Source: Reyranella sp. CPCC 100927
GTDB lineage: Bacteria; Pseudomonadota; Alphaproteobacteria; Reyranellales; Reyranellaceae
Direction: 5' to 3'
Length of the DNA: 64,000 nt
Assembly: GCF_007859315.1 (NCBI RefSeq)
Contig: NZ_VOHA01000006.1
Coordinates: 124,001-188,000 of the forward strand
Shown here: piece after piece, positions 1-64,000 of the stretch
Numbering within the stretch: the first letter of the stretch is position 1
Layout: the number at the start of each line of letters is the position of its first letter
The notes under the pieces: generated by a model
Seen by the model: the letters and a program-made list of their open reading frames with translations, nothing else
Database searches by the model: none
What the model was told of the DNA's origin: nothing
Made by a program: the position numbers and the translations under genes

Positions 1-477
1 AACCCGTACTACGGACCGACCGAGAAGATGCCGGACGAGGCCTTCACCAAGATCATGCAGAACAACATCCTGTCCAACATCTGGCTGATCAACCTGTGCC
101 TGCCGGACATGCGCGCCAAGAAGGACGGTGCCGTGATCATCGTATCCTCGATCGGCGGCCTGCGCGGCACGGCGGTGCTGGGTGCCTACGGCATCTCCAA
201 GGCGGCGGACATGGCGCTCACGCGCAACCTCGCCATCGAGTTGGGCCCCGACAACATCCGGGTCAACGCGATCGCCCCGGGGCTGGTGAAGACAGATTTT
301 GCACGAGCGCTGTGGGAAAATCCGGAGTACCTCGGCAAGCGCCTGCGGTCGGCGCCGCTGCGCCGGATCGGCGAGCCGGATGACATCGGTGGCATCGCCG
401 TGATGCTGGCGTCGAAGGCCGGCGCCTTCATCACCGGGCAAACGATTGTCGCCGACGCGGGCGTCACCATCGCCTGA
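1..477 (+). CDS. SDR-family oxidoreductase, C-terminal part (gene cut by window edge)
   Basis: The frame is open from base 1, so the gene begins before the window. About 158 residues remain, roughly the last 60% of a 250-residue classical short-chain dehydrogenase/reductase. Seen: a VSS strand carrying the catalytic Ser, then YGISK as the Tyr-x3-Lys pair, then an N-I-R-V-N-A-I-A-P-G-L-V-K-T segment that normally closes over the nicotinamide, and a C-terminal F-I-T-G-Q element. The Rossmann glycine motif lies outside the window. SDRs of this kind reduce or oxidise a carbonyl/hydroxyl with NAD(P)(H) in the cytosol; the substrate cannot be read from sequence. It is convergent with the next protein genes, which lie on the minus strand almost 900 bp away. 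Confidence 0.9.
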   Translation, partial: NPYYGPTEKMPDEAFTKIMQNNILSNIWLINLCLPDMRAKKDGAVIIVSSIGGLRGTAVLGAYGISKAADMALTRNLAIELGPDNIRVNAIAPGLVKTDFARALWENPEYLGKRLRSAPLRRIGEPDDIGGIAVMLASKAGAFITGQTIVADAGVTIA

Positions 478-1049
478 TGTCGCCACGAGCGCAAATTGCA
501 CCCGGCCGTCAATGGTCGAGTTTTTGTTATATATATTAATGTGTTAATAGAGAAATCTGAGGTGACTTATAAGATTAAGATTTATGGCGCTAAAAATTGT
601 CCGTGAAGGGGTATTGATGAGTCCGTCAAAGAGGCGTTAATTTATGGCTGATGCAAGGCTTAGTTGTTAGGGCGTTGCTAAAAATAGCGCCCTGAAAGGA
701 GCCGGAACGCGATTCCATTTGAGAGATCAGGTGAGGGCGATTAGCCTTCATCCTGTCGAGGGAGCGGTCAGACCGGTTTGGTCATTTGACCGGAGGATCG
801 ATAGACGGGCGCCCACCCATATTCCCTTTCCCCCATACTCGGGCGTTTGTTGATCGGTTTTCAGCCGCGAAGTCTTCTCCCTCTACGTCATTTTGAGAAG
901 TCATAGTCACGAGGATGGTTGATGGCGGACTGGGTGGTCCGCGGCGATAGCGCCGAATATCCTGCCACTCTCTGGGTGCCGTTTCCCGCCGATTTGCGGT
1001 TGTTGGTACCTATCTGACTTCTCCTGATATGCGTAGCGTTGTGTAAAAA
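478..1049. other. Long intergenic stretch with a low-GC core; no supported protein gene
   Basis: No reading frame here has the codon pattern of neighbouring genes. Bases about 520-700 are much richer in A+T than the rest of the window, including a run of alternating T and A near 529-540. A hairpin is visible at 669-693 (AGGGC and GCT pairing with AGC and GCCCT around an A-rich loop). Two tiny frames (617-640, preceded by AAGGGG, and 643-669) are too short to support. It may be a long untranslated or regulatory region, or decayed foreign DNA. Confidence 0.5.
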
Positions 1050-1356
1050 CCAGTGAGCGTACCCTCTCTAGGCAAACCAGCGCGCCGTACGCACGCGGCG
1101 CGCCGGCGAGGCAGTCTGGATCCGGTCCCCCGGCTGGATCTGGCGCCGGTTGGTCCCCCTGGGACCCCAGTAAGGTATTCTGCGGTGCACCGAACGCACG
1201 CGGTGCGCGCAATGGGTGGTTGGTCCGGTTCCCCGGCTGGGTCGGCCGCCTGCAGCCTCTTCCCGGAGGCTCGCAGCGAGTAGCGCCACCGCGCTGGCGG
1301 CGCTCCTGTAGAGGCGGCGCACCCGTTCCCCGGCGGGTGGCCGCCTCATCTTTTTG
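1050..1356 (+). ncRNA. Candidate structured RNA with repeated hairpins and a terminator-like 3' end
   Basis: Seen: two hairpins 105 bp apart share a loop, (T/A)ACGCACG, on different but still-pairing stems: 1080-1087 with 1096-1103 (GCGCGCCG/CGGCGCGC), and 1185-1192 with 1201-1208 (GGTGCACC-type arm, one G-T pair). Each is followed by a CCGGTYCCCCGGCTGG-like element (1122-1137, 1225-1240), with a third version (1322-1337) inside the final hairpin. Other short stems lie at 1152-1166, 1270-1280 and 1282-1304. The segment ends in a strong hairpin followed by TCTTTTT, which implies plus-strand transcription. The 5' end is not defined. It matches no RNA family I can name. Alternative: a degenerate tandem DNA repeat. 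Confidence 0.4.
1311..1356 (+). terminator. Intrinsic terminator-like hairpin
   Basis: GAGGCGGC (1311-1318) pairs with GCCGCCTC (1340-1347). CACCC (1320-1324) pairs with GGGTG (1335-1339) inside it, leaving a single bulged G. ATCTTTTTG follows directly. The T-tract is on the plus strand, so it would end transcripts from the left, either the SDR transcript or the candidate RNA. It does not suit the minus-strand gene ending at 1360. Confidence 0.55.
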
Positions 1357-1359
1357 AGG

Positions 1360-2124
1360 TCAGGCTGTCAGGCCACCATCGGCAACGAACTCGGCGCCGG
1401 TCGAGAACGACGACTCATCCGACAGCAGGAACAGGACCAGCCGCGCGATCTCCTCCGGGCGGCCGAGCCGACCCATCGGGTGCAGGCTCTCCAGGTACTG
1501 GCGCCCCGACAGATTGTCGACCGACCGCTCCAGCCGCGGCGCGATCATCGGTGTATCGATGTAGCCGGGGTGTACCGAATTGCAGCGGATGTTGTAGCCG
1601 TTCTGAGCACAATGAACCGCGACGTTCTTGGTCAGCAGGCGAACGCCGCCCTTGCTGGCCGCATAGGCTGGTGCGCCGCCGGTGCCGCGCAGGCCCAGAA
1701 CCGATGAGATGTTCACGATCGATCCACCGCGGCCGGTGCGCATGGCCGTCACGGCATGCTGGCAGCCGAGGAAAACACCCAATCCATTGACGCGGTAGAC
1801 GCGCCGGAAATCGTCGAGCGAGCAGGCCTCGATATCCTGGGCGACGCCGATGCCGGCACCGTTGACCAGGCCGTCGAGGCGGCCGAAGCGCGCCAGGGTG
1901 TCGGCCATCAGGCGGCGCCAGTCGTCCTCGCGGGTGACGTCGATCGGCATGAACACCGCCCGGGCACCAAGCTCGGCGATCAGCGCAGGGGCGTGATCGG
2001 CTTGCGATGGCAGGTCGGCGACCACCACGCTGGCACCCTCGGCCACCGCCAGCCGGCAGGTGGCGGCGCCGATGCCGGACGCGCCGCCGGTGACGATCAC
2101 CGTCCTGGCTTCAAAGCGCGCCAC
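1360..2124 (-). CDS. SDR-family oxidoreductase
   Basis: A 254-residue classical SDR, the usual length. Seen: TGGASGIG cofactor motif at about residues 12-19, an NGAG in place of the usual NNAG near residue 90, ISS strand, YAASK as catalytic Tyr-x3-Lys, and H-P-G-Y-I-D-T-P after it. The start is GTG at 2124 with GGAGG seven bases upstream; no ATG fits better. It overlaps the end of the preceding SDR gene by 14 bp, so the two are probably translationally coupled. It is the last gene of the 12-gene minus-strand unit that begins with livH. Likely role: NAD(P)-dependent oxidation or reduction of a hydroxyacyl or alcohol intermediate derived from whatever the transporter imports; the substrate is unknown. 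Confidence 0.92.
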   Translation of the reverse strand: MARFEARTVIVTGGASGIGAATCRLAVAEGASVVVADLPSQADHAPALIAELGARAVFMPIDVTREDDWRRLMADTLARFGRLDGLVNGAGIGVAQDIEACSLDDFRRVYRVNGLGVFLGCQHAVTAMRTGRGGSIVNISSVLGLRGTGGAPAYAASKGGVRLLTKNVAVHCAQNGYNIRCNSVHPGYIDTPMIAPRLERSVDNLSGRQYLESLHPMGRLGRPEEIARLVLFLLSDESSFSTGAEFVADGGLTA

Positions 2125-2926
2125 CGAACGTCCTCCTCTGGATGCCTGAGGTGATGCCGCCGTCGGCGATCAACTCGGCGCCGGTGACAAACCGGGCGCG
2201 ATCGGTGGCGAGGTAAAGCACCGCCTGGGCGATATCGTCAGGTTCGCCCATGTGGCCGATCGGATGGATGGCATCGATCAGGGCTTTGCCCGGCGCGCGT
2301 CCGACACGCTGCCAGAGCGGATTGAAGATCGGCGTGTCGATGCCGCCCGGGTGGATCGAGTTGCAGCGGATGCCGTAGCGCTTGTCGGCGCAATGCTGGG
2401 CGACGCTCTTGGTCAGCAGACGCACCGCACCCTTGCTGGCCGTATACGCGCAGGGACCGGCGGCGCCGACGATGCCGGCGATCGAGGAGATGTTGACGAT
2501 GGCGCCCTTGGGCGCCGGTTTGCCGGGGCCGGTGCGTTTCATCGCCGCGATGGCGAATTTGCAGCCCAGGAACACGCCGTCGAGATTGATCGCGTGGGTG
2601 CGTTCCCACATCTGGATCGTGGTGTCCTCGATCGTTCCCGACCCGGCGATGCCGGCGTTGTTCACCAGGATGTCGAGCCGGCCGAAGCGGGCGAGCGTGT
2701 CGTCCATCACGGTGGTCCACGACGGCTCGCGGGCGACGTCGAGCGTGCGGAAGGAACACGGCGCGCCGATCTCGGCGGCGACCGCGGTGCCGAGGTCGTC
2801 TTGGACGTCTCCGATCACCACGGTCGCGCCGTGTGCCGCGAGCAGGCGGGCGCAGGCGGCGCCGATACCCGACGCGCCGCCGGTGACAAGGGCGACCTGG
2901 CCGGTCAGTTCGTTCGATGCCGACAT
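2111..2926 (-). CDS. SDR-family oxidoreductase
   Basis: The start chosen is the ATG at 2926, five bases after the stop of the upstream SDR gene; the frame stays open further upstream only as a shadow of that gene. This gives 271 residues. Seen: TGGASGIG near residue 15-22, a complete NNAG, an ISS strand, YTASK as the catalytic pair and H-P-G-G-I-D-T-P. The last ~15 residues extend past the typical G-A-E-L-I-A-D-G-G end and lie in the overlap with the next gene. It is a divergent paralogue of the genes on both sides, so this is a three-gene tandem SDR array. Function beyond an NAD(P)-dependent dehydrogenase is not deducible. Confidence 0.9.
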   Translation of the reverse strand: MSASNELTGQVALVTGGASGIGAACARLLAAHGATVVIGDVQDDLGTAVAAEIGAPCSFRTLDVAREPSWTTVMDDTLARFGRLDILVNNAGIAGSGTIEDTTIQMWERTHAINLDGVFLGCKFAIAAMKRTGPGKPAPKGAIVNISSIAGIVGAAGPCAYTASKGAVRLLTKSVAQHCADKRYGIRCNSIHPGGIDTPIFNPLWQRVGRAPGKALIDAIHPIGHMGEPDDIAQAVLYLATDRARFVTGAELIADGGITSGIQRRTFGGAL

Positions 2927-2931
2927 GGCGA

Positions 2932-3702
2932 TCACATCGCGGTGCAGCCGCCGTCGACGATCATCTCGGCGCCGGTGGTGAACTTCGATTCGTCGGAGGC
3001 AAGATAGAGGATCATGTAGCCGATATCGTTGGGCTCGCCGATGCGGCCCATCGGCACCATGCGGGTCAGCCGTTTGCGCGCCTTGTCGGGATCGGGATCG
3101 CCCTCGATGCCGCCCTGGACCATCGGCGTATCGATGAAGGCGGGATGCACCGAGTTGCAGCGGATGTCGTAGCCGGCGCGGGCGCAATGCAGGGCCACGC
3201 TCTTGGTCAGCAGCCGCACGGCTGCCTTCGACGGGCTGTAGCACACCATCTGCCAGCCGCTGACCACGCCGGCCACCGACGAGATGTTGACGATGGAATT
3301 CTTCTCGCCGTTGCCCTTCATGACGCGCACGGCATTCTGGCAGCCCAGGAACGTGCCCTCGGCGTTGACCGCCATCATGCGCTGAAACTGCCGCAGCGAC
3401 GCCGTCTCGATCGAGCCGTCGGGGCCGGCGATGCCGGCCGAGTTCACCAGCACGTTGATCTTGCCGAAACGCTCCAGCGTGCGGTCGATGGCGACCGTCC
3501 AGCTCGATTCGCTGGCCACGTCATGCTCGAGAAACAGCGTGTCGCCGCCGATGTCGCGCGCCGCCGCCGGGCCCTTGTCCTTCTGGATGTCGGTGATCAC
3601 CACCGTGGCGCCCTCGGCCGCCATCAGCCTGGCCGCAGCGAAACCGAGACCCGATGCTCCGCCCGTGATCAACGCTACCTTGCCCGCGACCCGTCCGGCC
3701 AT
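2932..3702 (-). CDS. SDR-family oxidoreductase
   Basis: A 256-residue classical SDR. ATG at 3702 is preceded by GGAGGGG at good spacing. Seen: TGGASGLG at residues 13-20, NSAG in place of NNAG, an ISS strand, YSPSK as the catalytic Tyr-x3-Lys, then H-P-A-F-I-D-T-P. It is the first of three SDR genes that follow four receptor genes on the same strand. The 109-bp gap before it holds a short inverted repeat (3773-3793) that could attenuate or process the transcript, so these SDRs may be expressed at a different level from the receptors. Confidence 0.92.
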   Translation of the reverse strand: MAGRVAGKVALITGGASGLGFAAARLMAAEGATVVITDIQKDKGPAAARDIGGDTLFLEHDVASESSWTVAIDRTLERFGKINVLVNSAGIAGPDGSIETASLRQFQRMMAVNAEGTFLGCQNAVRVMKGNGEKNSIVNISSVAGVVSGWQMVCYSPSKAAVRLLTKSVALHCARAGYDIRCNSVHPAFIDTPMVQGGIEGDPDPDKARKRLTRMVPMGRIGEPNDIGYMILYLASDESKFTTGAEMIVDGGCTAM

Positions 3703-3772
3703 CGCGCCCCTCCGTCAACTGTCGGGGCAGCTTAGTCATGGGGACAGTGCCGTCGCCACCCTGCATTTCCGT

Positions 3773-3793
3773 CTCTCCCGCCAGGCGGGAGAG
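3773..3793. repeat. Short inverted repeat between receptor and SDR genes
   Basis: CTCTCCCGCC (3773-3782) and GGCGGGAGAG (3784-3793) are perfect arms around one base. It belongs to the CTCCCGC/GCGGGAG palindrome type that recurs at 5026-5052, 30131-30276 and, in variant form, 38242-38389. Confidence 0.65.
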
Positions 3794-3811
3794 GCGAGTG
3801 CTCGGACCAAA

Positions 3812-4975
3812 TCAGAACCCCAGCGGCTTGGTCACCGCGACCCAGCGGCCGCCCTTGACCTGGGCCAGGAACGACGAACTGGCACCCTGGTGGACCTGGG
3901 CGCTGAAATTCACTTCCGGGCCGTTGAAGATGTCCTTGTGGCCCTTGATCGCCTCCAGGCCCTTGATGAGGCTGTCGAGCGTCAGGTCGGCGCCGGCGTT
4001 CTTCAGGCCGGCGATGGTGAGGTCGGCGGCGATGTAGCCGTAGACGGCGCCGATGTTGGGATCGATAGTGAACCTCTTCTTGTACGTCTCGACGAAGGCG
4101 CGGATCGTCGGCGTGGCGCTGTCGGCGTAGGGGATATCGGTCAGGCCCATGGCGTAGAAGCCTTCCATGCCCTGCGCGGCGCCGACGACGATGTCGAAGG
4201 ATGCGCTCGATCCGACGAAGTCGACGTCGTTCCACCCCATCTTGCGCGCCGTCGTGTAGGGAACGATCGCGTCGCGCACGATGGTGCCCATCACGATCAG
4301 GTCGCAGCCGGCCTGGCGCAGTTTGGTGATCGGCGCCGTGAAGTCCTGGTCGGTCGGCTTGTGTGCCGTCATCTCGACGATCTTGATCCCCAGCTTCTTG
4401 GCCTGCGTCTCGACTCCCTCGATGATCTCCTTGCCGTAGTCGGTGTCCTGATACATCACGCACAGGGCTTTCTTGCCCTTTTCCTTGACGAGGTAGTTCA
4501 CCGCCGAACGCACCTGGTCGACGTACGACGCGCCGGCCTGGAACTTCAGCCGATGCAGCGGCTCGTACATCGAGCGCGCGGCCGTCAGCGGAAAGAGGTT
4601 GGGCACTTCGGCGGCGAGCTGCTCCTTGAAGCAGGCATTGTTCATCGGCGTGCCGCCGGCCTGCACGAACGCGAATACCTTGTCGCGATTGATGAGCTTG
4701 TTGCACGCCTGTACCGCCTTGGGCACCTGGTAGGCGCTGTCCTCGACGACGAGGCGGATCTTGCGGCCGTGGATGCCGCCGGCATCGTTGGCGTCGTCGA
4801 ACCGCATCTTCATGCCGTTCGACGAGGAGATGCCGTAGGTCGCGCCGACACCCGACAGATCGGTATGCGTGCCCAGCAGGATTTCGGTCTTGGTGACGCC
4901 CCGCGTTTGAGCCGCCGCGTTGGTGGCCAGGGCCGCTAAAGCCGTGGCCGCAAGCATCGCTACCCGTCGCATCAT
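3812..4975 (-). CDS. Liv-type ABC transporter substrate-binding protein (paralogue 1 of 4)
   Basis: A type-1 periplasmic binding protein of the LivK/amide-binding class. I place the start at 4975 or 4972 because GGAGGAG lies just upstream; the ATG at 4987 precedes that site. From 4975 it is 387 residues, exactly the length of its three paralogues. Seen: hydrophobic signal peptide ending in A-A-A-Q, then T-R-G-V-T-K-T-E-I-L-L-G, a T-D-L-S-G-V ligand-site loop, and V-Q-A-C-N-K-L-I-N-R-D-K-V-F-A-F. Role: captures a small solute in the periplasm and delivers it to a LivHMGF channel, here probably the one encoded at 14413-10851. The ligand is unknown; the family binds amino acids, amides, urea and aromatic acids. 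Confidence 0.93.
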   Translation of the reverse strand: MMRRVAMLAATALAALATNAAAQTRGVTKTEILLGTHTDLSGVGATYGISSSNGMKMRFDDANDAGGIHGRKIRLVVEDSAYQVPKAVQACNKLINRDKVFAFVQAGGTPMNNACFKEQLAAEVPNLFPLTAARSMYEPLHRLKFQAGASYVDQVRSAVNYLVKEKGKKALCVMYQDTDYGKEIIEGVETQAKKLGIKIVEMTAHKPTDQDFTAPITKLRQAGCDLIVMGTIVRDAIVPYTTARKMGWNDVDFVGSSASFDIVVGAAQGMEGFYAMGLTDIPYADSATPTIRAFVETYKKRFTIDPNIGAVYGYIAADLTIAGLKNAGADLTLDSLIKGLEAIKGHKDIFNGPEVNFSAQVHQGASSSFLAQVKGGRWVAVTKPLGF

Positions 4976-5025
4976 CGTCTCCTCCATGTGTGTGCGGCTC
5001 TCTCGACGCTGAGAGACTGACGGAT

Positions 5026-5052
5026 CTCCTCTCCCGCGGAGCGGGAGAGGAG
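5026..5052. repeat. 12-bp inverted repeat (hairpin) between receptor genes
   Basis: CTCCTCTCCCGC (5026-5037) and GCGGGAGAGGAG (5041-5052) are perfect arms around GGA. It lies between two co-directional receptor genes, so it could act as an mRNA-stabilising or processing hairpin. There is no T-tract. Confidence 0.7.
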
Positions 5053-5069
5053 GGAGAGGCGAAAAGTGC

Positions 5070-6233
5070 TCAGAATCCGAGCGGCTGGGTGACGCGGGTC
5101 CAGCGTCCGCCCTTGACCTCGGCCAGGAACGAGGAGTTGGCGCCCTGGCGGGTCTGCGGTCCGAAGCTCACCGGCGGGCCATCGAAGATGTCCTTGTGGT
5201 TCTTGATCGCTTCCATGCCCTTGATGAAGCTGTCGAGCGTCAGATCGGCGCCGGCATTCTTGATTCCGGTCACCGTGAGGTCGGCACCGACATAGCCGTA
5301 GACCGCGCCGATGTTGGGATCGATGTTGAACTTCTTCTTGTAGCGATCGACGAAGTCGCGGACGGTCGGCACGGGGCTGTCGGGGTACGGCATCTCGGTG
5401 AGGCCCATGGCGTAGAAGCCGTCCATGCCCTGGGCGGCACCCACGACCGAGTCGTAGGCCGCGGCCGAGCCGACGAACACCACGTCGTTCCATCCCATCT
5501 TGCGTGCCGTGACGTAGGGCACGATCGTGTCGCGCACGATCGTGCCCATCGCAATGAGATCACAACCGGCCTGGCGCAGCTTGGTGATCGGCGCCGTGAA
5601 GTCCTGGTCGGTGGGCTTGTGGGCTGCGGTTTCGAGCAGCTTGATGTTGAGCTTCTTGGCCTGCAGCTCGGCGCCTTCCAGGACCTCCTTGCCGAAGTCG
5701 GTATCCTGATACATCACGCAGATGGCTTTCTTGCCTTTCTCCTTCACGAAATGGTTGATGCCCGCCCGGATCTGATCGACGTAGGTCGCGGCGTTATAGA
5801 ATTTCAGGCGGTTGAAGGGCTCGAACATCGAGCGTGCCGCCGTCAGCGGAAACAGGTTGGGCACCTCGGCCGCAAACTGATCCTTGAAGCAGGCGTTGTT
5901 CATCGGCGTGCCCAGCGCCGAGACGAACGCAAAGACCTTGTCGCGGTTGATCAGCTTGTTGCAGGCCTGCACCGCCTTGGGCACCTGGTAGCCGTTGTCC
6001 TCGACGATGAAACGAATCTTGCGGCCGAACAGGCCGCCGGTGTCGTTGATCTCGTCGAAGCGCATCTTGGCGGCGTTGGTCGATGACACGCCGTAGGTGG
6101 CGGCCACGCCCGACAGGTCGCTGTGCGAGCCCAGCAGGATCTCGGTCTTGGTCACACCACGCGTCTCGGCCGACGCGCCGGTCGCGACGGCCATCAAGCC
6201 GGCAGCCGCGACCATTACCAGTCTCGGTTTCAT
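5070..6233 (-). CDS. Liv-type ABC transporter substrate-binding protein (paralogue 2 of 4)
   Basis: A 387-residue periplasmic receptor when started at the ATG at 6233, which follows GGGAGG by nine bases; the longer frame to 6254 would begin with TTG before that site. Seen: signal peptide ending A-S-A, T-R-G-V-T-K-T-E, S-D-L-S-G-V at the ligand loop (the paralogues have T-D or P-T-D), and I-C-V-M-Y-Q-D-T-D-F-G-K-E. Very similar along its whole length to the genes on both sides, so it arose by tandem duplication. The difference in the ligand loop could mean altered specificity. Confidence 0.93.
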   Translation of the reverse strand: MKPRLVMVAAAGLMAVATGASAETRGVTKTEILLGSHSDLSGVAATYGVSSTNAAKMRFDEINDTGGLFGRKIRFIVEDNGYQVPKAVQACNKLINRDKVFAFVSALGTPMNNACFKDQFAAEVPNLFPLTAARSMFEPFNRLKFYNAATYVDQIRAGINHFVKEKGKKAICVMYQDTDFGKEVLEGAELQAKKLNIKLLETAAHKPTDQDFTAPITKLRQAGCDLIAMGTIVRDTIVPYVTARKMGWNDVVFVGSAAAYDSVVGAAQGMDGFYAMGLTEMPYPDSPVPTVRDFVDRYKKKFNIDPNIGAVYGYVGADLTVTGIKNAGADLTLDSFIKGMEAIKNHKDIFDGPPVSFGPQTRQGANSSFLAEVKGGRWTRVTQPLGF

Positions 6234-6387
6234 ATCGCTTATCCTCCCGTTCAACGCAGCCCTTGGCGGGTCTTGCCAACCCTTTCGTGGGCTGATGCGG
6301 GCATCATAGCGCGCCTTTGCGTCCAGCGCCTCGCCATTCCGCCGGGCGGTCCGTGGTCCGCACAGCGGAAGAGGCGATGGGCTGGCG

Positions 6388-7551
6388 TCAGAAACCCAGG
6401 GGAGGGGTGACGCGAGTCCAGCGTCCGCCCTTGACCTCGGCCAGGAACGAGGAGTTGGCGCCCTGGCGGACCTGCGGACCGAAGCTCACCGGCGGGCCGT
6501 CGAAGATGTCCTTGTGGTTCTTGATCGCTTCCATGCCCTTGATGAAGCTGTCGAGCGTGAGGTCGACACCGGCGTTCTTCAGGCCGGCAACGGTCAGATC
6601 GGCACCGACGTAGCCGTAAACGGCGCCGATGTTGGGATCGATGTTGAACTTCTTCCTATAGCGATCGACGAAGTCGCGGACGCTCGCGACCGTGCTGTCG
6701 GCGTAGGGCATCTCGGTGAGACCCATGGCGTGGAAGCCGTCCATGCCCTGGGCCGCGCCGACCACCAGATCGTAGGCCGCGGCCGAGCCGACGAACACCA
6801 CGTCGTTCCAGCCCATCTTGCGCGCCGTGACATAGGGGACGATCGAATCGCGCACGATGGTGCCCATCGCGATGAGATCGCACCCGGCCTGGCGCAGCTT
6901 GGTGATCGGCGCGGTGAAGTCCTGGTCGGTCGGCTTGTGTGTCGTGCGTTCGACCAGTTCGATGCCCAGCTTCTTGGCCTGCAGTTCGACGCCTTCCAGG
7001 AACTCCTTACCGGCATCGGTGTCCTGGTACATGATGCAAACCGCCTTCTTGCCCTTCTCCTTCACGAAGTAGTTCACGGCCGAGCGCAGCTGATCGACGT
7101 AGGTCGCGGCGTTGTAGAACTTCAGGCGGTGGAACGGCTCGAACATCGAGCGCGCGGCGCTGAGCGGGAAGAGGTTGGGGACTTCGGCAGCGAGCTGGTC
7201 CTTGAAGCAGGCGTTGTTCATCGGCGTGCCCAGCGCGCCCACGAAGGCGAAGACCTTGTCGCGGTTGATCAGCTTGTTGCAGGCCTGCACCGCCTTGGGC
7301 ACCTGGTAGCCCTGGTCCTCGACCACCACGCGGATCTTGCGGCCGTGGATGCCGCCGGCATCGTTGATCTCGTCGAAGCGCATCTTGATCGCATTGGACG
7401 ACGAGACGCCGTGCGTTGCGGCCACGCCCGACAAATCGGTCGGCAGGCCCAGGGTGACGTCGGTCTTGGTCACGCCGCGCGTCTGGGCTGCGGCGCCGGT
7501 CGCGGCCACCGCCATCACGGCGATGGCCAGCATCGCCAGTCTATGGTGCAT
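6388..7551 (-). CDS. Liv-type ABC transporter substrate-binding protein (paralogue 3 of 4)
   Basis: A 387-residue receptor from the ATG at 7551, which is preceded by GGAGGAAAGAAC; a further 31 codons upstream are open but have no ribosome site. Seen: signal peptide ending A-A-A-Q, T-R-G-V-T-K-T-D-V, P-T-D-L-S-G-V, V-Q-A-C-N-K-L-I-N-R-D-K. Its C-terminal half is nearly the same as paralogue 2, with identical runs around S-F-I-K-G-M-E-A-I-K-N-H-K, suggesting a recent duplication or gene conversion. Periplasmic solute capture for the LivHMGF system upstream in the same operon. Confidence 0.93.
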   Translation of the reverse strand: MHHRLAMLAIAVMAVAATGAAAQTRGVTKTDVTLGLPTDLSGVAATHGVSSSNAIKMRFDEINDAGGIHGRKIRVVVEDQGYQVPKAVQACNKLINRDKVFAFVGALGTPMNNACFKDQLAAEVPNLFPLSAARSMFEPFHRLKFYNAATYVDQLRSAVNYFVKEKGKKAVCIMYQDTDAGKEFLEGVELQAKKLGIELVERTTHKPTDQDFTAPITKLRQAGCDLIAMGTIVRDSIVPYVTARKMGWNDVVFVGSAAAYDLVVGAAQGMDGFHAMGLTEMPYADSTVASVRDFVDRYRKKFNIDPNIGAVYGYVGADLTVAGLKNAGVDLTLDSFIKGMEAIKNHKDIFDGPPVSFGPQVRQGANSSFLAEVKGGRWTRVTPPLGF

Positions 7552-7710
7552 GTTCTTTCCTCCCGCCCCATCCTGAAGGGCCGACACAGCGTAGACGGAG
7601 CCGCGGCGCACCGTCTCGGCAGCGCAACGGCGGATCGTTCGCACACCGGAAAAAGAAGACGGCCCGGGCGGTCGCCCGCCCGGGCCGTGATCGTTGCGAT
7701 GACGCAGGGC

Positions 7711-8874
7711 TCAGAAGCCGAGCGGTTCGGTGACGCGGGTCCAGCGGCCACCCTTCACGACGGCGAGGAACGAGGAGTTCGCGCCCTGGCGAATCTGCGG
7801 ACCGAAGCTCACCTGCGGGCCGTTGAAGATGTCCTTATAGCCCTTGATCGCTTCCATGCCCTTGACGAAGCTGTCGAGCGTCAAATCGGCGCCGGCGTTC
7901 TTCAGGCCCGTCACCGTCAGGTCGGCGGCGACGTAGCCGTAGACCGCGCCGATGTTCGGGTCGGCGTTGAACTTCTTCTTGTACCGTTCGACGAAGTCGC
8001 GGACGGTCGCCACGCTGCTGTCGGCATAGGGCATTTCGGTCAGGCCCATGCCGTAGAAGCCGTCCATGCCCTGCGCCGCGCCGACGACCGAATCGTAAGC
8101 CGCCGCCGAGCCCACGAACGTCACGTCGGCCCAGCCCATCTTGCGCGCCGTCACGTACGGGATGATCGAGTCGCGCACGATGGTGCCCATCAGGATCAGA
8201 TCACAGCCGGCCTGGCGCAGCTTGGTGATCGGCGCTGTGAAGTCCTGGTCGGTCGGCTTGTGGGCGACCGTCTCGACCAGCTTGATGCCAAGCTTCTTGG
8301 CCTGCAGCTCGGCGCCTTCCAGGATCTCCTTGCCGAAATCGGTGTCCTGGTACATCACGCACACGGCCTTGCGGCCGTTGTTCTTCACGAAGTAGTTCAT
8401 GCCGGAACGGATCTGATCGACGTAGGACGCCGCGCCGTAGAACTTCAGCCGCTGGAACGGCTCGTACATCGAGCGTGCCGCCGTGAGCGGGAACAGGTTC
8501 GGCACCTCGGCCGCGAACTGGTCCTTGAAGCAGGCGTTGTTCATCGGCGTGCCCAGCGGCGCCACGAACGCGAACACCTTGTCGCGGTTGATCAGCTTGT
8601 TGCAGGCCTGCACGGCCTTGGGCACCTGGTAGCCGTTGTCCTCGACGATGAAGCGGATCTTGCGGCCGTTGAGGCCGCCGGCCTCGTTGAGTTCGTCGAA
8701 CCGCATCTTGACGGCGTTCGACGAGGAGACGCCGTAGGTCGCGGCGACGCCGGACAAGTCGGTGTGCATCCCCAACGTGATCTCGGTCTTGGTCACGCCC
8801 CGTGTCTGCGCGTACGCTCCCGTCGCGACAGCCGCCAGGGCGGCAGCCACGACCGCTACTACTTTTCGACCCAT
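7711..8874 (-). CDS. Liv-type ABC transporter substrate-binding protein (paralogue 4 of 4)
   Basis: A 387-residue receptor. The ATG at 8874 follows GGAGGA by seven bases; the open frame continues far upstream only because it lies antisense to the codon bias of the ligase gene. Seen: signal peptide ending A-Y-A-Q, T-R-G-V-T-K-T-E-I, H-T-D-L-S-G-V, and the shared V-Q-A-C-N-K-L-I-N-R-D-K block. It is the receptor closest to the acyl-CoA ligase and the livFGMH genes, and may be the original partner from which the other three were copied. Confidence 0.93.
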   Translation of the reverse strand: MGRKVVAVVAAALAAVATGAYAQTRGVTKTEITLGMHTDLSGVAATYGVSSSNAVKMRFDELNEAGGLNGRKIRFIVEDNGYQVPKAVQACNKLINRDKVFAFVAPLGTPMNNACFKDQFAAEVPNLFPLTAARSMYEPFQRLKFYGAASYVDQIRSGMNYFVKNNGRKAVCVMYQDTDFGKEILEGAELQAKKLGIKLVETVAHKPTDQDFTAPITKLRQAGCDLILMGTIVRDSIIPYVTARKMGWADVTFVGSAAAYDSVVGAAQGMDGFYGMGLTEMPYADSSVATVRDFVERYKKKFNADPNIGAVYGYVAADLTVTGLKNAGADLTLDSFVKGMEAIKGYKDIFNGPQVSFGPQIRQGANSSFLAVVKGGRWTRVTEPLGF

Positions 8875-8936
8875 CACCCGTTCCTCCTTTGGGCCCACCA
8901 GGGCCATTGCCACGCAAAAATTCCGGCCGGTGCGCT

Positions 8937-10787
8937 CTACGCGGCCTCGGCGTACATGCCGTCGATCATGATCTTGTACTTCTCGTTCACGAACTTGCGC
9001 TTGAGCTTCATGGTCGGGGTGACTTCGTCGTCCTCGGCCGTCAGCTGCTGCTCGATCAGGCGGAACTTCTTGATGGTCTCGACCCGCGCGAAGTTCCGGT
9101 TGACCTTCTCGATCTCGGCCCAGATCAGGTCCTGCACCTCGCGCGAGCGGCAGAGCGAGGCGAAGTCCGTGAACGGCACGTTGTTGTCCTGCGCATGCTT
9201 GGCGACGTTGTCGTAGTCGATCATCACCAGGCAGGTCAGGAACTTGCGGCGGTCGCCCACCACGACGGCATCGGATATGTAGGGTGAGAACTTGAGCTGG
9301 TTCTCGATCTCCGACGGCGTGATGTTCTTGCCGCCAGCCGTGATGATGATGTCCTTCATCCGGTCGGTGATCTTCAGGTAGCCCGAGTTGTCGAGGAAGC
9401 CGACATCGCCGGTATGCAGCCAGCCGTCGCGCAATGTCTCGGCCGTCTTGTCCGGCTGGTTGAGGTAGCCCATGAAGACGTGCGGCCCGCGCAGGAGGAT
9501 CTCGCCCTCCGGCGAGATCTTGACCTCCGTATTGGGTGCCGCGGTGCCGACGGTACCCAGCTTGATCTGGTCGGGCATGCCGGTGGCCAGGCCGCAATTC
9601 TCGGTCTGGCCGTAGCCCTCGCGCATGTCGATGCCCAGCGCCCGGTACCACTTGATCAGATCAGGTGCGATCGGTGCCGCGCCGGTGACGGCGAAGGCCA
9701 CGCGATGCATGCCCATGCTGCGCTTGATGTTGTCGAGTACCAGGAAATCGGCGAGACGGAGCAGCAGCTTCTGGCCGGCCGATGGCTTGCGACCATCGAG
9801 TTCCTGTTCGGCCACCTTCAGGCCGACACCGATCGCCCATCGATAGGCCTGGCGCCCGATCCACGTCGCTTCGCGCATGCGGATCGTGATGCCGGAATAG
9901 AACCGCTCCCACAGGCGCGGCACGGCGAAGAACGTGGTCGGCGCCACCTCACGCAGGTTTTCCGGCACCGTGTCCGGGCTCTCGGCGAAGTTCGCGATCG
10001 CCCCCGTCCGCAGCGGCAGGAACGCCGTGAAGGTGCGTTCCGCGACATGGCACAGCGGCAGGAAGGCCAGCGTTTCCTCGTTGTCGCCCACCGGGAAGAA
10101 CGCGTCGGCATTGCCGAGCTGGAAGATCACGTTGCGATGCGACAGCATCGCGCCCTTGGACGGCCCGGTCGTGCCGGACGTGTAGACCAGCAGGGCGAGC
10201 GACTCGGCCTGCGAGGCGGCGATGCGCTCTTCCCACAGGCTGGGATTTGCCGCGTCATGCTCGCGGCCCAGCGCCAGCAGGTCGTCGAACGACATCACGT
10301 CCGGGTCGCTGAACGTCGACAGGCCTTCCATGTCGAAGATGATCGCCTTGCGCACCAGCGGACAGCGCTCGCGCACCTCAAGCCACTTGTCGAGCTGTTC
10401 CTCGTTCTCGACGAACATGAAGCGGGAGCGGCTGTCGTTGCAGATGTATTCGACCTGCTTGGCGGCGTCGGTAGGGTAGATCCCGTTGGAGATGCCGCCG
10501 GCGCCCATGGTGCCCATGTCGGCGTAGAGCCATTCCGGAATCGTGTCGGCCAGGATCGACACGACCTCGCCGGCCTCCAGGCCGAGCTTGACGAGGCCCA
10601 TGCCGGTCAAGCGGGCGCGTTGCCCATACTCCCGCCATGTCGTGGAGCGCCAGATGCCGAGCTCCTTCTCGCGGAAGGCGATGCGTCCGTCCCGCGCCTT
10701 CACCTGGTGCCAGAACAGCTTCGGGATGGTATCGCAGCCCTCGACCTCAAAGCGCTCGCTCGAACCCGCTTTGACCTCCGCATCCAT
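8937..10787 (-). CDS. AMP-forming long-chain-type acyl-CoA synthetase
   Basis: A 616-residue adenylate-forming ligase of the FadD15/FAA1 size class. It would activate a carboxylic acid to acyl-AMP and then acyl-CoA in the cytosol. Seen: phosphate-binding loop TSGTTGPSKG at residues 203-212, G-Y-G-Q-T-E (A5 motif) near 395, a GWLHTGD motif, and the C-terminal lysine-bearing G-G-K-N-I-T-P-S-E motif. The gene lies between livF (63 bp upstream) and the four receptors (62 bp downstream) on one strand, so it is probably cotranscribed with the importer. I infer the imported solute is a carboxylic acid trapped as a CoA thioester. The chain length or ring type of the acid cannot be told. Confidence 0.93.
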   Translation of the reverse strand: MDAEVKAGSSERFEVEGCDTIPKLFWHQVKARDGRIAFREKELGIWRSTTWREYGQRARLTGMGLVKLGLEAGEVVSILADTIPEWLYADMGTMGAGGISNGIYPTDAAKQVEYICNDSRSRFMFVENEEQLDKWLEVRERCPLVRKAIIFDMEGLSTFSDPDVMSFDDLLALGREHDAANPSLWEERIAASQAESLALLVYTSGTTGPSKGAMLSHRNVIFQLGNADAFFPVGDNEETLAFLPLCHVAERTFTAFLPLRTGAIANFAESPDTVPENLREVAPTTFFAVPRLWERFYSGITIRMREATWIGRQAYRWAIGVGLKVAEQELDGRKPSAGQKLLLRLADFLVLDNIKRSMGMHRVAFAVTGAAPIAPDLIKWYRALGIDMREGYGQTENCGLATGMPDQIKLGTVGTAAPNTEVKISPEGEILLRGPHVFMGYLNQPDKTAETLRDGWLHTGDVGFLDNSGYLKITDRMKDIIITAGGKNITPSEIENQLKFSPYISDAVVVGDRRKFLTCLVMIDYDNVAKHAQDNNVPFTDFASLCRSREVQDLIWAEIEKVNRNFARVETIKKFRLIEQQLTAEDDEVTPTMKLKRKFVNEKYKIMIDGMYAEAA

Positions 10788-10850
10788 GTTCTGCGGCCTC
10801 CCTGCCCGGTTCGTTTGTTATCCTACCCATGGGCGCCTGATCCGTCGCGG

Positions 10851-11624
10851 TCAGCGCCACGTCTTGCGTTTCTTCCAGCGCCGCTGGCCACGGGCGCCCT
10901 GGTCCTTGATGCCGAGATAGAATTCCTTGATGTCTTCCTTTTCCAGCAACCGGGCGCAGGTGTCGGCCATCACGATGCGGCCAACCTCCAGGACGTAACC
11001 GTAGTCGGCGACCTTCAGCGCCATATTGGCGTTCTGTTCGACCAACAGGATGGTCACGCCGCGCTCGCGGTTGATGCGGGTGACGATGTCGAAAATCTCC
11101 AGCACCAGCTTGGGCGACAGGCCCAGCGACGGTTCGTCCAGCAGGATCACCTTGGGGCGCGCCATCAGCGCCCGGCTGATGGCCAGCATCTGTTGCTCGC
11201 CGCCCGACAGCGATCCGGCGCGCTGGTCGGCGCGTTCCTTGAGAACCGGGAAATAGCCGAAGACCGTCTCGAGGTCCTGCGCCACGCCGTCGGCATCGCG
11301 GCGCGTGTAGGCGCCCATGCGCAGGTTCTCGCGCACGGTCAGGAACGGGAAGACCTCGCGTCCTTCGGGCACGTGGCTGACGCCCAGCCGCATCACCTTG
11401 TCGGGGTCCATGCGCTGGATGTCGCGACCCTCGAAAGCGATGCTGCCCTTCTGCGGGTCCATGACCCCGCAGATGGTCTTCAGCACGGTCGTCTTGCCGG
11501 CGCCGTTGGCGCCCAGGATGGTCACGATGCCACCCTGCGGCACGTCGAAGGAGACGCCGCGAATGGCCATGATCGGCCCGTAGAAGGTCTCGACGTTGCT
11601 GACTTTCAGGATCGGTTCGGCCAT
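10851..11624 (-). CDS. livF: Liv-type ABC transporter ATP-binding protein LivF
   Basis: A 257-residue ATPase that drives solute import as one of two nucleotide-binding subunits. Seen: Walker A GANGAGKTT near residue 38, signature LSGGEQQML near 139, Walker B ILLDEPSLGLSP. The usual LivF ends close to F-Y-L-G; this one carries about 18 extra residues that are strongly basic (R-R-W-K-K-R-K). The same kind of basic tail occurs in the second livF of the window (39776-40567). It starts seven bases after livG stops, consistent with coupled expression. Confidence 0.95.
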   Translation of the reverse strand: MAEPILKVSNVETFYGPIMAIRGVSFDVPQGGIVTILGANGAGKTTVLKTICGVMDPQKGSIAFEGRDIQRMDPDKVMRLGVSHVPEGREVFPFLTVRENLRMGAYTRRDADGVAQDLETVFGYFPVLKERADQRAGSLSGGEQQMLAISRALMARPKVILLDEPSLGLSPKLVLEIFDIVTRINRERGVTILLVEQNANMALKVADYGYVLEVGRIVMADTCARLLEKEDIKEFYLGIKDQGARGQRRWKKRKTWR

Positions 11625-11631
11625 GGCGCTG

Positions 11632-12386
<755 letters not shown>

Positions 12387-12390
<4 letters not shown>

Positions 12391-13529
12391 CGCAGCCGCT
12401 CCGATCGCATGTAGGTCTTCTGCCGCTTGAAGGTGGCGCGCTTGTACATGGGGAAGGTCGAGAAGAAGACCTTGATCTTCATCCAGCGCCCGTACATGCC
12501 CAGCGGCTCCAGCAGGATCACCAGCACCAGGATCAGGCCGAAGATGCCCGCCTCGACGCCGGGTTTGCGCAGGAAGGCACCGATCGCCTCGCCGATGGCG
12601 CCGAACAGTGTCACGCCGGTGCCGGCCGCGAGGTCGGCGAAGCTGGCCGGGATCGAGTCGCGCAGGATGGCGATCAGGGGCGGCAGCAGGGCGACGAAGA
12701 TGGCCCCGAAGATGGCGCCGTGCAGCGAGCCGAGGCCGCCCACGATCACCAGCAGCAACAACTGGATCGACAGCAGGATGGTGAAGATGTCGGGCGCCAG
12801 ATAGGCGATCTTGTGGGCGAACAGGGCGCCGGCTAGGCCCATCAGGCCGGCCGAGTAGGCGAACGCCATCGACTTGTAGATCGCGAGGTTCACGCCCATC
12901 GACTGGGCGGCGATCTCGCTGTCGCGGATGGCCACCCAGGCGCGCCCGGTCGGCGCCCGCAACAGGTTGCGGGTCAGCCACAGGCTGAGCGCCAGGAAGA
13001 ACAGACAGAGATAGTAGAATGCGGTGTCGTCGGCAAAGGGGACGCCGAAGATCACCGGCTTCTCCACCGGCATGCCGGCAAAGCCGTGGGTGACCGACTC
13101 CCAGCGGCTGAACACTTCCTGGATGATGGTGGCGAAGGCCAGGGTCGCGATCGCCAGGTAGATGCCCGACATCCGCAGCGCCGGTAGCCCGACGATGACG
13201 CCGCACACCGTCGTGATGATGACCGCCATGGCAAGCGCGCCAACCCAGGGCACGCCGTGTTTGATGAAGAAAGCATGGGCGTAGGCGCCGATGCCGAGGA
13301 ATGCCGCGTGCCCCAGCGAGACCTGGCCGGTGTAGCCGACCAGCACCATCAGCGACACGCCGCAGATGGCGTAGATGAAGACCCAGGTGGTCTCGCCGAT
13401 GTAGTAGTCCGACATGACCGCGGGCAGCAGCACCACGGCAGCGGCCAGCAAGACGTACCAGAAGGCGTCCGTGCGATCGCGGAAGATCTGGATGTCTTGG
13501 GCGTAGGACGTCTTGAATACGAACCGCAT
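12387..13529 (-). CDS. livM: Liv-type ABC transporter permease LivM
   Basis: A 380-residue inner-membrane permease. Seen: multiple hydrophobic segments, the conserved G-Y-T-G-Q-V-S-L-G-H-A-A-F-L-G block near residues 64-80, and the V-V-G-G-L-G-S-L-H-G-A motif near 290. The cytoplasmic C-terminus is basic and longer than the minimum, ending in R-S-E-R-L-R. It starts 11 bp after livH and overlaps livG by four bases. It pairs with LivH to form the translocation channel. Confidence 0.94.
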
Positions 13530-13540
13530 CGCCCGCGCCT

Positions 13541-14413
13541 CTACACTTTCTTACGGCCGAGCGTGCCGAACAGGCCCTGCGGCCGCACCGCCAGCATCAG
13601 CAGCAGCACGATGTAGGGGGCCGTGTCCTTGAAGCCCTCCGGCAGGGTGGCACCGGCATAGAGTTCGATCAGGCCGATGATGATACCGCCGACCAGAGCG
13701 CCGGGGATCGAGCCGAAGCCGCCCAGCACCGCGGCGGCAAAGGCCTTGAGCGCAACGGCCAGCCCCATGTTGATGTCGATCAGCGTCACCGGCGCCAGCA
13801 GGATGCCGGCGACCGTCGCCACGCCCGCCGAGATTGCCCAGATCAGCGAGAAGATCAGCTTGACCGGGATGCCCATGTAATAGGCAGCCAGCTGATTCTG
13901 GGACGTCGCCTGCATGGCGACGCCGATCCGGGTATGCGTGAAGAACCCGTACAGAACCCCGCACAGCAACAGGGTGCCGGCAACGATCGACAGATACTGG
14001 TGGCTCAGCGTCACACCGCCCACCGTCCACACACCGGAGAACGGTGTCGGCAGGGTGTAGATTTCCGAGCCCCAGGTGACGCTGGCGAAGGTGCGGAACA
14101 TGGCGCCCAGGCCGATCGTCAGCATGACCACGGCGAACTGCGGCTGGCCCATCACGCGGCGCAGCACCGTGGCATCGAGGAAGGCACCGAAAGCGGCGAC
14201 CACCACGACAGCGATCAGGAAGCCGACCCAGTAGTCGAGGCCCCACCACACGACGGCCATGTAGGCGACAAAGGCGCCCAGCATCAGCAGGTCGCCCTGG
14301 GCGAAGTTCACCAGCTCGGTGGCTTTGTAGATCAGGACGAACCCGAGTGCGACCAGGCCATAAATACAGCCGACCGCGAGGCCGTTCAGCGTTAATTGCA
14401 GGAAGGTAGCCAG
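13541..14413 (-). CDS. livH: Liv-type ABC transporter permease LivH (probable CTG start)
   Basis: Inner-membrane permease. Conserved family sequence, L-N-G-L-A-V-G-C-I-Y-G-L-V-A-L-G-F, is encoded upstream of the first GTG/ATG of the frame (14311), so the true start must lie earlier. The frame is closed by a stop about 40 bases before the conserved part and has no ATG, GTG or TTG there. The best candidate is CTG at 14413 with GGGGGG six bases upstream, giving 290 residues, the normal LivH length. Seen further on: N-F-A-Q-G-D and G-G-F-G-S-I-P-G-A. First gene of the large minus-strand operon. A frameshift near the 5' end is the alternative to a CTG start. Confidence 0.88.
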   Translation of the reverse strand: MATFLQLTLNGLAVGCIYGLVALGFVLIYKATELVNFAQGDLLMLGAFVAYMAVVWWGLDYWVGFLIAVVVVAAFGAFLDATVLRRVMGQPQFAVVMLTIGLGAMFRTFASVTWGSEIYTLPTPFSGVWTVGGVTLSHQYLSIVAGTLLLCGVLYGFFTHTRIGVAMQATSQNQLAAYYMGIPVKLIFSLIWAISAGVATVAGILLAPVTLIDINMGLAVALKAFAAAVLGGFGSIPGALVGGIIIGLIELYAGATLPEGFKDTAPYIVLLLMLAVRPQGLFGTLGRKKV

Positions 14414-14469
14414 TGTACGCCCCCCGTTTCCATCCCTGGTTCACGGGTCTGACGCCCGCTGCGCTCTAC

Positions 14470-14485
14470 ATGAACGTAGATTCAT
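14470..14485. promoter_or_regulatory. Palindrome upstream of livH operon
   Basis: ATGAA (14470-14474) and TTCAT (14481-14485) are inverted arms around CGTAGA, in an A+T-richer patch about 57 bp ahead of the livH start. The placement and symmetry suit a repressor operator controlling the 12-gene unit. No regulator gene adjoins this operon, so the protein that would bind is unknown. Confidence 0.35.
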
Positions 14486-14528
14486 AAACCAAGAAGGCCG
14501 CCACGCTGTCAATACGAATCACGACGCT

Positions 14529-14681
14529 ATGTTCATCATTTCTCCGCTTCCTGCGGTTGTTATCGCAATGCGCGATCAGCCCGCGCATATGCACGGGATT
14601 CTCGTGTCGGTTCTCGCGATGGCGCTCATGATCGACGGCAGTGTGCGGCGGATCATCGAAGGCTTGCAGCTCCGCCGGTAG
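14529..14681 (+). CDS. Possible 50-residue hydrophobic small protein
   Basis: An ATG-initiated frame of 51 codons in the gap between divergent livH and thioesterase genes. It reads as a short peptide with one hydrophobic stretch (I-L-V-S-V-L-A-M-A-L-M-I) followed by a basic tail ending L-Q-L-R-R. Support is indirect: a strong plus-strand intrinsic terminator begins 24 bp after its stop, before the next gene starts, so some short plus-strand transcript is made here. Against it: no clear ribosome site and no recognised relative. The transcript could instead be a non-coding RNA. Confidence 0.25.
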   Translation: MFIISPLPAVVIAMRDQPAHMHGILVSVLAMALMIDGSVRRIIEGLQLRR

Positions 14682-14704
14682 GCCTATAAAGGCCGTGCGT
14701 TGAT

Positions 14705-14740
14705 GACGGGCCGGCTGCACGCCGGCCCGTCGTGTTTTGT
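14705..14740 (+). terminator. Intrinsic terminator
   Basis: GACGGGCCGGC (14705-14715) pairs perfectly with GCCGGCCCGTC (14721-14731) around TGCAC, followed by GTGTTTTGT. The T-tract is on the plus strand only. It lies upstream of the thioesterase gene, so it ends a transcript that begins in the livH-thioesterase gap. Confidence 0.75.
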
Positions 14741-14813
14741 CAGGACCGGCAGGAGGACTCCACGCTGGTCTTGTCGTACAGTGGCCGCGGCGCGGCGGGT
14801 CGGGATCAGGATC

Positions 14814-15341
14814 ATGGGTGACGAGGCCAGACCGAAAACCGTGTTCGAGGCGGTACCGGGCGACAAGCTCGAGCTGTTCCAGAAATGGTTCTCGGACACC
14901 ATCCCGCACAACAAGGCGCTGGGCCTTGTGGTCACCGCGGTGCGCAAGGGCGGCGCGTCGATGCGGCTCAACTGGCAGCCGCACCTCGTCGGCAATCCTG
15001 AGACCGGTGTGCTGCACGGCGGTGCCATCACCGCGATGCTGGATGCCTGCAGCGGCATGGCGGTGGCGACGATGCTCACCAAGGCACAGCCGTTCGCTAC
15101 GTTGGACCTGCGCATCGACTATGTGCATCCGGCGACACCCGAGCAGCCGGTCCTGGCCGATGCCGAATGCTTTCGCCTGACCAGCAATGTCGCCTTTACC
15201 CGCGCCGTGGCGCACCACGGCGATCCGCGCGACCCCATCGCCTCGTCAGCCGGCACGTTCATGCTGGGCACCAAGGGCAAGGCCGCTGTCGGCCAGCACG
15301 CCGCCCGGATCGCCGCGACCGAGACCGGGAAAGCGACATGA
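14814..15341 (+). CDS. PaaI-type hotdog-fold thioesterase
   Basis: A 175-residue protein from the ATG at 14814; upstream codons in frame cross the terminator hairpin and are not credible. Seen: a hotdog domain with L-H-G-G-A-I-T-A-M-L-D near the middle, the H-G-G loop and Asp expected of PaaI/4-HBT acyl-CoA thioesterases, then strands with T-L-D-L-R-I-D-Y-V-H-P. Likely hydrolyses an acyl-CoA thioester in the cytosol, acting on a small or aromatic acyl chain. Its stop overlaps the next gene's start (ATGA), and the neighbour is a second hotdog protein, so the two may work together, possibly as a heteromer. Confidence 0.88.
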   Translation: MGDEARPKTVFEAVPGDKLELFQKWFSDTIPHNKALGLVVTAVRKGGASMRLNWQPHLVGNPETGVLHGGAITAMLDACSGMAVATMLTKAQPFATLDLRIDYVHPATPEQPVLADAECFRLTSNVAFTRAVAHHGDPRDPIASSAGTFMLGTKGKAAVGQHAARIAATETGKAT

Positions 15342-15778
15342 CCCTGCTGGAACGTCTGCACGCGGCGCGCAAGGCCAATGACCTGTCGCGCCTGAGCGAG
15401 GCCATTCCCTACGCGCGCTGGATGAACATGGCGCCCGAGAACAGCACCGGCGAGCTGCTGACGCGCATGCGTTATAACCCGCAGCTAATCGGCAACTCGC
15501 ATCTGCCGGCGCTGCACGGCGGTACCATCGGCGCGCTGCTGGAAACGGCGGCGATCTTTCACCTGCTGTGGGAGACGGAAAACGCCGCCTTGCCGCGCAT
15601 CATCAACATCACGGTCGACTATTTGCGGTCCGGCCGGCCCGTCGATACGCTGGCGCGCGCCACCTTCACCAAACTGGGGCGCCGGGTCGCCAGCGTCGCG
15701 GTCGAGGCCTGGCAGGACGATCGATCCAAGCTGGTCAGCGCCGCCCAGCTTCATTTCCTGGTAACACCTGTGAAGTAA
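15338..15778 (+). CDS. PaaI-type hotdog-fold thioesterase, second of a pair
   Basis: A 146-residue protein starting at the ATG that overlaps the upstream stop. Seen: L-H-G-G-T-I-G-A-L-L-E-T-A-A, the hotdog helix motif with Glu where the upstream gene has Asp, and I-N-I-T-V-D-Y-L-R-S-G-R for the next strands. Same fold as its neighbour but clearly divergent. Probable acyl-CoA thioesterase subunit or paralogue. Coupled translation (4-bp overlap) argues for joint function. Confidence 0.87.
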   Translation: MTLLERLHAARKANDLSRLSEAIPYARWMNMAPENSTGELLTRMRYNPQLIGNSHLPALHGGTIGALLETAAIFHLLWETENAALPRIINITVDYLRSGRPVDTLARATFTKLGRRVASVAVEAWQDDRSKLVSAAQLHFLVTPVK

Positions 15779-15863
15779 TCGCCGGGAGAGCGCCGCGAAA
15801 ACGCAACGCGGCCGTGAGTGGGGCTTGCTTGACGGCCGCGGTGCGGCTTGCCATGTGCAGGCG

Positions 15864-16598
15864 ATGACCGCTCCTGATCTGCGCACCTTTGAGACCGACG
15901 ACACCGTCATGGACGGTGCTACCTTCACGGACTATCAGCGCCCGGGCGCGCTGATAGACAGCGACCATCCCGCCATCGTCACGTTTGCCCGGCAGGCGGT
16001 CGGGGCGGCGACCGATCCCGTCGACGTCGCGGTGCGGCTCTATTTCGCGGTGCGCGACGGGTTGCGCTACGACCCCTACGGCACGCCGTTGCGGCGCGAC
16101 GCCTATGTGGCCAGCACCTGCCTGCAGGCGCGCCATGGTTATTGCATCAACAAGGCCGGCGTGATGGCCGCCGGCTGCCGTGCGCTGGGCATTCCCGCGC
16201 GGGTGGGTTACGCCGACGTGCGCAACCACATGACCACTAAGCGCCTGTCGGAGTGGATGGGCAGCGACATCTTCTATTTCCACGGCTACACCGACGTGTG
16301 GCTGGAGGGGCGCTGGCTGAAGGCGACGCCGGCCTTCAACAAGGAGCTGACCGACAAGTTTCGGCTCAAGCCGCTCGACTGGGATGGGCGCACCGATTCG
16401 ATCTACCATCCCTTCGATCTCGAAGGTCGTCGTCACATGGAGTACTTGGCGTATCGCGGTGTCTATGCCGACATCCCGTTCGATACGCTGGCGGCGGCAT
16501 TCCGGCAGTACTACCCCAAGATGTATCGCGCCGACGGCGGCGCAGCGCTGCGGGGCGACTTCGCCGCAGAAGGTGCGGCCGAATCAGCGAGCCATTAG
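15864..16598 (+). CDS. Transglutaminase-like cysteine protein
   Basis: A 244-residue cytosolic-looking protein with a Transglut_core domain. Seen: Cys94 in G-Y-C-I-N-K-A at the start of a helix, R-A-L-G-I-P-A-R-V-G-Y after it, and His140 in F-H-G-Y-T-D-V-W. The third triad position, normally Asp in a V-D-P-T-type turn, reads K-A-T-P-A-F, so no Asp is obvious there. Proteins of this type act as peptidases or amidases, or have unknown roles. It follows the thioesterase pair by 85 bp on the same strand; no functional link is evident. An earlier TTG at 15825 is possible but has no ribosome site. Confidence 0.82.
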   Translation: MTAPDLRTFETDDTVMDGATFTDYQRPGALIDSDHPAIVTFARQAVGAATDPVDVAVRLYFAVRDGLRYDPYGTPLRRDAYVASTCLQARHGYCINKAGVMAAGCRALGIPARVGYADVRNHMTTKRLSEWMGSDIFYFHGYTDVWLEGRWLKATPAFNKELTDKFRLKPLDWDGRTDSIYHPFDLEGRRHMEYLAYRGVYADIPFDTLAAAFRQYYPKMYRADGGAALRGDFAAEGAAESASH

Positions 16599-16617
16599 AC
16601 GCGGTCGAGTCTATAAC

Positions 16618-16790
16618 CCTTCTCCCCGCGCCGGCGGGGGAAGGTGGCGCGAAGGCGTCCAACGACAATCGACCGCGAACCATCGTGCCAGCCTTGACAT
16701 CGAAACGCTCGTCATCCGCCTCAGGTACGTCGACGCAAAGCGTCGAAGTACCGAAACGGGCGCTGTCTTCCCGCCCGCGCGGGAAGGCGA
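16618..16790. repeat. Intergenic palindrome cluster
   Basis: Three inverted-repeat units fill most of the gap between two co-directional genes: CCTTCTCCCCGC pairing imperfectly with GCGGGGGAAGG (16618-16644); GGTAC and TCGACGC pairing with GCGTCGA and GTACC around AAA (16724-16752); and a CTTCCCGC / GCGGGAAG pair around 16768-16786. The outer motif resembles the element at 38242-38389. Confidence 0.6.
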
Positions 16791-16811
16791 TGATCTGACG
16801 GGGCCAATCGC

Positions 16812-18071
16812 GTGCAGATCACGCAACGCTCGGCCGGCTACGTCGCGCTGCTGGTGGCGCTGAGTTCGTTCGGCCCGCTCACCATGAGCATCTACACGCC
16901 GGTGATGCCGATGATCAGCGGCGCGCTGGGGGCAGGGCCGGACGAGGTCAAGGTCACCCTGACCACGTACATGCTCGGTTTCGCGCTCGGCCAGCTGTTC
17001 TACGGGCCGCTCAGCGATCGCTTCGGCCGTCGGCCCGTGCTGCTCGGCGGGCTGCTGTTCTTCACCGCCACCACGATCGGCTGCATCTACGCCCACAGCA
17101 TCACCAGCCTGATCACGCAGCGCTTCTTCCAGGGCGTTGGCGCCTGTGCCGGCGTTGTCATCGGTCGCGCGCTGGCCCGCGATGCCTACGAGGCCCGCGA
17201 CATGCCCCGTGTGATGGGCTGGATCTCGCTGGCGCTTAACATCTCGCCGGCCATTGCGCCCACCATCGGTGGTTATCTCGGTGAGCGTTTCGGCTGGAGC
17301 GCCACGTTCTGGGTGCTGGCAGCGTTCTCCACGATCCTGTTCGTCGTCACGGCGCTGGCCTTGCCGGAGACCAATCGGCACCGCAGCGCCAATATCGATG
17401 CTGCGTCCCTGCTTCGCGGCAGCGGCCAGATGCTGCGCGACCCGGTGTTCCTGGGCTACGTGCTGACCATGGGCTTCTCGTTCGCGCTCAACTTCGGGAT
17501 GATCGCCGGCACGCCCTTCATCCTGCAGGACAGCCTGGGCTTCACGCCGCGCGAATTCGGCCTGCTGGTGCTGGTGTCGGTCAGCGGCTTCACGTCAGGC
17601 GGCATCTGCAACCAGATGATGATCGGGCGCGTGCCGCCGCCGCGCATCCTGCAGGGCGCAACCTGCTTCCAGCTGCTGGCGCTGGCCATCATGGCCGTGC
17701 CGGCCTATTTCAACACATTGGCATGGTGGTCGATCGTCGTGCCCCATGCGCTGCTGTCGTTCGGCTCGGGCATGATCGTGCCGACTGCCAGCGCCGGAGC
17801 GGTTGGCCTGCATCCACGCCTGGCAGGCACAGCCTCGTCGCTGTTCGGCCTGGCGCAAATGGGCATCGGTGCGCTGGGGACCGTGATGGTCGCGGTGTTG
17901 ACCGGATGGGGCGGGCAGATCGCGGGCGTTCCGCAGGTCGGGGAGTGGGTCGGTTGCCGAACGGTGGCGTGTGGCGTGCCGATGCCGCTGGTGATCGGTC
18001 TGGTGCCGTTTGCCGCCGCCGGCGCGCTGAGCGCCTGGATGCTGCGCCGGGTATCGCGTCGCCTGACATAG
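16812..18071 (+). CDS. MFS drug-resistance transporter, Bcr/CflA family
   Basis: A 419-residue inner-membrane protein with about 12 hydrophobic segments. Starts at GTG 16812. Seen: G-P-L-S-D-R-F-G-R-R-P-V in the loop between helices 2 and 3 (the major-facilitator signature), R-F-F-Q-G-V-G-A-C-A-G-V-V-I-G-R-A typical of helix 4 of the Bcr/CflA drug:proton antiporters, and an A-L-P-E-T segment at the end of helix 6. Likely role: proton-coupled export of a small molecule. No regulator is adjacent. Specificity unknown. Confidence 0.9.
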   Translation: MQITQRSAGYVALLVALSSFGPLTMSIYTPVMPMISGALGAGPDEVKVTLTTYMLGFALGQLFYGPLSDRFGRRPVLLGGLLFFTATTIGCIYAHSITSLITQRFFQGVGACAGVVIGRALARDAYEARDMPRVMGWISLALNISPAIAPTIGGYLGERFGWSATFWVLAAFSTILFVVTALALPETNRHRSANIDAASLLRGSGQMLRDPVFLGYVLTMGFSFALNFGMIAGTPFILQDSLGFTPREFGLLVLVSVSGFTSGGICNQMMIGRVPPPRILQGATCFQLLALAIMAVPAYFNTLAWWSIVVPHALLSFGSGMIVPTASAGAVGLHPRLAGTASSLFGLAQMGIGALGTVMVAVLTGWGGQIAGVPQVGEWVGCRTVACGVPMPLVIGLVPFAAAGALSAWMLRRVSRRLT

Positions 18072-18215
18072 ACCGGTTCGCCGATCCTCAGCGTCTGTTC
18101 ACTGAGGGCATGGCTGATGTCCCGGGAGTCCTAGACGGTTCATCCCGGGCGATATCACTGTCGCGCGAGTAGCGCATGCTCGCCTCGCGTGCGCGCTGAT
18201 CGACGGATATCGCGC

Positions 18216-18785
18216 ATGAAAGAAAAACTCTTCATCTATGACACGGTCGCCGCCGACAACAGGAAGCAGGCGGAGGTGCGGTTCAGCGCCATCGAGCATG
18301 CCTTCAGCGTGCATGCGCTGCCCGTCGCCAGCAAGGCGGAACTCCAGAGTGGATTGGACAAGCTGGTAGCGGACGGCCGGACCTTCGAAAGGGTTCTCTT
18401 TCAGACTCACGGCAATACCGGGCGCATTTGGATTGGAGAGGATGTCGTCCGCCATACGGACTGGCAAACCACTTTCGCCGGCCGGAACTATCATCGCCTG
18501 TTTCCGGCATTCACCCGCGTTTACTTTGACGGTTGCCTGGTCGCTGATGGTGACATGGGGACCGCGTTCCTGACGGCGGCGGGCGCGACCCTCTTGCGTC
18601 AGGCCGGCGGAGTCGTCTTTGCCTCGACGGAGCTCGGAGAAGGCATCGCCGTCGGCGTGCCGTTCGTCGGCGGTCACACCCTCTACTCGCGCGACAGCTT
18701 CGAATACATCTACTTCAAGCCAGGGGGCATCGTGGATGCGAAGCCGTCGGCGGCGCGAGTCGCCATGACAAAGCTCGGCTGGTAA
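18216..18785 (+). CDS. Small protein with caspase-fold-like His/Cys dyad
   Basis: A 189-residue protein from the ATG at 18216. I do not recognise the family. Seen: a hydrophobic strand leading to T-H-G (His65-Gly66), then, 42 residues on, another hydrophobic strand leading to F-D-G-C (Cys107). A strand followed by H-G and a second strand followed by [D/A/S]-x-C is the layout of the catalytic core of caspase/clostripain-clan (clan CD) peptidases, including CHAT domains. A third hydrophobic strand (G-V-V-F-A-S-T) and a G-H-T follow. There is no signal peptide, membrane helix or fused domain. The gene stands alone between an MFS exporter and two SDRs. A peptidase or degenerate relative is my inference; chance resemblance is possible. 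Confidence 0.75.
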   Translation: MKEKLFIYDTVAADNRKQAEVRFSAIEHAFSVHALPVASKAELQSGLDKLVADGRTFERVLFQTHGNTGRIWIGEDVVRHTDWQTTFAGRNYHRLFPAFTRVYFDGCLVADGDMGTAFLTAAGATLLRQAGGVVFASTELGEGIAVGVPFVGGHTLYSRDSFEYIYFKPGGIVDAKPSAARVAMTKLGW

Positions 18786-18949
18786 GGCCGACCGCGCGCA
18801 GGCGCATCTGCAGGACCGGCTTTGCGGTATCTGCACCCGTTGTCCGCTGTTCGCGGAGCGGAGCCCTATGCCGAAAAGGCAATGCGCCCGGTCCGGGCCT
18901 TGGGCTAGAACGCCATGGACATCCACCGCTTGCCGCAGGGAGGACTGAT

Positions 18950-19867
18950 ATGGCGGGTATGCTGAAGGACAAGGTGGTGCTGGTGACCGGCGCCGGCGGC
19001 GGTATCGGCCGTGAGATGGCACTCCTGTGCGCCGAGGAAGGCGCCAAGGTCGTGGTCAACGACCTCGGTGGTGCGGTCGACGGCGAGGGCACGGGGAGCC
19101 AGACTCCGGCGGCAAAGGTCTGCGATGAGATCAAGGCCGCAGGCGGCGTGGCCGTCCCCAACTACGGCAGCGTCTCCGATCCGGCGGCGGCCGAGGCGAT
19201 GATCAAGCAGGCGGTCGAGAATTTCGGCAAGATCGACGGCGTCATCAACAACGCCGGCATCCTGCGCGACCGCATTTTCCATCGCATGAGCCACCTCGAC
19301 TGGAAGCAGGTGATCGACGTGCATCTGCACGGCGCTTTCAACACCTCGCGTGCCGCGGCGAACTACTTCAAGGAACAGAAGTCGGGTGCCTTCGTGCACT
19401 TCACGTCGACGTCGGGACTGGTCGGCAACTTCGGGCAGGCCAACTACGCGGCGGCCAAGATGGGCATCATCGGCCTGTCGCGGTCGATCGCGCTCGACAT
19501 GAAGGCGTTCAACGTGCGCTCCAACTGCATCTCGCCGTTCGCCTGGACGCGCATGATCGGGACGATCCCCTCGGATACGCCCGAGCAGGTCGCGCGCCTC
19601 GACAAGATCAAGCGGATGACGCCGGCCAAGATCGCGCCGCTGGCGGCCTACCTGCTGTCGGACGCGGCCGATGGCGTGACCTCGCAGATCTTCGGCGTGC
19701 GCATGAACGAGATCATGCTGTTCAGCGCCAACCGGCCGGTGCGCTCGGTGCATATGTCCGAGGGCTGGACGCCACAGAGCATCGCCGAGACGGCAATGCC
19801 GGCGATGAAGCCGCACTTCATCGACCTCAATCGCTCGGGTGAGTATTTCAGCTGGGATCCGGTCTGA
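18950..19867 (+). CDS. SDR-family 3-hydroxyacyl-CoA dehydrogenase-like protein (copy 1)
   Basis: A 305-residue SDR resembling the dehydrogenase domain of peroxisomal multifunctional enzyme type 2. Seen: T-G-A-G-G-G-I-G-R-E at residues 13-22, V-V-V-N-D-L-G-G after strand 2 (the Asp predicts NAD+ preference), NNAGILRD, S-T-S-G-L-V-G-N-F-G-Q with the catalytic Ser, YAAAK, and an extended ~50-residue C-terminus after the core. GGAGG-type site upstream of ATG 18950. Probably oxidises 3-hydroxyacyl-CoA in a beta-oxidation-like pathway. The next gene is a near copy 37 bp downstream. Confidence 0.92.
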   Translation: MAGMLKDKVVLVTGAGGGIGREMALLCAEEGAKVVVNDLGGAVDGEGTGSQTPAAKVCDEIKAAGGVAVPNYGSVSDPAAAEAMIKQAVENFGKIDGVINNAGILRDRIFHRMSHLDWKQVIDVHLHGAFNTSRAAANYFKEQKSGAFVHFTSTSGLVGNFGQANYAAAKMGIIGLSRSIALDMKAFNVRSNCISPFAWTRMIGTIPSDTPEQVARLDKIKRMTPAKIAPLAAYLLSDAADGVTSQIFGVRMNEIMLFSANRPVRSVHMSEGWTPQSIAETAMPAMKPHFIDLNRSGEYFSWDPV

Positions 19868-19904
19868 TACCATTCCCGGCTATTACGGCAGACAGGAGGA
19901 TCGC

Positions 19905-20822
19905 ATGGCAGGCATCCTGAAGGACAAAGTGGTGCTGGTGACGGGCGCCGGCGGCGGCATCGGCCGCGAGATGGCGATCCTGTGCGCCAAGGAGGGCGCC
20001 AAGGTCGTTGTCAATGACCTCGGCGGTGCCGTCGACGGTGAAGGCGAGGGCAGCCAGACGCCGGCAGCGAAGGTCTGTGAGGAGATCAAGGCCGCGGGCG
20101 GCATCGGCATCCCGAACTACGGCAGTGTCTCCGATCCGGCGGCGGCCGAAGCGATGATCAAGCAGGCGGTCGAGAATTTCGGCCGGATCGACGGCGTTAT
20201 CAACAACGCCGGCATCCTGCGCGACCGCATCTTCCACCGCATGAGCCATCTCGACTGGAAGCAGGTGATCGACGTGCACCTCAACGGTGCCTTCAACACC
20301 TCGCGCGCCGCGGCGAATTACTTCAAGGAGCAGAAGTCGGGCGCCTTCGTGCACTTCACGTCGACGTCGGGCCTGGTCGGCAATTTCGGCCAAGCCAACT
20401 ACTCGGCGGCCAAGATGGGGATCATCGGGCTGTCGCGATCGATCGCGCTCGACATGAAGGCGTTCAACGTGCGCTCCAACTGCATCTCGCCGTTCGCCTG
20501 GACCCGCATGATCGGCACCATTCCCGCCGACACGCCGCAGCAGAAGGCCCGCGTGGAGCGCTCCAAGCGGATGACGCCGGCCAAGATTGCGCCGATGGCA
20601 GCGTTCCTGCTGTCGGACGCAGCCGAAGGCGTGACGTCGCAGATCTTCGGCGTGCGCATGAACGAGATCATGCTGTTCAACGCCAACCGGCCGGTGCGCT
20701 CCGTGCACATGTCCGAGGGTTGGACACCGCAGAGCATCGCCGAGACGGCGATTCCGGCGATGAAGCCGCACTTCATCAGCCTCGATCGCTCGCCGGAGTA
20801 CTTCACCTGGGATCCGATCTGA
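19905..20822 (+). CDS. SDR-family 3-hydroxyacyl-CoA dehydrogenase-like protein (copy 2)
   Basis: 305 residues from the ATG at 19905, which follows AGGAGG; the frame is open back to 19839 but that part overlaps copy 1. An ungapped comparison gives 28 differences from copy 1, about 91% identity, clustered around residues 67-69 and 209-220 (the latter near the mobile substrate-loop region). All catalytic motifs are kept: T-G-A-G-G-G-I-G, NNAG, the catalytic Ser, Y-S-A-A-K. A recent tandem duplication; the clustered changes may alter substrate choice. Confidence 0.92.
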   Translation: MAGILKDKVVLVTGAGGGIGREMAILCAKEGAKVVVNDLGGAVDGEGEGSQTPAAKVCEEIKAAGGIGIPNYGSVSDPAAAEAMIKQAVENFGRIDGVINNAGILRDRIFHRMSHLDWKQVIDVHLNGAFNTSRAAANYFKEQKSGAFVHFTSTSGLVGNFGQANYSAAKMGIIGLSRSIALDMKAFNVRSNCISPFAWTRMIGTIPADTPQQKARVERSKRMTPAKIAPMAAFLLSDAAEGVTSQIFGVRMNEIMLFNANRPVRSVHMSEGWTPQSIAETAIPAMKPHFISLDRSPEYFTWDPI

Positions 20823-20827
20823 GGTCT

Positions 20828-20891
20828 GTCATGTCGAGCGCAGCGAGGCATCCAGGATTTGCCCCAGATCCCCCGCTTCGCTCGGGATGAC
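20828..20891. repeat. Imperfect palindromic repeat at a convergent junction
   Basis: GTCATGTCGAGCGCAGCGAGG on the left reads as an imperfect inverted copy of the right end, CGCTTCGCTCGGGATGAC. Same family as the better palindrome at 34876-34961. It fills the whole gap between the SDR stop and the ligase stop and may end transcription from both sides. Confidence 0.6.
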
Positions 20892-20893
20892 GG

Positions 20894-22708
20894 TCAGTCG
20901 ATCGCTTCCACTTCGGCGTGGAAGGTGAAGGCGGCGAGTGCTTGGCGCACCGCCGCTTTTTTCTTGCCCGGCACCCGCAGGCGGACGTGCAGGCCATGCA
21001 GCGGATGCGGCGTGACGTCGACCTGCAATGCGGCGTCGGGGCCGACGACGTCACGGGCGTGGGCCTCGGCGACGCGGTGCGTCAGGTCGAGCTTGAGCGC
21101 CTGCTTGTGCACCTTGCCGACCGGCGTGACCGGCAGTCTCGCCAGCACCATGATGTCCTTGGGCACGGCGGCGCGTTCGGGAATGCGGGCCTGGGCGAAG
21201 GCCAGCAGGTCAGCCGCGGTGACAGCGGCGCCGGGATGGCACTGCACGTAGGCGACCGGGATCTCGCCGGCGTAGGCGTCGGGCCGGCCGATGGCTGCCG
21301 CCAGCGCCACCGCGTCGTGCGCCATCAACGCGTCCTCGATCATGCCGGGATCGATGCCATGGCCGCCGCGCTTGATCAGCTCCTTGGCCCGGCCGGTGAC
21401 CCAGACGAAGCCGTCGGCATCAACGCGACCGAGATCGCCGGTGTCGAGCCAGCCGTCGGGGAAGAACGGCTGCTGCGCCGACGGCCGGTCGAGATAGCCC
21501 TCGAACACCATCGGACCGCGGATGGCCAGCACACCGATCTCGTCGGTGTCGCAGTCGCCCGATGCGCCGCCGCTTGCATCCGTGCGCACGGCCTTCACGG
21601 CGCAGTAAGGCAGCGGCAGGCCGACCGATCCACGCTTGCCGGCGCCGTCGCGCGGCCCGCTGGTCACCGCCAGCGTTGCTTCCGTCAGTCCCCAGGGCTC
21701 GACCACGGGCACACCAGCCGCATCGCTCAGGCGCGTGCCCAGGGCGCGGGGCAGGGCGGCGGCGCCGTTGACGATCAACCGCAGCGTGCCGCGGCCAGGT
21801 GGATCGGTGGCCAGTTGCGCCATCACGGTCGGTGGTCCGACCAGCACGGTCGCTGCGCACGCCGCGATCGTCTGCTTCAACGTGCCGACGATGCCCTCGC
21901 CCCGATAACCCAGTGGCCCCAGCATGACGACGGTGGCGCCCGATGCCAGCGGATAGAGCGTGCAGGCGAGCAGTCCGCCGACATGAAACATCGGCATGCC
22001 GCAGATGACGCGATCGCCATCGCTATAGCCATAGGCAAACCGCGAGATCAGGGCACCGGCGGCAAGATTGAAGGCCGTCAACGGTACGAACTTCGGCAGG
22101 CCGGTCGTTCCGCCGGTGTGGAAGAGGGCGACGCGATCGCTGCGCGCCCGTCCGGCCAGCGGCACTGCGGCGGGATCGGGCACGGGCAGCGATGCGGTGT
22201 CGATGTCGAGACAGATCGTCTCCGCCGGCAGGCGGCTGCGCACGGCATCGAGCGTCGCGGCGATGGCGGCCGGCGGGTCGCGCGGCAGCAGCACCAGTCG
22301 CGCGCGGCTTTCGATGAGCAGCACGCCGATCTGTGAGACGTCGAGGTAGATATTGACCGGCGCCAGGATGGCCGTCGACAGGGTGGCGATCATCGCTGCC
22401 ACGGTGCCGGGCCCGTTCGGCAGCAGCGATGCGACGACGTCACCAGGGCCGATGCCGTGCTGCCGCAGTTGCGCGGCAATGGCGGTCGCACCGTCGCTGA
22501 GTGCCTGGCGCGAAAAGCGCACGGCGTCGTCGCCCGCCATGCCTCGCGGCAGATAGTCTACGGCCGGCGCTGTCGGTTCGACGGCTGCGGTCTGCGCGAA
22601 CAGGGCAACGAGATCACGCCCGGCGAGCCGCGCGTCCAAGGACGTGGCGGCGAAGGCTGCGATGTCCGCGGCATTCCGGAAGGGCGGCATGGCGCTCATC
22701 TCGGCCAT
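20894..22708 (-). CDS. AMP-dependent acyl-CoA synthetase/ligase
   Basis: About 604 residues from the ATG at 22708; downstream ATGs at 22699 and 22690 are also possible. Adenylate-forming enzyme. Seen: phosphate loop H-T-G-G-T-T-G-L-P-K (the family usually has T-S-G-T-T-G), E-P-W-G-L-T-E-A (A5), G-W-L-D-T-G-D-L, and the C-terminal R-A-K-E-L-I-K-R-G-G-H-G-I-D-P. The last motif has His where many ligases have Asn. It starts a few bases after the quinone oxidoreductase-like gene stops, so the two form an operon. Substrate: some carboxylic acid, unknown. Confidence 0.9.
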   Translation of the reverse strand: MAEMSAMPPFRNAADIAAFAATSLDARLAGRDLVALFAQTAAVEPTAPAVDYLPRGMAGDDAVRFSRQALSDGATAIAAQLRQHGIGPGDVVASLLPNGPGTVAAMIATLSTAILAPVNIYLDVSQIGVLLIESRARLVLLPRDPPAAIAATLDAVRSRLPAETICLDIDTASLPVPDPAAVPLAGRARSDRVALFHTGGTTGLPKFVPLTAFNLAAGALISRFAYGYSDGDRVICGMPMFHVGGLLACTLYPLASGATVVMLGPLGYRGEGIVGTLKQTIAACAATVLVGPPTVMAQLATDPPGRGTLRLIVNGAAALPRALGTRLSDAAGVPVVEPWGLTEATLAVTSGPRDGAGKRGSVGLPLPYCAVKAVRTDASGGASGDCDTDEIGVLAIRGPMVFEGYLDRPSAQQPFFPDGWLDTGDLGRVDADGFVWVTGRAKELIKRGGHGIDPGMIEDALMAHDAVALAAAIGRPDAYAGEIPVAYVQCHPGAAVTAADLLAFAQARIPERAAVPKDIMVLARLPVTPVGKVHKQALKLDLTHRVAEAHARDVVGPDAALQVDVTPHPLHGLHVRLRVPGKKKAAVRQALAAFTFHAEVEAID

Positions 22709-22712
22709 CAAG

Positions 22713-23720
22713 TCACGGTTTCACGATAACCTTGCCGAAGACTTGGCGCTCCTCAAGGGCGCGGACCGCGGCGATGCCGTCCGACAGCGGAACGATGCGA
22801 TCGATCGGCGGATCGAAGTCGCCGCCTGCAACCAGATCGAGGCAGGCCTGCTGATCCTCGCGCGTCCAGCCGGTTGATCCGATGATGCTCATCTCCGACG
22901 TGAAGAGGTAGGGAATATCGGTCGGCGCCGCATAGCCGCCGGTGCCGCCGCAGCAGAGCAGGCGCCCGAAGCGCTTGACGCAACGGATCGAGGGCGTCCA
23001 GGTGTCGCCCGCCGTGAAATTGATCACGACGTCGACGCCACCGCCGCGCAGCAGCGAGCCGGTCTTGTCGCGGATGTAGCTGTCGATCGCGGTCGTCGCG
23101 TAGTTGATCGTGGCATCGGCGCCCAGTGCGGTAAGTTTGGCGCACTTCTCGTCGCTGCCGGCAGCGGCGATGACGGTGCAGCCGGCGCGCTTGGCCAGCA
23201 GCACGCATGCCGTGCCGACGCCGCCTGAGGCACCCAGCACCAGCACCGACTCGCCGGCCCGGATCTGGCCACGCGTATGGAGCATGCGATGCGCGGTGCC
23301 GTAAGCGCAGGGCAATGCCGCCGCCTTCTCGTCGCTGACGTTGTCGGGAATGCGCATCAGCTGGCTGGCGCGCACCGTGCAGTATTGCGCCAGGGCGCCG
23401 CGTCGCGTCTCGCCCAGCAGCTCGAACCGGCCACCCGTCCAGTCGACATGGTGCGGTATCGGCAAAACCCGATCGCCGACCTGCCAGTCCTCGACGCCCT
23501 GGCCCAGCTTGTCGATCACGCCGGCGCAGTCGCCGCCGGTGATGCCGGGCAGTTCGACCTTGATGCCCGGCATGCCACGCCGCGAAAAGATGTCGAGATA
23601 GTTCAGACCGCAGGCTGCAACCTTGATGCGCACCCAGCCGGCGGCAGGTTCGGGCGTCGGCACGTCACCGTAACGCAGCACCGACAGATCACCGTGCGTG
23701 TCGAAGTAGACAGCCTTCAT
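22713..23720 (-). CDS. Zinc-type alcohol dehydrogenase / quinone oxidoreductase-like protein
   Basis: A 335-residue medium-chain dehydrogenase. I choose ATG 23720, with GGAG seven bases upstream; ATG 23726 lies too close to that site. Seen: N-terminal GroES-like domain, C-G-L-N-Y-L-D (the quinone-oxidoreductase N-Y-x-D), P-G-I-T-G-G-D-C-A-G-V, and the nucleotide-binding G-A-S-G-G-V-G-T-A near residue 165. Only scattered Cys are present, without the four-Cys structural zinc cluster, so it is closer to zinc-free quinone reductases or enoyl reductases. Divergent from the ABC operon, with a shared 82-bp promoter gap holding a palindrome. Confidence 0.9.
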   Translation of the reverse strand: MKAVYFDTHGDLSVLRYGDVPTPEPAAGWVRIKVAACGLNYLDIFSRRGMPGIKVELPGITGGDCAGVIDKLGQGVEDWQVGDRVLPIPHHVDWTGGRFELLGETRRGALAQYCTVRASQLMRIPDNVSDEKAAALPCAYGTAHRMLHTRGQIRAGESVLVLGASGGVGTACVLLAKRAGCTVIAAAGSDEKCAKLTALGADATINYATTAIDSYIRDKTGSLLRGGGVDVVINFTAGDTWTPSIRCVKRFGRLLCCGGTGGYAAPTDIPYLFTSEMSIIGSTGWTREDQQACLDLVAGGDFDPPIDRIVPLSDGIAAVRALEERQVFGKVIVKP

Positions 23721-23740
23721 CCGCATTCTCCGTCCAGGGG

Positions 23741-23779
23741 TCTTGCATATAATGGAGTTTGCTTGCAGATTATGCAAGA
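23741..23779. promoter_or_regulatory. Divergent promoter with 9-bp inverted repeat and TATAAT
   Basis: TCTTGCATA (23741-23749) and TATGCAAGA (23771-23779) are perfect inverted arms 21 bp apart. A third half-site, CTTGCA, lies at 23762-23767. TATAAT at 23748-23753 overlaps the left arm on the plus strand. The position between divergent operons fits a regulator that controls both, perhaps the IclR protein at 28038-28907. Confidence 0.5.
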
Positions 23780-23801
23780 CACTCGATTGACGGGGGAACG
23801 G

Positions 23802-24767
23802 ATGATCAGGGCCATGGCCGCCGTACTTGTCGTTTCGCTTGCGTTGGCGCCAGCGGCGCTGGCGCAAGCCAAGCGCGTCGCGATCGCGGGATGGGGACCG
23901 CATCCGACGCTCAACGAATCGATCGAAGGCTTCAAGAAAGGCCTGTCGGAGGAGGGCTTCAGCGGCGCCGCTGTCGTCTTCGACGAGACCAACGTGAACT
24001 TCGACGCGGCGCTCATCCCGCAGATGCTGACGCGGCTGTCCGGCGCGCAGCCCGACCTGATGGCGACGGTGGCGACGCCGGTATCGGCGGCCGCGCGCCA
24101 GCAGCTGCGCGCCCGCACGTTTCCCGTTGTCGCCTTTCCGATTGCCGATCCGGTGCACGCCAAGCTGGTGCCGTCATGGTCGGCCGGCGACAAGCTGATG
24201 ACAGCATCGTCGGTGGCGCTCGACTATCCGGCGGTGCTGGACTTCTTCAAGACACTGCTGCCAGGCGTGCGCCGCCTGGGTGTGCTGTTTGATACCGGCG
24301 ATGACAGTTCGAAGGCGGCACTCGACGGTCTTCAAGCGGCAGCGGCCAAGGCCGGCATCACGATCACCGCCATTGGCGTCGACAATCCCAACGAATTGCC
24401 GCAGCGGGTGCAATCGGCCGTCGGTCGCGTCGATGCGCTGTTCACCGTGGCGTCCGGGCGCATCCAGCAGGGCATGGCGGCGATCGCCGCGACCGCCGAT
24501 CGCGCCCGCCTGCCGGTGATCACGTCCATCCCGCAGGCCGTGCAGCAGCACTACGCGCTGGCAGCCTTCGCCGTATCGTTCGGCCAGTCCGGCCTGGCGG
24601 CAGGCAGGATTGCCGGCCGCATTCTGAGAGGCGCCGACGCCGCCAGCATTGCGCCCTATCGCGCCAATGCCGCCGAACACAAGCCGATCATCAGCAGCCG
24701 CAAGCTCGACGCGCTGGGCCTGACGCTGCCGCCGGCGCTGGCCGCCTGCAACTGCGTGGTCAACTGA
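23802..24767 (+). CDS. ABC transporter substrate-binding protein (TrpX / ABC_sub_bind family)
   Basis: 321 residues from ATG 23802, preceded by GGGGGAA; the earlier in-frame ATG at 23772 lies inside the operator palindrome. Seen: signal peptide ending A-L-A-Q-A, then R-V-A-I-A-G-W-G-P-H-P-T-L as the first strand and V-A-F-P-I-A-D-P-V near residue 110, a hallmark of this family (normally V-x-x-x-V-S-D-P-V). No lipobox Cys. It delivers a solute to the permease/ATPase encoded next. Known relatives of the TrpXYZ type carry aromatic amino acids. Confidence 0.9.
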   Translation: MIRAMAAVLVVSLALAPAALAQAKRVAIAGWGPHPTLNESIEGFKKGLSEEGFSGAAVVFDETNVNFDAALIPQMLTRLSGAQPDLMATVATPVSAAARQQLRARTFPVVAFPIADPVHAKLVPSWSAGDKLMTASSVALDYPAVLDFFKTLLPGVRRLGVLFDTGDDSSKAALDGLQAAAAKAGITITAIGVDNPNELPQRVQSAVGRVDALFTVASGRIQQGMAAIAATADRARLPVITSIPQAVQQHYALAAFAVSFGQSGLAAGRIAGRILRGADAASIAPYRANAAEHKPIISSRKLDALGLTLPPALAACNCVVN

Positions 24768-24774
24768 CGTCGTC

Positions 24775-25566
24775 ATGATCACCGCTTCTCGGCTGCGCAA
24801 GATCTTCAACCGCGGCGCCGCGACGGAGCTGACCGCCATTGCCGGCATCGATCTGGCTGTGGCGGCGGGCGAGTTCGTGGCTGTGATCGGTGGCAATGGT
24901 GCCGGCAAGAGCACGCTGCTGAACCTGCTGGCCGGTGCTTACGCCTGTGACGAGGGGACGATCGCCATCGACGGCGCCGACGTCACGCGCACGCCCGAGC
25001 ACGCGCGCGCGGCCTGGGTGGCACGCATCTTCCAGGATCCGATGCTGGGCACCGCCGCCGCGCTGACGGTGGAGGAGAACCTGACTCTGGCCCTGATGCG
25101 GGCGCAGGGTCGCGGGCTGAAACCGGCACTGACGACGGCGCGGCGAACGCGGTTTCGCGAGGCGCTGAGCGGTCTGCGCCTGGGACTGGAGGAACGGCTG
25201 GGGGTTGTCGTCAGCACGTTGTCGGGTGGCCAGCGCCAGGCTCTGGCCCTGGCCATGGCGACGTTGACGCCACCCAAGCTGCTGCTGCTCGACGAGCACA
25301 CCGCGGCGCTCGATCCGCGGACGTCTGAGCTGGTGATGGAAGCAACCGTCGGGATCGTGGCGAAGGCGAAACTGACGACGCTGATGGTCACGCACAACAT
25401 GGAGCATGCGCTGCGCTACGCGTCGCGCATCGTCATGATGGACGCCGGCCGTATCGTGGCCGATCTCGGCAGCACCGAGAAAGCCGGACTGGGCGTGAGC
25501 GATCTCATCGAGCGGTTCCGCATCCGGGACGACCGCATCGTTCTGCGGCAGGCGGGGGGCGCATGA
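24775..25566 (+). CDS. ABC transporter ATP-binding protein (TrpZ-like)
   Basis: A 263-residue ATPase. Seen: Walker A GGNGAGKST near residue 42, signature LSGGQRQAL near 147, Walker B LLLLDEHTAALDP with His after the catalytic Glu, as is common in this subfamily, and V-T-H-N-M as the H-loop. It begins seven bases after the receptor stops and overlaps the permease by four bases (ATGA). Energises import by the adjacent permease. Confidence 0.93.
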   Translation: MITASRLRKIFNRGAATELTAIAGIDLAVAAGEFVAVIGGNGAGKSTLLNLLAGAYACDEGTIAIDGADVTRTPEHARAAWVARIFQDPMLGTAAALTVEENLTLALMRAQGRGLKPALTTARRTRFREALSGLRLGLEERLGVVVSTLSGGQRQALALAMATLTPPKLLLLDEHTAALDPRTSELVMEATVGIVAKAKLTTLMVTHNMEHALRYASRIVMMDAGRIVADLGSTEKAGLGVSDLIERFRIRDDRIVLRQAGGA

Positions 25567-26453
25567 TCGACACCTTCATCAATCTGATACCCGTGACGCT
25601 GGTGCAGAGCCTGATCTACGCCTTCGTTGCCCTGGCGATCATGATTCCCTTCCGGACCCTGGCGCTGCCGGATCTGACGGTCGAGGGCAGCCTGCCGCTG
25701 GGCGGGTGCATCGCGGCGGCGCTGCTGACGGCAGGCGTCGATCCATGGAGCGGCACCGGCATCGCCGTCCTGGCTGGCGCCGCGGCCGGCATGGTGACGG
25801 CGCTGATCCATCTGTACTTCCAGGTGCCGTCGCTGTTGGCGGGCATCCTCGTGGCCACCATGGCGTGGAGCGTCGACCTGCGAGTCATGGCAATGCCCAA
25901 CAAGGCCGTGCCGGCCGAGCTGTCGTTGTTCGACTGGCTGTCGCCGGCGATCCTGCTCGACATCCGCCTGCAGATGGCGCTGTTGGGCGTGCTTGTCTGT
26001 GCGACGCTCCTTGGACTGATCGCGTTCTACCGCACGGAAGTCGGCCTCACGTTGCGTTGCGTCGGGGCGAATGCGCGGTTGGCGCCGGCCCTGGGCATCA
26101 GCCGGCGACGATATGTGGTGGCGGGCTTCGGCCTGGCCAATGCGCTCGCCGCACTCGGCGGTGCGCTGGTGGTGCAGACCCAGGGCTACGCCGACGTCAC
26201 GATGGGGTTCGGCGTCCTGGTCAACGGGCTGGCCGCCCTCATCATCGGCGAAGCGATCATCGGCCGCGCCACCATCGGGCGGCAGCTCGTGGCCCCCGTC
26301 GTCGGCTCGGTGATCTACTACCAGCTCGTGTCGCTGGGCCTGGCGACCGGGCTCAATCCGTCTGACCTGAAGTTCCTGACGGGTGCCTTCGTCCTGGTGA
26401 CTCTCGCCGTGCCATTGATCACCGGCCGGTCCCGGTCGATTGTCGGGACATGA
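25563..26453 (+). CDS. ABC transporter permease (TrpY-like, LivH superfamily)
   Basis: A 296-residue inner-membrane protein with about eight to nine hydrophobic segments. Seen: F-R-T-L-A-L-P-D-L-T-V-E-G-S, where classic TrpY/LivH-like permeases have a P-D-L-T-V-x-G stretch, and G-F-G-V-L-V-N-G-L-A-A-L-I-I-G-E late in the protein. It overlaps genes on both sides (ATGA upstream, ATGA downstream). Presumably acts as a homodimeric channel with the receptor and ATPase encoded before it. Confidence 0.92.
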   Translation: MIDTFINLIPVTLVQSLIYAFVALAIMIPFRTLALPDLTVEGSLPLGGCIAAALLTAGVDPWSGTGIAVLAGAAAGMVTALIHLYFQVPSLLAGILVATMAWSVDLRVMAMPNKAVPAELSLFDWLSPAILLDIRLQMALLGVLVCATLLGLIAFYRTEVGLTLRCVGANARLAPALGISRRRYVVAGFGLANALAALGGALVVQTQGYADVTMGFGVLVNGLAALIIGEAIIGRATIGRQLVAPVVGSVIYYQLVSLGLATGLNPSDLKFLTGAFVLVTLAVPLITGRSRSIVGT

Positions 26454-27175
26454 CGAACACAGCAACATCGGCGCCGCGACAGCAGCGTCGCCCCGGCCTG
26501 ATCGGCGGCATGAGCTGGCGATCGACCGAACTCTACTACCGGCGCCTCAACCAGGCCGTGGAAGAGCGGCTGGGGCCGCATCGCAGTTTTCGCGGCATGG
26601 TCTGGAACATGGACTATGCCGACCTGATCGGGCCGGCGTCCGCCGGACGGTGGGACGAGGTCGAGGCGCAGCTCGTGCAGGCGGCGCGCGGACTGGTCGC
26701 GGGCGGCTGCGATCTGGTCGTGCTCACCGCGGTGACGGCGCACCGTTTTCACGAGCCGGTCTTGACGGCCGCCGGGTGTCCCGTGCCGCATGTGCTTGCC
26801 GGTGCGGCGCGTGAGCTCGATAGCCTCGGCGTGACCTGCGCCGGCATCCTTGGGACAGCGACGACCTGCGCCACCGGCTTCGCCGATCACCATCTCGCCC
26901 GCAACGGCCGGACCCTCTTGCGGCTCGACGGGGATGCGCAGGCAGCGCTCGACACGCTGATCCAGGGCGCGCTGACGGTCGGTGACGTCACGGCCGACGG
27001 ACGCGCCCAACTCGATGGCGCTGTCCGTGCGCTGGTGGACCGGGGCGCCGAGGCGGTCGTGCTGGCGTGTACGGAACTGCCCTTGCTGTTGCCGCTGGCC
27101 ACCGCACCCGTGCCGCTGCTCGATTGCGTGGCGCTCCATGTTGATGAGATCTGTCGTCTGATCGTGAGTTCCTGA
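26450..27175 (+). CDS. Aspartate/glutamate racemase-family protein with atypical active site
   Basis: 241 residues. Seen: G-L-I-G-G-M-S-W-R-S-T-E-L-Y-Y near the start and V-L-A-C-T-E-L-P-L (Cys207) in the second half, both family hallmarks. The first-half active-site segment, usually L-C-T-N-T-M-H, reads L-T-A-V-T-A-H here: the Cys is replaced by Thr and the Asn is missing. The related E. coli YgeA is reported to use a Thr/Cys pair, so activity is possible. Translationally coupled to the permease (ATGA), so it probably acts on the imported solute, perhaps interconverting stereoisomers of an amino or hydroxy acid. Confidence 0.87.
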   Translation: MTNTATSAPRQQRRPGLIGGMSWRSTELYYRRLNQAVEERLGPHRSFRGMVWNMDYADLIGPASAGRWDEVEAQLVQAARGLVAGGCDLVVLTAVTAHRFHEPVLTAAGCPVPHVLAGAARELDSLGVTCAGILGTATTCATGFADHHLARNGRTLLRLDGDAQAALDTLIQGALTVGDVTADGRAQLDGAVRALVDRGAEAVVLACTELPLLLPLATAPVPLLDCVALHVDEICRLIVSS

Positions 27176-27177
27176 AC

Positions 27178-28041
27178 ATGCAGACCCAACCGGTTATCGA
27201 AATTGATCACCTGCTGACCTATGTGCGCGACCTGGATCACGCCGCCACGTTGTTCCGGCGCATGGGTTTCACCCTGTCGCCGATCAGTCGCATCGAGGGC
27301 ATGGGGATCTCGAACCACCTCGTGCTGATGCATCCGGGCGTGCCGGGCGCCGGCAACTACATCGAACTGATGGCGGCGCATGACCGGGCCCGGCTGCCGT
27401 CGGTGATGGCGCAGACACTGTCGGGCGGCGAGGGCATCAAGTCGATGGTGCTGTCGGCTGCCGACGCACATGCGGCGCAGGCCGCCTTCGTGGCCCAGGG
27501 TTTCAACGCCGATCCGCCGGTCCATGTGAAGCGCGAATGGCCGATCGGGCCGGACGAGTCAGTCTTTCCCGAGTTCGATGTGCTGCTGCCGGTCGACGCC
27601 CCATTGGTCTTCAACTGCTGCCGCTACTTCAACGTCGAGCTCTACCTGCGCCCCGACTGGATGGAGCATGCCAACAGCGCACGGTGCTTGCGCTCGGTCC
27701 TGGCGGTTGCCGCCGAGCCGCAGCGCATCGTCGCAACTTTCGCCAGCGTTTTCGGGCGTCCGCCGATCGGTGGACCGGACGTCGTGCGCGTCTCGCCGGG
27801 TGCGGTCGATCTGGTCCTGATGACCCCGGCGGCGCTGCGCGAGCGCTATGGCCTCGACGTGTCGGCGCCGGACCAGGGGGCACGCTACATCGGCTATGTG
27901 ATCGAGGTGGCGTCGCTGGAGCGGCTGACGGCTTGTCTTGCCCAGGGACACGTGGAACAACGCTCCCTCGGTGCGGCGGTGTGTGTCGGACCCGATGTCG
28001 GGTTGGGCAATCTCATCGTCTTTGAAGCAGGAACGTCGTGA
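27178..28041 (+). CDS. VOC/glyoxalase-like domain protein
   Basis: A 287-residue protein that starts two bases after the racemase gene stops. Seen: I-D-H-L-L-T-Y-V-R-D-L-D at the N-terminus, the His-bearing first strand of the vicinal-oxygen-chelate fold, followed by F-R-R-M-G-F, N-H-L-V-L-M, and N-Y-I-E-L-M with a metal-binding-type Glu. The length fits two VOC modules or the Glyoxalase_3 family. Metal-dependent lyase, isomerase or dioxygenase roles are known in the superfamily; which applies here is unknown. Position in the ABC-racemase-regulator operon points to catabolism of the imported compound. Confidence 0.82.
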   Translation: MQTQPVIEIDHLLTYVRDLDHAATLFRRMGFTLSPISRIEGMGISNHLVLMHPGVPGAGNYIELMAAHDRARLPSVMAQTLSGGEGIKSMVLSAADAHAAQAAFVAQGFNADPPVHVKREWPIGPDESVFPEFDVLLPVDAPLVFNCCRYFNVELYLRPDWMEHANSARCLRSVLAVAAEPQRIVATFASVFGRPPIGGPDVVRVSPGAVDLVLMTPAALRERYGLDVSAPDQGARYIGYVIEVASLERLTACLAQGHVEQRSLGAAVCVGPDVGLGNLIVFEAGTS

Positions 28042-28907
28042 CGGCAGGGGCAGACGGGGGGAGCGGCAAGGATACGGCAGCATCGCGTGACAAGCGTCGA
28101 CGGGGCGCCGTCGTTGCGCTGGAACCGGCCAAGGACATTCAGGGAATCCAGTCCGTCGAAACCGGCTTCTCCGTGCTCGACGTACTGGTCGACGCCGAGG
28201 GACCGCTGACGCTGGGCGATGTCGCCCGCGGCACCGGCCTGTCGCTCAGCCAGGCGCGGCGCTACCTCGTCAGCCTCACGCGCTATGGCATCGCGGTTCA
28301 GGATGCCGAGTCCGGCCGCTACGACCTGGGGCCGCGCGCCTTGCGCGTCGGGCTGGCGGCGTTGGGCCGCGTCGATGCCGTCGACCTCGCCGCCGTGGCG
28401 CTCAAGGAGCTGGCCGCCAATATCCACGAAGGTGGCACCTTGGCGGTGTGGGGCGATCAGGGACCGACCATCGTGCGCTGGTTCCGCGGCGGCGGCATCG
28501 GCGTGACGTCCCTGGGTTTGGGCACCATCTTTCCGCTGTTCACATCGGCGACCGGGCGCGTGTTCCTCACCTATCTGCCGCCCGAGAACACCCGGGCACA
28601 GCTTGGCCGCGAGCTGGGGGTCGAGGCGCTGGCCTCGCCGCAGACCCGCAAGGCCATCGAAGAGGTGCGGGCCGACGTGCGCGCCAAGGGATTTGCCTGG
28701 CTGAAAGGCCACTTCGTCAAGGACGTGCGCGGTGCCGGCGCGCCGATCTTCGATTCCCAGGGTGAGCTGGTGGCTGTCGTGGGCATCGCGGGGCCGGACC
28801 GCGATGCCTCGGTGCAGGCCCTGGTCGAAGCCGCCGCCAGTGTCTCGCGGCAACTCGGTTACGAGAGTGAACCGCGCAAACCGCAACCGGCAGCCAAGCG
28901 CCGCTAG
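28038..28907 (+). CDS. IclR-family transcriptional regulator
   Basis: 289 residues from a GTG that overlaps the upstream stop (GTGA). Seen: a charged ~35-residue leader, an N-terminal winged helix-turn-helix (G-F-S-V-L-D-V-L-V through L-S-L-S-Q-A-R-R-Y-L), a linker, and an effector-binding GAF-like domain with F-P-L-F-T-S-A-T-G-R-V-F and the late V-V-G-I-A-G-P. IclR proteins sense small carboxylates and commonly control adjacent catabolic operons. The palindrome at 23741-23779 is a natural candidate operator. Confidence 0.92.
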   Translation: MTAGADGGSGKDTAASRDKRRRGAVVALEPAKDIQGIQSVETGFSVLDVLVDAEGPLTLGDVARGTGLSLSQARRYLVSLTRYGIAVQDAESGRYDLGPRALRVGLAALGRVDAVDLAAVALKELAANIHEGGTLAVWGDQGPTIVRWFRGGGIGVTSLGLGTIFPLFTSATGRVFLTYLPPENTRAQLGRELGVEALASPQTRKAIEEVRADVRAKGFAWLKGHFVKDVRGAGAPIFDSQGELVAVVGIAGPDRDASVQALVEAAASVSRQLGYESEPRKPQPAAKRR

Positions 28908-28972
28908 CATTTGACGCCTCAGCAGGCGGGTCGTACTGCTTCACCTCCCGGGAACGCCCGCTTGAGGATCAC

Positions 28973-30124
28973 ATGTCGACCGCGCCCTTGAAGAACGAAC
29001 CCAAGATCGATGCCGATGAAGTGCTCGACGGCATCCTGGAGTGGGTGACGATCGAAAGCCCGACGCATGATGCGACGGCGGTGAATGGTGTGGTCAGCAA
29101 GGTCGAAGGTCAGTTCCGCGATCTCGGTCTGAAGGTCGACCGCACGCCCGGTCGCGACGGCTTCGGCGATATCCTGGAATGCCGCACGCCGTGGGGCGGC
29201 GAGGGACCGGGCATCCTGGTGCTGGCGCATCTCGACACGGTGCATCCGATCGGCACTATCGGCCGCGAGCTGAAGATCCGTCGCGAGGGCGACAGCGTCT
29301 TCGGCCCCGGCATCTACGACATGAAGGCCGGCGGCTACATCGCCTATTACGCGCTGCGCCACCTGATCCGGCAGGGCAAGAAGAGCAAGCTGCCGGTGAC
29401 GTTCCTGTTCATTCCGGAAGAGGAGGTCGGCAGCCCGACGTCGCGCGATCGCATCGAGCAGGCCGCCAAGGGCCACAAATACTGCCTGGTGATGGAGCCG
29501 GGCCGTGACGGCGATCGCGTCGTGACATCGCGCAAGGGCGTCGGCCGCTTCGTGCTGACGGTCAAGGGCAAGGCGGCACATGCCGGCGCCAAGCACGAGG
29601 ATGGCCGTAGCGCCGTTCTCGAGATGGCGCGCCAGATCGTGCGTATCGAGGCGATGACGGACTATGGTCGCGGCATCACCGTCAATGTCGGGTTGGTGCA
29701 GGGCGGCACCGGTGTGAACGTCGTGCCGGCCGAAGCCACTGCCGAGATCGATCTGCGCGTGCCCGACGCCGCCCTGGCCGACGAGATGACGGCGACCATC
29801 CTGGGCCTGAAGCCGATCGGCGAGGACGTCGAGGTTGCGGTCGAGGGCGGCATGAACCGGCCACCGTATCGCAAGGATGCCGGCATCAGCGCTCTGTTCG
29901 AGAAGGCGCAGGCGATCTATCGCGAGATCGGCAAGGACCTGAAGGATGTGCCGCTGACCGGCGGCGGCAGCGACGGCAATTTCACCGCCGCGCTCGGCAT
30001 TCCCACGCTCGACGGCCTGGGTGCCGACGGCAAGGGCGCCCATGCGGCCTACGAGCAGATCTACTACTCCTCGCTGATGCCCCGCACCTACCTCTGCGCC
30101 CGCCTGCTGGAAACGCTGGAGTGA
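28973..30124 (+). CDS. M20-family metallopeptidase (glutamate carboxypeptidase / ArgE-like)
   Basis: A 383-residue cytosolic di-zinc hydrolase. Seen in order: H-L-D-T-V-H-P (first metal His and Asp), G-P-G-I-Y-D-M-K-A-G (bridging Asp), E-E-E-V-G-S (general base Glu and metal Glu), a dimerisation domain from about residue 185, G-G-G-S-D-G-N, and G-K-G-A-H-A-A with the last metal His. All ligands are present. No signal peptide. It probably hydrolyses an N-acyl amino acid or dipeptide. It lies 65 bp after the IclR gene and may use the same transcript. Confidence 0.92.
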   Translation: MSTAPLKNEPKIDADEVLDGILEWVTIESPTHDATAVNGVVSKVEGQFRDLGLKVDRTPGRDGFGDILECRTPWGGEGPGILVLAHLDTVHPIGTIGRELKIRREGDSVFGPGIYDMKAGGYIAYYALRHLIRQGKKSKLPVTFLFIPEEEVGSPTSRDRIEQAAKGHKYCLVMEPGRDGDRVVTSRKGVGRFVLTVKGKAAHAGAKHEDGRSAVLEMARQIVRIEAMTDYGRGITVNVGLVQGGTGVNVVPAEATAEIDLRVPDAALADEMTATILGLKPIGEDVEVAVEGGMNRPPYRKDAGISALFEKAQAIYREIGKDLKDVPLTGGGSDGNFTAALGIPTLDGLGADGKGAHAAYEQIYYSSLMPRTYLCARLLETLE

Positions 30125-30130
30125 GGATCT

Positions 30131-30276
30131 CCTCTCCCGCCAAGCGGGAGAGGAAGGGGCCCATCGTGCGCAGCACGATGGGAAGGTGAGGGGCCAAGCA
30201 GGCGGTGCCTCGTGTGGAAGCCCTCACCCGTCGGGCGCTTTCGCGCCCGCCGACCTCTCCCGCTTGCGGGAGAGGT
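30131..30276. repeat. Three-hairpin palindromic element at a convergent junction
   Basis: Left hairpin CCTCTCCCGC / GCGGGAGAGG (30131-30153), middle hairpin CCCATCGTGC / GCACGATGGG (30160-30182), right hairpin ACCTCTCCCGC / GCGGGAGAGGT (30253-30276). It fills the gap between the M20 stop and the hydrolase stop. Likely a REP/BIME-type repeat. Confidence 0.75.
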
Positions 30277-30283
30277 GAAGACA

Positions 30284-31177
30284 TCACTCCCCGCCCAGCA
30301 ACTCGCGCAGCGACACCACGAACGCCGCCGGTGCTTCCTGCGGCACGTTGTGGCCGATGCGCGGCAGGACGCGGCGCTGATACGGGCCGGTGAAGTGCTT
30401 GTTGTGGTGCTCCGACTGCTCGGCCGGTCCGACGCCGTCGTGGCCGCCGTGCAGCACGATGGTCGGCACGCCGATCTTCGGCTGTCGCGCCAATTGGGCC
30501 TCGATGTCCTCCAGCGCCGGATCACCCGGCGCGTAGCCGTAGCGGTGGCGGTAGGACTGGATCACCACATCGACGAAATCGGGATTGTCGAACGACGCGG
30601 CGCTCTTCTCGAACGTCGCCTCGTCGAAGCGCCATTCCGGTGACCACAGGCGCCACAACAGCCGGCACACGTCGCGCCGGTTCTTTGTCAGGCCGGCGCG
30701 GCCACGCTCGGTGTGGAAATAGTACTGGTACCAGTACCGGTGCTCCTGCTCGGCTGGTGCCGGCGCGGCCGAGGCCGCGATATTCTGGATGTTGTAGCCG
30801 GTGCAGCTCAGCAGGCCCTGCGCGCGCTCGGGCCATAGCGCCGCCACGATGCAGGCGGCGCGGCCGCCCCAGTCGTAGCCCGCCAGCACCGCGCTCTTGA
30901 TGTCGAGTGCATCCATGAAGCGCAACAGGTCGTGGCCCAGCGCCGCCTGCTGGCCCGACCGTGGCGTATCGGCGGACAGGAACCGCGTGGCGCCATAGCC
31001 GCGCAACGAGGGTATCAGCACGCGCCGTCCGTCGGCGGCCAGCGGCGGTGCGATGTCGTCGTAGGCATGCACGTCATAGGGAAAGCCGTGCAGCAGAATC
31101 ACCGGGGCGCCGTCGGGCGGGCCGTGTTCTTCGTAGGCGATGTCCAGGACATCGGTACGGATGGTGCGTTGGATCAT
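30284..31177 (-). CDS. Alpha/beta hydrolase, epoxide hydrolase / dehalogenase type
   Basis: 297 residues. Seen: oxyanion segment L-L-H-G-F-P near residue 29, nucleophile elbow A-G-Y-D-W-G-G near residue 98 with Asp as nucleophile rather than Ser, a cap region rich in Trp and Tyr (H-R-Y-W-Y-Q-Y-Y-F), H-G-G-H-D-G-V near 245 as the acid turn, and R-I-G-H-N-V-P with the catalytic His. An Asp nucleophile indicates epoxide hydrolase or haloalkane/fluoroacetate dehalogenase chemistry. Monocistronic, divergent from the desaturase gene. Confidence 0.9.
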   Translation of the reverse strand: MIQRTIRTDVLDIAYEEHGPPDGAPVILLHGFPYDVHAYDDIAPPLAADGRRVLIPSLRGYGATRFLSADTPRSGQQAALGHDLLRFMDALDIKSAVLAGYDWGGRAACIVAALWPERAQGLLSCTGYNIQNIAASAAPAPAEQEHRYWYQYYFHTERGRAGLTKNRRDVCRLLWRLWSPEWRFDEATFEKSAASFDNPDFVDVVIQSYRHRYGYAPGDPALEDIEAQLARQPKIGVPTIVLHGGHDGVGPAEQSEHHNKHFTGPYQRRVLPRIGHNVPQEAPAAFVVSLRELLGGE

Positions 31178-31244
31178 GCGTGCAGCATAGCGCTGCGCCG
31201 GGCGCGTTGACAGGCTTCAGCCGTGCGCCCACGCTAGGAGGGCC

Positions 31245-32216
31245 ATGCTCGCCAAACCGACCGACTACCTGACTGCTGACGAGATCCGCGTCCTGCGCCG
31301 CAAATCGGATCTCGTGGGCGCTTTGCTTGTTCTGCACGCCTGGGGACTGATCTTCGGCGCCATGGCGCTGTTCGTCTGGTGGCCCAACCCGCTGACGTTC
31401 GTGCTGGCGGTGATGGTGATCGGCACGCGCCAGCTGGGCATTGCGATCCTGATGCATGATGCGGCCCACGGACTGCTGTTCGACAGTCGTCGACTCAACG
31501 ATTGGGCCGGTGTCTGGCTGTGCGGCGCGCCGGTCGGCGCCAGCATGGCGCTCTACCGGCCCTATCATTTGACGCATCACCGCCGCACCCAGCAGGACGA
31601 CGATCCCGACCTTGGCCTGTCGGCGCCGTTTCCCATCACGCGCGCCAGCCTGCGCCGCAAGGTCGTGCGCGACCTGCTCGGGCAGACCGCCTACCAGCGT
31701 CGCGGCGAGCAGATCCGCCGGGCGTTGGGACCGCGGACCCAGCCGCTCGTGGTCCGGCTTGCCGGCCTCCTGCGCGGCGAGCGCGATTTCTTCATCACCA
31801 ATGCCGTGCTGTTCGCCGGCCTGGCGCTCGTCGGCTACTGGTGGCTCTATCCGGCGCTGTGGCTGCTGCCGCTGGCGACCTGGTACCAGCTGGTGAGTCG
31901 CATCCGTAACATCGCCGAGCACGCCGTCGTGCCCGACAACGACGATCCGCTGCGCAACACGCGCACGACCTACGCCAACCCGATCGAGCGGCTGTTCGTG
32001 GCGCCCTACTGGGTGAACTACCACCTCGAGCACCACATGTTTCTGTTCGTGCCGTGCTGGCGCCTGCCCGCTGCCCATCGCCTGCTGCTGGCCAAGGGTT
32101 ACGGTCCGCAGATGGAGTTGCGCCGCGGCTATCACGACGTGCTGCGTCGCGCCACGTCCAAGCTGATCGACGGTCCGCGTGATGCCGCGCGCCCGCGCGG
32201 CACCCAGCACATCTGA
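31245..32216 (+). CDS. Membrane fatty-acid desaturase-family protein
   Basis: A 323-residue integral membrane di-iron oxygenase. Seen: the three histidine boxes H-D-A-A-H (71-75), H-L-T-H-H (108-112) and N-Y-H-L-E-H-H near residue 257, and hydrophobic helices around 23-45, 48-70, 85-105 and 185-210. AGGAGG precedes the ATG. The family includes acyl-lipid desaturases and carotenoid ketolase/hydroxylase relatives; no carotenoid genes are nearby. Electron donor not encoded here. Confidence 0.9.
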   Translation: MLAKPTDYLTADEIRVLRRKSDLVGALLVLHAWGLIFGAMALFVWWPNPLTFVLAVMVIGTRQLGIAILMHDAAHGLLFDSRRLNDWAGVWLCGAPVGASMALYRPYHLTHHRRTQQDDDPDLGLSAPFPITRASLRRKVVRDLLGQTAYQRRGEQIRRALGPRTQPLVVRLAGLLRGERDFFITNAVLFAGLALVGYWWLYPALWLLPLATWYQLVSRIRNIAEHAVVPDNDDPLRNTRTTYANPIERLFVAPYWVNYHLEHHMFLFVPCWRLPAAHRLLLAKGYGPQMELRRGYHDVLRRATSKLIDGPRDAARPRGTQHI

Positions 32217-32219
32217 GTC

Positions 32220-32645
32220 ATGCATCACGCGATCCGCAAGGCGCGGACGAGCGACATCCCGGCGTTGGCCCGTATCCGGGCGGCTGTCCGGGAGAACGTC
32301 CTGTCCGACCCGTCCAAGGTGCCGACGACGGCCTATCAGACATTCATTGACCGCTCTGCCATCTGGGTTTGGGAAGAAGATGGCCGCGTTTTGGGCTTCT
32401 GCGCGGCCGACCCTGGCGATGGCACCATCTGGGCGTTGTTCGTCGACCCGGCCGAGGAGGGGCGTGGCATCGCACGTCACCTTCTTCCCTGCGCGCTGGA
32501 AGATCTCAAACGCGCGGGCTGGACCGAGGCGCACCTGATGACGGATGTGGGTTCGCGGGCGGAACGCTTTTACGCGACGGGCGGCTGGACCGCGGTGGGA
32601 CTGTCGCAACCCGGCGTGTGCCTCTTTCGCAAGGCATTGCGATGA
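32220..32645 (+). CDS. GNAT-family N-acetyltransferase
   Basis: A 141-residue GNAT-fold protein. Seen: I-R-K-A-R-T-S-D-I at the N-terminal strand, G-F-C-A-A-D, the L-F-V-D-P strand, and the acetyl-CoA loop E-G-R-G-I-A-R-H-L (motif A). It starts three bases after the desaturase stops and overlaps the next gene by four. The acceptor substrate is unknown. Confidence 0.87.
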   Translation: MHHAIRKARTSDIPALARIRAAVRENVLSDPSKVPTTAYQTFIDRSAIWVWEEDGRVLGFCAADPGDGTIWALFVDPAEEGRGIARHLLPCALEDLKRAGWTEAHLMTDVGSRAERFYATGGWTAVGLSQPGVCLFRKALR

Positions 32646-33091
32646 ACGGATCCGGCGCGCCGCCCCGATCGGGGTGGGCGAACATGGTTTCCGAACTGCA
32701 TGTCGCTGACCTCGACGCGAGCCTGTCGTTCTGGTGCGGCATACTCGGTTTCGCGATCGCCTATCAGCGCTCGGCGGAGCGCTTCGCGTATCTCGAGCAT
32801 CCCGAAGGCCACCAGATCATGCTGTGTCAGCGCCACGGCCGGTTCGAGACGGGTCCGATGACCTATCCCCTCGGTCAGGGCGTGATGTTCCAGATCTACC
32901 TGGCCAGTATCGAGGCACCGCTTGCTGCGATCGCCGACCGCGCGTGGCCGCTCTACCAGCAGCCAGGAGAGGTCTGGCGCCGCACCGGCGATTGCGAGAG
33001 CGGGCAGCGCGAGTTCTTCGTGCAGGATCCCGACGGCTACCTGATCATGGTCGCGGAGAAGATCGGCGAACGTCCCCTGGCCGCAGGCTGA
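32642..33091 (+). CDS. VOC-family (bleomycin-resistance-like) protein
   Basis: 149 residues from the ATG overlapping the GNAT stop (ATGA). Seen: S-E-L-H-V-A-D-L-D-A-S-L-S-F-W, the first metal-ligand strand and helix, I-L-G-F, and a second module ending Q-R-E-F-F-V-Q-D-P-D-G-Y-L-I-M with the typical D-P-D-G-Y turn. Proteins of this size bind drugs or act as small glyoxalases. Coupling to an acetyltransferase resembles antibiotic-resistance gene pairs, but nothing shows a drug target. Confidence 0.87.
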   Translation: MNGSGAPPRSGWANMVSELHVADLDASLSFWCGILGFAIAYQRSAERFAYLEHPEGHQIMLCQRHGRFETGPMTYPLGQGVMFQIYLASIEAPLAAIADRAWPLYQQPGEVWRRTGDCESGQREFFVQDPDGYLIMVAEKIGERPLAAG

Positions 33092-33172
33092 GGCGGCGCC
33101 GCGGTACAGGCTTGGGTCGACGATATCGCCGCGCTACAGTCGCACTCTTCTCATCATCAGGACTCTCGACCC

Positions 33173-34030
33173 ATGATCCGTTCGTATCTCTTCGTACCCG
33201 GCGACGATCACCGCAAGCTTGACCGGTCGACGCAGTCGCCGGCCGACGCGCTGATCTACGACCTGGAGGATGCGGTCGGGCCGGACAAGAAGGAGGCGGC
33301 GCGCGGCATCGTGCGCGATCACCTCAAAGCGCACGGCGCGGCCGCACATTTCAAGGTCGTACGGGTCAACAGCTTCGCGACCGGACTCACGGCGGGCGAC
33401 CTCGCGGTGGTGATGCAGGCGGCGCCGGACGCGATCCTGCTGCCCAAATGCGAAGGGCAGGGCGAGCTCGATCGGCTGGGAACGATGCTGGAGGTGATGG
33501 AGGCGCGCGAGGGCATTGCGGCCGGCGGCACGAAGATCCTGGCGCTGGTCACCGAGACGGCGTCGGCCGTGCTCGCGGCATCGTCGGCGCGCGTGTCGCA
33601 TCTGCGCCTGATGGCGCTGACCTGGGGCGGCGAGGACCTGTCGGCCGATGTCGGCGCCACGGCCAAGTATGGGCCCGATGGCTCACTGGACGATACATTC
33701 CGCTACGCGCGCGCCGTCTGCCTGCTGGCCGCCAGCGCCGCCGGCGTCACGCCGCTGGACACCGTCTATCCCGATTTCCGCGATGCCCAGGGGTTCGAGG
33801 CCGAGTGTGTCACGGCCAAGCGCATGGGCTTTCTCGCCAAGGCCGCCATCCATCCCAGCCAGGTCGACATCATCAACCGCGTCTTCAGCCCCTCGGACGC
33901 CGAACTCGACTGGGCGCGCAAGGTCGTGGCTGCGTTCGCGGCGTCGGGCAACAGCGGCGTCACGCAGATGAATGGCAAGATGCTCGACAAGCCGCACCTT
34001 CGTCTGGCGCAACGCCTGCTGGGGAGCTGA
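33173..34030 (+). CDS. HpcH/HpaI aldolase, citrate lyase beta (CitE)-like
   Basis: 285 residues. Seen: R-S-Y-L-F-V-P-G-D at the N-terminus, D-A-L-I-Y-D-L-E-D-A-V with the metal-binding acidic pair, V-R-V-N at about residue 64, L-P-K-C-E as the strand carrying the next acidic ligand, and W-G-G-E-D-L. This is the CitE-like group: Mg-dependent lyases or thioesterases acting on CoA thioesters such as malyl-CoA or citramalyl-CoA. No citC/D/F genes are nearby, so it is not part of a citrate lyase complex. Confidence 0.9.
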   Translation: MIRSYLFVPGDDHRKLDRSTQSPADALIYDLEDAVGPDKKEAARGIVRDHLKAHGAAAHFKVVRVNSFATGLTAGDLAVVMQAAPDAILLPKCEGQGELDRLGTMLEVMEAREGIAAGGTKILALVTETASAVLAASSARVSHLRLMALTWGGEDLSADVGATAKYGPDGSLDDTFRYARAVCLLAASAAGVTPLDTVYPDFRDAQGFEAECVTAKRMGFLAKAAIHPSQVDIINRVFSPSDAELDWARKVVAAFAASGNSGVTQMNGKMLDKPHLRLAQRLLGS

Positions 34031-34037
34031 GTCTCTT

Positions 34038-34073
34038 GCCGGGAGCGCGCCACTGGAGTGGCGCGCTCCCGGC
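34038..34073. terminator. 16-bp perfect hairpin between convergent genes
   Basis: GCCGGGAGCGCGCCAC (34038-34053) and GTGGCGCGCTCCCGGC (34058-34073) pair perfectly around TGGA. It sits between two stops only 48 bp apart and probably terminates both directions. A 17-base half copy of its left arm lies at 61129-61145. Confidence 0.75.
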
Positions 34074-34078
34074 TAAAG

Positions 34079-34852
34079 CTACCGCGCCTGCATGCGGGCG
34101 CCGGCGTCGACGCTGATGGTCGTCGCGTTGAGGTAGGTGTTCTCGGCGATGTGCCGTACCAGCGCCGCGAACTCGTCGGGCCGGCCCATGCGGTTGGGAT
34201 AGAGGATCATGCGGTCGACGATGGACTGCGAGACCTTGGGCGGCAGGCCGGCCACCATTGCCGTGTCGAACAGCCCGGGTGCGATCGACACCACGCGGAT
34301 GCCGTGCTCGGCCAGATCGCGCGCTACCGGCAGGGTCAATCCCATTACGCCGGCCTTGCTGGCGGCATAGGCGGCCTGGCCGACCTGACCCTGCCAGGCG
34401 GCGCCCGACGAGGTGTTGATGATCACGCCGCGCTCGCCGGTCTCGTCGTCGGGCGCATTGGCCAGCATCGCCAGCGCCGCGAAGCGGATGACGTTGAAGG
34501 TGCCGGTCAGATTGACGCCGATGACCTTGTTCCAGATCGCCATTGGGAAGGGCTCGCCCTTGGACACGGTCTTTGCCGAATCGGGGACGCCGGCGCAGTT
34601 GACCGCGACATGCACGGCGCCGAAGGCGGCGAGTGCCTGCTCGATACCGGCCTTCACGCTCGCCTCGTCGGCAACGTCGACAACGCAGGTCACCGCGCGC
34701 TCGCCCAGCGCCTTGCGCAGGTCCGCCAGGCGCGCCGCATCGCGGTCGAAGCCGACAATCCGGGCCCCGGCGTCGGCCAATGCCCGGCACGATCCGAAAC
34801 CCAGTCCCGAAGCGGCGCCCGTGACGACCGCGACCTTGTCTTTCAGCTGCAT
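34079..34852 (-). CDS. SDR-family oxidoreductase (type II 3-hydroxyacyl-CoA dehydrogenase-like)
   Basis: 257 residues. Seen: T-G-A-A-S-G-L-G at 12-19, F-D-R-D after strand 2 (Asp suggests NAD+), N-C-A-G-V in place of NNAG, I-I-N-T-S-S, a Y-A-A-S-K catalytic pair, and S-I-A-P-G-L-F-D-T-A-M. The A-F-G-x-V-H-V-A-V-N-C-A-G segment and F-N-V-I-R-F-A-A resemble HSD17B10-type (type II) hydroxyacyl-CoA dehydrogenases. It precedes no gene on its strand; a palindromic repeat separates it from the thiolase gene. Confidence 0.9.
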   Translation of the reverse strand: MQLKDKVAVVTGAASGLGFGSCRALADAGARIVGFDRDAARLADLRKALGERAVTCVVDVADEASVKAGIEQALAAFGAVHVAVNCAGVPDSAKTVSKGEPFPMAIWNKVIGVNLTGTFNVIRFAALAMLANAPDDETGERGVIINTSSGAAWQGQVGQAAYAASKAGVMGLTLPVARDLAEHGIRVVSIAPGLFDTAMVAGLPPKVSQSIVDRMILYPNRMGRPDEFAALVRHIAENTYLNATTISVDAGARMQAR

Positions 34853-34875
34853 TGAAGCCCTCTCAATCAGACAAC

Positions 34876-34961
34876 GTCATCCCGAGCGGCAGCGAGGGAT
34901 CTCCTGCGCGTGAGCTATGGTGCGCCACTCACAGGAGATCCCTCGCTACGCTCGGGATGAC
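34876..34961. repeat. Long palindromic intergenic repeat
   Basis: A ~31-base arm starting GTCATCCCGAGCG (34876-34906) and a 30-base arm ending CGCTCGGGATGAC (34932-34961) are inverted copies with one indel and one mismatch. A partial third copy of the tip follows (CGCTCGGAACGACAG to about 34984). Related sequences lie at 20828-20891 and, as a fragment, near 39725. It separates two co-directional minus-strand genes. Confidence 0.8.
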
Positions 34962-34989
34962 AGGGATACGCTCGGAACGACAGAGAAGG

Positions 34990-36231
34990 TCACCGGCCCA
35001 GAATGGTGACGCACGCCACGGCTTCCTCGATGCCGTGCAGGCCGCCGCCGTTCTCGGCCAGCGCGATGCGCGCACCCTCGACCTGGCGCGCGCCGGCTTC
35101 GCCGCGCAGCTGCGTCACCAGCTCGTGGATCTGGCCGATGCCCGTGGCGCCGACGGGATGGCCCTTCGATTCGAGGCCGCCGGAGGGGTTCACCGGGATG
35201 CGACCGCCGATCGTCGTCTCGCCACGCTCGGAAATCGCGCCGCCGTCGCCGAAGGCGCAGAAACCGAGATTCTCGATCTGGATGACCTCGCCCATGGCGG
35301 TGGCGTCGTGCACCTCGGCGACCGAGATGTCGGTGGGTCCCACGCCGGCCTTGTCGTAGGCGCGCCGGGCGGCGCGCGCCGTGCAGTGCTTCTCGACCTC
35401 CGACGGATCGCGGTCGCTGCCGGTCTGCACGACGCAGGCCATGACGCGAATGGCGCGGCGCTCGTCGATGCCGAGCTTCTTCAGCCCGCTCCGGGTGGCG
35501 ACGACGGCGGCCGCGGCGCCATCGGAGATCGGCGAGCACATCGGCAGGGTCAGCGGGTAGGTGATCGGCGGCGCCTTGAGAACATCCTCGACGCTGTAGG
35601 CGTCGCGGAACTGCGACAGCGGATTCTCGACCGAGTGCCGGTGGTTCTTGGCCGCGACGGCGGCGAGCTGGCGCTGGGTGGTGCCGAAACGCTTCATGTG
35701 CTGGCGCGAAAAGGCGGCGTAGACGTCCATGAACACGCTGTAGGGCTTGTCCGACGTGGTGCCGGCCGGCACGTCGACACCTTCGCCGAGCTTCAGCAGG
35801 CGTTCGCGGATCTCGCCCTCGCGGCTCACGTCCCAGGCGCTGTCGAAGGATGCGAACATCAGCTTGCGGTCGGTGGAGAACATCTTCTCGGCGCCGAGCG
35901 CCAGGGCCACGTCGCCTTCACCGGCCTTGAGGAAGGTGACGGCGAGGCTGAAGGCCGTGGAACCGCTGGCGCAGGCGTTCTCGACGTTCACCACCGGGAT
36001 GCCGCCGATGCCCATCGAGCGCAGCGCGATTTCGCCGCGGATCATGTGCTGGCGCTCCATGTGGCCCTGCGAGGCATTGCCGAAGAAGGCGGCCTCGACC
36101 GCCGACCTGTCGACGCCGGCATCGGTCAGTGCCGCATCGACGGCGTTCTTCGACAGGGTCTTCATGTCGCTGTCGAGCATGCGACCGAACGGCGTCATGC
36201 CGACGCCGACCACGTAGATGTCTTCCATCAT
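34990..36231 (-). CDS. SCP2-type thiolase / acetyl-CoA acetyltransferase family protein
   Basis: 413 residues. Seen: V-N-V-E-N-A-C-A-S-G-S near residue 87-97 with the nucleophilic Cys, E-V-H-D-A-T near 295, N-P-S-G-G-L, and G-H-P-V-G-A-T-G near 355 with the second catalytic His. The late Cys of classic thiolases is replaced by sequence typical of the sterol-carrier-protein (SCP2) thiolase group. In bacteria these often act on steroid side chains or other bulky acyl-CoAs and need a DUF35/MaoC partner, which is not present nearby. The stop of the CaiB-like gene lies eight bases after this start on the same strand, so the two form an operon with caiB-like first. Confidence 0.92.
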   Translation of the reverse strand: MMEDIYVVGVGMTPFGRMLDSDMKTLSKNAVDAALTDAGVDRSAVEAAFFGNASQGHMERQHMIRGEIALRSMGIGGIPVVNVENACASGSTAFSLAVTFLKAGEGDVALALGAEKMFSTDRKLMFASFDSAWDVSREGEIRERLLKLGEGVDVPAGTTSDKPYSVFMDVYAAFSRQHMKRFGTTQRQLAAVAAKNHRHSVENPLSQFRDAYSVEDVLKAPPITYPLTLPMCSPISDGAAAAVVATRSGLKKLGIDERRAIRVMACVVQTGSDRDPSEVEKHCTARAARRAYDKAGVGPTDISVAEVHDATAMGEVIQIENLGFCAFGDGGAISERGETTIGGRIPVNPSGGLESKGHPVGATGIGQIHELVTQLRGEAGARQVEGARIALAENGGGLHGIEEAVACVTILGR

Positions 36232-36239
36232 ATCCTCCC

Positions 36240-37349
36240 TCAGCCCTTCGTCCCGGCGCGGGATGTCAGGATTTCCTCGGTGTGCTCGCCCAACCCCGGC
36301 ACGTCGCGGCGCGGGCCGGGACGCTCGCCGGAGAACACCAGCGGCTGGGCGACATGCCAGCGCGGCGCGGCGCCGCTACCCGCAACGTTGTGGAACATGC
36401 CGCGCTCGCGGAAATGCGGATCGGCCGCGGTCTCGGCCAGCGTGTTCACCGGCCCCCATGGAATGCCGGCTGCGTCGAGCCCGGCGCCCCAGGCGTCGCG
36501 ATCGCGCGTCGCCATGATGCCGGCGATGCGCCGGGATAGCGTTGCCGTCTGCGCGACCCGCTCGTGTCGCGTCAACGCTGCGACGTCGTCCATGCCGACC
36601 AGCGCGCAGAACGGCCGCCAGAACCAGTCCTCATGCGCGATCGAGAGCGATAGCAGCTTGCCGTCGGCGCAGCGGAACAGACCGTAGGCCGGCTCGGCAC
36701 CGATGTCGGCGATCGGCGCGCCGTTCAGCACCGGTCCGATCATCACCGACATCCAGGAGACCAGCCCGTCGGTCATCGAGACGTCGACATGCTTGCCGCG
36801 ACCGGTGCGGGTGCGCTCGAACAGGGCGGCCAGGGTCCCCAGCGCCGCGAACATGCCGGACGACAGATCGCCGACGGCGACATCGCCCGGATGCGTCGTC
36901 GTGCTGGTCTCGGCTTGGCGGAACAGGAAGCCGGCAACGGCCTGGTAGGAGATGTCGTGCGCCGGCCGGTCACGATAGGGGCCGGTCTGCCCGAAGCCCG
37001 AGATCGAGACATAGACCAGCCGCGGGTTCAGCGCCGCCGTCGCCTCGTAGCCGAAGCCGAGGCGATCCATGGTGCCGGGACGAAAGCCCTCCATCAGCAC
37101 GTCGGCGCTATTCACAAGGTCGCGCAGGGCCTGCCGGCCGGCATCGGTCTTCAGGTCCAGGGCCACCGAGCGCTTGTTGCGGTTCAGTGCTGCGTGAAAG
37201 GCGGGAAACTGCCGCGCCGGATCGCCGCCGCCCGGCCGCTCGACCAGGATCACGTCGGCACCGAGGTCGGCCAGCAGCAACGTGGCGTAGGGGCCAGGAT
37301 ACTGCTCCGCGAGACTGACGATCCTGATGCCGTCGAGGGACAGGCTCAT
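36240..37349 (-). CDS. CaiB/BaiF-type (family III) CoA-transferase
   Basis: 369 residues from ATG 37349, preceded by AGGAG; an in-frame ATG at 37367 is less well placed. Seen: I-V-S-L-A-E-Q-Y-P-G-P-Y-A near the N-terminus, D-L-G-A-D-V-I-L-V-E-R-P-G-G-G-D, N-R-N-K-R-S-V-A-L-D-L-K, and V-A-V-G-D-L-S-S-G with the Asp that forms the aspartyl-CoA intermediate. Transfers CoA between carboxylic acids, or acts as an acyl-CoA racemase in close relatives. Operon partner: the SCP2-type thiolase. Confidence 0.93.
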   Translation of the reverse strand: MSLSLDGIRIVSLAEQYPGPYATLLLADLGADVILVERPGGGDPARQFPAFHAALNRNKRSVALDLKTDAGRQALRDLVNSADVLMEGFRPGTMDRLGFGYEATAALNPRLVYVSISGFGQTGPYRDRPAHDISYQAVAGFLFRQAETSTTTHPGDVAVGDLSSGMFAALGTLAALFERTRTGRGKHVDVSMTDGLVSWMSVMIGPVLNGAPIADIGAEPAYGLFRCADGKLLSLSIAHEDWFWRPFCALVGMDDVAALTRHERVAQTATLSRRIAGIMATRDRDAWGAGLDAAGIPWGPVNTLAETAADPHFRERGMFHNVAGSGAAPRWHVAQPLVFSGERPGPRRDVPGLGEHTEEILTSRAGTKG

Positions 37350-37452
37350 CCCCGATACTCCTTGCACGACTTTCCAGACAGTCTAGGATATGACTCATAG
37401 AACAATCAGTTTACTCAAAAGTCAAATCTTGTGGAACCAAGGAGAACGCACG

Positions 37453-38235
37453 ATGGCGGGAGCCGTTCTGTCTGAAGTCCGCGGCGGGGCGATGTGGATC
37501 ACACTCAACCGCCCCGATGCCCTGAACGCCATCACCCCCGAGGTGGTGACCGGCATCAACGCGGCCCTGGAGCGCGCCGCCGCCGACAACACGGTGAAGG
37601 CCGTGGTGCTGACCGGCACCGGCCGTGCCTTCTGCGCCGGCGCCGACCTGAAATTCGTGCGCGGCCAGGTCGGCGGCGAGGGGGCAGTGGGCGGTTTCCT
37701 CAACAGCGTCCTTGCCATGATGGAGCGGCTGGAGACCTGCCCGCGGCCGGTGGTGGCGGCGCTGAACGGCATGGCGCTGGCCGGCGGGCTGGAACTGGTG
37801 CTGTGCTGCGACCTGGTGATCGCCGCCCGCTCGGCCAAGATCGGCGACGCGCACGCCAACTACGGCCTGCTGCCCGGCGGCGGCAGTTCGGTGCGCCTGC
37901 CGCGCAAGATCGGCCCGACCCGCGCCAAGTACCTGCTCTATACCGGCGAGTTCGTACCGGCCGCCGATCTGGTGGCGGCCGGCCTGGTCAACGAGGTGGT
38001 CGACGATGCCGATCTGGTGCCGGCGGTCGAACGCCTGGTCGCCAAGCTGGCGCCCAAGAGCCCGCTGGTGCTGCAGCGCATGAAGGCGCTGGTCGACGAC
38101 GGCCTGCAGCAGCCCAGTGTCACGGCGCTGCGGCTGGAGATCCTGGCCAGCGAAGTCCACGCCCACAGCCACGACATGAAGGAAGGGCTGGCGGCGTTCG
38201 AGGAAAAGCGCAAGCCGAAGTTCATCGGACGTTAG
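37453..38235 (+). CDS. Enoyl-CoA hydratase/isomerase (crotonase) family protein
   Basis: 260 residues from ATG 37453 with AAGGAGAA upstream. Seen: N-R-P-D-A-L-N-A-I-T, the first oxyanion segment C-A-G-A-D-L-K, G-M-A-L-A-G-G-L-E-L with one catalytic Glu, and L-L-P-G-G-G-S-S-V-R-L-P-R. The second Glu expected just before the L-L-P-G segment (P-E-x-x-x-G in hydratases) is Asn or Ala here, so it may be an isomerase or another crotonase activity. Divergent from the CaiB/thiolase operon through a 103-bp A+T-rich gap. Confidence 0.9.
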   Translation: MAGAVLSEVRGGAMWITLNRPDALNAITPEVVTGINAALERAAADNTVKAVVLTGTGRAFCAGADLKFVRGQVGGEGAVGGFLNSVLAMMERLETCPRPVVAALNGMALAGGLELVLCCDLVIAARSAKIGDAHANYGLLPGGGSSVRLPRKIGPTRAKYLLYTGEFVPAADLVAAGLVNEVVDDADLVPAVERLVAKLAPKSPLVLQRMKALVDDGLQQPSVTALRLEILASEVHAHSHDMKEGLAAFEEKRKPKFIGR

Positions 38236-38241
38236 CGCCCT

Positions 38242-38389
38242 ACCTTCCCCCGCTTGCGGGGGAAGGTGCCCGAAGGGCGGATTGGGGGGGTGCTTTGGAC
38301 ACATCGGATGTTCAAATGTCACACCGACCATGGTGCAACAGCCCCCATCCGGCGCTGCGCGCCACCTTCCCCCGCAAGCGGGGGAAGGT
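38242..38389. repeat. Paired-hairpin repeat at a convergent junction
   Basis: ACCTTCCCCCGC/GCGGGGGAAGGT form a 12-bp hairpin at 38242-38267, and the same arms recur as a hairpin at 38364-38389. The bases between (GCCCGAAGGGCGGATTGG... to ...CCCCCATCCGGCGC) are weakly inverted too. The element fills the gap between the crotonase and livK stops. Confidence 0.8.
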
Positions 38390-38398
38390 ATTCAGCCA

Positions 38399-39619
38399 TC
38401 ACCACTTGTTCAGCACCGGCACCGGTGCGTTCCGGGCGGCGGCGACGTACTTGCCGTCCTTGATCGTGCCGATGCCCGCCGACAGGCCGGCAATCGGGAA
38501 CGGCGCCTCCTTGGTGAAGGTCAGGTCCGAGAAGGTGCCGAAGATCTGCTCGGACGGGATCGGCATGGTGAGCATCGTCTCGCGGATGGCCTCGCCGGTG
38601 ACCTTGCCGGCGCCGACCCGCTTGGCCGTCGCCTCGACGGCGCGCAGCGCCACCAGCACCTGGCCCATGCCCTGAATGGTCGTCACCGACCACTGCACCT
38701 TCATATTGTGCTTGCTGCTGAGCATCTCGAAGAAGGTGCGGGCGGGCGTCTTCTCGTCGGTTGGCACCGACATGGCGTAGACCTCGAAGTCGCCTTCCAT
38801 CTGCTTGATGTCGCCCACGGCGCGGCCCGAATCGAACATGCCGTTGTGCGAGCTCATCAGGATGGGCACTTTCTTGCCCAGCGCCTGCATGGCCCGCTTG
38901 GCGGCGACCACGGCGGCGGTGTTGGTCTGGATCGAGATCACCTCGGCGCCCTTGCGCAGGACGCGGCTGACCTGGGTCGTGAGGTCGGTGGGTTGCACCT
39001 CGGTGAACACCGACTCGACCACCTCGAGCTTATCGGGGTGGTCCTTGGCGTACTTCTCGATGCCCTTCTGCTGGTCGATGTAGGCGGGCGAGGCTTCCGA
39101 GGAGATGATGGCAACCTTCAGCGGTCCGCTGCCGCCGCGTTTGTCACGGAACCAGTTGAAGAAGGCGACGGCCTCGTGGGAGTAGGACGGGCGTGGGTTG
39201 AAGATCCAGGGATCGGGCTTCCAGGCAAAGCCGTAGCCTGCCGTCGACATGATCATCGGCGTCTTGTCGCCGGGCAGGCGGCCTTGCAGCGCCGCGACGT
39301 CCGGCCCACCCAGCCCCAGCACCAGCACGGGATTGAGCTCGGCCTTGATGCCGGGCCACAGGCTCGCGACCTGGGCGGCGTCGTAACGATGGTCGTAATC
39401 CTTGAAGGCCAGCTTGACGCCGAGCTTCTGGCCGACCTCGGCATTCCACCATTCCACGATGGGACGGCGCGAGCCGATGATGTCCTTCATCACGTCGGCG
39501 TAGGGGCCGGTGAAATCGGCCATCGAGGCCATGTTGTAGGTGGTCTGGGCGCTGGCCGGGGACAACGCAGTCGCGGCCACGACCGCCGCGGCGATTGCGG
39601 CGCGTCTCACGATACGCAT
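38399..39619 (-). CDS. Liv-type ABC transporter substrate-binding protein (second system, copy B)
   Basis: A 406-residue type-1 periplasmic binding protein. ATG 39619 follows GGGAGGAAATC. Seen: signal peptide ending P-A-S-A-Q, T-T-Y-N-M-A-S-M-A-D-F-T-G-P-Y-A at the ligand-binding N-terminus, E-W-W-N, and F-K-D-Y-D-H-R-Y-D. It belongs to a different subgroup from the four receptors at 3812-8874. Very similar to the copy at 40693-41916 apart from the signal peptide and scattered changes, so the system has two receptors flanking livF. Last gene of the livG-led operon. Confidence 0.93.
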   Translation of the reverse strand: MRIVRRAAIAAAVVAATALSPASAQTTYNMASMADFTGPYADVMKDIIGSRRPIVEWWNAEVGQKLGVKLAFKDYDHRYDAAQVASLWPGIKAELNPVLVLGLGGPDVAALQGRLPGDKTPMIMSTAGYGFAWKPDPWIFNPRPSYSHEAVAFFNWFRDKRGGSGPLKVAIISSEASPAYIDQQKGIEKYAKDHPDKLEVVESVFTEVQPTDLTTQVSRVLRKGAEVISIQTNTAAVVAAKRAMQALGKKVPILMSSHNGMFDSGRAVGDIKQMEGDFEVYAMSVPTDEKTPARTFFEMLSSKHNMKVQWSVTTIQGMGQVLVALRAVEATAKRVGAGKVTGEAIRETMLTMPIPSEQIFGTFSDLTFTKEAPFPIAGLSAGIGTIKDGKYVAAARNAPVPVLNKW

Positions 39620-39775
39620 GATTTCCTCCCATTCGCTTTGTTTGTGCGGGAACGCTACGCCGTTCGTTCACAAGACAAACACAGAGATGCAGAGGCAATC
39701 CATAGTCGGTTATGAGATCTGCCATCCCGAGCGCAGGATGACGGAGAGCCCATGCGCGACGCTTCCGTCCTTGTT

Positions 39776-40567
39776 CTAGCCCAGCCAGCGCTTGCGGCGG
39801 CGGTAGTGCTTGATGTCGCGGTAGCTCTTGCGCTCGCCCTCGAGGTTGAGGCCGAGATAGAATTCGCGCACGTCCTCGTTGGAGCGCAGGTCGCCGGCGG
39901 CGCCCTCCAGCACGATGCGGCCGTTCTCCATGACATAGCCGTAGTCGGCGATGTCGAGCGCCACGCGCGTGTTCTGCTCGACGATCAGCAGGGTCACGCC
40001 CGACGCCTTGAGGCTGCTCAGCAGGGCGAAGACCTCGTCGACCATCAGCGGCGCCAGGCCCAGCGACGGTTCGTCGATCATGATCAGCTTGGGCTTGGCC
40101 ATCATGGCGCGGCCGATCACCAGCAGCTGCTGCTCGCCGCCGGAGAGGTAGCCCGACGTGCGGTCCTTCAGCGCCGCCAGCCGGCCGATGCGGCTGTAGA
40201 CGTTGTCCAACCGCTCGCGCACGTCGCGCAGCGATGACGCCATGTGGCCGCCGACCACCAGATTCTGCTCGACCGTGAGGTGGCGCAGCACACGGCGGCC
40301 TTCCATGACGTGGATGATGCCGCACTTGACCACGGCAGCGGGATCCTCGTTGTCGATCCGCCTGCCGCCGAAGGTGATCGTGCCCGATGTGACACGGCCG
40401 TCCTCGGTCTTCACGACGTTGGAGATCGCCTTCAACGTGGTCGACTTGCCGGCGCCGTTGCCGCCCAGCAGGGTGACGCACTTGCCGTCGGGCACGTTGA
40501 GCGAGATGCCCTTCACGGCCAGGATCACATCGCTGTAGATCACTTCGACGTTGGTCAGTTCGAGCAC
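39776..40567 (-). CDS. livF: Liv-type ABC transporter ATP-binding protein LivF (second system)
   Basis: A 263-residue ATPase. Seen: Walker A GGNGAGKST near residue 34, signature LSGGEQQLL, Walker B I-M-I-D-E-P-S-L-G-L-A-P. After F-Y-L-G-L it has about 25 extra basic residues (E-R-K-S-Y-R-D-I-K-H-Y-R-R-R-K-R), like the first livF in this window but unrelated in detail. It lies between the two receptor genes rather than next to livG. Confidence 0.94.
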   Translation of the reverse strand: MLELTNVEVIYSDVILAVKGISLNVPDGKCVTLLGGNGAGKSTTLKAISNVVKTEDGRVTSGTITFGGRRIDNEDPAAVVKCGIIHVMEGRRVLRHLTVEQNLVVGGHMASSLRDVRERLDNVYSRIGRLAALKDRTSGYLSGGEQQLLVIGRAMMAKPKLIMIDEPSLGLAPLMVDEVFALLSSLKASGVTLLIVEQNTRVALDIADYGYVMENGRIVLEGAAGDLRSNEDVREFYLGLNLEGERKSYRDIKHYRRRKRWLG

Positions 40568-40596
40568 GATGGTCTCCGGGATGGCTTCATGATCTT

Positions 40597-40683
40597 GCCT
40601 GGGAGCGCGGGCCTCTGGCCCGCATCACGGCGAATGCTACGCTTCGCCTGACATGAGCGGGCGGGACGCCCGCGCTCCCAGGC
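40597..40683. repeat. Composite palindromic repeat (two hairpins in an outer stem), copy 1
   Basis: Outer arms GCCTGGGAGCGCGGG (40597-40611) and CCCGCGCTCCCAGGC (40669-40683) match perfectly. Each arm continues into its own small hairpin (GCGGGCC-TCT-GGCCCGC on the left, GCGGGCG-GGA-CGCCCGC on the right). The right 34 bases are the exact reverse complement of the left 34 bases of the element at 49959-50051. Confidence 0.85.
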
Positions 40684-40692
40684 AGTTTCAGC

Positions 40693-41916
40693 TCACCACT
40701 TGTTGACGGTCGGAACCGGCACGTCCTTGGCCGCGGCGGCATATTTGCCGTCCTTGATCGTGCCGATGCTGACCGTGAGGCCCGACACCGGGAACGGTGC
40801 ATCCTTGGTGAAGGTCAGGCCGGGCAGGATGGTGAACATCTGGTCGGCCGGGATCGGCGTGGCCAGCACCGTCTCGCGGATGGCCTCGCCGGTGATCTTG
40901 TCGGCACCGACGCGCTTGGCCGTCGCCTCGATCGCGCGCAGCGCCACCACGGTCTGGCCCAGGCCCTGCACGGCCGTCACGGTCCACTGCGCCTTCATGC
41001 CGTGCTTGGCGGCCAGCATGTCGAAGAAGGCGCGCGCCGGGGTCTTCTCGTCGGTCGGCACCGACATGGCGTAGACCTCGAAATCGCCTTCCATCTGCTT
41101 GATGTCGCCCAGCGCGCGGCCCGAATCGAGCACGCCGTTGTGCGAGCTCATCAGCACCGGCACGTTCTTGCCCAGTGCCTGCAGCGCCCGCTTGACGGCG
41201 ACCACGGCTGCGGTGTTGGTCTGGATCGAGATCACCTCGGCGCCCTTGCGCACGAGGCGGTTGACCTGGGTGGTGAGATCGGTGGGTTGCACCTCGGTGA
41301 ACACCGACTCGACCACCTCGAGCTTGTCGGGATTCTCCTTGGCGTACTTCTCGATGCCCTTCTGCTGGTCGATGTAGGCCGGCGAGGCTTCCGAGGAGAT
41401 GATGGCGATCTTCAGCGGTCCGCTGCCGCCGCGCTTGGCGCGGAACCAGTTGAAGAAGGCGACGGCCTCGTGCGAGTAGGTCGGCCGCTGGTTGAAGATC
41501 CAGGGATCGGGTTTCCAGGCGAAGCCGTAGCCGGCGGTCGCCATGAACATCGGGACCTTGTCGCCGGGCAGGCGGCCCTGCAGCGCCGCGACGTCGGGGC
41601 CGCCCAGGCCCAGCACGGCGACGGGATTGAGCTCGGCCTTGATGCCGGGCCACAGGCTTGCGACCTGGGCGGCGTCGTAGCGGTGATCGTAGTCCTTGAA
41701 GGCAACCTTGACGCCGAGCTTCTGGCCGACCTCGGCATTCCACCACTCGATGGTGGGGCGGCGCGAGCCCAGCAGGTCCTTCATCACGTCGGCGTAGGGG
41801 CCGGTGAAATCGGCCATCGAGGCGATGTTGTAGGTGGTCTGGGCGCCGGCCGGGGCCGACAGGAGACCCAGCGCCACCGCCGCCGCGGCAATCGGGGCAC
41901 ACTTGAAGACGGACAT
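40693..41916 (-). CDS. Liv-type ABC transporter substrate-binding protein (second system, copy A)
   Basis: 407 residues from ATG 41916, 20 bp after livM stops; the open frame upstream is a shadow of livM. Seen: signal peptide ending P-A-G-A-Q, then the T-T-Y-N-I-A-S-M-A-D-F-T-G-P-Y-A block, E-W-W-N-A-E-V-G-Q-K-L-G-V, and P-A-Y-I-D-Q-Q-K-G-I-E-K-Y-A. Periplasmic receptor of the second importer; ligand unknown. Confidence 0.93.
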   Translation of the reverse strand: MSVFKCAPIAAAAVALGLLSAPAGAQTTYNIASMADFTGPYADVMKDLLGSRRPTIEWWNAEVGQKLGVKVAFKDYDHRYDAAQVASLWPGIKAELNPVAVLGLGGPDVAALQGRLPGDKVPMFMATAGYGFAWKPDPWIFNQRPTYSHEAVAFFNWFRAKRGGSGPLKIAIISSEASPAYIDQQKGIEKYAKENPDKLEVVESVFTEVQPTDLTTQVNRLVRKGAEVISIQTNTAAVVAVKRALQALGKNVPVLMSSHNGVLDSGRALGDIKQMEGDFEVYAMSVPTDEKTPARAFFDMLAAKHGMKAQWTVTAVQGLGQTVVALRAIEATAKRVGADKITGEAIRETVLATPIPADQMFTILPGLTFTKDAPFPVSGLTVSIGTIKDGKYAAAAKDVPVPTVNKW

Positions 41917-41936
41917 GCGTACACTCTCTCCGATTT

Positions 41937-42989
41937 TCAGTAAGGGAAAGGCCAGAGGCGATAGGATCGCTTCATGATGGTCCAGCGGTGCATCAGGCCG
42001 CGCGGCTCGAAGATCAGGAAGGCCGCGATGATGCCGCCCAGGAACACATTCATCGTCGCGAACACGACGTCGCCGCCGAGGGTCGGGAACTGGTGCACCA
42101 GGCTGGGCCCCAGGGTCACGAAGCCCTCGCGGATCGCCGTGATGATGAACACGCCGATCAGGGCGCCGGTCACCGAGCCCATGCCGCCGACGATGATCAT
42201 GGCGATGAACCAGATCGAGTGGAACAGCGTGAACTGGTCGACGGCGACGAAGCGCACGTAATAGGCCCACAGGCCGCCGCCGATGCCGGCGTAGAAGGCG
42301 CCGATCAGGAACGCCGTCGCCTTGGTGCGCACCACGTTGATGCCCATCATGCCCGAGGCGACGTCGTCATCGCGCACGGCAATGAAGGCGCGGCCGTGGT
42401 TGCTGCGCACGATGCCGTAGGCACCGAAGGCCATGATGATGGCGACGACCAGGCACAGATAGTAGATCGACCGGTCGGTGGCGAAGGCGAAGCCGAACAG
42501 CGATGCCGGTTCCAGCGTCAAGCCGTTGGAGGCGCCGAACCACGACGACGGCAGGTTCAGGATCAGGAAATGGAAGAGGGCCTGTGCCGCGATCGTGGTC
42601 AGCGCCAGATAGAAGCCCTTGATGCGCACCGCCGACAGGCCGAAGACGAACCCGAACACGGCCGCCGCCGCCCCGCCCAGCGGGATGCTGAGCCAGAACG
42701 GCAGGCCAGCCTTGGTGGCCAGCACGCCGGTGGCATAGGCGCCGACGCCCATGAACGCCGCCTGGCCCAGGTTGACCTGCCCGGCATAGCCGGTGTTGAT
42801 CTGCAGGCCGATCACGACCACGGCCGAGATCAGCATGGCGGTGGAGATCGCGACCAGCCGCGGTCCGACGACATAGGGCAGCAGGAACAGCAGGGCGATG
42901 AAGATCGCGAACGCGATCCACTGCTTCTGCGTGCGGATCAGCGCCTGGTCGCGGGCGAAGCTGGTGGCGAAGACGCCGGCGGGATCCAT
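41937..42989 (-). CDS. livM: Liv-type ABC transporter permease LivM (second system)
   Basis: A 350-residue inner-membrane permease. Seen: a charged N-terminus (R-D-Q-A-L-I-R-T-Q-K-Q-W), G-Y-A-G-Q-V-N-L-G-Q-A-A-F-M-G near residue 67-81, I-V-G-G-M-G-S-V-T-G-A near 275, and a basic C-terminus. It begins three bases after livH ends. Pairs with LivH to form the channel. Confidence 0.94.
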   Translation of the reverse strand: MDPAGVFATSFARDQALIRTQKQWIAFAIFIALLFLLPYVVGPRLVAISTAMLISAVVVIGLQINTGYAGQVNLGQAAFMGVGAYATGVLATKAGLPFWLSIPLGGAAAAVFGFVFGLSAVRIKGFYLALTTIAAQALFHFLILNLPSSWFGASNGLTLEPASLFGFAFATDRSIYYLCLVVAIIMAFGAYGIVRSNHGRAFIAVRDDDVASGMMGINVVRTKATAFLIGAFYAGIGGGLWAYYVRFVAVDQFTLFHSIWFIAMIIVGGMGSVTGALIGVFIITAIREGFVTLGPSLVHQFPTLGGDVVFATMNVFLGGIIAAFLIFEPRGLMHRWTIMKRSYRLWPFPY

Positions 42990-42992
42990 GCC

Positions 42993-43877
42993 TCAGACCC
43001 TCTCGATGGTCTTCCAGCCGAACATGCCCGTCGGTCGCACGAACAGGATGAACAGCATGATGACGAAGGGAAAAACGGTGCCGACGGCGCCGCCCACGGC
43101 CGGATCGACGTAGGCGGTGACCAGGCCCTGGATGATGCCCACGATCAGGCCGGCCAGCAGCACGCCCGCGATCGACTCGAAGCCGGCCAGCAGTGCCACC
43201 GGCAGGGCGGCCAGCCCGATGTCGGAGGCGAGGAAGCTGAGCGACTTGCCGCTGAGATAGATAATGGCACCCAGGGTCGACAGCAGCGAACCCAGGATCC
43301 AGGCAAACGCGATCGAGCGCTTCACCGAGATGCCCAGCGACATTGCCACCTGGTGGTCTTCGGCCACCGCCGTCATGCGCAGGCCGGGGCGGGTGCGGTT
43401 GAAGAACCACGACAGGCCCAGTCCGACGATGATGGTGAGGATGGCGCCGAACAGCAGTGAGCGCGGGATCAGGATGTCGCCGAAGATCACCGGCTTCAGC
43501 GGGAAGATGATGGGGAACGGCCGCACCTGGGCGCCGAACAGCACCAGGATCAGGCCGCGGATCAGGATCAGCAGGCCGATGGTCACCATCACCATGGCGA
43601 ACACCGACTCGCCCACCAGGCGCGAGAAGAAGATGCGCTCGATCAGCAGGCCGAACAGGGCGGCGGCCGCGAAGGCGAGCGGCAGGCCGATCACCAGCGG
43701 CAGGCCCATCGCCAGCACCATCCACCAGACGATGAAGCCGCCGAACACGACCAGTTCGCCCTGCGCGAAGTTGAACACCTTCGAGGCGCGGTAGATGACG
43801 ACGAAGCCCATCGCCACCAGGGCATAGAGCAGCCCGACCAGGGCGCCGTTGATCAGGTAGTTCAGGAAATCGATCAT
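42993..43877 (-). CDS. livH: Liv-type ABC transporter permease LivH (second system)
   Basis: A 294-residue inner-membrane permease. Seen: L-I-N-G-A-L-V-G-L-L-Y-A-L-V-A-M-G-F at the N-terminus, N-F-A-Q-G-E-L-V near residue 37, the E-D-H-Q-V-A-M-S-L-G-I EAA-like loop, and F-E-S-I-A-G-V. It overlaps the upstream ligase gene by four bases (ATGA). Confidence 0.94.
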   Translation of the reverse strand: MIDFLNYLINGALVGLLYALVAMGFVVIYRASKVFNFAQGELVVFGGFIVWWMVLAMGLPLVIGLPLAFAAAALFGLLIERIFFSRLVGESVFAMVMVTIGLLILIRGLILVLFGAQVRPFPIIFPLKPVIFGDILIPRSLLFGAILTIIVGLGLSWFFNRTRPGLRMTAVAEDHQVAMSLGISVKRSIAFAWILGSLLSTLGAIIYLSGKSLSFLASDIGLAALPVALLAGFESIAGVLLAGLIVGIIQGLVTAYVDPAVGGAVGTVFPFVIMLFILFVRPTGMFGWKTIERV

Positions 43878-45841
43878 CCGACTGCTCGCAGTTTCTCGGC
43901 CGCGGGTTGCGATCGTGCCGCGCCCGGGTCGACATCGTGGATGTCGACCCGGGCCACCAGCGCGCCGCGCCTGCCGTCCTGGTAGGTGACAGGGATCTCG
44001 ACGGTGACCTTGTCGCCACCGCCGTACAGTCCATCGATCAGCGCCGCGTAGCGCTCGATCAGGAATTCGCGCCGCAGCTTGCGCGTGCGCGTGAGCTCCC
44101 CTTCGTCGGGGTCGAGCTCCTTGGGGAAATTGGCGAAGCGGCGCACGCGCGCCGGTTCGGGCAGGAATCGGTTGACCCGCGCGATCTCCTCGCGGATCAG
44201 CGCCGCCACCTCGGGCTTCTGCGACAGGTCGGTGAAGGTCGAGAAGGCGATGTTGCGGTCCTCGGCCCAGCGCGAGACGACGCTCATGTCGATGTTGATC
44301 AGGGCGCCGATATAGTCCCGCGACTCATCGCCCAGGGTCATGATGTCCTTGATGAACGGGCTGAAGCGCAGGCGCGTCTCGATGAACTGCGGCGGGAAGC
44401 GCTCGCCCGAACGCAGGGTGCGCAGATCGTCGATGCGCTCGAGGAAGACAAGTTCGCCGCTTTGCGTGATCGAGACGGCATCGCCGGTATGGTACCAGCC
44501 GTCGCTGATGCGCTCGGCGCTCTTGTCCGGCTTCTTGTAGTAGCCCTGGAAGAAGCTGCCGCCGCGCACCAGCAGTTCGCCGGCGTCGGAGAGCTTCCAT
44601 TCCAGCTTGGCGCCCGCCTCGGGATGTACATCGAGCCAGTGGCCCACGGTCTCCAGGTCGTAGCGCTCGCCCTGGTGGATGGTGACGATGCCGATCTCGG
44701 TGGCGCCGTAGAGGTTGCGCAGCGGCACGCCGATGGCGTGGAACAGCCGGAACACGTCAGGCGCCATGGTCGAGCCGCCCGACAGCGCCACCTTGGCGCG
44801 CGTCAGCCCCAGCTTGTCGCGCAGCGGCTTCAGCACCAGCGCCTCGGCAAGCGGATAGGCGAGCTGCGCCGACAATGGCACCGGCTTGCCGTCCAGCCGG
44901 GCGACGTTGACCTTGCGGCCGATCTCGACGCCCCAGTTGTAGATGCGCTGGCGCAGTTTGCCGGCGTCGAGCATGCGCGCCTGGATCGTCGCCGCCAGGC
45001 TCTCCCACTGGCGCGGCGCGAACAGCAGCATCTCGACGGCGAGTTCCCGCAGGTTGCTCAGCACCTCTTCCGGGCCCTCGGGGAAGTTCACCACCAATGG
45101 CATGGTCATGCCGATGGTGATGCCGAACAGCTGTTCGGTGCCCCAGGCCGGCGCGATGTAGGTGAGGTACTCCATGCCGGGTTTGGCGCCCGTGGCGGTG
45201 ATCAGGCGATGGGCGTTGTCGATGAGATAGCGGTGCGTGATCACCACGCCCTTGGGCCGCCCGGTGGTGCCCGAGGTGTAGGAGAGCACCGCGATGTCGT
45301 CGGGCTTGCCGGCCGCGACCAGGGTGGCGAACAGCCCGGGCTCGGCCGCGTGCCGCTGGCGCCCGTCGGCCTGGATCGCCTCGAACGTCGCCAGCATGTC
45401 CTGCCGGTACGACCACATGCCGGTGTCGTCCCAGTAGATGAGCCGACGCAGGGCCGGCACGCGCGGCAGCACGGCCAATCCCTTGTCGACCTGCTCCTGG
45501 TCCTGCGCCAGCAGGTACACGGCCTCGCTGTCGGTCAGCAGGTATTCGATCTCGTCCGCCGTGAGGTCGGGGTAGAGCGACACGGCCTTGCCGCCCAGGG
45601 CCAGGGCCGCGAACTCGGCCCAGAAATGCTCGGGCTCGTTCTCGCCGATGATGGCGACGGTCTCGCCCGGCTTCAGTCCGAGCGCGTGCAGGCCGAGCGC
45701 AAAGGCCCGCACGTTGTCCAGCACATCGGCGTAGGTGTATTCGCGCCAGATGCCGCGGTACTTGTGGCGTTGGACCAGACGGTCGGGGCTCTCGCCGGCA
45801 CGCTCCAGCAGGAGCTGCGGCAGGGTGCGCATCGGCAGCAT
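43874..45841 (-). CDS. AMP-forming long-chain-type acyl-CoA synthetase (second system)
   Basis: A 655-residue adenylate-forming ligase embedded between livG and livH: TGATG overlap with livG (one base), ATGA overlap with livH, so translation is coupled to the transporter. Seen: Y-T-S-G-T-T-G-R-P-K-G near residue 211, Y-G-A-T-E-I near 390, G-W-Y-H-T-G-D-A, and a C-terminal domain with R-S-G-E-R-F-P-P-Q-F, in which the usual G-K lysine motif is changed. A non-conserved ~50-residue tail after Y-A-A-L-I-D-G-L-Y contains a small beta-rich segment. Function: CoA activation of the imported acid (inferred). Confidence 0.92.
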   Translation of the reverse strand: MLPMRTLPQLLLERAGESPDRLVQRHKYRGIWREYTYADVLDNVRAFALGLHALGLKPGETVAIIGENEPEHFWAEFAALALGGKAVSLYPDLTADEIEYLLTDSEAVYLLAQDQEQVDKGLAVLPRVPALRRLIYWDDTGMWSYRQDMLATFEAIQADGRQRHAAEPGLFATLVAAGKPDDIAVLSYTSGTTGRPKGVVITHRYLIDNAHRLITATGAKPGMEYLTYIAPAWGTEQLFGITIGMTMPLVVNFPEGPEEVLSNLRELAVEMLLFAPRQWESLAATIQARMLDAGKLRQRIYNWGVEIGRKVNVARLDGKPVPLSAQLAYPLAEALVLKPLRDKLGLTRAKVALSGGSTMAPDVFRLFHAIGVPLRNLYGATEIGIVTIHQGERYDLETVGHWLDVHPEAGAKLEWKLSDAGELLVRGGSFFQGYYKKPDKSAERISDGWYHTGDAVSITQSGELVFLERIDDLRTLRSGERFPPQFIETRLRFSPFIKDIMTLGDESRDYIGALINIDMSVVSRWAEDRNIAFSTFTDLSQKPEVAALIREEIARVNRFLPEPARVRRFANFPKELDPDEGELTRTRKLRREFLIERYAALIDGLYGGGDKVTVEIPVTYQDGRRGALVARVDIHDVDPGAARSQPAAEKLRAVG

Positions 45842-46665
45842 CAGCGGTCGCCCTCGCCGAGATAGGCTTTCAGTACGGCCGGATCGACCTGGATCTCCTT
45901 GGGTGTGCCTTCGGCGATCTTGCGCCCGAAGTCGAGCACCACGATACGGTCGGCCAGGTCCATCACCACGCCCATGTCGTGTTCGACCAGCACGACGGGG
46001 ATGCCGCGCGCCTCGCGCACGTCGAGCACGAAGCGGGCGAGGTCTTCCTTCTCCTCGGTGTTCATGCCCGCCATCGGCTCGTCCATCAGCAGGATCTTGG
46101 GTTCCTGCGCCAGCGCCCGGCCGAGATCGACACGCTTGCGCAGGCCGTAGCCCAGGCTGCCCACCGGCTGGTGACGGATCGACTCGATCTCCAGCAGCTC
46201 GATGATTTCCTCGACAACCTCGCGGTGGCGAAACTCCTCGCGCCGGGCCGGGCCGAAGTGCAGGAAGGCGGCGGGAATCGAGCTCTTCATGTGGATGTGG
46301 CGGCCAACCATGATGTTCTCGATCACGGTCATGCCCGAGAAGATGTGCGTGCCCTGGAAGGTGCGTGTGAGGCCCAGGCGGGCGATGTCGTGCACGCTCT
46401 TGCCGGAGATCGTGGTGCCGTTGAAGCGCACCTCGCCCTTCTGCGGTCGGTAGAAGCCGCTGAGGCAGTTCATCAATGATGTCTTGCCAGCGCCGTTGGG
46501 ACCGATGACCGCGACCAGCTCGTCGGCCCCGACGGTGACGGAGACGTCGTCGAGCGCGACCACGCCGCCGAAGGCCAGGCGGATCCCTTGCGCGGTGAGG
46601 ACAGGTGCCGTCGCCCGCGCCGTGCCGGGCGTGGCGGCGGGACTCGTTGGCGCCACGGCGCTCAC
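45841..46665 (-). CDS. livG: Liv-type ABC transporter ATP-binding protein LivG (second system)
   Basis: A 274-residue ATPase, first gene of the operon livG-ligase-livH-livM-receptor-livF-receptor. Seen: an Ala/Thr/Pro-rich N-terminal extension of about 20 residues, Walker A GPNGAGKTS near residue 55, degenerate signature S-L-G-Y-G-L-R-K-R, Walker B I-L-L-M-D-E-P-M-A-G-M-N, and E-H-D-M. A 231-bp leader with direct repeats separates it from the TetR gene. Confidence 0.94.
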   Translation of the reverse strand: MSAVAPTSPAATPGTARATAPVLTAQGIRLAFGGVVALDDVSVTVGADELVAVIGPNGAGKTSLMNCLSGFYRPQKGEVRFNGTTISGKSVHDIARLGLTRTFQGTHIFSGMTVIENIMVGRHIHMKSSIPAAFLHFGPARREEFRHREVVEEIIELLEIESIRHQPVGSLGYGLRKRVDLGRALAQEPKILLMDEPMAGMNTEEKEDLARFVLDVREARGIPVVLVEHDMGVVMDLADRIVVLDFGRKIAEGTPKEIQVDPAVLKAYLGEGDR

Positions 46666-46805
46666 GATCCTTCCATCCTGCGGGAAGCAGTGTGCTTCAT
46701 CGAACCCTCCCTTCCGCCGGCCGTCATGGCAGCTCGACGGCCTGTCACCCGGCGCGCCGTTGTCGACGTCGATTTTTTTACTAGTTGGCAGTATCCATTA
46801 CTGAT

Positions 46806-46825
46806 CGGTCAAATCCGGTCAAGTC
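46806..46825. promoter_or_regulatory. Tandem 10-bp direct repeats upstream of the second liv operon
   Basis: CGGTCAAATC (46806-46815) and CGGTCAAGTC (46816-46825) are adjacent direct repeats with one mismatch. CGGTCAAAT recurs at the TetR-gene operator (47611-47618). They lie about 140 bp ahead of livG, in an A+T-richer patch that includes a T-run at 46772-46778. A likely site for the adjacent TetR protein. Confidence 0.4.
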
Positions 46826-46896
46826 GATTCCACGACGTTTTACCGTCGTTGCGCCGGCCGGAATTTCGATGTTCGAACGCGGACGCCGCGGCGTGC

Positions 46897-47586
46897 CTAG
46901 GCTCGTGCGCGCGCGCGTGCCGCCGGTCTGGCCGCCTGGGCCGACGAGATCGCCTTGTCGAGCAGATCGGCGAAGTGCTGCGCGATCTCCGCGCCCGGCT
47001 GCGGACCATCGGGTCTGAACCAGCGCGTCATCCAGTTGATGGCGCCCATGAAGAAGAACACCGTGAGCTTGGGATCGACGGACCTGATGCTGCCGTCGGC
47101 GATACCGTCGCTGACCAGGCGCCGGAAATGCCGGTCGAACTTGTCGCGGCGACGGGCGATGATCGTGCGGTTCTCCGCATCCAGCGCATCGAACTCGCCC
47201 AGCACCGCGAAGGAACCCATCTCGCCGGTGATCAACTCGATGTACTTCTGGGCCAGCAGCAGGATTTTCTCGCGACCGTTGCGGCCGTTCTGCTCGCTGT
47301 ATTGCAGCGCCGTCTCGCCGAGATCCTGCGCCTGCATGTGGCACTCGAACAGGATTTCCTGCTTGTTCTTGACGTAGTAGTAGAGGGCGGCCTTGGTGAC
47401 GCCGAGTGTCTTGGCGACGTCGTCGAGCGAGGTGTCGTGGTAGCCCTGGGCGCTGAAGGCGCGCCCCGCTTCGCGCAGCAACGCAGCCCGTTTCAGGGCA
47501 AACTGCTGATCGCGGCTGAGGACGACGTTTTTCCAGGCTGCTGAATGACGGCCACGCTGCACGGAAGACCTCTCGAATGCCGGCAA
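46897..47586 (-). CDS. TetR-family transcriptional regulator
   Basis: 229 residues from ATG 47586; a GTG at 47562 is an alternative that would leave more room for the operator. Seen: N-terminal helix-turn-helix, A-F-S-A-Q-G-Y-H-D-T-S-L-D-D-V-A-K-T-L-G-V-T-K-A-A-L-Y-Y-Y-V, with Y-Y-Y-V-K-N-K as the recognition-helix end, then an all-helical ligand domain with a TetR_C-type M-G-A-I-N-W-M segment. It ends in a basic Ala/Arg tail. Its place between the acyl-CoA dehydrogenase and the liv-ligase operon suggests it represses both until an acyl-CoA ligand appears. Confidence 0.92.
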   Translation of the reverse strand: MPAFERSSVQRGRHSAAWKNVVLSRDQQFALKRAALLREAGRAFSAQGYHDTSLDDVAKTLGVTKAALYYYVKNKQEILFECHMQAQDLGETALQYSEQNGRNGREKILLLAQKYIELITGEMGSFAVLGEFDALDAENRTIIARRRDKFDRHFRRLVSDGIADGSIRSVDPKLTVFFFMGAINWMTRWFRPDGPQPGAEIAQHFADLLDKAISSAQAARPAARARARA

Positions 47587-47590
47587 CTAG

Positions 47591-47617
47591 GTATCGTCTT
47601 TTGACGATACGGTCAAA
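47591..47617. promoter_or_regulatory. Overlapping palindromes ahead of the TetR gene (candidate operator)
   Basis: GTATCGTC (47591-47598) and GACGATAC (47603-47610) form an 8-bp perfect inverted repeat around TTTT. TTTGAC (47600-47605) and GTCAAA (47612-47617) form a second one around GATACG. Both lie 5-31 bp before the TetR ATG, the usual place for an autoregulatory TetR operator. Confidence 0.6.
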
Positions 47618-47661
47618 TTTACCCATGTCTTCGTCGCTTTTCTAACCGTGAGTCAATTACG

Positions 47662-48798
47662 TCACAGGTTACGGGAGATGATCAGCTTCTGGATGTCGCT
47701 GGTGCCTTCGTAGATCTTGCAGACGCGCACATCACGGCAGTAGCGCTCGGCCGGGAAGTCACGCAGGTAGCCGTAGCCGCCATGCACCTGCAGCGCCTCC
47801 GAACACACGCGCTCGGCCATTTCGCTGGCATAGAGCTTGGCGATGGCGGCCTCCTTGAAGCAGGGGACGCCGGCCTCCTGCAACCGGGCGGCGTGCAGGG
47901 TATATTGCCGCGCGACATCGACCTGCATGGCCATCTCGGCCAGTCGGAAGGCCACGGCCTGCAATTCAATGATCGGACGGCCATAGGCCTCGCGTTCGCG
48001 GGCGTAACGCGTGGCGGCTTCCAGTGCGGCGCGTGCGATGCCCACGGCCTGGGCCGCGATCGCGATGCGGCCCTCGGACAGGGCGGACATCACGGTGCCG
48101 TAGCCGCCGCCGACGCCGCCCAGCACGTTCTCTTCCGGTACCCGCAGATCCTCGAGCGCGATCTGCGCCACGTGCGCGGTGCGCTGGCCCATCTTGTCCT
48201 CGACCCGCGCCACCCGGTAGCCGGGAGCCTTGGGGTCGAGGATGAAGATCGTGAAACCACGCTTGTCGGCACCCTTGTCGGTCTGGGCGAGGACCAGGGC
48301 GGTGCCGGCCTCGCTGCCGTTGGAGATGAACTGCTTGGTGCCGCTGAGGACGAAGTCGCTGCCCTCGCGTCGGGCGCTGGCGCGGAAGGCGGCGGTGTCG
48401 GAACCGGCCTGCGGTTCGGTGAGCAGGAAGGCGCCGATGTTCTCGCCGCGCGCCATGGCCGGCAGGCAGCGCTGTCGCTGCGCCGTATTGCCGTGGCGTG
48501 CGATGCACAGCGCGCTGGTGTTGTGCACATGGGCGATGGTGCCGACGCCGCCGTCGGCCGCCGAGATCTCCTCCAGCACCAGGCAGTAGCCGACAAAGCC
48601 GATGTCGGCGCCGCCGTAGGTTTCGGGCAACAGCATGCCCATGAAGCCCAGGTCGGCCAGCGCCTTGAGCTCGGCTGTCGGCCAGGCCGCGTCGCGGTCG
48701 CGGTCGGCGGCCGTGGGCGCGATCACCTCGGTCGCCACCTGGCGGGCAAGGTCGCGTACCGCCACCTGCTGGTCGGTCAGCCCGAGTACCGTCGACAT
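47662..48798 (-). CDS. Acyl-CoA dehydrogenase
   Basis: 378 residues, normal length for the family. Catalyses FAD-dependent alpha,beta-desaturation of acyl-CoA, passing electrons to ETF. Seen: L-P-E-T-Y-G-G-A-D near residue 57, L-L-T-E-P-Q-A-G-S-D-T near 127 (FAD-binding), the G-T-K-Q-F-I-S-N-G strand, L-Q-V-H-G-G-Y-G-Y-L near 345, and I-Y-E-G-T-S with the catalytic-base Glu position. It is upstream of the TetR gene on the same strand and divergent from the tctC gene. Confidence 0.95.
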   Translation of the reverse strand: MSTVLGLTDQQVAVRDLARQVATEVIAPTAADRDRDAAWPTAELKALADLGFMGMLLPETYGGADIGFVGYCLVLEEISAADGGVGTIAHVHNTSALCIARHGNTAQRQRCLPAMARGENIGAFLLTEPQAGSDTAAFRASARREGSDFVLSGTKQFISNGSEAGTALVLAQTDKGADKRGFTIFILDPKAPGYRVARVEDKMGQRTAHVAQIALEDLRVPEENVLGGVGGGYGTVMSALSEGRIAIAAQAVGIARAALEAATRYAREREAYGRPIIELQAVAFRLAEMAMQVDVARQYTLHAARLQEAGVPCFKEAAIAKLYASEMAERVCSEALQVHGGYGYLRDFPAERYCRDVRVCKIYEGTSDIQKLIISRNL

Positions 48799-48812
48799 GC
48801 GCCCCTCCGATG

Positions 48813-48848
48813 TTAACCAGTGAATTTATTAATTGACGCTGAAGTTAA
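48813..48848. promoter_or_regulatory. A+T-rich divergent promoter region with imperfect inverted repeat
   Basis: TTAAC (48813-48817) and GTTAA (48844-48848) bound an imperfect dyad in the gap between the acyl-CoA dehydrogenase and tctC genes; TTGAC lies within at 48833-48837. Low GC compared with the neighbourhood. The operator function is a guess. Confidence 0.3.
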
Positions 48849-48957
48849 ATACAGCAACCGGTCATGCTGTCAACCGCCGGCAATCGGAAATCCTTGGGAT
48901 TTGCGGCCGGCCGTGCCACACCCCAGGGCGAGATCGAGACGTCGAAGGAGAGGGGGC

Positions 48958-49941
48958 ATGATGCGATCTTCCGTAAGCCGGCGCCGGGCCATTGCAACAG
49001 CCGCGGCGGTGGCCCTGTCCCTGCCGGCGCGGGCGCAAGGCGCCTATCCCGATCGTCCTGTGAAATTCATCGTGCCGTTTCCGCCGGGTCAGGCTGCCGA
49101 CACGTTCGGGCGGCTGATGGCCGAACGGCTGTCGGTGTTGTGGAAGCAGCAGGTGGTGGTTGAGAACAAGGGCGGCGGTGCCGGCATCCCGGCGTTGGAA
49201 GGCGCCAAGAATGCACCACCCGACGGCTACACGCTGCTGGTCGGCACCAGCGGTACGCTCGGCATCAATCCCGGCCTCTATGCCGGCAAGCTGCCTTACG
49301 ATGCGGTCAACGATTTCGCGCCGTGTTCCAACATCTTCCTGGTGCCGCTGATGATCACGGCGCACCCGTCGCTGCCGGTCAGCACCCTGGCCGAGTTGAT
49401 CGCGCTGGCCAAGAAGGAACCGGGCCAGCTTGGCTATGGCTCGCCCGGTGTCGGCAGCTCGCAGCACCTGTCGATGGAGCTGTTCAAGTACAAGGCCGCC
49501 GTCGATATCCGGAACATTCCGTACAAGGGCAGCGGCCCGGCCGTGTCGGACCTGCTGGGGGGTCACATCAAGCTGATGATGGACAGCGTCACCTCGGCGT
49601 TGCCGCATGTGCGGGACGGTCGCATCAAGGCGATCGCCGTGACGACGGCCAAGCGTGTGCCGCAGCTGCCCGACGTGCCGGCGATCGGCGAAGTCGTCCC
49701 GGGCTTCGATGCCGCCGGCTGGTCCGGGATCGTGGCGCCCGCCAAGACGCCCCGCGCCATTGTCGAGAAGATCAGCGCCGACATGCGGGCGCAGATCGCC
49801 CTGCCTGAGGTGTCACAGCGCATCATCGAGCTGGGCGGCATCCCGGATTCCAATACGCCCGAGCAGTATCACGCCTTCATCAAGGCCGAGGTCGCCAAGT
49901 GGACCGAGGTCGTGCGCATCTCGGGCGCCAAGGTGGACTAG
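48958..49941 (+). CDS. Bug/TctC-family tripartite-type substrate-binding protein (copy 1)
   Basis: 327 residues from ATG 48958, preceded by AAGGAGAGGGGG. Seen: a signal peptide with S-R-R-R-A-I before a hydrophobic core and A-R-A-Q cleavage site (Tat-like), Y-P-D-R-P-V-K-F-I-V-P-F-P-P-G-Q near 25-42, the ligand-binding loop of Bug proteins, E-N-K-G-G-G-A-G, and Y-G-S-P-G-V-G-S-S-Q-H-L. These receptors bind carboxylates in the periplasm. No TctA/TctB membrane partners are nearby, as is common for Bug receptors. Confidence 0.92.
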   Translation: MMRSSVSRRRAIATAAAVALSLPARAQGAYPDRPVKFIVPFPPGQAADTFGRLMAERLSVLWKQQVVVENKGGGAGIPALEGAKNAPPDGYTLLVGTSGTLGINPGLYAGKLPYDAVNDFAPCSNIFLVPLMITAHPSLPVSTLAELIALAKKEPGQLGYGSPGVGSSQHLSMELFKYKAAVDIRNIPYKGSGPAVSDLLGGHIKLMMDSVTSALPHVRDGRIKAIAVTTAKRVPQLPDVPAIGEVVPGFDAAGWSGIVAPAKTPRAIVEKISADMRAQIALPEVSQRIIELGGIPDSNTPEQYHAFIKAEVAKWTEVVRISGAKVD

Positions 49942-49958
49942 CGGCCGCAATCAATGCT

Positions 49959-50051
49959 CCTGGGAGCGCGGGCGTCCCGCCCGCTCATGTCATATCGGGG
50001 CGAAAGCTTTTGCTTTCACCTTGATGCGGGCCGGAGGCCTGCGCTCCCAGG
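49959..50051. repeat. Composite palindromic repeat, copy 2 (inverted relative to copy 1)
   Basis: Outer arms CCTGGGAGCGC (49959-49969) and GCGCTCCCAGG (50041-50051), each with an internal hairpin (GGGCG-TCC-CGCCC; GCGGGCC-GGA-GGCCTGC with one G-T pair). The first 34 bases are the exact reverse complement of the last 34 bases of the element at 40597-40683; the central parts differ. Confidence 0.85.
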
Positions 50052-50186
50052 TTCCGATTAAGCGGAATCCGCCGTAGATATCACTCTTGTGATGCCTGTC
50101 CGTTCAACGTCTCTCACGGTTTCACTGCCGCCATCCGCTATGCGATAGCCTGCGATTCCGTTGGAGCCATAAGGGAGAAACCGTCG

Positions 50187-51173
50187 ATGATGTGGAGGCA
50201 AGGTGTTGGTCGGCGTGGCGTGCTGGCCGGCGGGGCGTCGCTGCTGCTGCCGGGGGCGTTGCGTGCGCAGGGTGCATACCCGGAGCGACCAGTGAAGTTC
50301 ATCGTGCCCTATCCGCCGGGCCAGGCCACGGACACCTTCGCGCGCCTGGCGGCCGAGTTGCTGTCGCCGCTGTGGAAGCAGCCCGTCGTGGTCGAGAACA
50401 AGGGCGGCGGCGCCGGTATCCCGGTGATGGAGAGCGCCAAGAACGCGCCGGCCGACGGCTACACGATCGTGGTGGCGGCCAGCGGCCAGCTCGGCATCAA
50501 TCCGGGTCTCTATGCCGGCAAGCTGCCATATGATCCGCTGATCGATTTTGCGCCGTGCACGAACCTCGTGCAGGCGCCGCTGGTGATCACGGCGCACCCG
50601 TCGCTGCCGGTCAACACGCTGGCCGAGCTGATCGCGCTGGCGAAAAAGGAACCGGGCCAGCTGGGCTACGGCTCGCCCGGCGTGGGCTCCTCGCAGCACC
50701 TGTCGATGGAGCTGTTCAAGCACAAGGCCGCGGTCGACATCCGCAACATTCCCTACAAGGGCAGCGGACCGGCGCTGAGCGATCTACTGGGTGGTCACAT
50801 CAGGCTGATGATGGACAGCGTCACCTCGGCGCTCTCGAATGTGCGCGAGGGCCGCATCAAGGCGATTGCCGTCACGACCGCCAAGCGCGCGCCGCAGATG
50901 CCGGACGTGCCTGCCATCGGCGAGACCATCGCCGGGTTCGACGCCGCCGGCTGGGCCGGCATCGTGGCGCCGGCCAAGACGCCGGCCGCCATCGTCGAGA
51001 AGATCAGTGCGGACGTACGCGCGCAGCTCGCCCGGCCCGAGGTGACGAAACGCATCATCGAGCTTGGCGCGGTGGCCGATGCCGGTACGCCCGACGAATA
51101 CCGCGCCTTCATCAAGGCCGAGGTCGCCAAGTGGACCGAGGTCGTGCGCCTCTCAGGCGCGAAGGTGGAATAG
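50187..51173 (+). CDS. Bug/TctC-family tripartite-type substrate-binding protein (copy 2)
   Basis: 328 residues. Seen: G-R-R-G-V-L-A-G-G-A-S (twin-arginine-type signal) ending L-R-A-Q, then Y-P-E-R-P-V-K-F-I-V-P-Y-P-P-G-Q-A-T, E-N-K-G-G-G-A-G-I-P, and the shared Y-G-S-P-G-V-G-S-S-Q-H-L. Closely similar to copy 1 from the mature N-terminus to the end; the gap between them holds a palindromic repeat. Periplasmic carboxylate capture inferred from family. Tandem duplication. Confidence 0.92.
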   Translation: MMWRQGVGRRGVLAGGASLLLPGALRAQGAYPERPVKFIVPYPPGQATDTFARLAAELLSPLWKQPVVVENKGGGAGIPVMESAKNAPADGYTIVVAASGQLGINPGLYAGKLPYDPLIDFAPCTNLVQAPLVITAHPSLPVNTLAELIALAKKEPGQLGYGSPGVGSSQHLSMELFKHKAAVDIRNIPYKGSGPALSDLLGGHIRLMMDSVTSALSNVREGRIKAIAVTTAKRAPQMPDVPAIGETIAGFDAAGWAGIVAPAKTPAAIVEKISADVRAQLARPEVTKRIIELGAVADAGTPDEYRAFIKAEVAKWTEVVRLSGAKVE

Positions 51174-51178
51174 TCTTT

Positions 51179-51298
51179 CCTCCCCACGCAGTGGGGAGGT
51201 GCCCGGAGGACGGAGGGACCCGACGCGGTCTCTACTATCAAGACCACGTCGGGTCCCTCCGCCCTTCGGCCACCTCCCCCAACTGCGTTGAGGGAGGG
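51179..51298. repeat. Long inverted-repeat element at a convergent junction, copy 1
   Basis: A hairpin CCTCCCCACGCAGTGGGGAGG opens the element (51179-51199). CGGAGGGACCCGACG (about 51211-51225) is mirrored by CGTCGGGTCCCTCCG (51247-51261), and the right end AGGGAGG closes the outer arm. The same layout, with the shared core AAGACCACGTCGG, recurs at 58026-58147. Confidence 0.8.
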
Positions 51299-53332
51299 TT
51301 AGCGCGGCAGCGCGAACGCCATGACGGTGTCGCCGATCCTGGTGCCCAGCGCCGAGTGGCCGCCGGCGGCGATGACCACGTATTGCCGGCCGCCGGCGGC
51401 GTAGGTCATCGGTGTGGCCTGTCCGCCGGCCGGCAGTTCTCCCGTCCACAGTTCGGTACCGGTCTGCAGGTCGAACGCACGCAGCATGTTGTCGGTGGTG
51501 GCACCGATGAATACCAGACCGCCAGCTGTGATGATCGGGCCGCCGAAATTGGGCGTGCCCCAGCGGAACGACAGTCCCAGCGGCACCAGCCCTTTCGTGG
51601 TACCCAGCGTCTGCTCCCAGGCCAGCTTGCCGCTCTGCAGGTCGATCGCCGTCAGTGCACCCCACGGCGGTGGATTGCATGGCATGCCCAGCGGCGAGAG
51701 CAGGACCTCGCGGCGGATGCCGTAAGGCGCGCCGCGCTGGCGGGTGATCTCCACGCCGGGGTTGGCGCGCCGTGCCGCTTCGACCTGGTCGGCTGGTACC
51801 AGGGTCAGCAGCTGTACGACCCGGTTGGTGTTCACCACCATGCGGTTGGAGCGCGGGTCGACCGCGACGCCGCCCCAGTTGGCGCCGCCGCCGCTCATCG
51901 GAAACTGGACCGAACCCCGCAGGCTGGGCGGCGTGAACGGGCCTTCGTTGCGCGATCGCTCCAGAACGCGCCGGCAGGCGCGGCGGTCGAAGAAGAGGAT
52001 GCCGAAGGCGTCATCGCTCGCCAGCGTGTGCGGCACGATCGTGGGCAATCCAGTCGAGTAAGGTTGCGTCGGATGCGTGCGTTCGCCCGGTACATCGGAG
52101 GCTGGCACCGGCAGCTCTTCGACCGCGAACAGCGGCGCGCCGGTCTCGCGGTTCAGCACGAAGACGAAGCCCTTCTTGGTGGCAAACACCAGCGCCGGCA
52201 CTGACTGCCCCTCACGCGTGAGCGTGATGAGGGTGGGGGCCGCTGCCACGTCGGCGTCCCACAGATCGTGATGTACGGTCTGGAAACGCCAGACGACCTC
52301 GCCGGTGCGGCCGCGCACGGCGACCACGCTGTTGGCATCGCGGTTCGCGCCCAGCCGCAGGCCACCGTAAAAATCCGGGCTGGGGCTGGAGGTGGGCAGG
52401 AACACCAGGTCGCGCTCGACATCGACCGAGATCGGACCCCAGACATTGGCCTGGCCAGTGCGGGCTGCCGACTCGCCTTCCCAGGTCGGGCTGGCGATGA
52501 GATCGAACCGGCGCGGTACTGGATCGAACGTCCAGAGCAAGGCGCCGCTGCGCGCGTCGAAGGCGCGCACCATGCCGGACGGCGCATCGATCCGCCGGTT
52601 GTCGGCACTGGCCGAGCCCACCACCACGACGTCGCCGATCACGGCGGGCGCCGACGTGATGTGCAACTCCTCGGCGTCCATCAGCGGCTTGTCCGGCACG
52701 ATGGTGACGATGCCGCCGTTGCCGAATCCGGGGCACAGGCGCCCCGTGCGCGCGTCGAGCGCGATCAGCCGCAGATCGTTGGTCGCCGTCACGATACGCA
52801 CGGCGCAAGGGGCATCGGCGGCGAGCTGCCGGTCGGTCCATTGCGCCACGCCGCGGCAGGCGATCGCCTTGCCGATCTGCGCGATCGTGGTGTCGGACAG
52901 TTGCGGGTCGTACACCCAGCGTTCGGCACCGGTGATCGGATCCAGCGCGATGACGCGATTGAACGGCGTGCAGAACACCAGATGGCCGGCGGCCAGGATC
53001 GGCGTCGCCTGGAACTTGCCGCGCCGCGCCGCTGGACCGCGCCGTTCCAGCTCACCGGTGCGATATGTCCAGGCCGGCGCCAGGTGCGCCACGTTGGCTG
53101 ATGTGATCTGGGCCAGCGCCGAATAGCGCCCATGGCCAGGATCGCTGCCGGTATTGGTCCACGACAAGTCGTCGTCGACCGGCGCCCAAGGCGTGGGCTT
53201 GCCGCTGACGGTGCCTTGCGGCGGGCGATACTGGAAGGCGTACACGAAGGCGCCGCCGCCCAGCAGCACAAGGCCCACGATGGCGGCGACAACCCATAGC
53301 CACATCCGCCACCTCCCCATGCGACGGGTCAT
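51299..53332 (-). CDS. Membrane-anchored PQQ-dependent dehydrogenase (quinoprotein glucose dehydrogenase-like)
   Basis: 677 residues from ATG 53332, which overlaps the acyltransferase stop (ATGA). Seen: M-T-R-R-M-G-R-W-R then one membrane helix (about 9-30), so the enzyme faces the periplasm. W repeats of the eight-bladed propeller are visible: G-A-E-R-W-V-Y-D-P, G-A-L-L-W-T-F-D-P, G-E-V-V-W-R-F-Q-T, G-K-L-A-W-E-Q. The H-H-D-L-W-D motif near residue 355 and W-G-G-V-A-V-D-P near 520 are typical of mGDH-type PQQ enzymes. It lacks the usual five-helix N-terminal membrane domain. Oxidises a sugar or alcohol and passes electrons to the quinone pool (inferred). No pqq biosynthesis genes nearby. Confidence 0.92.
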   Translation of the reverse strand: MTRRMGRWRMWLWVVAAIVGLVLLGGGAFVYAFQYRPPQGTVSGKPTPWAPVDDDLSWTNTGSDPGHGRYSALAQITSANVAHLAPAWTYRTGELERRGPAARRGKFQATPILAAGHLVFCTPFNRVIALDPITGAERWVYDPQLSDTTIAQIGKAIACRGVAQWTDRQLAADAPCAVRIVTATNDLRLIALDARTGRLCPGFGNGGIVTIVPDKPLMDAEELHITSAPAVIGDVVVVGSASADNRRIDAPSGMVRAFDARSGALLWTFDPVPRRFDLIASPTWEGESAARTGQANVWGPISVDVERDLVFLPTSSPSPDFYGGLRLGANRDANSVVAVRGRTGEVVWRFQTVHHDLWDADVAAAPTLITLTREGQSVPALVFATKKGFVFVLNRETGAPLFAVEELPVPASDVPGERTHPTQPYSTGLPTIVPHTLASDDAFGILFFDRRACRRVLERSRNEGPFTPPSLRGSVQFPMSGGGANWGGVAVDPRSNRMVVNTNRVVQLLTLVPADQVEAARRANPGVEITRQRGAPYGIRREVLLSPLGMPCNPPPWGALTAIDLQSGKLAWEQTLGTTKGLVPLGLSFRWGTPNFGGPIITAGGLVFIGATTDNMLRAFDLQTGTELWTGELPAGGQATPMTYAAGGRQYVVIAAGGHSALGTRIGDTVMAFALPR

Positions 53333-54516
53333 GATCCGGCCTGCGTTGCAAGTGGGCGGCGTGACCGCGCCGCGCCACGTATCTTCAAACCGAACAGCGG
53401 GCGCAGGAAGTCGATGCGACGGACTATGCCCTCGTAGATCAGCCACGTGCCGAGGAACGTGGCGCCGGCGGTGAGGACGAATTTCAGGCTGACGGGCAGA
53501 TCGGCGGAGGCCAGATGGTAGGCGACGATGACCGTCACTGTCTGGTGCAGGATGTAGAACGGGTAGACGGCTTCAGTGGCGTAAGCGAGTCCCGCCGGCC
53601 GTGTCCGGAGGTGGCGGGTCACAAAGCCGGTGATGGCGAACAGCCAGGCCAAGCCGTTGATGTTCTCCAGCAGGATGTGGTCCAGCCTGCTGGCCAGCGC
53701 CGGGCTGGGCCAGGCCGGGTTCGAGAAGAAGGCAATGTAGAGGGCGGCGTACGAGACGATGCCGACGGCCAATGCCAGCCAGCGCTGGCGCGCCATGAGG
53801 TCGAGCAGGAGCGGACCGCGCAGCAGCAGGGCACCGTAGAGCAGCAGCAGTGCCGCGCTGGCCAGCCCGACCCAGTCACCGACCAGCCCGTTGCGGTTGG
53901 ATGACAGCGGCGCCAGCCAGACCTGGATCGCGGTCGGCGGCAGCACCAGCAGCCAGAGCAAGCCGCCCTGGGCTGCGACGCGCTGGGACAGGCGGTCGAG
54001 CGTGGCGGCCCCGGCCGGCGACCGCATCCACAGGAACACCGGCAGCAGCACCAGAGTCAGGATCAGGACATAGGCCAGGAACCAGAGGTGATGCCAACTC
54101 ATGTTGCCGGCGGGGTAGACGCCGGTGAGGGCCTGCGGCAGGAATTCCAGGAACGAACCGGAAAACTGGCCGCGCTGCAGACGCTCCAGGTAGACCTGCG
54201 GCGGCACGATCACCAGCATGCCGAACGCCAAGGGCAGCAGCAGGCGCTGCAGGCGGTCGCGCACGAAGGCACCCGGCGTGCGCCGGCCCAGGGCCAGCAG
54301 GATGGCGGCGCCGGACACCAGGAACACCAGCGGCATGCGCCAGCGGTTCATGAACCGCATGACCGCCTCCAGCCACAGCGCGTGCTGGGGATCCTTCACG
54401 TGCCAACCCCATGACGTGTAGGCCATGCCGGCGTGGTAGAGGATCAGCAGGCTGAAGGCGCCGACCCTCAGCCAGTCGATGTCGGCGCGACGGTCGGCGG
54501 AAGAAGTGGCGATCAT
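53329..54516 (-). CDS. Acyltransferase-3 (OafA/YrhL-type) membrane protein
   Basis: 395 residues with about ten hydrophobic segments. Seen: R-R-A-D-I-D-W-L-R-V-G-A-F at the N-terminus with the usual R/D-W-L-R start of the family, H-A-G-M near residue 29 with the proposed catalytic His, P-L-V-F-L-V-S-G-A-A (helix 2), and W-H-L-W-F-L near 140. The family acylates sugars or polysaccharides at the inner membrane, often O-acetylation. Stop overlaps the PQQ dehydrogenase start, so the two form an operon. Promoter region contains a hairpin at 54529-54548 and the direct-repeat array at 54586-54640. Confidence 0.92.
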   Translation of the reverse strand: MIATSSADRRADIDWLRVGAFSLLILYHAGMAYTSWGWHVKDPQHALWLEAVMRFMNRWRMPLVFLVSGAAILLALGRRTPGAFVRDRLQRLLLPLAFGMLVIVPPQVYLERLQRGQFSGSFLEFLPQALTGVYPAGNMSWHHLWFLAYVLILTLVLLPVFLWMRSPAGAATLDRLSQRVAAQGGLLWLLVLPPTAIQVWLAPLSSNRNGLVGDWVGLASAALLLLYGALLLRGPLLLDLMARQRWLALAVGIVSYAALYIAFFSNPAWPSPALASRLDHILLENINGLAWLFAITGFVTRHLRTRPAGLAYATEAVYPFYILHQTVTVIVAYHLASADLPVSLKFVLTAGATFLGTWLIYEGIVRRIDFLRPLFGLKIRGAARSRRPLATQAGS

Positions 54517-54585
54517 GTGAAGGCTCTGGCGGCAGTGGGAACTGCCGCTGTTTGTCGATCACAAGCCCCTGATTCCAGGGCAAAA

Positions 54586-54640
54586 TGTGACGACCGGCAC
54601 CGGGGCTGTGACGACCGGCGATGAGTTTGGGACGAACGGT
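54586..54640 (-). promoter_or_regulatory. Three 13-bp direct repeats, 21-bp period, matching the AlgR/LytTR box
   Basis: TGTGACGACCGGC at 54586-54598 and again at 54607-54619, and TGGGACGAACGGT at 54628-54640: starts exactly 21 bp apart. On the minus strand the last repeat reads ACCGTTCGTC, containing the CCGTTCGTC core known for AlgR; the other two read CCGGTCGTC (8 of 9). LytTR regulators are known to bind direct repeats about two helical turns apart. The array lies 70-124 bp upstream of the acyltransferase start. A LytTR gene is encoded at 59392-60366. Confidence 0.7.
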
Positions 54641-54670
54641 TTTCTGCCTCCCCAACCCCGCTCGGGAGGG

Positions 54671-55567
54671 TTACTCCTTTACGGCGCCGGTCAGGGACGA
54701 GACGTAATAGTCGACAAAGAACGAATAGAAGATCGCTACCGGCAGCGAGCCCAGCAGGGAGCCCGCCATCAGGGCACCCCATTGGTAGACGTCGCCCGAG
54801 ATCAGTTCGGTGATGATGGCCACCGGCACGGTCTTCTTCTCGCTGCTCTGGATGAAGGCCAGCGAGTAGATGAATTCGTTCCATGACAGCGTGAATGAAA
54901 AAATCCCGGCGCTGATCAAACCGGGAACGGCCAGCGGCAGGGTGATGCGGCGCAAGATCTGCAGGCGGGTGGCGCCGTCGATCAGGGCGCATTCCTCGAG
55001 TTCGTAAGGGATCGACTTGAAGTAGCCGATCAGCAGCCAGGTGCAGAACGGCACCAGGAACGTCGGGAAGGTCAGGATCAGCGCCAGCGGCGAATCGAAC
55101 AGGCCGAGCTGGAACACCACCGTCGCCAGCGGAATGAACAGGATCGAGGGCGGCACCAGGTAGGCCAGATAGATCGCCAGCCCGACATACTGGCTGCCCC
55201 GGAAGCGCAGGCGTTGGATCGCGTAGGCGGCCAGCACGCTGCTGAACAGGGACAGGAAAGTCGAGCAGACCGCGATCAGCATCGTGGTCAGCAGCCACTT
55301 GGGATAGGCGGTCTGGAACAGCAGCTTGTAGATGTGGTCCAGCGTCGGGCTGCCGATCAGGAACGGATTGTAGGTCTTGTAGTCGTAGAGCTCGGCATTG
55401 GGTTTGAACGACGTCACCGCCATCCAGTAAAACGGAAACAGCAGGATCAGCACGAAGCAGGCGAGCGGCACGTAGAGCAGCACGACCCGGCGCGCGCGGT
55501 TGTCCCACGCCATCGCCTCGGGGACGGCAGTGGCGCTGCCCTTGGTTTCGGCAGGAACGTCAGTCAT
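54671..55567 (-). CDS. ABC sugar-type transporter permease (MalG/UgpE class)
   Basis: 298 residues, about six hydrophobic segments after a ~25-residue cytosolic leader. Seen: the EAA loop E-C-A-L-I-D-G-A-T near residue 195 followed by I-T-L-P-L-A-V-P, contacting the ATPase, and W-N-E-F-I-Y-S-L near the end. Second permease of a CUT1 importer; its start overlaps the MalF-type gene by eight bases. Solute not deducible; the family carries oligosaccharides, polyols and glycerol-3-phosphate. Confidence 0.93.
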   Translation of the reverse strand: MTDVPAETKGSATAVPEAMAWDNRARRVVLLYVPLACFVLILLFPFYWMAVTSFKPNAELYDYKTYNPFLIGSPTLDHIYKLLFQTAYPKWLLTTMLIAVCSTFLSLFSSVLAAYAIQRLRFRGSQYVGLAIYLAYLVPPSILFIPLATVVFQLGLFDSPLALILTFPTFLVPFCTWLLIGYFKSIPYELEECALIDGATRLQILRRITLPLAVPGLISAGIFSFTLSWNEFIYSLAFIQSSEKKTVPVAIITELISGDVYQWGALMAGSLLGSLPVAIFYSFFVDYYVSSLTGAVKE

Positions 55568-56516
55568 TGCCTTCTCCCTGCTGCCACTTGCGCCGCGCCA
55601 GCGCGAAGTAGCTGAAGAGGGTGGCGAATACGAGGAACGGGATCATGGCCACCGCGATCGCGGCGCCTTCTCCCAGCTCGCCGCCGGAGATGCCGCGCTG
55701 GAACGCCAGCGTCGCCATCAGATGGGTCGAGTTCACCGGCCCGCCGCGGGTGATGGCGTAGACCAACTGGAAGTCGGTGAAGGTGAAGATGATCGAGAAC
55801 GTCATCACGATCGCCAGGATCGGCAGCAGCAGCGGGAAGGTGATGTAGCGGAACCGCTGCCATCCGGTGGAGCCGTCGAGCAGGGCCGCCTCATAGAGCG
55901 ACGGCGAGATCGTCTGCAGGCCGGCCAGCAGCGAGATCGCCACGAACGGAATGCCGCGCCAGATGTTGGCCGCGATCAGCGACCAGCGCGCCGGCCATGT
56001 CGTGCCCAGGAAGTCGAAGTAGGTGGTGCGCACGCCCAGCACGTCGACGAACACGTAGGAGATGATCGAGAACTGCGGATCGTAGATCCACCAGAAGGCG
56101 ATCGCCGACAGGACGGTCGGTACGATCCACGGCAGCAGGATGATGGCGCGCAGCAGGCTCTTGAACGGCAGGTGGTTGTTCAGCAGCAGCGCCAGCCACA
56201 GGCCCAGGGCGAACTTCCCGAACGTCGCCACCGCCGTGTAGAAGATGCTGTAGAACACCGCGCTCCAGAACTGCGGGTCTTCCATCAGGTATTCGAAGTT
56301 CTCCAGGCCGATCCACTGGCCGCTGCGGCCGATCTTGGTGTCGGTGAAGGCGAGCCAAATGCCCAACCCGAGCGGGTAGGTGAGGAACACCGTCAGCAGA
56401 CCGACCGCCGGCAGCAGGCAGGCGATGACCAGGAACGGCTTCCAGTCGAACAGGCGCACCAGCCAGTTCGGCTGCGTCCGCTTGGGCGTCCAATCCGATA
56501 CGGCAGCGACGGCCAT
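55560..56516 (-). CDS. ABC sugar-type transporter permease (MalF/UgpA class)
   Basis: 318 residues with about six to seven hydrophobic segments. Seen: F-L-T-Y-P-L-G-L-G-I-W-L-A-F-T-D near residue 44, W-G-type periplasmic loop, and the EAA loop E-A-A-L-L-D-G-S-T near 230 followed by I-T-F-P-L-L-L-P. Forms the channel with the MalG-class protein. A repeat-containing gap of 155 bp separates it from the receptor gene upstream. Confidence 0.93.
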   Translation of the reverse strand: MAVAAVSDWTPKRTQPNWLVRLFDWKPFLVIACLLPAVGLLTVFLTYPLGLGIWLAFTDTKIGRSGQWIGLENFEYLMEDPQFWSAVFYSIFYTAVATFGKFALGLWLALLLNNHLPFKSLLRAIILLPWIVPTVLSAIAFWWIYDPQFSIISYVFVDVLGVRTTYFDFLGTTWPARWSLIAANIWRGIPFVAISLLAGLQTISPSLYEAALLDGSTGWQRFRYITFPLLLPILAIVMTFSIIFTFTDFQLVYAITRGGPVNSTHLMATLAFQRGISGGELGEGAAIAVAMIPFLVFATLFSYFALARRKWQQGEGND

Positions 56517-56527
56517 GGAACCTCCTG

Positions 56528-56661
56528 TAAGAGAAGATTCACCACTGAGACACGGAGGACACGGAGATCACAGAGGATGACGTTTAGCGCCGCAGGCGCC
56601 CGGATCTCTTCTCTCTGTGTCCTCTGTGCACTCTGTGCCTCTGTGGTGAAGGTTTTCTCTT
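56528..56661. repeat. Long inverted repeat between receptor and permease genes
   Basis: TAAGAGAA...CACCAC on the left (56528-56545) mirrors GTGGTG...TTCTCTTA on the right (56643-56661), with repeated GGAGGACACGGAGA / TCTGTGTCCTCTGT segments in the arms and GCGCCGCAGGCGC in the centre (56588-56600). Such 'cacagaggacacagag' palindromes occur as dispersed elements in many bacterial genomes. It lies inside an operon, so transcription must pass through it. Confidence 0.75.
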
Positions 56662-56671
56662 ATCTGCCTCT

Positions 56672-58003
56672 CTACCCGCGATAATACCGGCGCGTGCGGC
56701 GCTCGGCTTCCTTGGCGGCGTCCTCGGGCGTGGCCTGGCCTGACGCGACCGAGGCACACATCTGCACCTGGATGTACTCGGCCGCAACCGTGCCGGAGGC
56801 CTGAGTGATCGGCCCTTTATAGCCGGTCCAGAACTGGTTGTTCATGCCCTCGCGGTAGATCGCCAGTTTGGGATCGCTCTCCCACACCTTGCTGGCATTG
56901 TACGCCTTCAGCGGATGCGCCCAGTAGCCCAGGCAGCCGGTCAGCCAGGCATCGTACTGTTCGGCCTCCATCATGTAGGTCAGGTACGCCTTGGCCGCGT
57001 TCTGGAACTTGGAGTGCTTGAACACCATGGCGTTCAGGACCAGTGCCGACTGCGGTTGCCTGCCGATCACGCCGCTGGGCAGCGGTGCGTGGTTGGTGTC
57101 GTCGGCGATCGCCTTGGTGGCGGGGTCGTTCTTGAGCGCGAAGTAGAGCGACACGCCGTTGGCCGTCAGCCAGACTTCGCTGGCGGCAAAGGCGCGGTTG
57201 TTGCTGGGATCGCCCCAGCTCATCGTGCCGGCGACGAAATTGGGATAGAGCTCCTTGAGATACTTCAGCGCCGCCACTGTCTCCTTGCTGTTGATGGATA
57301 CCTTGCCGTCCTCGTCGACCAAATAGGCGCCGTGCGACCACAGCAGCCAGTTGGCGAAGCCGTTGCCGTCGCCGACGGCGTTGCCCAACGCGAAGCCCGC
57401 CGGCTTGTTGGCCTTCTTCAACGCCTGGGCGAGCTTCAGGAAGTCTTCATGGGAGCTGGGCACCTTGTCGAAGCCGGCTTCCTTCAGCGCCGACATGCGA
57501 TAGACGATCGGTCCGGTCGAGCCGCCGAACGGCAGGCCGATCCAGTTGTTGGTCTTGGCGCGCTTGCCGTACTTCTCGCCCAGGAACATCCAGCCGCCAT
57601 ACTTCTTGCCCAGGTACTCGGCGACGTCGGAAAGCTCGATCAGCTTGTCAGTATAGACGTGCGGATCCTCGGCCCATCCCAGCACGATGTCAGGGCCGGC
57701 GCCGGTGTTGGCCGACACCGCGGTCTGCTGGCGGATGTCTTCCCAGCCGACGAAGTCGACGCGCACGTTGACACCGGTTTCCTTGGCGAATTTCTCGGTG
57801 TTGGCGCGGAAGATCACTTCGTCCGGCTCGACGAAGCGCGCCGGCCGCAGCACGCGCAGGGTGGCGCCGCTCTCGATCGAGAACTTGGGCGCCGTCGCCT
57901 CCGCCTTGGGAATCTGTGCCGAGGCGCGCCCGGCGAATGCGAGCGCGGCCGCTGCACCTGCACCCAGCCGGATGCTGTCACGACGCCTGATGATGTAGAC
58001 CAC
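56672..58003 (-). CDS. ABC sugar-type transporter substrate-binding protein (UgpB/MalE class)
   Basis: 443 residues from GTG 58003, which follows GGAGGAAACC; the frame is open to 58126 but crosses a palindromic repeat. Seen: R-R-R-D-S-I-R-L-G-A-G-A-A-A-A-L (twin-arginine-type signal) ending R-A-S-A-Q, then F-A-K-E-T-G-V-N-V-R-V-D-F-V-G-W, and W-A-E-D-P-H-V-Y. Cluster B/D solute-binding protein. Periplasmic receptor for the CUT1 importer encoded around it. Confidence 0.92.
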   Translation of the reverse strand: MVYIIRRRDSIRLGAGAAAALAFAGRASAQIPKAEATAPKFSIESGATLRVLRPARFVEPDEVIFRANTEKFAKETGVNVRVDFVGWEDIRQQTAVSANTGAGPDIVLGWAEDPHVYTDKLIELSDVAEYLGKKYGGWMFLGEKYGKRAKTNNWIGLPFGGSTGPIVYRMSALKEAGFDKVPSSHEDFLKLAQALKKANKPAGFALGNAVGDGNGFANWLLWSHGAYLVDEDGKVSINSKETVAALKYLKELYPNFVAGTMSWGDPSNNRAFAASEVWLTANGVSLYFALKNDPATKAIADDTNHAPLPSGVIGRQPQSALVLNAMVFKHSKFQNAAKAYLTYMMEAEQYDAWLTGCLGYWAHPLKAYNASKVWESDPKLAIYREGMNNQFWTGYKGPITQASGTVAAEYIQVQMCASVASGQATPEDAAKEAERRTRRYYRG

Positions 58004-58025
58004 GGTTTCCTCCTTTGTGAATTTT

Positions 58026-58147
58026 CTCCCCCACGCAGTGGGGGAGGTGGCCGAAGGCCGGAGGGGGAACACTCGTGGTGCTGATAACAAAGACCACGTC
58101 GGCTCCCCTCCGCCCCTTCGGGGCACCTCCCCACTGGCGTGGGGAGG
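58026..58147. repeat. Long inverted-repeat element, copy 2
   Basis: Starts with CTCCCCCACGCAGTGGGGGAG and ends with the mirror CTCCCCACTGGCGTGGGGAG. Inner arms CCGGAGGGG and CCCCTCCG; shared core AAGACCACGTCGG with the element at 51179-51298. It lies in the gap between the ATPase and receptor genes of one operon. Confidence 0.8.
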
Positions 58148-58159
58148 ATACGTTCTCCC

Positions 58160-59218
<1,059 letters not shown>

Positions 59219-59391
59219 CAATCCTCCCAACGGAACGCCTGCCGGTCATGCTTCTTGGGGCATGATCTGAATTCAGCAGGCTAACACGATGACCCGGGGC
59301 ACAATCCAGCACCGATGCGACCCATCCCCGCCGATTTAGGCCATTGAACTCCGCCGCCAGATGTTGCAGCCGCCCGTCGCAGGAAGTGTCA

Positions 59392-60366
59392 TCACGTCCG
59401 GACCGGCACAACTTTCTCGAAGCGCGGGCGATAGCGGCGGCTGAGGCTGACGACGGCGCCGTCGTCAAGCTTCAGGCGCGAGTCGCCGCTGATCCACGGC
59501 TCGACCTCGCGCACGCGCTCGACATTGACGATGTAGGATTTGTGCACCCGCACGAACCGGCTGGGATCGAGCTCGGCCTCCAGCCGCGACAGTGACGAGC
59601 GGATGTCGTAGGTCTCGCCGCCGACATGGAGGATGGCGTAGTTGCCGGCAGCCTCGATCCAGGCGATGTCCTGCGCCGACACCAGGATCTCCTTGTCCTT
59701 GCGGCGCACCGCGAAGCGCTCCAGCCGACCGGCTGGGCTCCCGGGCGGCGGATCATCAGCCGGCGGTTCGGCGGCTGGCACGTCGGCTATCGTCGCGTCG
59801 GTTGCCGCGGCCGCGGGCTTCTCGGCAAAGACATAACGCAGCGCCACCAGCACCGTGCTCAGGATCAGGTAGGTGATGGCGTCCTTGCGGTATTCATAAA
59901 ACAGCGTGTCGAGGTCGAGCTGGATCGAATAGGTGCGGCCCAGCAGCGGCGCGATCGCCCAGCGCAAGGCGAACATGCCCAGCACATGCACCAGGCTGAA
60001 CGGCACGGTGATCGCGGCATGAGCCAGCAGGTTGCGGCCCAGCGGCACCGGCGGAAAGCGCCGGTGGAACCAGTAGAGAGCCGGCACCATGGCGCCGATC
60101 ATCAGGTGACTGGATCCTTCGAGCAGGATGGCCCAGGCCAAGGTCATGGACCGTCCGTGGCGCAGGGCATCGGCGTGCACCGTGGCGACGGCGATCACGG
60201 TGATGGCGACCAGGACGATGACCCAGGCCGCCGCGATGCGCTGCCGGTACAGCCACGCGCCGAACCGCTGCCGCCAGGTTGGCGGCACTGCGGGTGGCGG
60301 GGTGGGCGCGTCGTCGGGCATGCGTGTCTGAAAGCCTGGGGCCTTCCATAGCGTCTCACCCGGCAT
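59392..60366 (-). CDS. Membrane-bound LytTR-family DNA-binding regulator
   Basis: 324 residues; the start may be ATG 60366 or the downstream ATG 60321. Seen: four hydrophobic helices (about 42-62, 73-97, 110-130, 150-170), a Pro/Ala-rich linker, then a LytTR domain from about residue 222 to the end with A-R/V-R-R-K-D-K-E, I-E-A-A-G-N-Y, R-F-V-R-V-H-K-S-Y-I-V-N, and S-R-R-Y-R-P. There is no receiver domain, so it is of the one-component, membrane-anchored LytTR type. It probably senses a membrane or envelope signal and binds paired direct repeats; such repeats are at 54586-54640, downstream on the same strand. Confidence 0.9.
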   Translation of the reverse strand: MPGETLWKAPGFQTRMPDDAPTPPPAVPPTWRQRFGAWLYRQRIAAAWVIVLVAITVIAVATVHADALRHGRSMTLAWAILLEGSSHLMIGAMVPALYWFHRRFPPVPLGRNLLAHAAITVPFSLVHVLGMFALRWAIAPLLGRTYSIQLDLDTLFYEYRKDAITYLILSTVLVALRYVFAEKPAAAATDATIADVPAAEPPADDPPPGSPAGRLERFAVRRKDKEILVSAQDIAWIEAAGNYAILHVGGETYDIRSSLSRLEAELDPSRFVRVHKSYIVNVERVREVEPWISGDSRLKLDDGAVVSLSRRYRPRFEKVVPVRT

Positions 60367-60447
60367 TCGTCACGATCCGCCGTAGGAGGGCGATCGCATT
60401 CAAACGCAATCCGCTCTACGGTGCGCGCCACACCATCGGAGACCGCC

Positions 60448-61074
60448 ATGAAACTCTACCTGTTGAAGAACGGCGTGAACCCGCGCCGCGTGCGCATCTT
60501 TCTCGCCGAGAAGCGGGTACGGCTGGGGACGGACCTGCCGTTCGAGGAATTCGACATGGAGGAGAACAAGGGCCACAAGCAGCTGGCGTATCTCGCCAAG
60601 AACCCGATGGGGACGTTGCCGGCGCTGGAGCTGGATGATGGCACGGTGATTGCCGAGTCGGTGGCGATCTGCCGCTACGTCGAGGAGATGATCACCGAGC
60701 CGGTGCTGATGGGCCGCGGCGCGCTGGGCGCCGCCACCGTCGAGATGTGGAACCGGCGCATGGAGCTGGAGCTGTTGCTGCCCACCATCGATGTCTTCGT
60801 CCACACCCATCCGTTCTGGGTCGGCCGGCGGCCGCAGATCGCGGACTGGGGCGCCGCGCGCCGGACCCACCTGGTCGACCGCATGAAGTGGCTCGATGGC
60901 GAGCTCCAGGCGCATCCTTTCATTGCCGGCGACACCTACAGCATCGCCGACATTACGGCGCAGGTCGCGCTGCTGACGGCACGTGGCGCATTGAAGCTCG
61001 CGATCCCCGACGACCACGTCCATCTCGCACGCTGGTACGCTGCCGTATCGAGCCGCCCCTCGGCGCGGGCGTAG
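60448..61074 (+). CDS. Glutathione S-transferase family protein
   Basis: 208 residues from ATG 60448. Seen: thioredoxin-fold N-terminal domain beginning K-L-Y-L-L-K-N-G-V-N-P-R-R-V-R-I-F-L-A-E-K, N-P-M-G-T-L-P-A-L-E-L with the cis-Pro, E-S-V-A-I-C-R-Y glutathione-binding segment, and an all-helical C-terminal domain with F-I-A-G-D-T-Y-S-I-A-D-I-T (N-capping box). The usual catalytic Ser/Tyr/Cys after strand 1 is not obvious (N-P-R-R). Role: conjugation or reduction with glutathione, substrate unknown. Confidence 0.92.
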   Translation: MKLYLLKNGVNPRRVRIFLAEKRVRLGTDLPFEEFDMEENKGHKQLAYLAKNPMGTLPALELDDGTVIAESVAICRYVEEMITEPVLMGRGALGAATVEMWNRRMELELLLPTIDVFVHTHPFWVGRRPQIADWGAARRTHLVDRMKWLDGELQAHPFIAGDTYSIADITAQVALLTARGALKLAIPDDHVHLARWYAAVSSRPSARA

Positions 61075-61151
61075 TGTGACGAGCGCTCACCACGGCGTTC
61101 CTTACCGATCGACCATAAGAACGTCTTAGCCGGGAGCGCGCCACTCTCGGG

Positions 61152-61180
61152 TTTGACAATTGTCAAAGCCGGTCAATAGT
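61152..61180 (+). promoter_or_regulatory. Promoter with 16-bp perfect palindrome over the -35 box
   Basis: TTTGACAATTGTCAAA (61152-61167) is perfectly self-complementary and contains TTGACA (61153-61158). AATAGT (61175-61180), 16 bp further on, is a usable -10. The serine hydrolase ATG follows at 61226. A repressor bound to the palindrome would cover the -35. The half-site TTTGAC also makes the palindrome at 47600-47617. Confidence 0.6.
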
Positions 61181-61225
61181 CTCCACCAGCACCAGCGTGA
61201 TGCATCAAACGATCGGGAGGAAAAC

Positions 61226-62371
61226 ATGAGCGCCAAGGACCAGGTGATCGCCACCGCGGTCGCCAACCAGGACGTGCCCTTCGCTGTCGCCATGGCGGGC
61301 AATGCCAAGGGTGTCACCTACGCGGGCGCGGCGGGCGACGCTGCGCCCGGCCGCAAGGCGGCGCTCGACACCGTGTTTCGCATCTTCTCGATGACCAAGG
61401 CGGTCGGCACGACGGCGGCGATGATCCTGGTCGACCGCGGCAAGCTCGATGTCGACACGCCGGTCGAAGACATCCTGCCGGAATTCGCCAAGATCCAGGT
61501 GATCGACCGGTTCGACGGCGACAAGCCGGTGATGCGCGCGCCCAGGCGCAAGGCGACGGTGCGCCACCTCGCTACCCACACCTCGGGACTCGCCTACGAA
61601 TTCTGGAACGCCGACGTCGGCAAGTACATGGCTGCCACCGGCCATCCCTCGATCCTCGCCGGCACCAAGGCGGCGATGTTCTATCCCATGGCGTGCGATC
61701 CCGGCACGCGGTGGGAGTACGGCATCGGCATCGACTGGCTGGGGCAGGTCGTCGAGAAAATCGATGGCCGGCGCATCGACCGCTTCCTGCAGGACGAGAT
61801 CTTCGGGCCGCTCGGCATGAAGGACACCGCCTGCGAGGTGCTCGATCACATGAGGGACAGGCTGGCTGCCGTGTCGATCCGCGGCGAGGACGGCACGTTC
61901 GGGCCGTTCGAGATCGCCCCGCCGGCGCAGCCGGAATTCTACGGCATGGGCCATACGCTCTATTCGACGGCACCCGACTATCTGACGTTCCTGCGCCTGT
62001 TCCTGAACAAGGGCGCGCTGAACGACCACCGCGTGCTGTCCGAGAAGGGTGTCGAGCGCATGCTGACCGATCACATGAACGGGCTGGCGTTCGACAAGAT
62101 GATCACCGTGGCGCCGGCGATCACGGCCGACGTCGATCTCTTTCCCGGCACGCGCAAGACGCACAGCTTCGGTTTCCTGCGCAACGAAGCTGACATTCCC
62201 GGCATGCGGTCGGCCGGTTCGCAGAGCTGGGCCGGCGTCTGCAACACGCACTACTGGTTCGATCCCCAGAAGGATGTCGCGGCTGTCATCATGACGCAGT
62301 CGCTGCCCTTCGTTGAACCGCCGTTGGTGAAGACGTATGAAGCGTACGAGCGGGCGGTGTACGCCGGTTGA
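61226..62371 (+). CDS. Serine hydrolase, class C beta-lactamase / esterase family
   Basis: 381 residues from ATG 61226, preceded by GGGAGG. Seen: S-M-T-K at residues 55-58 (nucleophile Ser and general-base Lys of the SxxK serine hydrolases), W-E-Y-G-I-G-I as the Y-x-N-like element near 171, and H-S-F-G-F near 313, in the place of the K-T-G triad. No signal peptide, so it is likely cytosolic and more probably an esterase (EstB/LovD type) than a drug-resistance enzyme. Confidence 0.9.
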   Translation: MSAKDQVIATAVANQDVPFAVAMAGNAKGVTYAGAAGDAAPGRKAALDTVFRIFSMTKAVGTTAAMILVDRGKLDVDTPVEDILPEFAKIQVIDRFDGDKPVMRAPRRKATVRHLATHTSGLAYEFWNADVGKYMAATGHPSILAGTKAAMFYPMACDPGTRWEYGIGIDWLGQVVEKIDGRRIDRFLQDEIFGPLGMKDTACEVLDHMRDRLAAVSIRGEDGTFGPFEIAPPAQPEFYGMGHTLYSTAPDYLTFLRLFLNKGALNDHRVLSEKGVERMLTDHMNGLAFDKMITVAPAITADVDLFPGTRKTHSFGFLRNEADIPGMRSAGSQSWAGVCNTHYWFDPQKDVAAVIMTQSLPFVEPPLVKTYEAYERAVYAG

Positions 62372-62410
62372 TCCGGCAATCCCCGCAATGCGCGGGAGAC
62401 GAACGACGGC

Positions 62411-63040
62411 ATGACAGCACCGAACTACGCCCGGCTGCGGCGGTTCCTGTCCGACATGACATCGCTGGTCGGTGGCGCGAAGCAGGACCAGGACGAGGCG
62501 GTGCTGATCGAGGTCGGCGGCAAGCTGGTCGCTGACCTCGTGGCGCACGATGATTGGCTGCCGGAGGAGATGGCCGCGGGCGTTGCCGACGGCTACCGGC
62601 AGCATCTGCTCTACTGCGATCCGCAGGAGCGCTTTTCGTTGGTGAGCTTCGTGTGGGGGCCGGGGGCGCTCACGCCCGTGCACGACCATACGGTGTGGGG
62701 CCTGATCGGCATGCTGCGCGGATCCGAGGTCGACCAGCGCTACCAGCGCGATCCGGCAACCGGCCAGCTGTGTCCAGGCCCGACGATGACGATGGTGGCC
62801 GGCGACGTCGCGGCGTTGTCGCCCACGCTGGGCGACATCCACCAGGTGCGCAACGCCTTCACCGACCGCACGTCGATCAGCGTGCACGTCTATGGCGGCA
62901 ACATCGGCTCGCTGGCGCGTCACCGGTTCGATCTCGCCAACAACCGGGAACACGCCTTCGTCTCCGGGTACAGCAACGCGGCACTGCCCAACATCTGGGA
63001 CCGCTCGCGGGAGTCCGCTGCCGGGCGTTCCGGCCGATGA
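62411..63040 (+). CDS. Cysteine dioxygenase-type cupin
   Basis: 209 residues. Seen: F-S-L-V-S-F-V-W-G-P-G-A-L-T-P-V-H-D-H-T (His91 and His93) and G-D-I-H-Q-V-R-N (His144), the three-His iron site of CDO_I-family thiol dioxygenases, with L-I-G-M-L-R-G as the typical strand between. Probably a non-haem iron dioxygenase acting on a small thiol such as cysteine or 3-mercaptopropionate. Stop overlaps the next start (ATGA). Confidence 0.87.
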   Translation: MTAPNYARLRRFLSDMTSLVGGAKQDQDEAVLIEVGGKLVADLVAHDDWLPEEMAAGVADGYRQHLLYCDPQERFSLVSFVWGPGALTPVHDHTVWGLIGMLRGSEVDQRYQRDPATGQLCPGPTMTMVAGDVAALSPTLGDIHQVRNAFTDRTSISVHVYGGNIGSLARHRFDLANNREHAFVSGYSNAALPNIWDRSRESAAGRSGR

Positions 63041-63786
63041 GTGCGCCGCTGCGCGTGGTGCGCGATGGCGACGTCGTCCGCCTGATGCTCGATCGCCCCG
63101 ACAAGGGCAACGCGCTGGCGCCGGATCTGGTCGAAGCCCTGATCGCGGCCATCAGTGCCGCCGCGCACGATGGCACGCGCCTGCTGGTGATTGCGGGCGC
63201 CGGCAAGCATCTGTGTACCGGCTTCGATCTTGGCGGCCTGGAGTCGCTGAGTGACGGCGATCTGCTGCTGCGCATGGTGCGCATCGAGACCTTGCTGCAG
63301 GCGCTCTATGACGCGCCGTGCGTGACCGTGGCGATCGGCACCGGTCGGGTCACCGGTGCCGGCGCCGATATCTTCACCGCCTGCGACCGGCGCCTGGCCG
63401 TCGACGGCAGCGCCTACACGTTTCCCGGTGCCGGCTTCGGCATCCTGCTGGGCACGGGACGACTGGCGGCGCGGGTCGGCGCCGACGCGGCGCGCGACAT
63501 CCTGCGCAGCGGGCAGGTTCTGTCGGCGGATGCCGCCGTGCGTGCGGGACTCGCGACCGAGGCCGTATCCTCCGCCGACGTCGAGACCCGGATCGCGATC
63601 CACGCCGAGTCGGCACGGCGGCTCGATGGCGAGACGGTAGGCGCGATCCATGCGGTGACCCGGCGCGCCGCCGCCGACACGGATCTTGCGGCCCTGGTCC
63701 GCTCGGCGAGCCGGCCCGGCCTGAAGGATCGCATCCTCGCCTACCGCGCCCGCACGCTGGGTGAGCGGCAGAAGGGCACAGCGTAA
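63037..63786 (+). CDS. Enoyl-CoA hydratase/isomerase-like protein, catalytic residues not conserved
   Basis: 249 residues from the ATG overlapping the cupin stop. Seen: L-D-R-P-D-K-G-N-A-L-A, C-T-G-F-D-L-G-G-L-E (first oxyanion segment), and G-R-V-T-G-A-G-A-D-I-F-T-A-C-D (second). In hydratases the second block carries Glu (G-G-G-x-E-L); here it is A-D. The segment usually bearing the second Glu, F-P-G-A-G-F-G-I-L-L-G-T, has none. Crotonase fold is clear, hydratase activity doubtful. Confidence 0.87.
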   Translation: MSAPLRVVRDGDVVRLMLDRPDKGNALAPDLVEALIAAISAAAHDGTRLLVIAGAGKHLCTGFDLGGLESLSDGDLLLRMVRIETLLQALYDAPCVTVAIGTGRVTGAGADIFTACDRRLAVDGSAYTFPGAGFGILLGTGRLAARVGADAARDILRSGQVLSADAAVRAGLATEAVSSADVETRIAIHAESARRLDGETVGAIHAVTRRAAADTDLAALVRSASRPGLKDRILAYRARTLGERQKGTA

Positions 63787-63797
63787 ATCTCCAGGAA

Positions 63798-63830
63798 ATC
63801 CCTTCTCCCGCGCAGGTAGGGAGAAGGGAT
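63798..63830. terminator. 12-bp hairpin at a convergent junction
   Basis: ATCCCTTCTCCC (63798-63809) pairs perfectly with GGGAGAAGGGAT (63819-63830) around nine bases. It lies between the crotonase-like stop and the YeiH-type stop and may end transcripts from both sides; there is no strong T-tract on either strand. Confidence 0.6.
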
Positions 63831-63837
63831 GAACCGG

Positions 63838-64000
63838 TCAGAACGCGCGCGCGGCGTAGATCGTGGCGATCACCACCAGCGCGACGAAGAGGGTCTGCAC
63901 GAACAGCAGTGCCACCGGCCGTGGCCCGATGGCGGCCAGCGATGCCAGCGACGTCTTGATGCCCAGCGCCGCAATCGCGATGGTGATCAGGATGCCGGAC
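63838..64000 (-). CDS. C-terminal end of a YeiH/UPF0324-type membrane protein (cut by window edge)
   Basis: The last 54 codons of a minus-strand gene whose start lies beyond the window. Seen: I-L-I-T-I-A-I-A-A-L-G-I-K-T-S-L-A-S-L, then a conserved P-x-P-V-A-L-L-F-V-Q-T-L-F-V-A-L-V-V-I-A-T-I-Y-A helix. A-A-L-G-I-K-T-S followed by one final helix is typical of the C-terminus of YeiH-family putative sulfate exporters. Too little is present to be sure. Confidence 0.65.
   Translation of the reverse strand, partial: SGILITIAIAALGIKTSLASLAAIGPRPVALLFVQTLFVALVVIATIYAARAF

Follow-up and report, generated by a model that had tools for sequence, protein, structure and literature searches.

The 64,000-nucleotide stretch of DNA analysed here, referred to as the window, carries three 9-bp direct repeats on its minus strand (54639 to 54589), the starts of which lie exactly 21 bp apart with 12-bp spacers between them. 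Read on the plus strand they appear as 13-mers, TGTGACGACCGGC occurring twice (54586-54598 and 54607-54619) and TGGGACGAACGGT once (54628-54640). The repeats sit in a 154-bp gap between the end of an ABC permease gene (54671) and the start of an acyltransferase gene (54516), and 72 bp separate the end of the third repeat from the acyltransferase start codon. The locus comprises the following features:

54631..54639, minus strand: repeat 1, CCGTTCGTC, which equals the 9-bp core of AlgR; among the three repeats it is the one least strictly kept in relatives
54610..54618, minus strand: repeat 2, CCGGTCGTC, 21 bp after repeat 1
54589..54597, minus strand: repeat 3, CCGGTCGTC followed by ACA, 21 bp after repeat 2
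54555..54573, minus strand: block at a fixed distance past repeat 3, ATCAG..CTTG....GA, probably the core promoter
53329..54516, minus strand: acyltransferase-3 membrane protein (PF01757, 84.2 bits), first gene of the putative controlled operon
51299..53332, minus strand: PQQ-dependent dehydrogenase (PF01011), second gene, whose sequence shows a single hydrophobic stretch in the N-terminal part
54671..59230, minus strand: sugar-type ABC transporter genes by profile matches (permeases 54671-55567 and 55560-56516, binding protein 56672-58126, ATPase 58160-59230), which we do not assign to the regulon
59392..60366, minus strand: membrane LytTR regulator P0001 (PF04397, 87.6 bits), four-helix in its structure model

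The stop codon of the acyltransferase gene overlaps the start codon of the PQQ dehydrogenase gene in an ATGA (53332-53329), so that both genes likely form one operon. The acyltransferase scores 101.6 bits against the OpgC/MdoC profile NF003014, below the cut-off of 338, and the dehydrogenase 671.4 bits against TIGR03074 (membrane-bound, glucose/quinate/shikimate), below the cut-off of 832.65; the latter profile has been aligned from position 120 on, which leaves its N-terminal membrane part uncovered. The LytTR gene lies ~4.75 kb upstream of the repeats, with the four ABC transporter genes in between. A first-pass annotation of the window had pointed out the exact 21-bp phasing with the AlgR core once and a second sequence twice, the position of the repeats upstream of the acyltransferase/PQQ dehydrogenase genes, and the membrane-bound LytTR gene. 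The first of these observations has been borne out by the coordinates and by the shuffles described below, the second agrees with the 154-bp gap and the ATGA overlap, and the third with the PF04397 match and the four-helix membrane model.

Orthologues of the ABC genes, 90-97% identical, are found at the corresponding place in Vineibacter terrae CC-CFT640 (G001, locus L114), one of two same-genus genomes, and the other loci of the 40-locus set compared lack the cassette there, as does the second same-genus genome, strain SYSU D60007 (G003). Between the window and V. terrae, the four ABC proteins share this 90-97% identity, the flanking LytTR protein 69%, and the acyltransferase 77%; judged from these sequences, the cassette may be a later arrival or may be under unusually strong constraint. 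Reyranella is, as we take it, the larger genus of the family.

The repeat element in its own genome and in the family

With up to two mismatches, the pair pattern GACGAMCGG-N12-GACGAMCGG has been found three times in the window, the two exact matches making up the triplet, and in 100 dinucleotide shuffles of the window the mean was 0.09 matches, with none of the shuffles reaching three. In the whole genome (9,084,006 bases in 81 contigs), the two matches of the triplet are the sole exact ones, and the next best carries one mismatch. At up to three mismatches the pattern is not enriched genome-wide (146+127 matches vs. 353+354 for the reversed control). Loose pattern counts have accordingly been discarded as evidence, as the reversed controls of two-site patterns with 1-3 mismatches turn up about as often or more often, and weight is given only to the exact, phased form. 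This form falls within the LytTR operator geometry of 9-bp direct repeats 10-13 bp apart, as defined in the CoxC study (PMC11347149), here with 12-bp spacers and in three copies. On contig C23 of the same genome (~254376-268901; L006, L007, L017-L021), GACGAACGG-like pairs recur at intervals including 636 and 1272 bp, a spacing as expected from a long gene of repeated domains.

A test free of pattern-selection bias is provided by the 260 bp upstream of the best 30 acyltransferase loci, own locus included, which were chosen regardless of repeats and in which a site was counted when at least 7 of 9 positions matched. A site pair at spacing 21 occurs in 26 of these 30 regions and a triple in 20, and each of the spacings 12-20 and 22-30 occurs in 0-3 of them. 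Among the four loci that lack sites (L032, L034, L051, L053), the first two have the element in front of an FAD oxidase gene immediately upstream (L120, L121), and the genome of L053 (G030) carries it together with the LytTR gene on another contig (L122). In G020 (L051), the acyltransferase gene (product 49% identical) directly follows the LytTR gene without an element between them, and the element of this genome stands before the FAD oxidase gene.

Across the family, a triple pattern with up to three mismatches has been located in 64 of 75 genomes at 73 places, 38 of them without mismatch, which amounts to about one element per genome (one element of G003 being counted twice, in two registers); with the pattern reversed, a manual count of the table yields 16 places in 15 genomes. 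Part of this family had served to build the pattern by which the elements were picked, so that conservation at the site columns partly reflects selection, and only columns outside the pattern are independent. Four of the 11 genomes without a triple (G024, G026, G075, G078) carry two-site elements before genes of the same kinds, the others being G002, G005, G013, G029, G064, G089 and G094, of which the LytTR status is known for the first four. The first gene of the query set after the 73 elements codes for an acyltransferase-3 in 42 cases and an FAD oxidase in 28. Of the three places without a target, L264 lies at a contig end with the LytTR gene upstream, and L259 and L286 are G+C-rich three-mismatch places that look like chance.

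In the 63 elements compared, the distance from element start to start codon is 80-187 bp, and repeats 2 and 3 reach 1.5-2.0 bits per column, with repeat 1 lower at two positions. The conserved cores extend to GCCGGTCGTCCCA and GCCGGTCGTCACA, separated by ~8 variable columns (0.1-0.96 bits). Conserved columns outside the search pattern comprise a flanking G and CCA, and the parts ATCAA (66-70), TTG (75-77) and GnTA (81-84) of a block ATCAA..TTG...GnTA spanning columns 66-84. Its TA is present in 87% of the elements (55/63), the window having GA there, and repeat 3 ends 32 bp before it; 17 bp ahead of the TA, the 63 elements show no conserved -35. Written out as ATCAAgG.cTTG...GnTA, the block is strictly spaced throughout this set. 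A sigma factor for the block has been sought and no name was reached, the -35 not being conserved. From its sequence, the block may be a promoter of unusual type or else an additional operator, with the inverted CAAG..CTTG.

The FAD oxidase of the relatives is a berberine-bridge-like protein of ~594 residues, three of three representatives scoring above the PF01565 and PF08031 cut-offs; its N-terminus resembles a signal peptide, and we take these N-termini to be export signals. In G018, G019, G021 and G023 the element of the FAD oxidase gene adjoins the LytTR gene. In six further genomes (G028, G069, G072, G074, G088, G091) the FAD oxidase element is located on another contig and a second element precedes the acyltransferase gene, and G035 has both targets in a row (L148). 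For 46 of the 63 elements, a LytTR gene is found no more than 1.5 kb upstream. The 17 others include contig ends and gene-interrupted cases such as the window itself, and 10 of them precede FAD oxidase genes, which suggests control in trans; the LytTR regulator would have two kinds of target, probably controlled in trans. At L117, L131 and L287, two FAD oxidase matches stand in tandem after one element. A further recurring gene follows the acyltransferase gene or lies nearby (downstream of it in L121 and L119, also in L148 and L132), and its product begins, as we read it, like a thiolase.

Co-occurrence of regulator, element and target genes

Of 37 family genomes, 33 encode an orthologue of the LytTR protein (E <1e-60), and all 33 carry the element, 31 as a triple and two (G024, G026) as a two-site element. 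No triple has been found in any of the four genomes without the orthologue (G002, G005, G013, G029), of which G002 and G013 are incomplete. G005, assembled as one contig, keeps an FAD oxidase (64% identical) without a LytTR orthologue and without the element, and is the clean case. No element precedes the LytTR gene itself in the 30 of the 40 compared loci that hold both, where the elements lie downstream and more divergent repeats would be missed.

Outside the family, the best 80 of 397 LytTR loci have been considered, two of which (L154, L155) belong to the same-genus genomes. In 17 loci (L156-L172; Colwellia, Rheinheimera, Pseudoalteromonas, Alteromonas, Hirschia, Euryhalocaulis and uncultured bacteria) the aligned region includes membrane part, and all 17 have a target within 1.5 kb, 16 times an acyltransferase and once an FAD oxidase, all divergent. 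Among the 61 other loci of the best 80, matching mainly in the LytTR domain, none adjoins such a target, a control that is weakened by the origin of most of these loci in distant phyla, in which homology to the query enzymes is more easily missed. From 337 genomes sampled across the class, 15 matches outside the family were obtained: the nine that include membrane part (G167, the weakest, being assigned to this type by a 261-residue match) all adjoin an acyltransferase (6) or a PQQ dehydrogenase (3) gene, and none of the six matching mainly in the LytTR domain does.

The motif CCGNTNRTCC, which was set after part of these sequences had been inspected, has been counted in 23 regions before acyltransferase or oxidase genes, the three PQQ loci being left out. 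It occurs on the target-facing strand in 13 of the 23 and on the other strand in none (shuffle mean 0.27), and with one mismatch in 23 vs. 2 (shuffles 4.7). In several gammaproteobacteria the repeat period is 20 instead of 21 bp (L157-L159, L162-L164, L167; e.g., the triplet of L163).

The first-pass annotation had predicted a circuit leading from an envelope signal through the LytTR protein to sugar acylation and periplasmic sugar oxidation. Considering the 17/17 and 9/9 membrane-type loci vs. 0/61 and 0/6 others, this circuit appears right in outline, with a one-component, four-helix membrane LytTR regulator and an operator of three repeats, and with binding, the envelope signal and the sugar substrates as predictions. 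The comparative evidence strongly favors a LytTR-type operator, the LytTR protein of the window and the acyltransferase as target, and AlgR itself is not supported, no receiver domain having been found. Support for the oxidation branch is indirect. The element precedes FAD oxidase genes in relatives, and a PQQ dehydrogenase adjoins three of the nine class-level membrane LytTR loci (G041, G214, G167). A conserved acyltransferase-PQQ dehydrogenase operon has been rejected, the adjoining pair being seen in the own genome only among the matches searched; no PQQ dehydrogenase match occurs in the 40 compared loci, 27 of them with an acyltransferase. Site pairs with 21-bp spacing do exist at L315 and L325 (G214, G041), but they lie inside the LytTR open frame, where coding constraint is possible, and have not been retained as strong evidence for control of the PQQ dehydrogenase. 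At L316 no site has been found, and the LytTR and PQQ dehydrogenase genes converge.

The membrane LytTR protein and described LytTR systems

P0001 exceeds the PF04397 cut-off of 22.6 bits by far, and the LytTR domain is its only Pfam match at E 0.001, neither a receiver domain nor an MHYT domain being detected at this threshold. In the structure model (mean pLDDT 83.1, pTM 0.50, 20 sequences), four long helices (31-69, 76-103, 111-142, 152-195) are followed by a low-confidence linker and the C-terminal LytTR domain at about residues 210-324. The fold of the latter has been matched by Foldseek to 3d6w (E 4.4e-8) and AgrA (1.4e-5), and the search with the membrane part returned no match at E 0.001. 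Invariant in the 20 aligned sequences are YEYRKD (157-162), S124, H127 and M131, which hints at a sensing or coupling function of these residues.

The closest precedent for a membrane LytTR regulator with a triple operator is CoxC of Afipia carboxidovorans, a membrane MHYT-LytTR regulator of the cox genes. Its description reports three repeats 18-21 bp apart, all of them needed, and calls membrane association unprecedented among described LytTR regulators (PMC11347149). Like CoxC, P0001 would be a one-component protein in which a membrane-bound sensor is fused to a LytTR domain. In contrast to the seven-helix MHYT sensor, the repeats TTNNNGCN and the repressed CO-oxidation genes of CoxC, the present system has four modelled helices without an MHYT match (PF03707) at E 0.001, repeats CCGGTCGTC, and other targets.

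Further likenesses concern other parts of the system. P0001 shares the LytTR domain with AlgR of Pseudomonas aeruginosa, whose 9-bp core is given as CCGTTCGTC (PMC4064291) and is identical to repeat 1. AlgR, however, is a response regulator partnered by AlgZ, and its sites need not be direct repeats spaced by 12 bp, whereas the spacing here is fixed; identity with AlgR has been rejected for P0001, in which no receiver domain was found (Pfam, E 0.001) and the N-terminal part is modelled as four helices. The LytTR regulatory systems (LRS) HdrRM and BrsRM resemble it in having a membrane input and 9-bp direct repeats, separated by 12 bp, directly above the promoter, and the repeats of LRS operons tend to sit 10 bp above the -35 (PMC6193735). 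They combine a soluble regulator with a separate membrane inhibitor and are autoregulated; here helices and LytTR domain form one polypeptide, and the repeats do not precede the regulator's own operon in the 30/40 loci mentioned above. The same source names Bacteroides operons with LytTR regulators of several transmembrane segments. RcoM of Paraburkholderia xenovorans likewise has a LytTR domain and a direct-repeat triplet with 12-13 bp spacers, and differs as a heme-based CO sensor with the repeat TTCNNGCA, as described in PMC11347149. Among the open-access papers listed, judged by their titles and the openings of their abstracts, none is an account of the present regulon, and none was found that mentions LytTR together with 'berberine bridge'.

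Proposed mechanism and alternative readings

The triple repeat is very probably where a membrane-anchored LytTR regulator docks, and we consider it likely that it is the operator through which the LytTR protein of 59392-60366 switches on the acyltransferase operon. P0001 would then be a one-component membrane regulator in which four membrane helices are connected by a flexible linker to the DNA-binding LytTR domain, and three LytTR units would occupy the three 9-bp sites side by side on the same DNA face, at a distance of two helical turns. Placed just upstream of the core promoter, these units would most likely aid RNA polymerase where a good -35 is absent. The -35 would be located near position 60 of the element, and the TA at 83, which the window's own copy lacks, would be part of the -10; such a -35 fits the distance of 10 bp towards which LRS repeats tend. 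Activation would concern the acyltransferase operon, with the PQQ dehydrogenase gene probably co-transcribed in the own genome, and in relatives a matching operator would also serve the FAD oxidase, in some cases on another contig than the regulator gene. The signal would be sensed in the membrane, and an envelope or periplasmic carbohydrate would be modified and oxidised. The sequences themselves show the repeats, the conservation of these repeats at constant geometry, and the linkage between regulator gene, element and target genes; we infer binding, activation over repression, the membrane signal, and the modification and oxidation of carbohydrate.

The same operator could also be used in the opposite sense, i.e., the LytTR protein might repress and be lifted off the DNA by the signal. 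Repression is what CoxC exerts, of the membrane LytTR regulators described so far the closest one, and its three repeats overlap the -35 box (PMC11347149). With 32 bp between repeat 3 and the TA, however, the place of the -35 falls outside the repeats, no good -35 is conserved there, and activation from a position upstream of the -35 is described for most LytTR regulators (PMC11347149), the LRS repeats tending to lie 10 bp above it (PMC6193735). These arguments depend on the promoter as placed above, and on balance we regard repression as unlikely.

Still less probable appears the reading that another factor, either a different LytTR protein or an unrelated regulator, binds the repeats and that the neighbouring LytTR gene is incidental. 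Binding by P0001 is a prediction, and two further LytTR genes are present in the genome (L002, C6:15248; L003, C4:57978). Their products have hydrophobic N-terminal halves of another kind and both align weakly with P0001 (29% over 83 residues, E 5e-4; 23% over 81, E 0.24), the element accompanies the LytTR orthologue in 33/33 genomes vs. 0/4 without it, and the pair stays close while other genes change. That the repeats constitute a terminator, an attenuator or a mobile repeat is very improbable; their position between the ABC permease and acyltransferase genes would suit such a role, and against it stand their direct orientation, a similar distance to the start codon, their occurrence before two kinds of target, and their number of about one per genome. 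A chance repeat in G+C-rich DNA, which the behavior of the loose patterns relative to their reversed controls would allow, can practically be dismissed given spacing 21 in 26/30 unselected regions vs. 0-3 at other spacings.

Returning to activation by a membrane-anchored LytTR protein, one may postulate, with about an even chance of being right, a widespread and so far undescribed one-component family in alpha- and gammaproteobacteria, characterized by the four-helix membrane sensor, its invariant YEYRKD motif and the LytTR domain fused to it. Its members would convert a membrane signal, perhaps quinone redox state or envelope glycan, into envelope acylation and periplasmic oxidation via phased CCGnTnRTCC sites with a period of 20-21 bp, and the three enzyme types would be interchangeable in one regulon. 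If true, this would represent another branch of membrane LytTR regulators, with a different sensor part and different targets from CoxC. A membrane sensor type would gain a named operator and a named target set, and the acyltransferase-3 proteins would be tied to a regulator in many genomes. The recurrence of repeats, regulator and target kinds in relatives makes the guessed circuit testable.
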